From Gammaproteobacteria bacterium (GTDB lineage Bacteria; Pseudomonadota; Gammaproteobacteria; Steroidobacterales; Steroidobacteraceae), in NCBI GenBank assembly GCA_025359205.1, contig JANYHD010000039.1:144292-178107 (forward strand): a stretch of 33,816 nucleotides of DNA, written 5' to 3'. Positions 1-33,816 of the stretch are shown here, one piece after another. Under the pieces are notes generated by a model. The model made no database searches. It was not told where the DNA came from and worked only from the letters and a program-made list of their open reading frames with translations. Within the stretch, counting starts at the first letter, position 1. Every line of letters starts with the position of its first letter. A program made the translations under genes and the position numbers.

Positions 1-26
1 ACCATCGTTAGACCGCCGTGTAACTG

Positions 27-2645
27 GTGCGCGTACTGACTACCCGACGCGGCGCGCGACACGCGGTCGCCTTCATCGTCGCCGCTATTCTGTGCGGCAT
101 CACCACCCGCGCAACCGCCGCACAAATGGGCGAGCCGCTCAAGGCGGGCTCGAAAGCGCAATCCAGCGAAGCCAAGGCGGCAGCCGCTGAATTTGAAATA
201 TGGGACGCGAAATGGCGTGAGATCCAGGGCGCCAACGACAAGGTCGACTGGATCGATCATTTCCGCGTTTGTGCGATCAAATTCCGCTATCGCAACTACG
301 ATGAGTTGTTCCGTTGCCTTGATCTCTTCGAGACCAAGATAGCCAGGGGCGACCTCAAGAAGATCAAGCACGTCAGCGTTGACGAGCTGCGTCCGATGCT
401 GCTCAAGGTGGCGCCCGTGCTGACCGGCTGGTTACGCACTTCGGCGTATGCGGAGCTGGGCGAGCCGGAGCTGGCATTGAAATGGGCGGAGTCCGCCTGG
501 GACGCGCTGCCCGAGGACTTTCGCCAGACCAAGCGCTCGTGGATGGGTGGGCAGAAGCAGGATGATTTTTCCGGTATCGCCGTGACCATTGGCGGCTATA
601 CCGGGCGCGACGAGGAAATGACCTTTGTCGGTCGCGACAACCCGGCCGGTCTCGACCTGCGCGGAGAGACGATCGCAATGAGCCTGGCCGCACAGCGCGC
701 TCTGCTATACGCCCGCGCTGGCGAGATCGAAAAAGCCAAGGTCGCGCTCGAGGCCCTGCGCAAATGGCAGGACCTGCGGAACAAGGACTCGATGCTCATG
801 CTGTTTCCGACCGGCGCGCCTTTCAAGACGGAGTCGCAGTTGCTGTCCATCGGTCCGCTCTACGCGATGGGTGATTACGCGGGTGTCATCAAGACTTACG
901 ACGAAGCCGCGGCCGCGGTTGCCAGGAAGAGACACTGGCACGAGTTTCGAACCATGCTCGTCTACCTGTGGCCGCCCGATTGGGTCTACGCGCCGCTGGA
1001 CAAACTGGTCATGAAGGCGTTCACGGCCGCCGACGCGCGGCTGTTCGCTGTGGCCATCGAAGATGTCTCCAATTCACTGGTCTACGCCGAGAGCCTGGCG
1101 CACACCGGCAAGACAGACACAGCGCGTGCGATGCTCGATACGATGCTGGCGCTGCCCGAGATTCGTGCGATGGGGAGCCTCTACTGGGCAACGCTTTACC
1201 AGCGCGGCCTGATCGCGCGGCAACAAGGCAAGCGCGATGACGCGATCAGGTATCTGACGCAATCAGTGGCGGCCATTGAAAACGTGCGCAGCACGATCGC
1301 TTTCGAGGCCGCCAAGATCGGCTTCGCCGGCGACAAGCAAGCAGTCTATGCCGCGCTGGTGGCGGCGTTGGCTGACAGAGGTGACTGGAACGAAGCCTTC
1401 CTGATTGCCGAGCGCGCCAAGGCGCGCTCACTGGTCGATCTGCTCGCGCAGCGCCGCGATCTCGCGCCGCCGCCTGCTGTCGACGACAAAGTGCGCGAAC
1501 TGTTCGCGAGTGCGGCGACCGTGGACGCGGGTACCGGCCTTCCGGAAAGCGAGGCCGCCGTGCGCGGCATCACCCTGGTGGCCGAGTCGCGCACTGCGCT
1601 GGCCAGCAGCGCACCCGAGGCCGCGTCGCTGGTTTCCGTGCAACAAGTCTCGATCGCCGACATCGCCGCACGCATGGCGCCGGGCGAAGCATTGATCGAT
1701 TACTACAGCAGCGGCGATGATCTTTATGGCCTGGTGCTGAACGGCACGACCGTCAAGGGTTACAAGCTGGCGGGCCGGGGCCTGGCGGAAGAGGTCCGCG
1801 CCTACCGCGATGCCATCGAACGGCGCGAACCCGGCGCCGCCGCCCTGGGGCGACCGCTGTACGATCGGCTGATCCGTCCGCTCGCGAGCCAGCTCAAGGG
1901 CAACAAGCTCACCATTTCCCCCAATGGCGTTTTGCACTACCTGCCCTTCGACGCGCTGATGGATGGCGACCAGTATCTGCTCGATTGTTTCAGCCTGCGG
2001 CTGATTCCCAGCGCCGGCACACTCGCGTACCTGAAGACCGATCACCCCAGCAAGGTCGGCAAGCTGCTGGCGCTAGGCAATCCCGACCTCGGTAACCCGG
2101 CCTACGATTTGCCGAACGCGCAGGTCGAGGCGGTCAATGTTGCGGCCCTGTTTCCCGATTCGCGTGCGCTGGTGCGCGCCGGCGCCAACAAGACGGCGAT
2201 CCGCGAGCTGGGCAACGGTTTCTCGATGCTGCACTTTGCCACGCACGGCAAATTCAATTCCGATTCGCCGCTGGCATCCGGGCTTTACCTGGCGAAAGGC
2301 AATGAGGCGGATGGCGTGCTGACGGTGGGCGACCTGTACTCGCTGCGTTTCGATGCCGAGCTGGTCACGCTTTCGGCGTGCGAGACGGGCCTCGGCAAGG
2401 TGGCCAACGGCGATGACGTGATCGGACTGACGCGCGGCTTCCTGTATGCCGGCGCACGCTCTATCGTCGCCAGCCTGTGGGAGGTCGACGACGCGGCCAC
2501 CGAGCAGCTGATGCTGAGTTTCTATCGCAATCTGGCGGGCCACGACAAGCGCGAAGCGCTGCGGCTCGCGCAGATCGAGACGCGCGGCAATTTTCCACAA
2601 CCCATGTACTGGGCGGCGTTCCAGATCGTAGGCCGCGCCGACTGA
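27..2645 (+). CDS. Exported TPR-CHAT caspase-like protease
   Basis: 872 residues from a GTG codon. An in-frame TAA lies two codons upstream, so the frame cannot extend further; no clear ribosome binding site is visible. Residues 1-32 look like a Sec signal peptide (basic start, hydrophobic AVAFIVAAIL core, Ala-rich end), implying export to the periplasm. Residues about 60-490 are helical TPR-like repeats ending in a stretch typical of CHAT proteins (GDWNEAFLIAERAKARSL). The C-terminal third is the CHAT domain (caspase HetF associated with TPRs): HFATHG supplies the expected catalytic His (about H740) and LSACETG the expected Cys (about C785), followed by GFLYAGARSIVASLWEVDD. Both dyad residues are present, so protease activity is plausible. 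CHAT family members are clan CD peptidases, often activated through their TPR part. It is first in a three-gene exported set; the next ATG is 65 bases after the stop. Substrate unknown. Confidence 0.93.
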   Translation: MRVLTTRRGARHAVAFIVAAILCGITTRATAAQMGEPLKAGSKAQSSEAKAAAAEFEIWDAKWREIQGANDKVDWIDHFRVCAIKFRYRNYDELFRCLDLFETKIARGDLKKIKHVSVDELRPMLLKVAPVLTGWLRTSAYAELGEPELALKWAESAWDALPEDFRQTKRSWMGGQKQDDFSGIAVTIGGYTGRDEEMTFVGRDNPAGLDLRGETIAMSLAAQRALLYARAGEIEKAKVALEALRKWQDLRNKDSMLMLFPTGAPFKTESQLLSIGPLYAMGDYAGVIKTYDEAAAAVARKRHWHEFRTMLVYLWPPDWVYAPLDKLVMKAFTAADARLFAVAIEDVSNSLVYAESLAHTGKTDTARAMLDTMLALPEIRAMGSLYWATLYQRGLIARQQGKRDDAIRYLTQSVAAIENVRSTIAFEAAKIGFAGDKQAVYAALVAALADRGDWNEAFLIAERAKARSLVDLLAQRRDLAPPPAVDDKVRELFASAATVDAGTGLPESEAAVRGITLVAESRTALASSAPEAASLVSVQQVSIADIAARMAPGEALIDYYSSGDDLYGLVLNGTTVKGYKLAGRGLAEEVRAYRDAIERREPGAAALGRPLYDRLIRPLASQLKGNKLTISPNGVLHYLPFDALMDGDQYLLDCFSLRLIPSAGTLAYLKTDHPSKVGKLLALGNPDLGNPAYDLPNAQVEAVNVAALFPDSRALVRAGANKTAIRELGNGFSMLHFATHGKFNSDSPLASGLYLAKGNEADGVLTVGDLYSLRFDAELVTLSACETGLGKVANGDDVIGLTRGFLYAGARSIVASLWEVDDAATEQLMLSFYRNLAGHDKREALRLAQIETRGNFPQPMYWAAFQIVGRAD

Positions 2646-2697
2646 ACTTTCCGTGGTGTCGCATCGACCCATGGCCATGCGTAGAACAACAATGAAC

Positions 2698-2706
2698 GGG
2701 AGAGGG
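2698..2706 (+). promoter_or_regulatory. Ribosome binding site of the cytochrome-type gene
   Basis: A purine-rich GGGAGAGGG lies four bases before the ATG at 2711. It supports that ATG as the start of the second gene of the exported set. Confidence 0.7.
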
Positions 2707-2710
2707 ATTC

Positions 2711-5125
2711 ATGCAGCCATTTAAATCGGTGGTGATCGGCACTTCTCTTGTCGCGTGGTTCATCGCCGGCGCCCTGGCCACCGATGCGCCGACGGCAACA
2801 CTGAACATTGAACACCTCGTGCATTTTCAATCTGCCGAAGGCGCTGATCTGGTGCTTGCCAGTGGCCGCTACAGCGTGGAAGCCGCAATGCCCCAGGGCA
2901 TGCGCCTCAGCGCCGCAAAAGGCAAACCGGTGATCGTCCCGGCGACGGTCGCGACGCATGAGGAGCAGCTCGCGCAACCGCTGGCGTTGATGCTGGCGGT
3001 AGGCGCAGATGAACAGCACCTGATCCTGATGCTACCCGATGGCATGCGGCTCGAGGCCATCGGCTCACTGAGCGGCGTCCGCTCGCGCGGTTTGGCGCCA
3101 GGCCCGGGCATGGTTTCCAATGTGGCCCTCCAAGCCGCAGTGATGCAGCTGCAACCCGCACCCGTGATGGCCCCTGCGCCTGCGCCAGCGCCCGCACCGA
3201 TGCCCGTAGTGCAGGCGCCCGTCGCCGCCGTTCAGGCGCCGCTGGCCGTGGCGCCTCCGGTGGTCATGATGCCTCGACCTTCGCTCATACCAACGGCGGG
3301 ACCGGCACCGACCGGCGTCACCGTGAATGGCACGCCGCTGGTCGCGTACCTCTCCTGGAACGCAATGCCCGACGCTGTGCGCTATGCGGTCTGGCGCGGC
3401 GACGGCCCGAACCTTTCGGTAGAGCGCACACCGCCTGGATTCACCGGCACGCAGTTCCAGGATGTGGTGCCCGACCCGCGTCTCGCGTATCGCTACGCGA
3501 TCGTTGCGTACTATCCCAATGGCACGTCGGCGGAAGCGCCAGTGGTGCAGTTTGTCTCGCCGCCGATGATCAATCCGGCGGGGTTCACAGCTCAGCACAC
3601 AGGCAATGGCAGGGTTCAGTTCAATTGGCAGGCTGTGCCGGGGGCAATGCAATATCGGCTGGACGGACCAGGGGCACCAAACACCGGCGTGTTTGTGAGG
3701 GATACGAACACCGTTCTGGATTCCGTTCCCCTAGGCCCAGATTCCTGGCGTCTGGTCGCCATGTACCCTGGAAACTATGCTGACTACCCAGGAGCGTCAA
3801 TTGCCTCGACCGTGGTTCGGGTGCTACCTCTGCATAGTCAAGCGTGGCTCTCCAAGACTTACAACGTGCCGGGCCTGGGGCAACTGTTTCAGGTCCAGAC
3901 GCCTGCACACCAGGAGATCAATGACACCACAGGAGCGAGCGCCGTTGGCAACCGGAGTGGCGACCTCATGCCGGCTTATGAATCGAATTACGCCTTATGG
4001 CTCGGTCAGCACTACGGTTGGTCGGACTCTAACGTTAATGCCAGCTGTGGTCCTTGCGCCAGCGCCTTCCGATTCGACGTCGGCACTTACGATCAGGTCA
4101 GCAGCACATATATCGCCAGTCCTGAATGCGTATTCGTGGCTGACGTTTTCTCTTCGCCCTGCCAAATCCCCGGCCTGCGAGTTTGGCTCAATACAAACAC
4201 TCCGCTCTGGAATCAACCGGAACAAGCTTCACGTGAGGTAGTCTACGGAAATCCCGGCGATCTCGGAGTTGGGCGGCGCGCCTATTGTGAACAGAAATTG
4301 CGGAGTGCGCCCGAGCCGGGCAATTTCACGGTAGTGCCAGGCATCTACACGGTCTGCTACGCCACAGCCCACGGTGCCAAACCCGGTGAGCCTGGGTTCA
4401 ACGATCCGTATGCCATCAGGAATCCGAACGCAGGGACCGGCGCGGACTTCATCCTGTCAATGGTGATCACCAAAGATCAAAGTGGAACGGTGTTTCTCGT
4501 CTTGGGCCGTGGTAATACGGTGTTCAACACTGCTTATACGCTTTTGCCCACCGTTGGGCTGGACACTGAGGGCCAGAAGCCGTTGCCCTTTGTGTGCATG
4601 TCCTGTCACGGCGGCAAATACAACCCCAATACCCGCAAAGTGGATGGCGCGTCATTCCTGCCGCTAGATCCGGAGTTGCTCGCGTTCGCGAACGATGCAG
4701 AACAGGCCGCACAGGAAGAGAAGATCAGAAACATAAACCTGATGATCCACAACTCCGATCCGCGCTCGGCGATTGGGGCGTACATACGCGGGTTATACAA
4801 CGGCGCCCTGGGCCAGCCCGGCGCGCGCGCGCAACCGGACTTTGTGCCCGCGGGGTGGGCACCGCAGGCGGGGTTCTATCGCCAGGTCGTGCGGCCCTAT
4901 TGCACGATGTGCCACCTCGCCCAGCCGGGTGGAAAGGACTCCTACAACTTCGCGTCCTGGGATAACTTCCAGGGTAATAACGGCGCAATCTATGGTTCGG
5001 TGTGCGCGCAGCACACGATGCCGCACAGTGAGCTGCAATACAAAGCGTTCTGGACCAGAGACACCGGAGCGTTGTATCTGCCCGGGCTGCTGGCGTGGAC
5101 GCTGGGTTTCCCGAGTTGTCCGTAG
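2711..5125 (+). CDS. Secreted modular protein: shared N-module, FN3-like domains, two CXXCH haem motifs
   Basis: 804 residues. Residues 1-23 are a signal peptide ending ALA. Residues about 30-147 form a module also found at the start of the next gene; it ends in RSRGLAPGPGMVSN and NVALQAAV. A Pro/Ala-rich linker follows (about 150-200). Two fibronectin type III-like segments come next (about 200-285 and 290-375; for example LSWNAMPDAVRYAVWRG and FNWQAVPGAMQYRL). The C-terminal half has no family I recognise but holds CMSCH (from residue 629) and CTMCH (from residue 731), both standard c-type haem attachment motifs, which suits a periplasmic or exported location. Axial ligands and any redox role are not evident. 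The middle (roughly 3590-4560) uses many codons rare in the neighbours (AGG, CTA, GGA, CCA), hinting at mosaic origin. Seven bases separate its stop from the next ATG, so co-transcription is likely. Confidence 0.88.
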   Translation: MQPFKSVVIGTSLVAWFIAGALATDAPTATLNIEHLVHFQSAEGADLVLASGRYSVEAAMPQGMRLSAAKGKPVIVPATVATHEEQLAQPLALMLAVGADEQHLILMLPDGMRLEAIGSLSGVRSRGLAPGPGMVSNVALQAAVMQLQPAPVMAPAPAPAPAPMPVVQAPVAAVQAPLAVAPPVVMMPRPSLIPTAGPAPTGVTVNGTPLVAYLSWNAMPDAVRYAVWRGDGPNLSVERTPPGFTGTQFQDVVPDPRLAYRYAIVAYYPNGTSAEAPVVQFVSPPMINPAGFTAQHTGNGRVQFNWQAVPGAMQYRLDGPGAPNTGVFVRDTNTVLDSVPLGPDSWRLVAMYPGNYADYPGASIASTVVRVLPLHSQAWLSKTYNVPGLGQLFQVQTPAHQEINDTTGASAVGNRSGDLMPAYESNYALWLGQHYGWSDSNVNASCGPCASAFRFDVGTYDQVSSTYIASPECVFVADVFSSPCQIPGLRVWLNTNTPLWNQPEQASREVVYGNPGDLGVGRRAYCEQKLRSAPEPGNFTVVPGIYTVCYATAHGAKPGEPGFNDPYAIRNPNAGTGADFILSMVITKDQSGTVFLVLGRGNTVFNTAYTLLPTVGLDTEGQKPLPFVCMSCHGGKYNPNTRKVDGASFLPLDPELLAFANDAEQAAQEEKIRNINLMIHNSDPRSAIGAYIRGLYNGALGQPGARAQPDFVPAGWAPQAGFYRQVVRPYCTMCHLAQPGGKDSYNFASWDNFQGNNGAIYGSVCAQHTMPHSELQYKAFWTRDTGALYLPGLLAWTLGFPSCP
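3053..3151 (+). repeat. Copy 1 of duplicated module end
   Basis: These 99 bases (codons 115-147 of the cytochrome-type gene) match 5496-5594 at 89 of 99 positions, including a 35-base identical run at 3080-3114. The encoded peptides match at 31 of 33 residues. The wider module upstream is clearly related in protein sequence but much more diverged. Confidence 0.95.
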
Positions 5126-5132
5126 GACCAAC

Positions 5133-7403
5133 ATGAAAAACATATGCGCGATGATTGTGGGTCTCTGCCTCGGCGTACTCGCAGGCAGCACTGCGCTCGC
5201 GGCCGAGGCGACGCCGCCCGCCATGTCGCCATCGCCAGCCAGCCTGGCTGTTGACAGGGCGCTGCATTTTCTGGCACCGGACGGAACTGATGTCTTGGTC
5301 GAGCGTGGCGACTACATGCTGGTGCCTGACTCCGGCGGCGGACTGCGGCTGAGTGCGCCAAGCGGGAAATCGATCCGCGTTCCCGCCATGACCGCGAGCC
5401 ATATCGAACACCTGACGGAGTCGCGCGTGCTCATCGTGCCCGCAGGCGATGACGAGCGGCATCTGGTGCTGCTGCTGCCCGACGGCCAGCGGCTGGAAGC
5501 CATCGGTTCATTGAGCGGCATTCGCTCGCGCGGTTTGGCGCCAGGCCCGGGCATGGTCTCCAATGTGGCCTTGCAAGCCGCAGTGCGGCAGCTGCCGCCC
5601 GTGCAGATTATCGCCGCCGCGCCTGCCCCGGTACCGATGCCGGTAGCGATCATTCAGGGTCCGGCCGTCATGTTGATGCCGGCACCACCTGCGGCCTACG
5701 CGGGACTGAACGGCTGGGTGGACCTGCACACGCATCCGATGGTCAACCTCGCCTTCGGCGGCAAGCTGATCCAGGGCGGCGTGGACATCGGTTCGCTGCT
5801 GCCGACGGATACGTCATGCCGACGCTGGGTTCGTGCCGCTTCGATGCCCGAGGCTCTGAGCGATGATCGGCCCACGCATGGCGGATGGAACCTGATCGAC
5901 TTCCCCTGCGGCGACGCCTTGCGCCCGCTGATCATTCAGGGCCTGCAGGAAGGGAACGAGGGCGCGCTGGTCACGGCGGGACCTGGCATGCCGCCGGCGC
6001 GTGGCTTCCCCGATTTCGCGCAATGGCCGGCGTGGAACGACATTACGCATCAAAAGATGTGGTGGGAGTGGATCCGGCGTGCGCGCGACGGCGGGCAGCG
6101 TGTGATGGTCGCGCTCGCCACCAACAACCGTACGCTGGGCGATGCGGTGTCCGGACCTGGCGATGGCGCAACTGACGACAAGTACTCCGCGGATCTGCAG
6201 CTGGCGGAAATGAAAGCTTTGGTTGCGCGCCACAACGATTTCATGGAGGTGGCGCTGAGCGCAGCAGACCTTGAGCGCATCGTTCGATCGAACAAGATCG
6301 CGATCGTGCTGGGCATCGAGATCGACAACATCGGGGACTTCAACGCGCTGCCAGCGGCCGGCCGCGAGCAGATGCTGCGACAGATCATTCCGGGCGAAGT
6401 GCAACGTCTCTACAATGAAGGCGTGCGCTACGTCTTCCCGGTGCACGTCGTCGACAATCTATTCGGCGGCACCGCGATCTACCAGGACACCTTCAACACC
6501 GCCAACTACCGCGAAACCGGGCACTTCTGGTTCGTGGAATGCGCCGACAAGAGCGACGGCATCGACCATCAATACAAGTTGAGCAATGACCTCGCGCTCA
6601 CCGCCGCGGCGCTGGTCAAGCTGGGCCTCGATCCCTGGCGCAAGCCGGGACCGCCGCCGGTCTGCCCGCCGCCGGGTCAACCGCAGAAAGGCATCGGGCA
6701 TCGCAATGCATTGACACTGACGAACCTTGGTGCTCTTTTGATCAAGGAATTGATGAGACGCGGCATGCTGATCGATATCGACCACATGTCGCAGAAGACC
6801 GCAAACGCAACGCTGAGCATTGCCGAGAACATGCCCGGCGACGGTTACCCGCTCATTTCCGGTCACAGCGGCATCCGCGGCGTCGCCGGTGCGAACGCCG
6901 AGAACAGCCGCTCGCCGGAGCAATTGCGTCGCATCAGCCGCTTGCACGGCATGTTCGGGCTCGGCACGGATGGCGTGCATGCTTCCCAGTGGGCGCTGAA
7001 TTACCAGTCCGCCATGGAAAAGATGGGTTACCTGAACTCCGGCATCGCCAATTACCAGAACGGCGCCATCTCGTTTGGCACCGATCTGAACGGACTCGTC
7101 AAAGGTCCGGTGCCGGGAGGGCCGCAGAACCGCGTGGTTTACGATGCGTCGTTTCCGCCCAGCTCGGTCACCGGCTCGGCCAAGACCTGGAACTACAATT
7201 CGGAAGGCGTCGCTCATTACGGAATGCTGTCCGATTTCCTGCACGACGTGCACACCATGCCGGCTAACAATCACATCAACGGCCAGGGCGTTCCCACGGG
7301 GATTACTGGCGCTGATCTTGTGGATCAGCACCTGTTTCGCAGCGCCGATTATTTCTGGCATATGTGGGAGCGGTGCGAGGCGCAGAGCGCCAACGTCCAC
7401 TGA
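5133..7403 (+). CDS. Secreted M19/renal-dipeptidase-like metallohydrolase with shared N-module
   Basis: 756 residues from the ATG at 5133; TAGGA just upstream may be the ribosome binding site. An open frame extends further upstream through the previous gene, but only this start gives a signal peptide (residues 1-23, ending ALA). Residues about 35-154 are the module shared with the previous gene, followed by a Pro/Ala-rich linker. From about residue 190 the protein resembles peptidase family M19 of the amidohydrolase superfamily: DLHTHP (H199, H201) as first metal motif, VFPVHVVDN, LIDIDHMS (D550, H551), LISGHSGIRG (H578) and FGTDLNG (D651, matching the conserved GxDFDG of M19). It is far longer than classical M19 dipeptidases (about 330-400 residues), with insertions around residues 210-330 and 460-520. 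A metal-dependent peptidase or amidase acting outside the cytoplasm is likely; the substrate is unknown. It ends 15 bases from the convergent ntrX. Confidence 0.87.
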   Translation: MKNICAMIVGLCLGVLAGSTALAAEATPPAMSPSPASLAVDRALHFLAPDGTDVLVERGDYMLVPDSGGGLRLSAPSGKSIRVPAMTASHIEHLTESRVLIVPAGDDERHLVLLLPDGQRLEAIGSLSGIRSRGLAPGPGMVSNVALQAAVRQLPPVQIIAAAPAPVPMPVAIIQGPAVMLMPAPPAAYAGLNGWVDLHTHPMVNLAFGGKLIQGGVDIGSLLPTDTSCRRWVRAASMPEALSDDRPTHGGWNLIDFPCGDALRPLIIQGLQEGNEGALVTAGPGMPPARGFPDFAQWPAWNDITHQKMWWEWIRRARDGGQRVMVALATNNRTLGDAVSGPGDGATDDKYSADLQLAEMKALVARHNDFMEVALSAADLERIVRSNKIAIVLGIEIDNIGDFNALPAAGREQMLRQIIPGEVQRLYNEGVRYVFPVHVVDNLFGGTAIYQDTFNTANYRETGHFWFVECADKSDGIDHQYKLSNDLALTAAALVKLGLDPWRKPGPPPVCPPPGQPQKGIGHRNALTLTNLGALLIKELMRRGMLIDIDHMSQKTANATLSIAENMPGDGYPLISGHSGIRGVAGANAENSRSPEQLRRISRLHGMFGLGTDGVHASQWALNYQSAMEKMGYLNSGIANYQNGAISFGTDLNGLVKGPVPGGPQNRVVYDASFPPSSVTGSAKTWNYNSEGVAHYGMLSDFLHDVHTMPANNHINGQGVPTGITGADLVDQHLFRSADYFWHMWERCEAQSANVH
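5496..5594 (+). repeat. Copy 2 of duplicated module end
   Basis: Second copy of the 99-base block described at 3053-3151, here codons 122-154 of the M19-like gene. The 35-base identical core is at 5523-5557. Both copies end right before a Pro/Ala-rich linker, so the block marks a domain boundary. Confidence 0.95.
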
Positions 7404-7418
7404 TCACCGCGCAAGGCG

Positions 7419-8771
7419 TCAATCGTCCGCGGCGTGGCTGATCTCGATGCCGAGTGAGCGGAGCTTGCGGTACAGATGCGTGCGTTCCATGCCGACGCGC
7501 TTGGCGAGCTGGCCGACCTTGCCGCCGCACAGCTGCAGCTGCTGCTGCAGGTAGGCGCGCTCGAAGTGCTCGCGCGCTTCGCGCATCGGCAGCGCGAGCA
7601 GGTCCTGCTTCACCAGCGGCGCGTCGATCGGCGCCTGCGCCGCCAGCTCTCGCTCCACTTCCTCGAGCGAGATCTCCTCCGCGCCGCCGCGCAGCAGGAG
7701 CCGGCGCAGCAGGTTGCGCATCTCGCGCAGGTTGTCGGGCCAGGGGTAGTTGCGCAGCCGGTTCTGCGCCGCGACGCTGCAGCGGCGGAACTGCAGGTTC
7801 TCGCCCTGGGTGAGCTGGTCGACGCATAGGCGCAGCAGGTCAGGCACGTCCTCGGCGTATTCGCGGAGCGGTGGCACGCGCAGCGGCAGCACCGCGAGCT
7901 GCGCGTACAGGTCACGGCTCATGGTGGCGCCGCCGGCGCGGTTCTCGATGCCCGGCAGCGCCGTGGCGATCACGCGCGCGTCGAACTTGACGCTCGCGCC
8001 ATGGCCGCCGCGCGCATAGCTGCCGCCTTCGAGCACCCCGGCCAGCAGCCGGCGCGCGGTCTCGGGCAGTTCCTCGATGTCGCCGGTGTAGAGCGTGCCG
8101 CCCGCCGCCTGCTCGAGCAGGCCCGCGTGGCCGTTCGCGCCCAGCAGCGCGCCCACCGCCTGGTCATCCTGCAGCGCGCGCGGATTGCAGCTCACGAAAG
8201 GTCCGCGCTCGCGCGGACCCGACTGGTGCACGAAGCGCGCCCGCGACTCGGTCTCGCTGCCGGGCTCGGCGATCAGCAGCAGTGGCGCGGGATAGGGCGC
8301 CAGGCGCAGCAACTCGCTGCGCAGCTGCAGCGCCGTGCGGCTGCGGCCGTGGAGCGGCGCCTGCGCGCGCGCGGCAGCGTAGCCGCCCGCTTGGCGCGTG
8401 CGGCGCGCGTCGAGCGCGCGCTTGACCGTGGGCAGGAGCTTGGCCAGCGAGAGTGGCTTCTCGATGAAGTCGAAGGCGCCCAGACGCGTCGCCTCGACCG
8501 CGGTTTCCACCGTGCCGTGCCCGGACATCATCACCACTGGGCAGTCATGGCGCGCGTCGCTCGACCATTCGCGCAGCAACGTGATGCCGTCGGTGTCGGG
8601 CATCCAGATGTCGAGCAGCACCAGGTCGGGCGCGGAACGGGCGCGTGCGGCGCGCGCCTGCGCGGCATCGGCGGCGACGTCGACGTCGTGACCTTCCTCG
8701 CTGAGGATCTCCTGCAGCAGGCGGCGGATGTCCGCCTCGTCGTCAACCACGAGTATCCGGCTTGCATTCAT
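7419..8771 (-). CDS. ntrX: NtrX-like response regulator with degenerate AAA+ domain
   Basis: 450 residues, cytoplasmic. Residues 1-120 are a complete receiver domain: acidic pair D10/D11, phosphoacceptor D54 in LLDIWMPD, and K105 in FIEKPL. Residues about 145-380 align with the sigma-54 activator AAA+ domain but the key motifs are gone: the Walker A position reads AEPGSETE without the GK pair, the GAFTGA loop is absent, the Walker B position reads GGTLYTGDIEELP instead of GGTLFLDEI, and the second arginine of the FRxDLYYRL region is Gln. The end keeps a Fis-type helix-turn-helix (LAKRVGMERTHLYRKL). It should still bind DNA and receive phosphate from NtrY, but is unlikely to hydrolyse ATP or activate sigma-54. 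Its ATG overlaps the ntrY stop (ATGA). Family assignment rests on context and residual similarity. Confidence 0.9.
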   Translation of the reverse strand: MNASRILVVDDEADIRRLLQEILSEEGHDVDVAADAAQARAARARSAPDLVLLDIWMPDTDGITLLREWSSDARHDCPVVMMSGHGTVETAVEATRLGAFDFIEKPLSLAKLLPTVKRALDARRTRQAGGYAAARAQAPLHGRSRTALQLRSELLRLAPYPAPLLLIAEPGSETESRARFVHQSGPRERGPFVSCNPRALQDDQAVGALLGANGHAGLLEQAAGGTLYTGDIEELPETARRLLAGVLEGGSYARGGHGASVKFDARVIATALPGIENRAGGATMSRDLYAQLAVLPLRVPPLREYAEDVPDLLRLCVDQLTQGENLQFRRCSVAAQNRLRNYPWPDNLREMRNLLRRLLLRGGAEEISLEEVERELAAQAPIDAPLVKQDLLALPMREAREHFERAYLQQQLQLCGGKVGQLAKRVGMERTHLYRKLRSLGIEISHAADD

Positions 8772-10966
8772 GCCCGTTCCCTCCGCAACTCCGTGCGCTT
8801 GCCTGTCGTGGCCGGCAGCAGCACGCGGATGCGCGCACCGCCGGTAGCGAGGTTTTCGGCGCTGATCCGGCCGCCGTGTTCCTCCACGATACGCTGGACG
8901 ATCGCCAAGCCCAAGCCCGTGCCGCGCGCCTTGCTGGTGACATAAGGATCAAAGGCGCGCTGGAGGATATCCTCGCGGAACCCGGGCCCGTTGTCACTGA
9001 CTGTGATTTCCGCCTGCGCCGGCTTCAACGTGCGCAGCCAGCGGGTGCGGACCGTAATGGCGGCGCTGGTGACCCCGGCCAGGGCCTCGATGCCGTTGCT
9101 CAGCAGGTTGGCGAGGATCTGGCGCACCCGGCCCCGGTCGGCCTCAATCTCCGGCAGCTGCGGGTCGAGCTCCATGACGATACTGACGCCTGGGTCCTGC
9201 AGGCGGTAGAGCTCGACCACCTCGGCGGTCAGCTGGTTGAGGCTGAACTGCGCCAGCTGCACCTCGGGCGCGCGGGCGTATTCGCTGAAGGCGTTGACCA
9301 TCTGCTTCATGGCGTCGACCTGCTGCACGATGGTCTTCGTGCCCCGCTCGAGCAGCCGCGCGTGCTCGGTGTCCAGGCCCGGCAGGAGTTTGCGCCGCAG
9401 CTGCTCGGCCGAGAGCTGGATCGGTGTGAGCGGGTTCTTGATCTCGTGCGCCAGGCGCCGCGCCACCTCCCCCCAGGCTGCGTTGCGCTGCGCATTGAGG
9501 AGCGCCGTGATGTCCTCGAACACGATCACCAGGCCCGGATCGTCGCTCTCGTCCGGGAGCGGCGTGCAGGCCCACAGCAGCACGCGATTGCCGGCCTCGT
9601 CCTTCAGCGCCAGCTGTTCGCGCCATTCGCGCCGGCCCGCGCCGAAGCGCGCGCGCAGCGCAGTCACGAACTCGCCCAGCAGCGGCGCCGCGCCGGCGGC
9701 GGCCGTGAGGCTCTGGCCGACCATGGCGGCCAGGTCGCCGCCGAGGATCGCGCCCGCCGACTGGTTGGCGCTGCGTAGCTGCAGCTGTGCGTCGACTACC
9801 AGCACGCCGCTCGACAGGCGCGAGAGGATCACCGCCAGCCGCTCGCGCTCGCGCTCGGCCGCCTGGCGGCCCAACGCTGCCTCTTCGCTGGTGCGCCGCA
9901 GCCGCTTGGTCATGTCGTTGAACGAGTGCACCAGGAATCCCATCTCATCGCGCGACGGCAAGGGCAGGCGCGTGCCGAAGTCGCCCTTGCCGACGGCGCG
10001 CGTGCCCGCGATCAGGTCCTTCACCGGCCGCGTGAGCCGCTGCGCCGACCAGACCGCGCCGTAGACCGCGGCCAGCATCGTGATCAGCAGCACCAGCGTG
10101 AGGGTCATGATGAAGTTGATCTTGAGCGGCTCGCGCGTCGCCGACATGTCGCCGTAGTTCGAATAGGCGGCCTGCACTGCGTCAGCAAGCCCGGATAACT
10201 CCGTAGGCACGTCGTAGTTGATCACCACGAAGCGACCGGGCGGCACGCGCGCGGCCCGCGCCAGCAGCGCGGCGGTCACGACCGTGGCGTGCCCGGCGCT
10301 GGCCGGTTGCAGCGCGAAGTAGCTGTGGCCGGCGGCGATCTGCAGCCGCGCTTCCGCCGGCGGCGGCGTCGGCAGCGCCGTGGTCGCGTTGGCGCTGCTG
10401 AAGGTCAGCACGCGTCCGCCGGCATCGTAGACGCTGACGTCGGCGGCCTGCGCCGCGCGCCGCTCGGCATCGAGCCGCACTGCCAGGTCGGGGCCGCTCA
10501 GCGCAGCGATGGCGTGCGCGAAATTCTCGGTGCGGCGCGACTGCTCGTGCACGCGCAGTTCGAGCGCCGAGCGCGACAGCACCAGCGCGTCGTTCAGTCC
10601 CTGCTTGATCTCGATGCGGAACCAGCTGTCGATGCCGTAGTTGAGAAACTCAAGCGCAAACAGGTAGACGATCAGCAGCGGCACCACCACCAGCGTGCCG
10701 AACATGCTGACGGTGCGTACCGTCAGGCGCGAGCCGGGCACGTGGTCACGGAAGTCGCGGTACAGCTGCCACAGCTTGCGCGTCAGCAACACGCCCAGCG
10801 TGAGCATCGCGCAGATGTTGAGCAGCAGGATCCACGGCTGGCGGCGATTGAAGTCGGCGGAATTCTCGGCGCTATGCGCCAGCAGCAGCAACGCCCACAC
10901 GCCCGCGCCGCAACCGAGCAGCGTCAGGGCGCGAAAACCCCAGCGTTTCAGCGTACGAGGGTCCAT
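8768..10966 (-). CDS. ntrY: NtrY-type membrane sensor histidine kinase
   Basis: 732 residues from the ATG at 10966; a longer in-frame start exists but would read deep into the upstream gene. Transmembrane segments lie near residues 12-30, 45-60 and 85-108, with a fourth around 290-312, enclosing an extracytoplasmic sensor region. A HAMP domain follows (LTRPVKDLIAGTRAVGKGDF), then a coiled linker, a PAS domain, and the HisKA domain with H507 in RRLAHEIKNPLTP. The ATPase domain has an N box (ILANLLSNGIEAL), G1 (VSDNGPGF) and G2 (GTGLGLAIVQRIVEEHGG). It is an NtrY-class kinase expected to phosphorylate the NtrX-like regulator downstream. Its start lies 19 bases inside the DUF4390 gene and its stop overlaps ntrX by four bases, so translation of the three is probably coupled. 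The signal sensed is not evident. Confidence 0.96.
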   Translation of the reverse strand: MDPRTLKRWGFRALTLLGCGAGVWALLLLAHSAENSADFNRRQPWILLLNICAMLTLGVLLTRKLWQLYRDFRDHVPGSRLTVRTVSMFGTLVVVPLLIVYLFALEFLNYGIDSWFRIEIKQGLNDALVLSRSALELRVHEQSRRTENFAHAIAALSGPDLAVRLDAERRAAQAADVSVYDAGGRVLTFSSANATTALPTPPPAEARLQIAAGHSYFALQPASAGHATVVTAALLARAARVPPGRFVVINYDVPTELSGLADAVQAAYSNYGDMSATREPLKINFIMTLTLVLLITMLAAVYGAVWSAQRLTRPVKDLIAGTRAVGKGDFGTRLPLPSRDEMGFLVHSFNDMTKRLRRTSEEAALGRQAAERERERLAVILSRLSSGVLVVDAQLQLRSANQSAGAILGGDLAAMVGQSLTAAAGAAPLLGEFVTALRARFGAGRREWREQLALKDEAGNRVLLWACTPLPDESDDPGLVIVFEDITALLNAQRNAAWGEVARRLAHEIKNPLTPIQLSAEQLRRKLLPGLDTEHARLLERGTKTIVQQVDAMKQMVNAFSEYARAPEVQLAQFSLNQLTAEVVELYRLQDPGVSIVMELDPQLPEIEADRGRVRQILANLLSNGIEALAGVTSAAITVRTRWLRTLKPAQAEITVSDNGPGFREDILQRAFDPYVTSKARGTGLGLAIVQRIVEEHGGRISAENLATGGARIRVLLPATTGKRTELRRERA

Positions 10967-11526
10967 GTGTACCAGTCGCTGGTGCGATGCCAGGCGTTGG
11001 ACCAGAACATCAGCGCGCGCAGCGCGTCGGGCATATGGCCGCGGCGCACCCCCGCGCGCAGCGCGATCTGCCACTGGCCGTCGCCATGCAGCTGCGAGTC
11101 GACCGCGATCGGCCATTCCTCCACGGCACCGACGCTGGCGAGCGCAGCCTCAAGCGTCGGAAAGGATTCCTGCGTGCCGGTATCGACATCGCGCAGCAGG
11201 TAGCGGTCGGTGACCACGTGGTAGGTGAGTTCGCGGTGCCGCACCAGGTCGACCGCCTCCGCGTCGAACCAGAAGCGGCGGTGGCGCGTCAAGATGCACT
11301 CGAGATCGAAGCTCAGCGTCACGCCGTCCCTGAGCGAGGCGCTCAGCAGGTCGCTCCCCGGATAGGCGACGCGCGCGCTCAGCATGATGACGCCGCGGCT
11401 GGGCACGGCATACGCGGAGCGGATCTCGAGCTCGCCATCGAGCGGATCCTCGGCCTGCGCCAGGCCCACGGTGGCCCAGGCCATGACGGCGGCGACTATC
11501 GGCAGCGCTTTGCGCAAGCTAAGCAT
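10948..11526 (-). CDS. DUF4390 family exported protein
   Basis: 192 residues from the ATG at 11526, which shares its A with the TAA stop of rsmB (TAATG). This overlap, and the signal peptide that then begins the protein (basic MLSLRK, hydrophobic core, AQA cleavage site near residue 25), favour it over an upstream in-frame start. The mature part matches the DUF4390 pattern: an early beta-strand-rich region (ARVAYPGSDLLSASLRDGV), then a basic/aromatic HRRFWFDAE and TYHVVTDRYLLRD, and an end with WSNAWHRTSDWYTWTL. The function is unknown. The family usually sits directly before ntrY, suggesting an envelope partner of the sensor; that role is inference from context. Confidence 0.88.
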   Translation of the reverse strand: MLSLRKALPIVAAVMAWATVGLAQAEDPLDGELEIRSAYAVPSRGVIMLSARVAYPGSDLLSASLRDGVTLSFDLECILTRHRRFWFDAEAVDLVRHRELTYHVVTDRYLLRDVDTGTQESFPTLEAALASVGAVEEWPIAVDSQLHGDGQWQIALRAGVRRGHMPDALRALMFWSNAWHRTSDWYTWTLVR

Positions 11527-12896
11527 TAACTGAGCGCCTGAGGCGCCTCCCCCTCTTTCTGCAGGCAAGCATAATAGAAGCCGTCGCCGGCCGCCCCCGG
11601 CAGCAATTGCCAGCCTGGCTCACAGGAGTGGAGTGGCAAATGGCGCAAGGGTTCCGGAACCGGCAGTACGCTGGCGCCGGGCGTGGCCGCGAGGAACGCG
11701 CTCACCACGGTTGCGTTCTCCGCCGCCAGCACCGAACAGGTGGCGTACAGCAGCCGTCCGCCGCGCCGCAGCAGCGGCCAGCAACCGCGCAACAGTTCCG
11801 ACTGGCGCGAGGCAAAACCGGCGATGTCGGAGGCGCGGCGCAGCAGCTTGATGTCCGGATGGCGGCGGATCACGCCGGTGCCCGAACAGGGTGCATCCAG
11901 CAGGATGGCATCGAAAGGCACGCCATCCCACCAGGCCGGCGGCGCGCACAGGTCGGCTTGCACGAGCCGGGCCTCGCGTCCCAGCCGCCGCAGGTTGTCC
12001 GCGACGCGGGCCAGCCGCACGCCATCGCTGTCCACGGCCGTCAGCGCGATCGGGCCGCCCGCCATCTCGAGCAGTGCACCGCTCTTGCCACCGGGCGCCG
12101 CGCAGGCATCGAGCACGCGCTCACCGGGACGCGGGGCCAGCCACGCCGCCGCCAGCTGCGCGCTTGGATCCTGCACCGAGACGCGTCCCTCGGCGAAGCC
12201 AGGTATGTCTGTCACTGGCAACGCCAGTGCGAGCATCGCTGCCGTCGGCACGCCCGGCACGCTCTCGGCGTGCAATCCGCGCGCGGCGAGCTCCTGCAGG
12301 TAAGCGGCAATGCTGGTGCGGTCGATGTCAACGCGCAGGCTCAGGGGCGGATGCCCGTTATTCGCCGCAAGCAGCCGCTCGAGCTCTTCCGGCCAGGCGG
12401 CCCGCAGTGCGGCCACCAGCCAATCGGGATGGGCGTGGCGCGCCGCCAGGTCGCGATCGACCGCCCCCAGCAGGGCCACGTGCTCGCGCAGGAAGCGGCG
12501 CAGCACGGCGTTGACGAGCCCCGCCGCGCGCTCAAGCCCGAGGAGCCGCGCCGCATCGACCGCCGCAGCCACCGTGGTCGCACTCGCATGCGCGGAATAT
12601 TCCAGTTGATGTGCAGCGCAGACCAGCAGCGAGCGCAGCTTCGCGTCGGTTTGCGCACCTGGACGCGCCAGCAGTGGCAGCACCGCGGGCGCCAGGCGCA
12701 GGTACCAGCGCAGCGTGCCCAGTGTGACGGCCTGCACCGCTGCGCGTAGCGGATCTTGCGGCTTCCCCGCCAGCGCCGCCTCGGCGCTCTGGCCCTCGCC
12801 CAGCACCGCGGCCACCGCGCGCGCCGCTGCGCTCAGCACCAGCGCGGCAGTGCCAGGCGGCCGCGCGCGCACGGGTGCACTGCGGTTGCTACTCAT
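11526..12896 (-). CDS. rsmB: 16S rRNA m5C967 methyltransferase RsmB
   Basis: 456 residues, close to the usual family length. The N-terminal part (about 15-150) is the NusB-like RNA-binding domain. The C-terminal part is the Rossmann-fold methyltransferase: the S-adenosylmethionine loop ACAAPGGKSGALLE, the motif IV Cys at C337 in LLDAPCSGTGVIRRHPDI, and the catalytic motif VI Cys at C387 in LLYATCSVLAAEN. These two cysteines define the RNA m5C methyltransferases: one forms the covalent adduct at C6 of cytosine, the other helps release. The target is C967 of 16S rRNA by family assignment. The gene starts 5 bases after the fmt stop and overlaps the DUF4390 start by one base. Confidence 0.97.
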   Translation of the reverse strand: MSSNRSAPVRARPPGTAALVLSAAARAVAAVLGEGQSAEAALAGKPQDPLRAAVQAVTLGTLRWYLRLAPAVLPLLARPGAQTDAKLRSLLVCAAHQLEYSAHASATTVAAAVDAARLLGLERAAGLVNAVLRRFLREHVALLGAVDRDLAARHAHPDWLVAALRAAWPEELERLLAANNGHPPLSLRVDIDRTSIAAYLQELAARGLHAESVPGVPTAAMLALALPVTDIPGFAEGRVSVQDPSAQLAAAWLAPRPGERVLDACAAPGGKSGALLEMAGGPIALTAVDSDGVRLARVADNLRRLGREARLVQADLCAPPAWWDGVPFDAILLDAPCSGTGVIRRHPDIKLLRRASDIAGFASRQSELLRGCWPLLRRGGRLLYATCSVLAAENATVVSAFLAATPGASVLPVPEPLRHLPLHSCEPGWQLLPGAAGDGFYYACLQKEGEAPQALS

Positions 12897-12901
12897 TGCG
12901 G

Positions 12902-13843
12902 TCAGCCAAGCCGCAGGCCGTCGAGGGCGTGACCGTGTGCGAACTCGGCGGCACTGAGTACACGCCTGCCGGCGCTCTGCAGCTGGCTGATTGCCAGCAG
13001 TCCGTCGCCGCAGGCCACCAACAGCTGACCGCCGTGGAGTCCGAGCACAGTGCCGGGCGGCAACGCAGCCGACCCTTCGACAGGCGTCGCCAACGCGTCA
13101 GCCTGCCAGATTCGAAGTTGTGCTCCGGCGATTGCGGTCTCCGCAATTGGCCACGGGTTGCAGCCGCGCACCTGCCGCGCGATGTGCGCCGCGCTCGCCG
13201 ACCAGTCGATCAGCGCTTCGCGCTTCTCCAGCTTGTGCGCGTAGCTGACGCCCTCGGCCGGCTGCGCACGCGGCCTCGCCGTACCGGCCTCGAGACCCGC
13301 GATCACCTCGAGCAGCAGCGCAGCGCCGAGCTGCGCGAGCGTGTCGTGCAGCCCGGCGCTGGTCATGCGCTCACCGATGGGCAGCGCGCGCTGCGCGAGC
13401 ATCGGGCCCGTGTCGAGCCCCACGTCCATCTGCATGATGGTCACGCCGCTCTCGCGATCACCGGCGAGTATCGCGCGCTGGATCGGCGCCGCGCCGCGCC
13501 AACGCGGCAGGAGCGAGGCGTGGATGTTCAGGCAGCCGAGCCGCGGCAACTCCAGCACCGCGCGCGGCAGGATCAGCCCATAGGCCACCACCACCAGCAG
13601 CTCCGGCTGCCACTCGCGCAAGGGTGCCCGCGCGGCGTCGTCCGCGAGCTGTTCGGGCTGCGCGACCGGCAGCGGCAATTGCAGCGCGCGCTGCTTGACG
13701 GGGCTGGCGCGCAGTTCGCGTCCGCGTCCTGCAGGCCGGTCGGGCTGCGTCAGTACGCCGACCAGCCGGTGCTTTGATGCGGCCAGCGCGTCGAGCGCCG
13801 GCAATGCGAATGCCGGAGTCCCGGCGAAGGCGATGCGCAGCAT
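12902..13843 (-). CDS. fmt: Methionyl-tRNA formyltransferase
   Basis: 313 residues from the ATG at 13843. A longer in-frame start at 13933 would overlap the end of def and add about 30 unrelated Ala/Arg-rich residues, so it is rejected. The protein begins with the family's MLRIAFAGTPAFA. It has the SLLPRWRGAAPIQ signature and the catalytic triad N106, H108 and D144 (NIH and GLDTGPM), all in the N-terminal formyltransferase domain. The C-terminal OB-like domain binds tRNA. The enzyme formylates Met on initiator tRNA using 10-formyl-tetrahydrofolate, the step that deformylase (adjacent def) later reverses on nascent proteins. It follows def after 16 bases. Confidence 0.98.
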   Translation of the reverse strand: MLRIAFAGTPAFALPALDALAASKHRLVGVLTQPDRPAGRGRELRASPVKQRALQLPLPVAQPEQLADDAARAPLREWQPELLVVVAYGLILPRAVLELPRLGCLNIHASLLPRWRGAAPIQRAILAGDRESGVTIMQMDVGLDTGPMLAQRALPIGERMTSAGLHDTLAQLGAALLLEVIAGLEAGTARPRAQPAEGVSYAHKLEKREALIDWSASAAHIARQVRGCNPWPIAETAIAGAQLRIWQADALATPVEGSAALPPGTVLGLHGGQLLVACGDGLLAISQLQSAGRRVLSAAEFAHGHALDGLRLG

Positions 13844-13859
13844 GCCGGGCGTCGCGTCG

Positions 13860-14423
13860 TCAGATGACCCTGGTGCCGGACGCGGTGCGAGCGCTCGCGC
13901 CCGCGCGGCTGCGCGGCGCGCCATCGCGCTCACGCCGTTCCTTCTCGAGGCGGCGGCGGATGCGCTCGCGCTTCAGGCTCGAGAGATAGTCGACGAACAG
14001 CTTGCCTTCAAGATGATCCATCTCGTGCTGCAGGCAGACCGCCAGCAAGCCGTCGAGCTCGCGTTCGAAGTGCCGGCCCTGCCGGTCCTGCGCGCGCACG
14101 CGCACCCGCTCCGCGCGCTCGATCGGCTCGAAGACCTCGGGCACCGACAGGCACCCTTCCTCGCTCAACTCGGTGCCGCTGCGTTCCAGGATTTCCGGAT
14201 TGATGAACACCTGTGGCTCGCTGCGCTCGTCGCTGACGTCGATCACAATCAGCCGCTGGTGCACGTTGACCTGCGTGGCGGCCAGGCCGATGCCCGGCGC
14301 CGCGTACATGGTTTCGAGCATGGCGTCGATCAGCCGCGCCAGCGCAGCGTTGAACACCTGCACCGGCGCCGCGCGGGTACGTAGCCGGGGGTCGGGAAAT
14401 TCCAGGATCGTCAACTGCGCCAT
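13860..14423 (-). CDS. def: Peptide deformylase
   Basis: 187 residues from the ATG at 14423, giving the usual [15 protein letters not shown] start. All three family motifs are present: GIGLAATQ (residues 44-51), EGCLS with metal ligand C91, and QHEMDHLEG with metal ligands H133 and H137 and catalytic E134. It removes the formyl group from N-terminal Met of new proteins. The last 30 or so residues form a basic Arg/Ala/Ser-rich tail after the [17 protein letters not shown] helix. It is first in the operon def-fmt-rsmB-DUF4390-ntrY-ntrX and is transcribed divergently from the LysM lipoprotein gene across a 145-base gap that must hold promoters for both. Confidence 0.98.
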
Positions 14424-14511
14424 GGCGGATTTTTGAAACCTCGGCTTGCGCCCATGTGAACCAGCGCACAAACTCCGCACCGGACCATGTGCGTTTGGCA
14501 GCCATTGAGTT

Positions 14512-14536
14512 TATAACAGCTGCGGGTGGCCCACCC
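14512..14536 (+). promoter_or_regulatory. Possible -10 element and operator-like palindrome before the LysM gene
   Basis: In the 145-base divergent gap (14424-14568), TATAAC at 14512-14517 could be a -10 box for the + strand, though no good -35 is found at the right spacing. A palindrome, GGGTGG-C-CCACCC, lies at 14524-14536, about where transcription would start. No second clear promoter for def could be picked on the - strand. Confidence 0.25.
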
Positions 14537-14568
14537 CACCTTAAGCCCTTGTTTATCAGGAGTGAGGG

Positions 14569-15861
14569 ATGTTCCCCTATAAGACAATGAGCTCCCGCCG
14601 GACGTTCCCGATGGCGGCCGCTCTGACCTCGCTGCTGGCCCTTGCGCTCGGCGGCTGCTCGATGTTCCACCATTGGACCGGGCACGGCGACAACGCCGGT
14701 CCCGCGCCGCCGATGACCACGCAACCGGAGAGCGCGGCGCAGGTGGCTGCCAGCGCCGAACCACAGACGGTCACGTCGAACCTGCCGGACGTCGAGCCCG
14801 CAGCTGCCGACGCGGCGCCGGTTGCCGAAACCACCACCGTGATGCCGGACGCCACTGCGGCGCTCAGCCCGACTGCGCCCAAGAGCTACGTCGTGCAGAA
14901 GGGCGACACGCTCTGGCACCTCGCCGGCATGTTCCTGAAGGATCCATGGCTGTGGCCGGAGATCTGGTACGCGAATCCCGAGGTGAGCAACCCGCACCGC
15001 ATTTACCCGGGTGACACGCTGCGCCTGGCGAAGGGCGGCGCTGGCGGACCCGGCGGTACACCGGCCGTCGCGATCCAGCTGGTGCGCACCAGCGGCAGCG
15101 GCACGCGGCTGCAGCCACTCCTGCGCAGCACCGAACTCGAGGCGCCGATCGCCAATATTCCCTACGCGGCGATTGCCGCGTTCCTGTCCCGCCCGGGCGT
15201 GATCACCAAGAGCCAGGCCGAGGCTGCGCCATACGTGCTCGCACTGCGCGACCACCACATGATCGCGGGCGCCGGCAACGAGGTTTACGTCAAGCGCCTG
15301 AAGGCAGCCGAGGGCGAGCGCTACAGCGTGCTGCATATCGGCGAGAAGCTGAAAGATCCGGACGGCCACGGCTCGCTCGGCTACCTCGCCAACTATGCTG
15401 GCGCCGCGCAAGTGCTGCGTGCAGGCGATCCGGCCCGCGTGCAGATCACCGAGTCAGCGCGCGAAGTGCTCGCCGGCGACGTGCTGGTGCCCGAGAGCGC
15501 CGGCACGGTTGGCGATTTCCTGCCGCACTCTCCGGCTGCAAAAATGCACGGCCGCATCCTCGCCGTCGTCAATGGCGTGCTGCTCGCCGGCCAGTTCCAG
15601 GTGGTCGCGATCAACCGCGGCAGCCACGACGGGCTCGAACCTGGGCACGTGCTGCGCGTAAATGACTCGGCGCAGACGGTGCGCGACCGCTGCGCGCGCA
15701 TCACCGGCAACGGCACCTGCACCCACTTCTTCGACACCAAGCTCCCTGCCGAGATGGCCGGCACGCTGCTGGTGTTCCGCGTGTTCGAGCACGTGAGCTA
15801 CGCGCTGGTCGCAAGCGAGACCGTGCCGATCAGCGTCGGCGATCACGTCGTCAATCCCTGA
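14569..15861 (+). CDS. LysM-domain outer-envelope lipoprotein
   Basis: 430 residues. AGGAG at 14558-14562, six bases before the ATG, supports this start; an ATG six codons later is possible. A lipoprotein signal ends at C30 (LALALGGC), so the mature protein should be lipid-anchored. A Pro/Ala/Thr-rich spacer precedes one LysM domain at about 106-154 (VVQKGDTLWHLAGMFL to IYPGDTLRLA), which binds the glycan chains of peptidoglycan. The region after it is a conserved beta-rich extension without a catalytic motif that I recognise. This protein commonly sits directly upstream of dprA in gammaproteobacteria. The gene is closed by a strong hairpin terminator 22 bases after its stop. Confidence 0.93.
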   Translation: MFPYKTMSSRRTFPMAAALTSLLALALGGCSMFHHWTGHGDNAGPAPPMTTQPESAAQVAASAEPQTVTSNLPDVEPAAADAAPVAETTTVMPDATAALSPTAPKSYVVQKGDTLWHLAGMFLKDPWLWPEIWYANPEVSNPHRIYPGDTLRLAKGGAGGPGGTPAVAIQLVRTSGSGTRLQPLLRSTELEAPIANIPYAAIAAFLSRPGVITKSQAEAAPYVLALRDHHMIAGAGNEVYVKRLKAAEGERYSVLHIGEKLKDPDGHGSLGYLANYAGAAQVLRAGDPARVQITESAREVLAGDVLVPESAGTVGDFLPHSPAAKMHGRILAVVNGVLLAGQFQVVAINRGSHDGLEPGHVLRVNDSAQTVRDRCARITGNGTCTHFFDTKLPAEMAGTLLVFRVFEHVSYALVASETVPISVGDHVVNP

Positions 15862-15883
15862 CCTTACTGCGCTGATTGACCAC

Positions 15884-15916
15884 AAAGGGCCCGCGGCATC
15901 GCGGGCCCTTTGCTTT
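15884..15916 (+). terminator. Rho-independent terminator after the LysM gene
   Basis: A perfect 12-bp stem (AAAGGGCCCGCG at 15884-15895 with its complement at 15900-15911) closes on the loop GCAT and is followed by a T-rich GCTTT. It lies 22 bases after the LysM stop and 18 bases before the chosen dprA ATG. A U-rich end is also supplied by the TTT of the stem itself. Confidence 0.85.
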
Positions 15917-15929
15917 ATGCTCTTCATCC

Positions 15930-17051
15930 ATGAGGCGGCAGGCGATCGACGAGGCGACGAGCTGGCTGGCGCTGGCGCGCGCACCGGGCCTGCACGCCGA
16001 CCACCTGCGCGCCGCAGTGGTAGAGGGCAACGCGGCTTCCCTGGTCGGCACCAGCGCCGCTGAGCTGATCGCGCGCGGCATCCCCGCAACAGACGCAGCC
16101 TGGCTCGCGCGTCCCGATGTCGCTGTGCTCGAGGGCGACCGGCGCTGGATGGAAAGCGCCGGCATACAACTGGTCAGCTGCGACAGCGAGCAGTACCCAC
16201 CGCTCCTGCGGCTCATCGCCGCGGCGCCCGTCGCGCTGTACGTCAAGGGCAACGCGGATGTACTGCTGTCGGCGCAGCTCGCCATTGTCGGCAGCCGCAA
16301 TCCGACCGCGGGCGGTGCGCGCACCGCGAGCGAGTTTGCGCAATACCTGGCGCACGGCGGATTGACTATCACGAGCGGGCTGGCCCTCGGCATCGACGCG
16401 GCCGCGCATGAAGGCGCGCTCAAGGGTGGCGGGCGTACGGTTGCGGTCCTGGGTTGCGGGCTGGACGAAATCTATCCACCCGAAAACAGCGCGCTGGCTG
16501 AACGCATCGTGGCCGGCGGCGGGTCGCTGCTGAGCGAATTTCCGCCAGGCACGCCACCGCGGCGCGAGAATTTTCCGCGCCGCAACCGGCTCATCAGCGG
16601 CCTGTCGCTCGGCACGCTGGTGGTCGAGGCCGCGCGGTTGAGCGGCTCGCTCATCACGGCACGCCTCGCCTCGGAACAGGGCCGCGAGGTGTTCGCGATC
16701 CCCGGCAGCATCCACAATCCGCTCGCGCGCGGCTGCCATCAGCTGCTGCGCCAGGGTGCAAAGCTCGTCGAGACCGCCGCCGACGTACTCTCCGAACTTA
16801 AAATTCCTTTTACAAAACAAGATATTACAGAATCGACGCCAACCAACGAAATCGGCGGGACCAACGCCCCTGGGTTGGACAAGGACTATGAAATCCTGTT
16901 AGATGCGCTCGGGTTCGAGCCCCAGAGCATCGATGTTCTGGTCGACCGGACCGGTCTGCCGAGCCCTCACCTGGCGTCCATGCTGCTGATCCTCGAGCTC
17001 GAGGGAAGGGTTGGATTGCACCCAGGGGGCCGGTATGCGCGAATCAGCTGA
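15930..17051 (+). CDS. dprA: DNA-processing protein DprA
   Basis: 373 residues from the ATG at 15930. The open frame continues upstream to 15876, but that would translate straight through the terminator hairpin, so the later ATG is preferred. After an N-terminal helical region, the extended Rossmann fold carries the family's core: IVGSRNPTAGGARTASEFA, ITSGLALGIDAAAHEGAL, VAVLGCGLDEIYPPENS, RENFPRRNRLISGLS and SGSLITARLASEQGREVFA. The C-terminal winged-helix-like domain (about 305-373; FEPQSIDVLVDRTGL) is present. DprA loads RecA onto incoming single-stranded DNA during natural transformation. In many gammaproteobacteria the gene sits here regardless of competence. The stretch at 16795-16870 is noticeably AT-richer, matching the inter-domain linker. 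Confidence 0.97.
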   Translation: MRRQAIDEATSWLALARAPGLHADHLRAAVVEGNAASLVGTSAAELIARGIPATDAAWLARPDVAVLEGDRRWMESAGIQLVSCDSEQYPPLLRLIAAAPVALYVKGNADVLLSAQLAIVGSRNPTAGGARTASEFAQYLAHGGLTITSGLALGIDAAAHEGALKGGGRTVAVLGCGLDEIYPPENSALAERIVAGGGSLLSEFPPGTPPRRENFPRRNRLISGLSLGTLVVEAARLSGSLITARLASEQGREVFAIPGSIHNPLARGCHQLLRQGAKLVETAADVLSELKIPFTKQDITESTPTNEIGGTNAPGLDKDYEILLDALGFEPQSIDVLVDRTGLPSPHLASMLLILELEGRVGLHPGGRYARIS

Positions 17052-17063
17052 ACAAACCTGGGC

Positions 17064-17540
17064 ATGATGGAAAACACGGTATTCGACATCCTGGTCTACG
17101 TCTTCGATCACTACCTGTTCGAAGAACTGCCTGTGGTCGCCGAGCGCGCGGACATCGCCCGTGACCTCGAGAGCGCCGGCTTCCGGGGCGCCAACGTCGA
17201 GCGCGCGCTTGACTGGCTGGCCGACCTGGCCGACGAGCGCGCCCGTCCGGGCCTGCGCGCTGACGAGCGCGCCTTCCGCCTGTACACCAATGAGGAGTGT
17301 GAGCGGCTGGACGCGGGCGTCCGCGGGCTGCTGCTCTCGCTCGAGCGCGGCGGAATCCTGTCGGCGACGCAGCGCGAGATCGTCATCGAACGGCTCCTGG
17401 CTCTCGACAACGAAGAGCTGGGCACCGAGCAGGTCAAGTGGGTGGTGCTGATGGTGCTTTCCTGCCAGCCCGGTGAGGAAGCGGCCTGCGAGCGCATGGA
17501 AGACATGGTGTACGAACTGCCCGCGCAGGTGCCGCATTGA
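17064..17540 (+). CDS. smg: Smg family protein (DUF494)
   Basis: 158 residues, starting at 17064 or at the adjacent ATG at 17067; the family usually has one Met. The whole length matches Smg/DUF494: an N-terminal ENTVFDILVYVFDHYLFEE, an all-helical body, and a C-terminal LGTEQVKWVVLMVLSCQPG followed by an acidic end. The biochemical role is not established; the gene is conserved between dprA and topA in proteobacteria, as here. It begins 12 bases after the dprA stop, so the two are probably co-transcribed, and it is followed by a terminator before topA. Confidence 0.95.
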   Translation: MMENTVFDILVYVFDHYLFEELPVVAERADIARDLESAGFRGANVERALDWLADLADERARPGLRADERAFRLYTNEECERLDAGVRGLLLSLERGGILSATQREIVIERLLALDNEELGTEQVKWVVLMVLSCQPGEEAACERMEDMVYELPAQVPH

Positions 17541-17568
17541 GCGCGCATCAAACCCGCGGCTTCATGTC

Positions 17569-17590
17569 CCGCGGCACGTCCGCGGTTTTT
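17569..17590 (+). terminator. Rho-independent terminator after smg
   Basis: CCGCGG at 17569-17574 pairs with CCGCGG at 17580-17585 around the loop CACGT and is followed at once by TTTTT. A further CCGCGG-like arm at 17554-17559 could form an alternative stem. It separates dprA-smg from topA. Confidence 0.7.
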
Positions 17591-17597
17591 CGTTTTA

Positions 17598-17627
17598 GGA
17601 AGCTTGTAGTTTTGGGAAGCATGTAGT
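17598..17627 (+). repeat. 13-bp direct repeat in the topA leader
   Basis: GGAAGCTTGTAGT at 17598-17610 and GGAAGCATGTAGT at 17615-17627 differ at one position and repeat with a 17-base period. The second copy ends seven bases before the topA ATG at 17635. Confidence 0.85.
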
Positions 17628-17634
17628 CCAGGGC

Positions 17635-20244
17635 ATGGCAGAAAACCTCGTCATCGTCGAATCGCCCGCCAAGGCGCGCACGATCAAGAAGTACCTCGGC
17701 AAGGACTACGAAGTGCTCGCCTCTTATGGTCACGTGCGCGACCTGGTGCCGAAGGAAGGCGCGGTCGATCCCGACAATGACTTCGCGATGCAGTATCGCC
17801 AGATCGAGCGCAACGAAAAGCACGTCACCGCGATCTCGAAGGCGCTCAAGAAGGCCACCACGCTGTTGCTGGCAACCGACCCCGACCGCGAGGGCGAGGC
17901 GATCGCCTGGCACCTGCACGAGATTCTCAAGGAACGCGGCGAGCTCAAGGGCAAGACCTCGCAGCGGGTGGTGTTCCACGAGATCACCAAGAATGCAATT
18001 CGTGAGGCGGTCACCCATCCGCGTGAACTGTCCCTTGACCTGGTGAACGCGCAGCAGGCGCGCCGTGCGCTCGATTACCTGGTGGGCTTCAACCTCTCGC
18101 CACTGCTGTGGAAAAAGGTGCGCCGCGGCCTGTCGGCCGGGCGCGTGCAAAGCCCCGCCCTGCGCATGATCTGCGAGCGCGAAGACGAGATCGCGGCCTT
18201 CGTGCCACAGGAATACTGGACGATCGATGCCGAGGGCGAGCACAGCGAGCAGACTTTCCCGCTGAAGCTGGTGGAATACTCCGGCCGCAAGGTCGAGCAG
18301 TTCAGTTTCGTCGACGCGGGCGGCGCGCACGCCGCTGCGACCACCCTGCGCACGGCAGGCGGTGCCGGCACGGCGCCCGGCGCCAGCGGTACGCTGCAAG
18401 TGCTCACAATAGATCGCAAGCAGCGGCGCCGTAATCCATCGCCACCCTTCACGACTTCGACGCTGCAGCAGGAAGCCTCGCGCAAGCTCGGCTTCTCGGC
18501 GCAACGCACGATGCGCATCGCGCAGCAGCTGTACGAAGGCGTCGACACCGGTGAAGGCAGCGTCGGCCTCATCACCTACATGCGCACCGACTCGGTCACG
18601 CTCGCGGCTGAGGCAGTCACCGAGATCCGCGCCACGATCGAGAAACTCTACGGCAAGGAATCGCTGGCCGAAGAAATCCGCATCTACAAGACCAAGTCGA
18701 AGAACGCGCAGGAAGCGCACGAAGCCGTGCGCCCGACCTCGGCCGCCATCGTGCCCGCCGACATCGAGCGCTACCTCGACGCCGACCAGTTCAAGCTCTA
18801 TGCGCTCATCTGGAAGCGCGCGGTCGCCTGCCAGATGGCGCACGCCGTGTTCGACACGGTCGCGGTCGACATGCTGGCCGGCCCCGACGGCCCGCAGCGC
18901 CACGTGCTGCGCGCGAACGGCTCGACGCTGGTTAAGCCCGGCTACATCGCCGTCTACCAGGAAGGGCGTGACGACGCCTCGGACGACGACGGCGACCACA
19001 TGCTGCCGGCGATGCAGGTAGGCGATGCGGTGCGCCTGACCGCGCTCCACCCCGAGCAGCACTTCACCGAGCCGCCGCCGCGCTACACCGAGGCTTCGCT
19101 GGTGAAGGCGCTCGAAGAACATGGCATCGGCCGGCCCTCGACCTACGCGTCAATCATCTCCACGCTGCGCGACCGCGAGTACGTCGAGATCGACAACCGG
19201 CGCTTCACCGCCACCGACATCGGCCGCATCGTCGGCAAGTTCCTTACAGAGCATTTCCACCGCTACGTGGAATACGGCTTCACCGCCGCGATGGAAGACG
19301 AGCTCGATGCGGTTGCGCGCGGCGAAGAGCCGTGGACGGTGCCGCTGGCCAAGTTCTGGAAACCGTTTATCAGCCAAGTCGAGCTGATCGAAAAGACGGT
19401 GTCGCGCGAGCAGGTCGCGCAGGCGCGCGAACTGGGGCGCGATCCCGCCACCGGCAAGCCGGTCACGGTGCGCATGGGGCGCTTTGGCCCCTTCGTGCAG
19501 ATCGGCACCAAGGATGATGTCGAGAAGCCGCGCTTTGCGGGCCTGCGCCCCGGCCAGAAGATGGACACGATCCAGCTCGCCGACGCCTTCGAGCTGTTCA
19601 AGCTGCCGCGCACGCTCGGCACGGCGGCTGACGGCGACACCGTGACCACGGCGATCGGCCGCTTCGGTCCGTATATCAAGTACGGCGCCAAATATGTATC
19701 GCTGAAGGAAGACGACCCCTACACGGTCACGTTCGAGCGCGCGCTCGAAGTGATCGCGGCCAAGGTGCTGGCGGACGCCAACCGCATCATCCAGGATTTC
19801 CCAGCCGAGAAGATCCAGGTGCTCAACGGCCGCTACGGCCCGTACATCACCGATACCGCCAAGAACGCGCGCGTGCCGAAGGATCGCGACCCCAAGACCC
19901 TCACGCTCGAGGAATGCAAGGCGCTGCTGCTGGCGGCGCCCGCCAAGGGCACGCGTGGCCGCTTCGGCCGCAAGCTCCCAGCAAAGCGCGGCGCTACCGA
20001 CACGCCCGCGGCCGCAACGCCGGAGGCAGCCGGAGCCGAAGGCACGACCAGGACCAAAGACAAGGCCAAGACCCCGAAGGCCAAAGCCAAGGCACCGGCG
20101 AAGGCCAAGGCGAAGGCTCCCGCCAAAGCCAAAGGCAAGGCACCCGCGGCTTCCCGCAAGGCGGAGCCTATGGCCGACGAGGGCGCCGCGGACGAAGCGC
20201 CGCCCAAGATGGTCGCGGCGGGACACGGTTCGACAAAACGCTAG
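17635..20244 (+). CDS. topA: DNA topoisomerase I
   Basis: 869 residues. The Toprim domain opens the protein (LVIVESPAKARTIKKYLG, then the metal-binding TDPDREGEAIAWH). The active-site tyrosine is Y315 in LITYMRTDS, and EEHGIGRPSTYASII is the usual motif after it. The C-terminal part has three repeats of the GRFGPF/GRYGPY type (near residues 616, 675 and 730) rather than the Cys4 zinc ribbons of E. coli TopA; no CxxC pairs are seen. It ends with a Lys/Ala/Pro-rich tail (about residues 805-845). The enzyme relaxes negative supercoils by breaking and rejoining one strand. It is preceded by a terminator and a direct repeat, so it probably has its own promoter. Confidence 0.98.
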   Translation: MAENLVIVESPAKARTIKKYLGKDYEVLASYGHVRDLVPKEGAVDPDNDFAMQYRQIERNEKHVTAISKALKKATTLLLATDPDREGEAIAWHLHEILKERGELKGKTSQRVVFHEITKNAIREAVTHPRELSLDLVNAQQARRALDYLVGFNLSPLLWKKVRRGLSAGRVQSPALRMICEREDEIAAFVPQEYWTIDAEGEHSEQTFPLKLVEYSGRKVEQFSFVDAGGAHAAATTLRTAGGAGTAPGASGTLQVLTIDRKQRRRNPSPPFTTSTLQQEASRKLGFSAQRTMRIAQQLYEGVDTGEGSVGLITYMRTDSVTLAAEAVTEIRATIEKLYGKESLAEEIRIYKTKSKNAQEAHEAVRPTSAAIVPADIERYLDADQFKLYALIWKRAVACQMAHAVFDTVAVDMLAGPDGPQRHVLRANGSTLVKPGYIAVYQEGRDDASDDDGDHMLPAMQVGDAVRLTALHPEQHFTEPPPRYTEASLVKALEEHGIGRPSTYASIISTLRDREYVEIDNRRFTATDIGRIVGKFLTEHFHRYVEYGFTAAMEDELDAVARGEEPWTVPLAKFWKPFISQVELIEKTVSREQVAQARELGRDPATGKPVTVRMGRFGPFVQIGTKDDVEKPRFAGLRPGQKMDTIQLADAFELFKLPRTLGTAADGDTVTTAIGRFGPYIKYGAKYVSLKEDDPYTVTFERALEVIAAKVLADANRIIQDFPAEKIQVLNGRYGPYITDTAKNARVPKDRDPKTLTLEECKALLLAAPAKGTRGRFGRKLPAKRGATDTPAAATPEAAGAEGTTRTKDKAKTPKAKAKAPAKAKAKAPAKAKGKAPAASRKAEPMADEGAADEAPPKMVAAGHGSTKR
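20047..20163 (+). repeat. Lys/Ala/Pro repeat coding tail of topA
   Basis: Imperfect in-frame repeats of AAGGCCAAG and AAGGCTCCC-like units encode a chain of KAKAPAKAK-type repeats. It is coding low complexity resembling histone H1-like tails, suited to nonspecific DNA binding, and is not a CRISPR array. Confidence 0.8.
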
Positions 20245-20248
20245 GGCG

Positions 20249-20297
20249 TGCCGGCAGCCCCTGGGGTCTGCCGGCATCCCCGCGGCGCAGCCTGCGC
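20249..20297 (+). other. Two hairpins between topA and rlmJ
   Basis: TGCCGGCAG (20249-20257) pairs perfectly with CTGCCGGCA (20268-20276); the 10-base loop CCCCTGGGGT can itself fold. No T-run follows, so it is not a standard terminator. A second stem, GCGCA (20285-20289) with TGCGC (20293-20297), ends directly at the rlmJ ATG, and no Shine-Dalgarno sequence is visible. Confidence 0.6.
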
Positions 20298-21149
20298 ATG
20301 AAATACCGCCACAGTTATCATGCCGGCAATTTCGCCGACGTGCACAAGCACGTGACGCTGCTGGCGCTGATCGTAGCGCTGCAGCGCAAAGACAAGGGCT
20401 TTCTCTACCTCGAGACCCACGCCGGGCGCGGCCTTTACGACCTGCACAGTGCCGACACGCACCAGGGCGCCGAGGCGCGGCTCGGCATCGGTGCGTTGCA
20501 GGCCGCCCACAGCGACAGCCCACAGATCAGCGCCTATCTCGCAGCGCTGGCCCGCGCGCGCAGCGACAGCAACGCACCCGAGGCTTACGCCGGCTCGCCG
20601 GTACTGGCCGCGCTCTCGCTACGCGCACAGGACCGCGGGATCTGTTGCGAAATCCAGGCGGCCGAGTGCCGCGCCCTCGAGCGCGCGCTGAACATCTACC
20701 CGCGCATGCGCTGCGAATGCGTCGACGGCTACCAGGCGCTGGGCGCCCACCTGCCACCGGCGGAACGGCGCGCGCTGGTGCTCATCGACCCACCCTACGA
20801 GGAACAGGCGGACGACCTTCAGCGCGCCGGCGATGGCATCGGCAAAGCGCTCGCGCGCCTCGCCAACGCCGTCGTAGCCCTGTGGTATCCGATTAAGGAC
20901 GACCGTGATCTCGCGCCCTGGCTCGCACGCATGGCCGCGCAGTTGCCGGTGCCGGCGCTGGTGGCGGAACTGTGGCTGCATCCGCGTGACGCGCGCGTTG
21001 GCCTGAACGGCTCGGGGCTGCTGATCGCCAATCCGCCCTACCAGCTTGACGTGGACATGGCCAAATGGCTTCCTGCACTGGGCGCAGCGCTTAGGCCCAC
21101 GCGCCAGGGCGGCACTTCGGTCAGGTGGATCGCGCATGAACAGCATTGA
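20298..21149 (+). CDS. rlmJ: 23S rRNA m6A2030 methyltransferase RlmJ
   Basis: 283 residues from the ATG at 20298, chosen because it gives the family's MKYRHSYHAGNFADVHKH start; the upstream open frame is the shadow of topA. LETHAGRGLYDL forms the S-adenosylmethionine-binding region, and the catalytic DPPY motif is LIDPPYEEQADD (D164). The C-terminal NGSGLLIANPPYQLD is also typical. The enzyme methylates A2030 of 23S rRNA at N6 by family assignment. Its end overlaps the aroE start by 14 bases, so the two are likely translated together. Confidence 0.96.
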   Translation: MKYRHSYHAGNFADVHKHVTLLALIVALQRKDKGFLYLETHAGRGLYDLHSADTHQGAEARLGIGALQAAHSDSPQISAYLAALARARSDSNAPEAYAGSPVLAALSLRAQDRGICCEIQAAECRALERALNIYPRMRCECVDGYQALGAHLPPAERRALVLIDPPYEEQADDLQRAGDGIGKALARLANAVVALWYPIKDDRDLAPWLARMAAQLPVPALVAELWLHPRDARVGLNGSGLLIANPPYQLDVDMAKWLPALGAALRPTRQGGTSVRWIAHEQH

Positions 21150-21996
21150 TCGCTACGCGGTGATCGGCTCTGGCATCGGCCACAGCCGCTCGCCGCAGAT
21201 CCACGCGATGTTCGCCAAGGCGACGCGCCAGGCGATGGAATACGGGCTCCTCGACGTGCCGCCGGTTGCGTTCGAGACCGTGCTGCGCAATTTCTTCCGC
21301 GACGGCGGCCGCGGCCTCAACGTGACCGTGCCGCACAAGGAAGCTGCGCTGCGCCTGGCCGACACGCTCACTCCGCGCGCCCAGCGCGCCGGTGCGGTGA
21401 ACACGCTCGCCAGCGCCGCGAATGGCAAGCTGCACGGCGACAACACCGACGGCGCGGGGCTGGTGCGCGACCTCACGGTCAACCTCGGTTGCAAGCTCGG
21501 TGGCGCCCGCGTGCTGCTGCTCGGCGCCGGTGGCGCCGCACGCGGCGTGATCGCACCGCTCCTCGAGGCCGGCGTGACCTCACTGGTGATCTGCAACCGC
21601 CGCGGCGCCCGCGCGAAGCAACTCGTGCAGGAGTTCGCCGACCTCGGCTCGGTTACCGTCGCGCCGGCCGCCGACAGCACGGCGGCTGGGCGCGCACGGC
21701 TCCGCGATGATGCCGGGTACGACGTGATCATCAACGCCACGTCCGCGAGCCTGCAGGGCGAACTGCCGCAGATTCCCGCTCACGCCGTGGGCACGCAGTC
21801 GCTGGCCTACGATCTCGCCTACGGCGAGCGCGACACCGTGTTCATGCACTGGGCGCGCAGCGCCGGCGCGGCGCGCGCCGTCATGGGCCTCGGTATGCTG
21901 GTGGAGCAGGCGGCCGAATCGTTCCTGCTGTGGCGCGGCGTGCGGCCGGACACCGCACACGTGCTCGCCGCGCTCAGCCAACGCGCAGCCGAGTGA
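21136..21996 (+). CDS. aroE: Shikimate dehydrogenase (NADP+)
   Basis: 286 residues from the ATG at 21136, inside the end of rlmJ; this start gives the canonical YAVIGSGIGHSRSPQIH. The substrate domain has NVTVPHKEAA with catalytic K68 and GDNTDGAGL with catalytic D105. The nucleotide domain has the glycine loop LLGAGGAARGV followed by ICNRRGARAKQL, whose Arg residues suit NADP+ binding. The C-terminal LGMLVEQAAESFLLWRG is the usual helix. It reduces 3-dehydroshikimate to shikimate in aromatic amino acid synthesis. The gene converges on the TIR-TPR gene with three bases between stops. Confidence 0.97.
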   Translation: MNSIDRYAVIGSGIGHSRSPQIHAMFAKATRQAMEYGLLDVPPVAFETVLRNFFRDGGRGLNVTVPHKEAALRLADTLTPRAQRAGAVNTLASAANGKLHGDNTDGAGLVRDLTVNLGCKLGGARVLLLGAGGAARGVIAPLLEAGVTSLVICNRRGARAKQLVQEFADLGSVTVAPAADSTAAGRARLRDDAGYDVIINATSASLQGELPQIPAHAVGTQSLAYDLAYGERDTVFMHWARSAGAARAVMGLGMLVEQAAESFLLWRGVRPDTAHVLAALSQRAAE

Positions 21997-21999
21997 AGA

Positions 22000-24084
22000 T
22001 CAGCTCTCAGGCAGCTTCATCTTGCGAACCAGCGCCCGGAAGCGCGGGTCGCCGCGCAGCGGCGCGTACAGCGCGTTGACGTTGATCCAGCGAGCACCGG
22101 TATCGCGCTCGCGGTAGGCGCGCTCCAGCCAGGTCACAGCAGCAGCGACATCGTGTCGGTGGCCGTAGACCTCCGCGATCTGCGCGGCCGCCGTGTCGGC
22201 GTAGCGGCTGCGCAACTCGGCCAGCGCCGCATCGGCGTCGGCGCGCCGGCCCTGCGCATCGGCGAGAATCGCCCGGCCGGTCAGCCGGTACCACTGCGCC
22301 GGCTCGGCTTCGAACAGGGGACCTGCCAACTCCGGGTGTCCCTGGGCCAGCGTGGCCAGGCCGAGCAGGTAGTGGACCTTGACCTGCTGTGGATTGATGC
22401 GCTCGGCCGCGCGCAGCATGGGCAGTGCGTCGTCGTAGCGCCCGACATTGGTATAGATGCTGCCCAGGACCATGCGGGCGCTGGCGCGCAGCGGATCGAC
22501 CGTGAGCGCTTCCTGCAGAAGCTCGATGGCGCGGTCGCGTTCGCCGAATACAAAAGCAAGCATCGCGGAAAATTCCAGCGTGGCGGGATTGTGCGGATCG
22601 GCCGACAACGCGAGCTGCAGTTCAGAACGGGCGACGGGCCAGTCGAAATCATAGGAACTGGCGAGCAAGGCCAGCACGTTGTGCCCTTCCGGCATGCGCG
22701 GATCGAACTTGAGCGCCTCGCGAGCCGCTGCGCTCGCGCGCGCGCTGGTTTCCGCCACCGCTGAATTGCCGAACTGGGCATCCCAGGCATAGGCGGAAGC
22801 CAGCGCCGCCCAGGCCGCCGCGTAATCGGGTTCGCGCTTAAGGGCCTGCTGGTAATAGTCCATGGCCGTATGGACGTCGGCCACGGTGGCGCGTCCGGCA
22901 AAGAACCGACCCTGCAGGTACAGGTTGTGCGCGTCGGCATTAACAGGCCTGGCGGGCTGAGCGGCCGCGGCCGCGCCCGATTGCAAAGTCGCGTTGAGTT
23001 CACCGGCAACCGTATTGGCGATTTCATCCTGCACCCTGAACACGTCCGTGAGCTTGCGATCGTAGGTCTGCGACCACAGGTGCGCGCCGTCGGAGGCACG
23101 AATCAGCTGCGCGGTGATCCGCATCGCCGTGCCCGCCTTGCGCACGCTCCCCTCGAGCAGATGCGCCACGCCAAGCGCGGCGGCAATCGTGCGCATGTCT
23201 TCGTTCTTGCCCTTGAACGCGAACGACGAAGTGCGCGCGATAACCTTGAGCGCGGGATTGTGCGCAAGATGATCGATGAGTTCCTCCGACAATCCGTCGG
23301 AGAAATATTCCTGGTCGTGCTTTTCGCTCATGTCCACGAACGGCAGCACCGCGATGGACTTGTCCGCCGCGGCCGTTGCTACAGCGACGCCAGTGCCGCT
23401 GCCAGCGCCGGTGGGCACAGCACTGTTGGCGCCGGCAGCGCCACTGGCGCCCTGCTGCGCGCGCATCCGCCACGCCTGCCAACCAATTGCTGCCAACACC
23501 AGCACGGCAGCGGCGATCACCACCGCCAACCAACCCGCGCTCTTGCGCGGCGCGGCGGCACGCGGCATTGGCATCGCCGTCCGCGGCGTCGTCGCGTGCG
23601 GCATCCCACCTGCTGGTGTTGCGGGCGTTGCAGCGGCCGGCGTGTTCGCCAGGCCGCCAAGGAGTGAGGCGATATGACTGCTGAAATCCGCGGGCGTGGC
23701 GCCATGCGGCAGCCGCGTCCACTGCACCTTGAGGAAGGACTCGGGTACATCCCCACCACTGTCAGGTGTGTTGTCAATGCACACCGGAACGATGAAGGTC
23801 CGATTGCGCGCCACGCGATGGCTGCGCTGGTCGGCCAGATCCCACTCCAGCCGGAAATAGCCCTCGGGCCGCGAGGCCGTGTTGGCAGAGATGATCGGCA
23901 CGAACAACGCGCAGTCGCGGATCTGTTGGCGGATGCGTTGGTCCCAGGCATCCCCGCCGCGCAGCTCGCTCAGGTCGAACCAGACCTCGATCCCCGCAGC
24001 ACGCAGCGACTCGCAGATGCTGCGCGCCGCCACGGCATCCTGCGAGGCATAGCTCAGGAATACGGCTTTGCCCGTCTCGCTCAT
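22000..24084 (-). CDS. TIR domain-transmembrane-TolB-like-TPR protein
   Basis: 694 residues. Residues 5-145 are a TIR domain (KAVFLSYASQDAVAARSI, GIEVWFDLSELRGGDAWD, LFVPIISANTASRPEGYF) with E80 in YFRLEWDLA at the position of the NAD-hydrolysing Glu of bacterial TIR proteins. A Pro/Ala/Thr linker leads to one transmembrane helix at about 184-203. Residues about 242-365 resemble the TolB/FlgO-like N-terminal region seen in TPR regulators and adenylate cyclases (SIAVLPFVDMS, FSDGLSEELIDHLA, HLLEGSVRKAG, LWSQTYDRKL). The rest (about 375-690) is TPR repeats. A single helix puts TIR and TolB-TPR parts on opposite sides of the membrane, TIR presumably inside. The gene follows the acid phosphatase gene by 19 bases. 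Whether TIR is an NADase or only a binding module cannot be told from sequence. Confidence 0.9.
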   Translation of the reverse strand: MSETGKAVFLSYASQDAVAARSICESLRAAGIEVWFDLSELRGGDAWDQRIRQQIRDCALFVPIISANTASRPEGYFRLEWDLADQRSHRVARNRTFIVPVCIDNTPDSGGDVPESFLKVQWTRLPHGATPADFSSHIASLLGGLANTPAAATPATPAGGMPHATTPRTAMPMPRAAAPRKSAGWLAVVIAAAVLVLAAIGWQAWRMRAQQGASGAAGANSAVPTGAGSGTGVAVATAAADKSIAVLPFVDMSEKHDQEYFSDGLSEELIDHLAHNPALKVIARTSSFAFKGKNEDMRTIAAALGVAHLLEGSVRKAGTAMRITAQLIRASDGAHLWSQTYDRKLTDVFRVQDEIANTVAGELNATLQSGAAAAAQPARPVNADAHNLYLQGRFFAGRATVADVHTAMDYYQQALKREPDYAAAWAALASAYAWDAQFGNSAVAETSARASAAAREALKFDPRMPEGHNVLALLASSYDFDWPVARSELQLALSADPHNPATLEFSAMLAFVFGERDRAIELLQEALTVDPLRASARMVLGSIYTNVGRYDDALPMLRAAERINPQQVKVHYLLGLATLAQGHPELAGPLFEAEPAQWYRLTGRAILADAQGRRADADAALAELRSRYADTAAAQIAEVYGHRHDVAAAVTWLERAYRERDTGARWINVNALYAPLRGDPRFRALVRKMKLPES

Positions 24085-24103
24085 GTTCTGAAGGCCGCGG
24101 CGG

Positions 24104-24982
24104 CTAAGGCGCCATCCCCGGCAGATCCAGCGCCCGGCGCAGCTGCGCTCGCGCCGTGCGCAGATCAGCCTGGAACAAGGTGTTCTGCAACATCATGCCG
24201 GTCGCGGCCGTGCCGACGCGGCGGCCGGCATCGACGTCGGTCGGGAAATGCGCGCCCACGATCAGCCGCGATTCACCGTAGAGACGGGCGCGCGCGAACA
24301 GCGCGGCGCGCTGCTCGGGCACCATCTGCGCAAGCACGATGGCGCAGGCGGTGCCGAAAGCCGTGTGGCCGCTGGGGTACGAGGTGTGGGCGCGCTCGAA
24401 GCCACCGTTGATGGCCAGCGGGCTGTCGGGCGCCACATCGCCCAGGCGCTCAACGCCGGGATTGTCGACGTAGGGCCGTGCGCGGCCCCAGAAGGTCTTG
24501 GGAGGGCCGGTGGCGCCGGCCACCTGCTTGGCCGCGCGGGTTGCGAACGCGACGGCCGCGGCCCCGTCACCTCTCGCGAGCGGCGCAGAGTTCGCGGTGG
24601 AGCCCTGCGTGGGCATCGCGGGCGTCGCTGGAACCAGCACTTCAGCCACGCGCTGGCAGTCGATCACCGTGTCGCCCACGGCGCGTGCAGTCGAACCAGA
24701 CCCGTGCGCCGCCCGCTGCGCATCCAGCACCGCCTGCAAGTCGGCGCGGGCGGCCTCGCTGCCGGCCACTGGCGGCGGCTCGATCAGGGCGATCGAGTCC
24801 AGCTGGCCAATGGAGAAATAGAGCTGCGCGGCGGTGGCCTGCGCGACAGGCGCCGGGGCTTGGGCAGCCGGAGCGGCAACAGCCGGCGCAACGGCGGCGG
24901 CGGGTTTCGGGGCCTGGCTCGCGCAACCCGCGGCCAGCACCAGCCAGAAGGGCAGCAGCCGCTTGCTCCACGATGTCGTCAT
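24104..24982 (-). CDS. Class A acid phosphatase / PAP2-family lipoprotein
   Basis: 292 residues from the ATG at 24982; upstream in-frame codons run antisense through the MarC gene and are rejected. The protein begins with a lipoprotein signal (LVLAAGC, C20) and an Ala/Pro spacer. The full PAP2 phosphatase signature is present: K162-x6-R169-P170 (KTFWGRARP), PSGH at 203-206 (SYPSGHTAFG) and S238-R239-x5-H245-x3-D249. The GSYPSGH-like form and length match bacterial class A nonspecific acid phosphatases (PhoN type). It should dephosphorylate organic phosphoesters outside the cytoplasm. It diverges from the MarC gene and is followed closely by the TIR-TPR gene. Confidence 0.94.
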   Translation of the reverse strand: MTTSWSKRLLPFWLVLAAGCASQAPKPAAAVAPAVAAPAAQAPAPVAQATAAQLYFSIGQLDSIALIEPPPVAGSEAARADLQAVLDAQRAAHGSGSTARAVGDTVIDCQRVAEVLVPATPAMPTQGSTANSAPLARGDGAAAVAFATRAAKQVAGATGPPKTFWGRARPYVDNPGVERLGDVAPDSPLAINGGFERAHTSYPSGHTAFGTACAIVLAQMVPEQRAALFARARLYGESRLIVGAHFPTDVDAGRRVGTAATGMMLQNTLFQADLRTARAQLRRALDLPGMAP

Positions 24983-25001
24983 ACCCGTCTCCGCAAGAAC
25001 A

Positions 25002-25030
25002 TTGGCCACGCCGGGCTGCCATGATATACG
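25002..25030 (+). promoter_or_regulatory. Candidate promoter of the MarC-family gene
   Basis: TTGGCC (25002-25007) and TATACG (25025-25030) are spaced 17 bases apart, each matching the sigma-70 consensus at four of six positions. They lie in the 76-base gap before the ATG at 25059. AGGA at 25045-25048 may serve as the ribosome binding site. Confidence 0.35.
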
Positions 25031-25058
25031 GCCACGTCGACCCCAGGATGACCCCGCC

Positions 25059-25646
25059 ATGACCGTGCTCTCCGCCGCGATACTGCTGTTCCTGGTGATG
25101 GACCCGCTGGGCAACATCCTGCTGTTCGTCACGGCGCTGAAGACCGTGCCCGTCCACCGGCGCCGCCGCGTCGTCGCGCGCGAGTTGCTGATCGCGTACG
25201 GCGTGCTGGTGGTGTTCCTGTTCACCGGCGAGCACCTGCTGCACTGGCTCAACATCAGCGGGCCGGCGCTCACCATCGCGGGCGGCCTGGTGCTGTTCCT
25301 GATCGCGCTGCGCATGGTGTTCCCTTCGGCCGATAGTCCGCTGGCGGAGAGCATCAAGGGCGAGCCCTTCCTGGTGCCGCTGGCGATCCCCTATGTCGCG
25401 GGCCCGTCGACGCTCGCGACGCTGTTGCTGCTGATGAGCCGCGAGCCGCAGCGCTGGCCGGAATGGCTGCTGGCACTCACGTGCGCGTGGCTGGTGAGCG
25501 CGGCGATCCTGGTGCTGGGCGGACGCATCGGGGAGTTCCTGGGCAAGCGGGGACTCCTGGCGCTGGAGCGGCTGATGGGCCTGCTGCTGGTCGCGCTCGC
25601 GGTGCAGATGTCGATCGAGGGACTGCGGATCGCGCTGCGAACCTAG
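25059..25646 (+). CDS. MarC family integral membrane protein
   Basis: 195 residues from the ATG at 25059, the first Met giving a normal MarC start; the longer upstream frame is the shadow of the phosphatase gene. About six hydrophobic helices span the protein. Family signatures include FLVMDPLGNILLFVTAL near the start, GPALTIAGGLVLFLIALRM in the middle, FLVPLAIPYVAGPSTLATLL and the closing RLMGLLLVALAVQMSIEGL. MarC/YhgN proteins sit in the inner membrane; despite the name a role in antibiotic resistance is not supported, and the transported substrate is unknown. It is followed after 60 bases by the LysR regulator gene. Confidence 0.95.
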   Translation: MTVLSAAILLFLVMDPLGNILLFVTALKTVPVHRRRRVVARELLIAYGVLVVFLFTGEHLLHWLNISGPALTIAGGLVLFLIALRMVFPSADSPLAESIKGEPFLVPLAIPYVAGPSTLATLLLLMSREPQRWPEWLLALTCAWLVSAAILVLGGRIGEFLGKRGLLALERLMGLLLVALAVQMSIEGLRIALRT

Positions 25647-25662
25647 TGGCATTTACGCACCA

Positions 25663-25708
25663 ATCACTGCTTGATATGGCCTCATTGATTCGTATATGTT
25701 ACAGACAT
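25663..25708 (+). promoter_or_regulatory. LysR-gene promoter with two interrupted palindromes
   Basis: TTGATA (25671-25676) and TATATG (25693-25698), 16 bases apart, form a good sigma-70 promoter that would start transcription almost at the ATG (25707). Two 13-base interrupted palindromes overlap it: ATCA-CTGCT-TGAT at 25663-25675 and ATGT-TACAG-ACAT at 25696-25708. Their centres are 33 bases apart, about three DNA turns, as expected for LysR-type sites. Confidence 0.45.
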
Positions 25709-26600
25709 GTGGCTCGCCTCTGAGTTGGCAGCATTTGCCCAGGTCGTCGAACTGGGCTCGTTCACAGCCTCCGCGCGCGCGCTGGGCGTGCCGAAGGTCG
25801 CCATCAGCCGCGCGGTGCAGAGCCTCGAAAAGCGCGTCGGCGCAAAGCTCCTGGCGCGCACCACGCGGCGCGTTTCACTCACGGATGCGGGCCGCGCCCT
25901 GCTGCCACATGCGCAGCGGATCGCGGCCGAGGCAGCCGCCGCGCGGCGCGAGATGACCCCGCTCACCGAGGGCCGGCGCACGCTGCGCGTGCTCGCCGAC
26001 CCGGCCTACGGCCGGCTGCTGCTGGCGCCGCTCCTGCCGCGCTTCATGGAGCGCTACCCCGACATCCCGCTCGAAGTGGAGATGGCGCAGGCGCTGCCCG
26101 AGGAGCCAGGCGAGCAGTGGGACCTGCTGTTCCAGAATGGCCCGCCGCAACGCGAAGGATTGGTCGGCACGGCGCTGGGCCGCCCGCTGGTGCTCCTGTG
26201 CGCGACGCCCGCCTACCTGCGCGCGCACCCAAAGCTGACCCAGCCCGCCGACCTTGCCGCCCACGCGGTGCTGGTGCCCGGCCAACTGGTCACCGAACTG
26301 CGATTGCACAAGGGCAAGACCCAAGCCCAGGTCACGCTGACCCCGCGCCTGATCGTCACCGACCCGGCCGTCGTACACGCTGCCACGGCCGCCGGCGCCG
26401 GCATCGGCGTGCTGCCCGAGTTCCTCTGCCGCCAGGGCCTGGCGATGAACAAGCTCGAGCGCGTGCTGCCGGAATGGCAAGTCGCCGATCTGCTGGAATT
26501 GCACGCGGTCTCGGACCTGCGCCGCGCCAGCGCGCCGCATGTGCGGGCGCTGATCGAGTTCTTTGTCGCCAACATGGTGCCGGTGCTGGGGCGAGCCTGA
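25707..26600 (+). CDS. LysR-type transcriptional regulator
   Basis: 297 residues, the normal length. Residues 1-60 are the winged helix-turn-helix (ELAAFAQVVELGSFTASARALGV... in part; then SRAVQSLEKRVGAKLLARTT and VSLTDAGRALLPHA). The rest is the periplasmic-binding-like effector domain, ending ALIEFFVANMVPVLG. It resembles the CrgA/DmlR-like group of LysR regulators by the short ASELAAFAQV start, but its ligand is not predictable. No Shine-Dalgarno sequence is seen and the -10 box lies nine bases before the ATG. Its TGA overlaps the putA ATG by one base (TGATG), so the regulator and putA are in one transcript and it is a plausible controller of proline use. Confidence 0.95.
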   Translation: MWLASELAAFAQVVELGSFTASARALGVPKVAISRAVQSLEKRVGAKLLARTTRRVSLTDAGRALLPHAQRIAAEAAAARREMTPLTEGRRTLRVLADPAYGRLLLAPLLPRFMERYPDIPLEVEMAQALPEEPGEQWDLLFQNGPPQREGLVGTALGRPLVLLCATPAYLRAHPKLTQPADLAAHAVLVPGQLVTELRLHKGKTQAQVTLTPRLIVTDPAVVHAATAAGAGIGVLPEFLCRQGLAMNKLERVLPEWQVADLLELHAVSDLRRASAPHVRALIEFFVANMVPVLGRA

Positions 26601-29600
26601 TGGCGGCGGGCGCGGACACTGCCGGGAGCGAGGACCCAGCAGTCCCGTTTGCCGAGTTTGTCAGCGGCGTGCAGACGCAGAGCCCGTTGCGTGCACGCAT
26701 CACCGCGGCTTACCGCCTGAGCGAACCCGATTGCCTGGCCTCGCTCCTGCCCGCGGCCACGTTGTCGCCGGACGAGGCGCAGGTCGCGAAGTCGCGGGCG
26801 CGCGAACTGGTGGTGGCGCTGCGCCGTAAAAGACAGGACGGCGGCGGCGGCGTCGCCGGGCTCATCCACGAGTATTCGCTCTCGAGCCAGGAGGGCGTGG
26901 CGCTGATGTGCCTGGCCGAGGCGCTGCTGCGCATCCCGGACTCGGCCACGCGCGACGCGCTGATCCGCGACAAGATCTCCACGGCCGACTGGCAGGCGCA
27001 CATCGGCAACAGTCCCTCGCTGTTCGTGAATGCCGCCACCTGGGGGCTGCTGATCACCGGCAAGCTCACCACGACCTCGTCCGAAGGCGGACTCTCGGCG
27101 GCGATCACGCGGCTCATCGGCAAGGGCGGCGAGCCGCTGATCCGCAAGGGCGTGGATCTGGGCCTGCGGATGATGGGCGAACAGTTCGTCACCGGGCAGA
27201 CCATCGACGAAGCGCTCGATCACAGCCGAGCGATGGAGGCGAAGGGCTTCCGCTACAGCTACGATTGCCTGGGCGAGGCCGCCACGACGGCCGCAGACGC
27301 CGAGCGCTACTTCCGCGACTACGAGCGGGCGATTCACGCCATCGGCACCGCCTCGGCCGGCCGCGGCATTTACGAGGGCCCTGGCATATCGGTCAAGCTC
27401 TCAGCCCTCCACCCGCGCTATTCGCGCGCGCAGTACGGGCGCGTTACAGCTGAGCTGCTGCCGCGGCTCACCAGCCTCGTGCTGCTGGCGCGTCGCTACG
27501 ACATCGCGCTCAACATCGACGCCGAGGAGACCGACCGCCTCGAGATCTCGCTCGACCTGCTCGAGGCACTCTGCCTGGATCCACAGTTGGCCGGGTGGAA
27601 CGGCATTGGATTCGTGCTGCAGGCCTATCAGAAAAGATGTCTCCGTGTGATTGATTGGGTGATAGAACTCGCGCGCCGCTCTAAGCACCGGCTGATGATC
27701 CGCCTGGTGAAGGGCGCGTACTGGGACAGCGAAATCAAGCGCGCCCAGGTCGACGGACTCGAGGATTTCCCGGTGTTCACGCGCAAGGTACACACCGACG
27801 TGTCGTATCTGGCCTGCGCGCGTGCGTTGCTGGCCGCGCCGGATGCGGTGTTTCCGCAGTTCGCCACGCACAACGCGCACACGCTCAGCACCGTAATGCA
27901 GATGGCGGGCGGCAATTTCTACGCCGGCCAGTACGAGTTCCAGTGCCTGCACGGCATGGGCGAGCCGCTCTACGAAGAAGTGGTCGGCGAGGACAAATTG
28001 CGTCGGCCCTGCCGCATCTACGCGCCGGTCGGAACGCACGAAACACTGCTCGCCTACCTCGTGCGCCGCCTGCTCGAGAATGGCGCCAACACCTCGTTCG
28101 TCAATCGCATCGCCGACCCGGAGGTGCCGATCGACGAGCTGGTCGCTGATCCGGTCGATCTTGCGCGCGCGATTGAGCCGGTGGGTTCCCCGCATCCGAA
28201 GATCGCGCTGCCGAGCGCAATCTTTGGCGCGGAACGACGCAATTCCGCAGGCTTCGATCTCAGCGACGAACAGCAGCTCGCCGCGCTCGCCACCGGCATC
28301 CGCGCGAGCCTCGGCGACGCGCTCGCTGCAGCGCCGCTGGTCGCCGGGCGTGGGCCATCGGCCGTGGGCGCAGGCGCGTCTGGCGCGGGCAACGCAAGCA
28401 GGCGCCCGGTGCTCAACCCAGCCGACCGGCGCGACCTCGTGGGCCAGGTCGTGTACGCCACGGCCGCGGACATCGACGCCGCTTGCGCGGCCGCGCAGGC
28501 CGCCGCGCCCGGCTGGGCCGCGACGCCACCAGCCGCGCGCGCCGCCATGCTGTGGCGCGCGGCGGAGCTCATGGAAGCGCGACGCCCGGCACTGCTCGCG
28601 CTGATCATCCGTGAGTCGGGCAAGTCGTTTCCCAACGCCATTGCGGAAATCCGCGAGGCCGTGGATTTCCTGCGTTACTACGGCGCGCAGCTACGCATCG
28701 CAGAATTGAACGGCGGCGCCGGCGCGCAACCACAGGCTGGCGCTGTTGGCACGCCGCTGGGTCCGATCGCCTGCATCTCGCCGTGGAATTTTCCGTTGGC
28801 GATATTCAGTGGCCAGGTGGCCGCGGCACTCGCCGCCGGCAACCCGGTGCTGGCGAAGCCCGCGGAGGAGACGCCGCTGATCGCCGCGGTCGCGGTGCGG
28901 CTGCTGCGCGAGGCAGGCGTCCCGGATGCCGTCGTGCAGCTGCTCCCGGGCGCTGGCGAGGTCGGCGCGGCACTGGTCGCAGATGTTCGTGTCTGCGGCG
29001 TGATGTTCACCGGCTCCACGGCGGTCGCACGCCTGATCCAGGGCCAGCTCGCCGAGCGCCTCACGAGCGCGGGCGCGCCAGTCCCGCTCATCGCCGAAAC
29101 CGGTGGACAGAACGCGCTCATCGTGGATTCCTCAGCGCTGCCCGAGCAGGTGGTGGGCGACGTACTCGCCTCGGCCTTCGACAGCGCCGGCCAGCGCTGT
29201 TCGGCACTGCGGGTGCTGTGTCTGCAGGAAGACATTGCCGACCGCGTGCTGGTGATGTTGAAGGGCGCGCTGCGCGAGCTCAGCCTCGGCAACCCGGATC
29301 GCCTCGCCACCGATGTCGGCCCGGTCATCACCGAAGAAGCGCGCGCGACCATCAACGCGCACATCGAGGCGATGCGCAAACGCGGCCGCACGGTCGAGCA
29401 GTTGCCGCTGCCGGCAGCCGCGGCTGCCGGCACCTTCGTGCCGCCAACGCTGATCGAAATCGACGGCATCGCCGACCTCGAACGCGAAGTATTCGGCCCC
29501 GTGCTGCACGTGCTGCGCTACCAGCGCGCCGGGCTCGGACAACTGGTCGATGCGATCAACGCCACCGGCTACGCGCTGACCTTCGGACTGCACACCCGCA

Positions 29601-30385
29601 TCGACGAGACCATCGCGGCGGTGACCGATCGCATCGCCGCAGGCAACATCTACGTCAACCGCAACATCATCGGCGCGGTGGTCGGCGTGCAGCCCTTCGG
29701 GGGCAACGGCCTGTCGGGCACCGGGCCGAAGGCGGGCGGCCCGCTGTACCTGCGGCGGCTGCGTCATCCGGATACGCGGCCGCAGCCGAGCGTGTCGCAC
29801 GATGGTGGTTCGCTGACGAACACCACACTGGCGCTCGGGTATCGGGATTTCCTGGTGCAGCGCAAGCTCACTGCGGTGGCGGCGCGCGTGGGCCAGTACC
29901 TGCAGCGCTCCCGCGCCGGAGAATTGCAGGAACTGCCGGGGCCGGTGGGTGAGCGCAATCTCTACGTGCTCAAGCCGCGCGGCCGCGTGCTGGCCTTGGC
30001 GGCCGACCAGAATGCCTTGCTGATGCAGGTGGGCGCGATCCTGGCCACCGGCAATGTTGCGCTCGTCGAAACGGGCAATCCCGCGGCGAAGGTACTCGCG
30101 CGACTGCCTGCACCCGTGGCCGCGCGCATCGAAACCGTAGCGCGATGGCAGGCCGCCGTCCACGTGGCAGGAATTCTGTACGCCGGCGGGCATGACGAGT
30201 TGCGGGCCCTGAACCAGGCCGCCGCCCGGCGCGACGGACCGATCATCCTCGTGCAGGGCGCAACGCTCGCGGGCCTCGCGGACGGCAGCGAGGACTACGC
30301 GCTTGAGTGGTTACTCGAGGAAGTCTGCGTCAGCACCAACACGGCGGCTGCGGGCGGCAACGCCAACCTGATGACGATCGGATAA
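26600..30385 (+). CDS. putA: Bifunctional proline dehydrogenase / L-glutamate gamma-semialdehyde dehydrogenase
   Basis: 1261 residues from the ATG at 26600; the longer upstream frame runs through the LysR gene and is rejected. The proline dehydrogenase barrel covers about 150-495 (ISVKLSALHPRYS, LNIDAEETDRLEIS, MIRLVKGAYWDSEIKRAQ, FATHNAHT, YAPVGTHETLLAYL). The aldehyde dehydrogenase covers about 600-1045 (ISPWNFPLAIF, E833 in LIAETGGQNA, catalytic C867 in SAGQRCSALRV, PFGGNGLSGTGPKAGG). The C-terminal 200 residues are the extra ALDH-like domain of long PutA proteins. The N-terminal ribbon-helix-helix DNA-binding domain of E. coli PutA is absent, so this is not a self-repressor. It converts proline to glutamate at the inner membrane, passing the intermediate between sites. 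It converges on the acyl-CoA dehydrogenase gene. Confidence 0.98.
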   Translation: MAAGADTAGSEDPAVPFAEFVSGVQTQSPLRARITAAYRLSEPDCLASLLPAATLSPDEAQVAKSRARELVVALRRKRQDGGGGVAGLIHEYSLSSQEGVALMCLAEALLRIPDSATRDALIRDKISTADWQAHIGNSPSLFVNAATWGLLITGKLTTTSSEGGLSAAITRLIGKGGEPLIRKGVDLGLRMMGEQFVTGQTIDEALDHSRAMEAKGFRYSYDCLGEAATTAADAERYFRDYERAIHAIGTASAGRGIYEGPGISVKLSALHPRYSRAQYGRVTAELLPRLTSLVLLARRYDIALNIDAEETDRLEISLDLLEALCLDPQLAGWNGIGFVLQAYQKRCLRVIDWVIELARRSKHRLMIRLVKGAYWDSEIKRAQVDGLEDFPVFTRKVHTDVSYLACARALLAAPDAVFPQFATHNAHTLSTVMQMAGGNFYAGQYEFQCLHGMGEPLYEEVVGEDKLRRPCRIYAPVGTHETLLAYLVRRLLENGANTSFVNRIADPEVPIDELVADPVDLARAIEPVGSPHPKIALPSAIFGAERRNSAGFDLSDEQQLAALATGIRASLGDALAAAPLVAGRGPSAVGAGASGAGNASRRPVLNPADRRDLVGQVVYATAADIDAACAAAQAAAPGWAATPPAARAAMLWRAAELMEARRPALLALIIRESGKSFPNAIAEIREAVDFLRYYGAQLRIAELNGGAGAQPQAGAVGTPLGPIACISPWNFPLAIFSGQVAAALAAGNPVLAKPAEETPLIAAVAVRLLREAGVPDAVVQLLPGAGEVGAALVADVRVCGVMFTGSTAVARLIQGQLAERLTSAGAPVPLIAETGGQNALIVDSSALPEQVVGDVLASAFDSAGQRCSALRVLCLQEDIADRVLVMLKGALRELSLGNPDRLATDVGPVITEEARATINAHIEAMRKRGRTVEQLPLPAAAAAGTFVPPTLIEIDGIADLEREVFGPVLHVLRYQRAGLGQLVDAINATGYALTFGLHTRIDETIAAVTDRIAAGNIYVNRNIIGAVVGVQPFGGNGLSGTGPKAGGPLYLRRLRHPDTRPQPSVSHDGGSLTNTTLALGYRDFLVQRKLTAVAARVGQYLQRSRAGELQELPGPVGERNLYVLKPRGRVLALAADQNALLMQVGAILATGNVALVETGNPAAKVLARLPAPVAARIETVARWQAAVHVAGILYAGGHDELRALNQAAARRDGPIILVQGATLAGLADGSEDYALEWLLEEVCVSTNTAAAGGNANLMTIG

Positions 30386-30394
30386 ACGCGGCCT

Positions 30395-32221
30395 TCAGAT
30401 CAGGTCTGTATCCGCTTCAGCGATGCTGGCGCCACCGGTGCGCACTGCGCGCGAGAGCGCCAGCGCCTGCGGCAGCACCTGCGCCGCGTAGCAGCGCGCG
30501 CTCTGCAGCTTGGCGCGCATGAAGTCCTGGTCACCGCCCGCGGCGGCGCCGAGCCGGGCCGCCGCGATATGTGCCGCGCGCGCCATCAGCCATCCGCCCA
30601 GCACGTAGCCGCACAGCCGCAGGTACGGCACGCTCACGGCATAGGCCGTCGCCGGCGCGCTGGCCAACTGCGGCAGCAGCGCGTTGGTCGCGGCGCGCAG
30701 CCCGCTGACGCCTTCGCGCACGGCTGCGACGATGACGGGCAGCTCCGCGTGGCCCGTGTCGTTGCGGTAATCGCGCAGCTCCGCCTCCACTTCATCGAGC
30801 AGCGTGCGCATGGTCTCGCCGCCATCACGAGCGAGCTTGCGGCCCAGCAGATCGTTGGCCTGGATCGCCGTGGTGCCCTCGTAGATCGTGGTGATGCGCG
30901 CGTCGCGCAGGGTCTGCGCGATGCCGGTGTCCTCGATGTAGCCCATACCGCCGTGCACCTGCAGTCCCTGCGAGACCAGCTCGAAGGCGGTTTCCGTGCA
31001 CCAACCCTTGACGATCGGAATCAGCAGTTCACCGCGCAGCAGCGCGGCGCGTTGCGGCCCGGAGCCGGGCAGTGCGCGCGCGAGATCAAACTGCAGCGCC
31101 GCATACAGCGCGAGCGCACGCATGGCTTCGACCGAGGCGCGCATCGTGAGCAGCATGCGCCGCACGTCGGCGTGCTGGATGATCGTCGGCTGCGCTCCTG
31201 ATGCCGCGCCGCCACTCGACGCTCCACCCGCTGCTGCGGCAGGGACGGGCCGGCCCTGCACGCGGTTGCGCGCCCAGGCGCTGGCACGCTGCAGCGCCTG
31301 CTCGGCCAGGCCCACGCCCTGGAAGCCCATTGCCAGGCGCGCGGCATTCATCATGATGAACATGTACTCGAGGCCGCGGTTCGCCTCGCCCACGAGATAG
31401 CCAACCGCGCCGCCGGCATCGCCATAGGCGAGCACGCAGGTGGGGCTGGCGCGGATGCCGAGCTTGTGTTCGATCGATACGCAGCGCACGTCATTGCGCG
31501 CGCCCGGCGCGCCGTCCGCATCCGGCAGGTACTTGGGTACCAGGAACAGCGACAGTCCCTTGACGCCGGCGGGCGCGCCTTCGATGCGCGCCAGCGCGAG
31601 GTGCACGATATTTTCAGTCATATCGTGATCGCCGTAACTGATGAAGATCTTCTGGCCGGCGAGCAGGTAGTGATCGCCCGCGGGCGCGGCACGCATGCGG
31701 ATGGCCGCGAGATCAGAGCCGGCCTGCGGCTCAGTCAGGTTCATGGTCCCGGCCCATTCACCACTCAGCATCTTCGGCAGGTAGGCCTGCTGCAACTCAG
31801 GCGAGCCGACCATGAGCAAGGCTTCAATGGCGCCGCGCGAGAGCAGCGGGCACAGCATCAGCGCGACATTGCTGCCGCACCAGATTTCCTCCACCGCGCT
31901 TACCAGCACCTGCGGAAGGCCCTGGCCGCCGTGCGCGGCGTCGATCCCGAGCTGCGGCCAGCCGCCTTGAACATATTTCGCGTAGGCCTCGCGGAAGCCG
32001 GTGGGCACCTGCACGCCTTCGGCGCTCCAGATGGCGCCCTCGCGATCGCCGCTCTGGTTGAGCGGTGCGAGCACCTCGGCGCCAAAGCGGCCCGCTTCGG
32101 TCAGCACGGCCTCGGCGGTATCCAGGGAGAAATCAGCGTATTGGGGCAGGCGCGCGAGCTGCCCGGCATCCAGCAGGGACTCGAGCACGAAGCGCAGTTC
32201 GGTGACGGGGGCGCGATACAC
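30395..32221 (-). CDS. Acyl-CoA dehydrogenase, long DmdC/AcdA-like type
   Basis: 608 residues from a GTG at 32221. A strong GGAGGT six bases upstream (32228-32233) decides this start over more distal in-frame codons. FAD-binding landmarks are present (MNLTEPQAGSDLAAI, KIFISYGDHD), as is the catalytic Glu at about E448 in TTIYEGTTAIQANDLLGRKL. The length of about 600 residues and the C-terminal extension (from about 455) fit the group that includes 3-methylmercaptopropionyl-CoA dehydrogenase, but sequence alone does not give the substrate. An Ala/Gly/Ser-rich insertion of about 20 residues follows VQGRPVP (near 31190-31255). It oxidises acyl-CoA to enoyl-CoA, passing electrons to ETF. A CATAAT at 32253-32258 on this strand may be its -10 box. 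Confidence 0.95.
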   Translation of the reverse strand: MYRAPVTELRFVLESLLDAGQLARLPQYADFSLDTAEAVLTEAGRFGAEVLAPLNQSGDREGAIWSAEGVQVPTGFREAYAKYVQGGWPQLGIDAAHGGQGLPQVLVSAVEEIWCGSNVALMLCPLLSRGAIEALLMVGSPELQQAYLPKMLSGEWAGTMNLTEPQAGSDLAAIRMRAAPAGDHYLLAGQKIFISYGDHDMTENIVHLALARIEGAPAGVKGLSLFLVPKYLPDADGAPGARNDVRCVSIEHKLGIRASPTCVLAYGDAGGAVGYLVGEANRGLEYMFIMMNAARLAMGFQGVGLAEQALQRASAWARNRVQGRPVPAAAAGGASSGGAASGAQPTIIQHADVRRMLLTMRASVEAMRALALYAALQFDLARALPGSGPQRAALLRGELLIPIVKGWCTETAFELVSQGLQVHGGMGYIEDTGIAQTLRDARITTIYEGTTAIQANDLLGRKLARDGGETMRTLLDEVEAELRDYRNDTGHAELPVIVAAVREGVSGLRAATNALLPQLASAPATAYAVSVPYLRLCGYVLGGWLMARAAHIAAARLGAAAGGDQDFMRAKLQSARCYAAQVLPQALALSRAVRTGGASIAEADTDLI

Positions 32222-32227
32222 GGGTAC

Positions 32228-32233
32228 ACCTCC
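32228..32233 (-). promoter_or_regulatory. Ribosome binding site deciding the GTG start of the acyl-CoA dehydrogenase
   Basis: On the - strand GGAGGT lies six bases before the GTG at 32221. This is one of the best Shine-Dalgarno matches in the window and outweighs the lack of an ATG. Confidence 0.75.
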
Positions 32234-32342
32234 GGAGTCGCTCGAACTCCAAATTATGACAAGTCTAGCGAATTCGTGCCGCCACGGTGGAACGGGAGTG
32301 CCGTCACGGCGACAGTTTGCCGCCTCCGCCATGATAGGCACC

Positions 32343-33497
32343 ATGACCCAACTGTCGGAGAAGACTGCTTCCGGCATGCGGCGGCGCCCCGTTCCTGACG
32401 ACCTGGGTCGGGCGCTCCTGCTCGCGCTGGGGCCGTGGCGGGCGCAGTCATTTTCCCTGCATGATTCCGCCGGAGACACGCTCTGGCTGAGTGCCGGCTC
32501 CATCGGCCCGGACGAACACGGCTACGTGCTCGCGGCGCTCGATGTGTTCACGCTCGAACCCAACCGCAATTGCATCCATCGCAAGCTCGACGACGGGCGC
32601 CGCGCGCTGTTCCTGGCGGCCCGCGATCCGCTCGGCGGCTGCAGTGGCGTCGGCTTCGCGTTCATCGAAAGTGGTGTGGTCGATGACACGCGCGTGGTCA
32701 CGCCGGCGGTGCGCGCGCTGATGCAGCGCTTCAGCATGCTGCTCGCGCCGCCGGTGGACAAACTGCAGGCCGCGGCGGCACCGCCCGGCGAAGCCGACAG
32801 CAGCCTGCCACTTGACCTGCCCGACAACACACCGATCCGCGCGCGCGCCTATACGCGGCTGCAGCGCGGCAGCGGCACCCGTCGCTTCGAAGTAGCGGTC
32901 GCGCCGGTTGGCGCACAACACGACGCCGCGCTGTTCGAGCGCGTGGTCGACTGGCTGGTGCAGCACCGGCAACGCTATACCAGCAAACCCTCGAGCTTTG
33001 CGATCGCGATCTCGGCGGCGGCCGTGTTTGACCGCGGCTTTGCCAGCCGTTTCGAGGCCTGCCTGAAGCGCAATGAAGTCGACGAAGGGCTGGTGATGCT
33101 GATCCTGCCGGCAGCGGCCTGGGCCGAGCAGCCCGAGCGCACGCTGCCATTGCTGGAGCTGTGCGAGCGGCTGCACTGCCGCGTGGTTCTCGACGATTTC
33201 GTGCTGAACGACGCCGCGCTGAAGCTGCTGCGCTGCAAGGCCATCCGCATGCTGAAGCTGAGTGCGGAGCTCACCACCGAGGCGATGCAGGATCGCTACC
33301 CGCGCGCGTTGCTGTCGGCCTGCACGCACATCGCACGCGTGCTGGGCATCCACTGTGTCGCCAAGCAGGTCACGTCGAACACCGCCGCGCGCTGGCTGGC
33401 CGCTGCCGGCATCGACTACATCGATCCGGCTAACCCCGCCGAAACAGACGCCGCCAAAACGACGGACGAGCCGGTGGCGTTGCAGCTGGTTTCCTGA
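32343..33497 (+). CDS. Degenerate EAL-domain protein
   Basis: 384 residues from the ATG at 32343; the ATG at 32331 would add four residues and neither has a strong ribosome binding site. No signal peptide or membrane helix. Residues about 20-150 form a domain I cannot name with certainty, possibly GAF-like. Residues about 165-365 align with the EAL fold: a FEVAV segment where EAL would be, FAIAISAAAVFD, ERTLPLLELCERLHCRVVLDDFVL, AIRMLKLSAEL and LGIHCVAKQVTS. The catalytic and metal residues are mostly lost: EAL is replaced, the KID motif reads KLS, and the EGVE motif reads AKQV; only the DDF pair remains. It is unlikely to hydrolyse cyclic di-GMP and may be a binding or protein-interaction module. 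It diverges from the acyl-CoA dehydrogenase gene across about 120 bases. Confidence 0.85.
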   Translation: MTQLSEKTASGMRRRPVPDDLGRALLLALGPWRAQSFSLHDSAGDTLWLSAGSIGPDEHGYVLAALDVFTLEPNRNCIHRKLDDGRRALFLAARDPLGGCSGVGFAFIESGVVDDTRVVTPAVRALMQRFSMLLAPPVDKLQAAAAPPGEADSSLPLDLPDNTPIRARAYTRLQRGSGTRRFEVAVAPVGAQHDAALFERVVDWLVQHRQRYTSKPSSFAIAISAAAVFDRGFASRFEACLKRNEVDEGLVMLILPAAAWAEQPERTLPLLELCERLHCRVVLDDFVLNDAALKLLRCKAIRMLKLSAELTTEAMQDRYPRALLSACTHIARVLGIHCVAKQVTSNTAARWLAAAGIDYIDPANPAETDAAKTTDEPVALQLVS

Positions 33498-33816
33498 CCG
33501 CCGCCGCCGCCGCGGCCCGCGCGGCTGGACGAGCGGCCGGACGAGCCGCCGGCCCCTTTGCACCCGCCCGCGTCCCGTAAGGATCGTAGCCCGTTGCGCG
33601 CTCGGGCTTGACCGCCCCGCGCGCCACATCCATCCCAGGGCCTGCGCCAGGGTCGGCGCCACCGCCTGCTCCACCGCCCGCGCCGGGCTTCGCAGCTGGC
33701 GCCGTGGCGTCGTCCTCGAGGCGGAGCCCGGGCACCTCGAGGCGTTTCAGCAACCGCGAAGTGGAATCGATCGCGTGCTTGCCCGTGTCGACCGCCCACT
33801 GCCACACCGCGTTGCC
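33430..33816 (-). CDS. Partial low-complexity protein running off the right edge
   Basis: The frame is open from the window edge and stops at 33430 (TAG), so any N-terminal part is missing. The visible 129 or so residues start with an amphipathic stretch (WAVDTGKHAIDSTSRLLKRL), continue with a Gly/Ala/Pro-rich region, and end with a basic FWRRLFRRG that could touch a membrane. Its 3' end overlaps the last 68 bases of the EAL gene on the other strand. Alternative frames here are equally open because of the GC-rich repeats, so the call is tentative. I do not recognise the family. Confidence 0.4.
   Translation of the reverse strand, partial: GNAVWQWAVDTGKHAIDSTSRLLKRLEVPGLRLEDDATAPAAKPGAGGGAGGGADPGAGPGMDVARGAVKPERATGYDPYGTRAGAKGPAARPAARPAARAAAAAAVRKPAATPPARPSFWRRLFRRG

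Follow-up and report, generated by a model that had tools for sequence, protein, structure and literature searches.

Genes and features of the locus

The window, by which we mean the whole stretch of 33,816 bp that was analysed, starts inside a gene cluster, and the rest of the locus was read in the piece of the same contig to its left (L005, contig bases 124500–144400). Near the left end of the window are three consecutive genes on the same strand, designated A, B and C, at the coordinates originally given; the gaps are 65 bp between A and B and 7 bp between B and C. The start of the operon appears to lie to the left of the window, since a fourth gene, X, reaches as far as window base 11 and leaves 15 bp to A. 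Divergent from this row are three further genes, whose products are an ECF sigma factor, a protein of only 187 residues and a caspase. The features, in order along the contig, are as follows.

L005 17103 to 14992, divergent: gene for an exported C14 caspase–DUF4384 protein (start chosen by us)
L005 17717 to 17154, divergent, on the same side as the sigma gene: gene for a 187-aa protein, with a 4-bp overlap with the sigma gene
L005 18379 to 17714, divergent from X-A-B-C: ECF sigma factor gene (Sigma70_r2 E 2.6e-15, Sigma70_r4_2 E 5.9e-14)
L005 18415–19803, continuing into window 1–11, forward: gene X, of which only the last bases are in the window
Window 27–2645, forward: gene A, TPR-CHAT caspase-like protein, 872 aa
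About 1845–2633, forward: CHAT domain of A, residues 607–869 (Pfam CHAT E 4e-70)
2244 and 2379, forward: putative catalytic codons of A, His740 and Cys785, from motif reading
2711–5125, forward: gene B, modular protein of 804 aa, exported as judged by eye
2780–3154, forward: shared module in B, residues about 24–148 (blastp with C, E 3e-37)
3035–3154, forward: segment of B near-identical to C at the DNA level, a probable gene-conversion tract (partner 5478–5597)
3155–3310, forward: Pro/Ala-rich linker of B, from the sequence, limits set by eye
4223–5122, forward: two-CxxCH domain of B (CMSCH 4595–4609, CTMCH 4901–4915)
5133–7403, forward: gene C, modular protein of 756 aa, exported as judged by eye
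5232–5597, forward: shared module in C, residues about 34–155 (blastp and alignment)
5700–7400, forward: M19-like metallohydrolase domain of C (Pfam Peptidase_M19)

The description of A as a TPR-CHAT protease with an intact His/Cys dyad is borne out by a PF12770 score of 236.9 bits (cutoff 24) and by the motifs HFATHG at residues 736–741, containing His740, and SACETG at residues 783–788, containing Cys785. The TPR matches are weak and fall below their Pfam cutoffs, and against the Csx29 model (NCBIfam NF041237) A scores 34.1 bits, where the cutoff is 300. CHAT domains as such are present in 40 of the 98 genomes around the source genome in a PF12770 search. All three proteins of the row had been credited with signal peptides; these were judged by eye, and A is on this footing apparently exported.

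Among the upstream genes, the sigma factor has both Sigma70_r2 and Sigma70_r4_2 over their cutoffs and 97.2 bits for TIGR02937 (sigma70-ECF; cutoff 42.9). The adjoining 187-aa protein has one hydrophobic helix, as seen by eye, and no Pfam or NCBIfam match over threshold; a weak resemblance of its C-terminal region to the subtilase prodomain (E 0.085, 13.7 bits) lies below the cutoff of 21. From its position and its single helix it is most likely the anti-sigma factor of its neighbor. The caspase matches C14 (E 2e-27 and 96.7 bits against a cutoff of 21.4) and DUF4384 (E 2e-17) and has both catalytic motifs, SGHG for the histidine and DSCHSG for the cysteine. X is a protein of 462 aa with repeats rich in Tyr, Pro and Thr, with a start chosen by us and an export signal judged by eye, and its C-terminal region is weakly DUF4384-like (Pfam E 0.032, below cutoff). 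A search of the region between the sigma gene and X for ECF promoters gave one pattern match, on the minus strand and inside the 5′ part of the sigma gene, and promoter and terminator scans of window positions 1–7600 gave fewer sites than shuffled sequences.

Part of this arrangement recurs in a related genome (G058), where a full-length relative of the caspase (45%) lies beside a second caspase and a homologue of X (50.5% identity, E 2.5e-55). Neither a CHAT gene nor a sigma gene occurs in the overlapping stretches of that genome that were read (L086 and L132), its CHAT gene sits on another contig, and the genome has no match to the shared module or to the M19-like domain. One of these stretches (L086, 8938–14061) contains two tandem C14 caspases, one of them with Sel1 repeats, together with the X homologue and an adjoining gene for an autotransporter beta-domain. 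Elsewhere in the window, at 22000–24084 on the minus strand, there is a gene whose product combines a TIR domain (TIR_2, E 7e-21) with TPR repeats, possibly a signalling or defence protein, in surroundings that otherwise appear by eye to be housekeeping.

Two modular proteins and their common N-terminal module

B and C are alike at their N-termini and different beyond, as had been noticed from the sequence. Residues 1–190 of B align with residues 1–185 of C at 45% identity (E 3e-37), covering the module and the linker, and blastp aligns nothing else apart from one match of 11 residues (E 3.5). The start of C is taken as the ATG at 5133; the longer reading from a TTG at 4773 would run into B and can be dispensed with.

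The C-terminal regions are also of the kinds proposed. In B the two CxxCH motifs are present, CMSCH at residue 629 and CTMCH at residue 731, and both are kept in all nine aligned rows (B and eight homologues; the alignment leaves out L062 of genome G106, which covers the module, and L064 of G216, which covers the middle region). B has no significant Pfam or NCBIfam domain and scores 13.1 bits with Cytochrome_CBB3, below the cutoff of 27, while one of its homologues (L055) passes PF00034 with 25.7 bits (cutoff 21.3). The region of B after the linker reads by eye as Ig/FN3-like, with no Pfam match. C exceeds the cutoff for Peptidase_M19 (52.9 bits against 26), and the residues His199 and His201 (as HxH), Glu396, His551, His578 and Asp651 are kept in 13 of 13 rows of an alignment of C with 12 homologues, which leaves out a 366-residue protein (L042), a cut-off one (L050) and loci that repeat the same protein (L048, L051–L053). 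The first metal-binding motif of classical M19 enzymes is HxD. C resembles peptidase family M19 (membrane dipeptidase) in its Pfam score; it and its homologues depart from that family in having HxH throughout the 13 rows and in being large exported proteins with varied N-terminal parts.

In a sample of 321 genomes of the class, with whole proteins as queries and at most three candidates scored per genome, C matched in 9 genomes and B in 11, both counts taking in the query genome. Homologues of the M19-like kind are large and exported, and their N-terminal regions vary; eight plasmid records match C, all in the M19-like part only. In one genome (G208) three M19-like exported proteins of this family are encoded in a single 10-kb stretch (L071, 6159–16709), interleaved with genes read by eye as hydrolases.

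The module itself is rare within the genomes searched. Among 98 relatives the only real members are the two copies of the source genome. Candidates in four relatives (E 5e-4 to 8e-3) were rejected; re-checking two of them (L007, L010) gave no match, and in the other two (L008, L009) the matches are confined to unlike proteins with Pro/Ala-rich stretches. The class sample of 321 genomes yielded one further member, from G106, whose frame of 323 residues matches B at E 7e-9 and carries a third, unlike kind of C-terminal region. A profile search of 398 genomes of the phylum and five genomes of the order of G106 added no new member, nor did plasmids; as the profile was built from three sequences, remote members could have escaped it.

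Structural comparison was of little help. The best match of the module among solved structures has an E value of 0.43, the predicted models are too poor for use (beta-rich with mean pLDDT 51 for the module, mean pLDDT 34 for C), and a fold search with structure models returned nothing at E 0.001 or better. A DNA pattern for the module recovers both window copies and has a single match among the loci collected outside the source genome, on a viral contig; this match, the only one among the viral contigs, is a 51-residue frame and not the module. Exact short-pattern scans (A in genome contigs, B and the module in viral contigs) gave no relative, and such scans are insensitive, as a similarity search with A did find many relatives.

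The resemblance between the two copies is unevenly distributed. In the segment comprising residues 109–148 of B, 36 of 40 residues and 104 of 120 nucleotides are identical to C. At fourfold sites the identity is 22/25 in this segment and 12/36 over the rest of the alignment (Fisher p 2e-5), and a direct repeat of 286 nt also reflects the near-copy of the module. Since the silent-site identity is confined to one stretch, it points to gene conversion, or to constraint at the DNA level, rather than to selection on the protein alone, and the most alike part of the module is probably a gene-conversion tract. A near-identical module of this sort can mislead, in that the silent sites point to gene conversion and not to a conserved tag.

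Sigma genes beside CHAT genes in related genomes

CHAT genes related to A adjoin ECF sigma genes far more often than gene density predicts. Used as query against the 98 genomes, A gives 33 matches, spread over 22 of them besides the source genome; these define 31 loci (L075, L089, L092 and L104–L131), all of which were examined, and the count covers the matches of A. A sigma gene lies within 3 kb of the CHAT gene in 19 of these loci, from 14 of the 22 genomes, where the density of PF08281 genes in those genomes would lead one to expect 0.88; PF04542, searched in 60 genomes, gives similar gene numbers. The sigma profile behind this count was built from loci of the present study and is partly trained on the loci counted, and the related genomes are not independent of one another. 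With Pfam Sigma70_r2 as the yardstick, 15 of the 19 are over the cutoff, two are just below it (L092, L112) and two have no match (L109, L128). No sigma gene is nearby in the remaining 12 loci, some of which are on short contigs. Sixteen comparison loci (264 kb) contain no sigma gene, a weak control given that about one would be expected by density; these were chosen for matches to M19, CxxCH, the module or the caspase, two of them overlap (L086 and L132), and two (L087 and L088) hold another CHAT protein.

On a tree of the CHAT proteins the confirmed sigma neighbors are scattered, requiring 12 changes, of which 8 are forced by starred branches, and shuffling the labels gives as much clustering as is observed. 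In 11 of the 15 confirmed cases the sigma gene is followed by a small gene with a strong hydrophobic helix, under a liberal rule that takes the best of several frames, and the one in L124 has a sub-threshold match to zf-HC2. S8 subtilases occur in 6 of the 31 loci (the search seeds came from three of these; L089, L092 and L110 are Pfam-confirmed). A C14 caspase near the CHAT gene is found in only one of the 31 (L123), which makes the pairing of caspase and CHAT genes seen in our locus an unusual one. A simple pattern detects both dyad motifs in 16 of 34 CHAT genes.

Two other groups of loci may be mentioned. L092, L105 and L107 have a conserved gene order, in which one or more CHAT genes, a subtilase and an ECF-like sigma gene are followed by a small gene; with the simple pattern, no SAC.T cysteine motif is detected in the CHAT proteins of these loci. 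In L087 (9757–13978) and L088 (5478–9785), from two genomes of one genus (G087 and G074), a C14 caspase is directly beside a shorter CHAT-matching protein (frames of 752 and 746 residues).

The association of ECF sigma factors with CHAT genes is not wholly new, being partly in print for the group ECF54. In the passages of PMC8999054 drawn on here, which cite Casas-Pastor et al. 2021, the ECF54 context includes carboxypeptidase, subtilase and CHAT genes, and proteolytic control is proposed with no anti-sigma factor; the corresponding passages of a second ECF review (PMC8103513) do not mention ECF54. Title and abstract searches found no exported CHAT–sigma system in the literature, which means little as the ECF54 review itself surfaced through other terms. 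The present locus is best read as a variant of the kind already noted around ECF54, in which ECF-linked exported proteases are combined with module-bearing envelope proteins. It shares with ECF54, as presented in those passages, the sigma gene, the CHAT and subtilase context and the proposal of proteolytic control (PMC8999054). It differs in that a likely anti-sigma factor adjoins, whereas ECF54 is described without one, in that the second protease is a C14 caspase, and in that the host looks gammaproteobacterial from its gene content where the example tabulated for ECF54 is Geodermatophilus (PMC8999054).

A possible envelope-signalling island

The order of the genes, their domains and the intact catalytic motifs of A and the caspase are plain from the sequence. 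To account for them we propose, with a probability of about 0.5, that A, B and C make up the downstream portion of an island of exported proteases under ECF control, with the anti-sigma factor being cut and with B and C acting as envelope effectors. One side of the island would comprise the ECF sigma factor, the likely anti-sigma factor of 187 aa and the exported C14 caspase–DUF4384 protein, and the other side X, A, B and C. The sigma factor would drive the island; on an envelope signal either the caspase or the CHAT protein would cut the periplasmic part of the anti-sigma factor, and the sigma factor would thereby be freed. B, with its haem-c-like CxxCH motifs, and C, as a metallohydrolase, would be the envelope effectors, with one module placed on different C-terminal domains. 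The module may be an envelope anchor, and docking to the CHAT protein is a minor possibility. A fuller cascade, amounting to a Craspase-like circuit in the envelope, in which the exported C14 and CHAT proteases together cut the periplasmic domain of the membrane anti-sigma factor, free the sigma factor and switch on the module-tagged B and C, with processing of these two at RSRG as well, seems to us quite improbable.

Two known systems are instructive for comparison. In type III-E CRISPR, Csx29 cleaves Csx30, an inhibitor of the ECF-like factor CASP-sigma (PMC10028731), and Csx30 is the only CHAT substrate named in the literature passages covered. The present locus is similar, going by the passages used, in having a TPR-CHAT protease, an ECF-type sigma factor and its inhibitor as a candidate substrate (PMC10028731), and differs in that there is no Csx29 match over the cutoff, no repeat array nearby, and the proteins appear to be exported. 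The parallel with Craspase had been drawn in the original prediction in connection with the module as a possible recognition tag; in that form it finds no support, and it holds instead in that the neighboring genes include one for an ECF sigma factor and one for its likely inhibitor. The RseA/DegS pathway, as treated in part of the same paper (PMC10028731), offers a second likeness, namely a likely membrane anti-sigma factor with an extracytoplasmic part, encoded in the company of an ECF sigma factor and of exported proteases; here the proteases are a caspase and a CHAT protein and not DegS, and the pathway is predicted from the genes alone.

It was initially suggested that the module may serve the CHAT protease as a docking or recognition tag and that the protease would cut the linker and release the C-terminal enzymes. 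Several features of the locus are compatible with this: the genes are adjacent, on the same strand and apparently exported, the CHAT dyad is intact, a flexible linker follows the module in both B and C, and a basic stretch, RSRG, common to the two lies between module and linker. If this were its role, module proteins should be neighbors of CHAT genes. The sole further member, in G106, lies on a contig of 16,419 bases in which no CHAT gene is detected at E 1e-8; a single example is thin evidence, and it leaves the tag without support. In addition, at E 1e-5 no two neighbors in any of the 31 other CHAT loci have an N-terminal module in common (two subtilases alike in the protease region are the sole related pair inside a locus), the best-conserved part of the module is probably the product of gene conversion, and the linkers are devoid of Lys, Arg, Asp and Glu with the exception of Arg189 of B. 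We consider docking unlikely. A tentative but appreciably stronger candidate is that the module has nothing to do with proteolysis and serves as an envelope anchor or binds a partner; B and C would then be ordinary exported enzymes that sit in the operon for co-regulation and owe their likeness to duplication followed by gene conversion. The localised silent-site identity and the unlike C-terminal region borne by the G106 module fit this, as do the quite different N-terminal regions that M19-like and CxxCH domains bear elsewhere, in stretches of which none of the eight tested (L067–L074) holds a CHAT gene; against it, there is no known ligand or partner, and the module model (mean pLDDT 51) is poor.

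It is also conceivable, and to our mind very improbable, that the island serves defence or cell death in the manner of CRISPR-Craspase or of caspase effectors. CHAT proteins and C14 caspases do occur in such systems, and the upstream caspase matches the PADLOC caspase model (E 4e-26), with 67.5 bits for NCBIfam caspase_w_EACC1 (below the cutoff of 140). However, A reaches 34 bits where the Csx29 model demands 300, none of A, B, C and X has a PADLOC match, and the only direct repeats in window positions 1–12000 and L005 12000–19901 are of two copies. Membership of the Craspase class was accordingly rejected, the Csx29 cutoff not being reached and no CRISPR array being present in the ranges scanned. 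Moreover, the proteins look exported, whereas Craspase is RNA-activated.

Control of the island by an ECF sigma factor through proteolysis of its anti-sigma factor is thus the reading we prefer. If the sigma neighbors of exported CHAT proteins are functional partners, the anti-sigma-like protein would be a concrete first candidate for a CHAT substrate, and, if the proposal is true, caspase-like proteases would be linked to envelope signalling.
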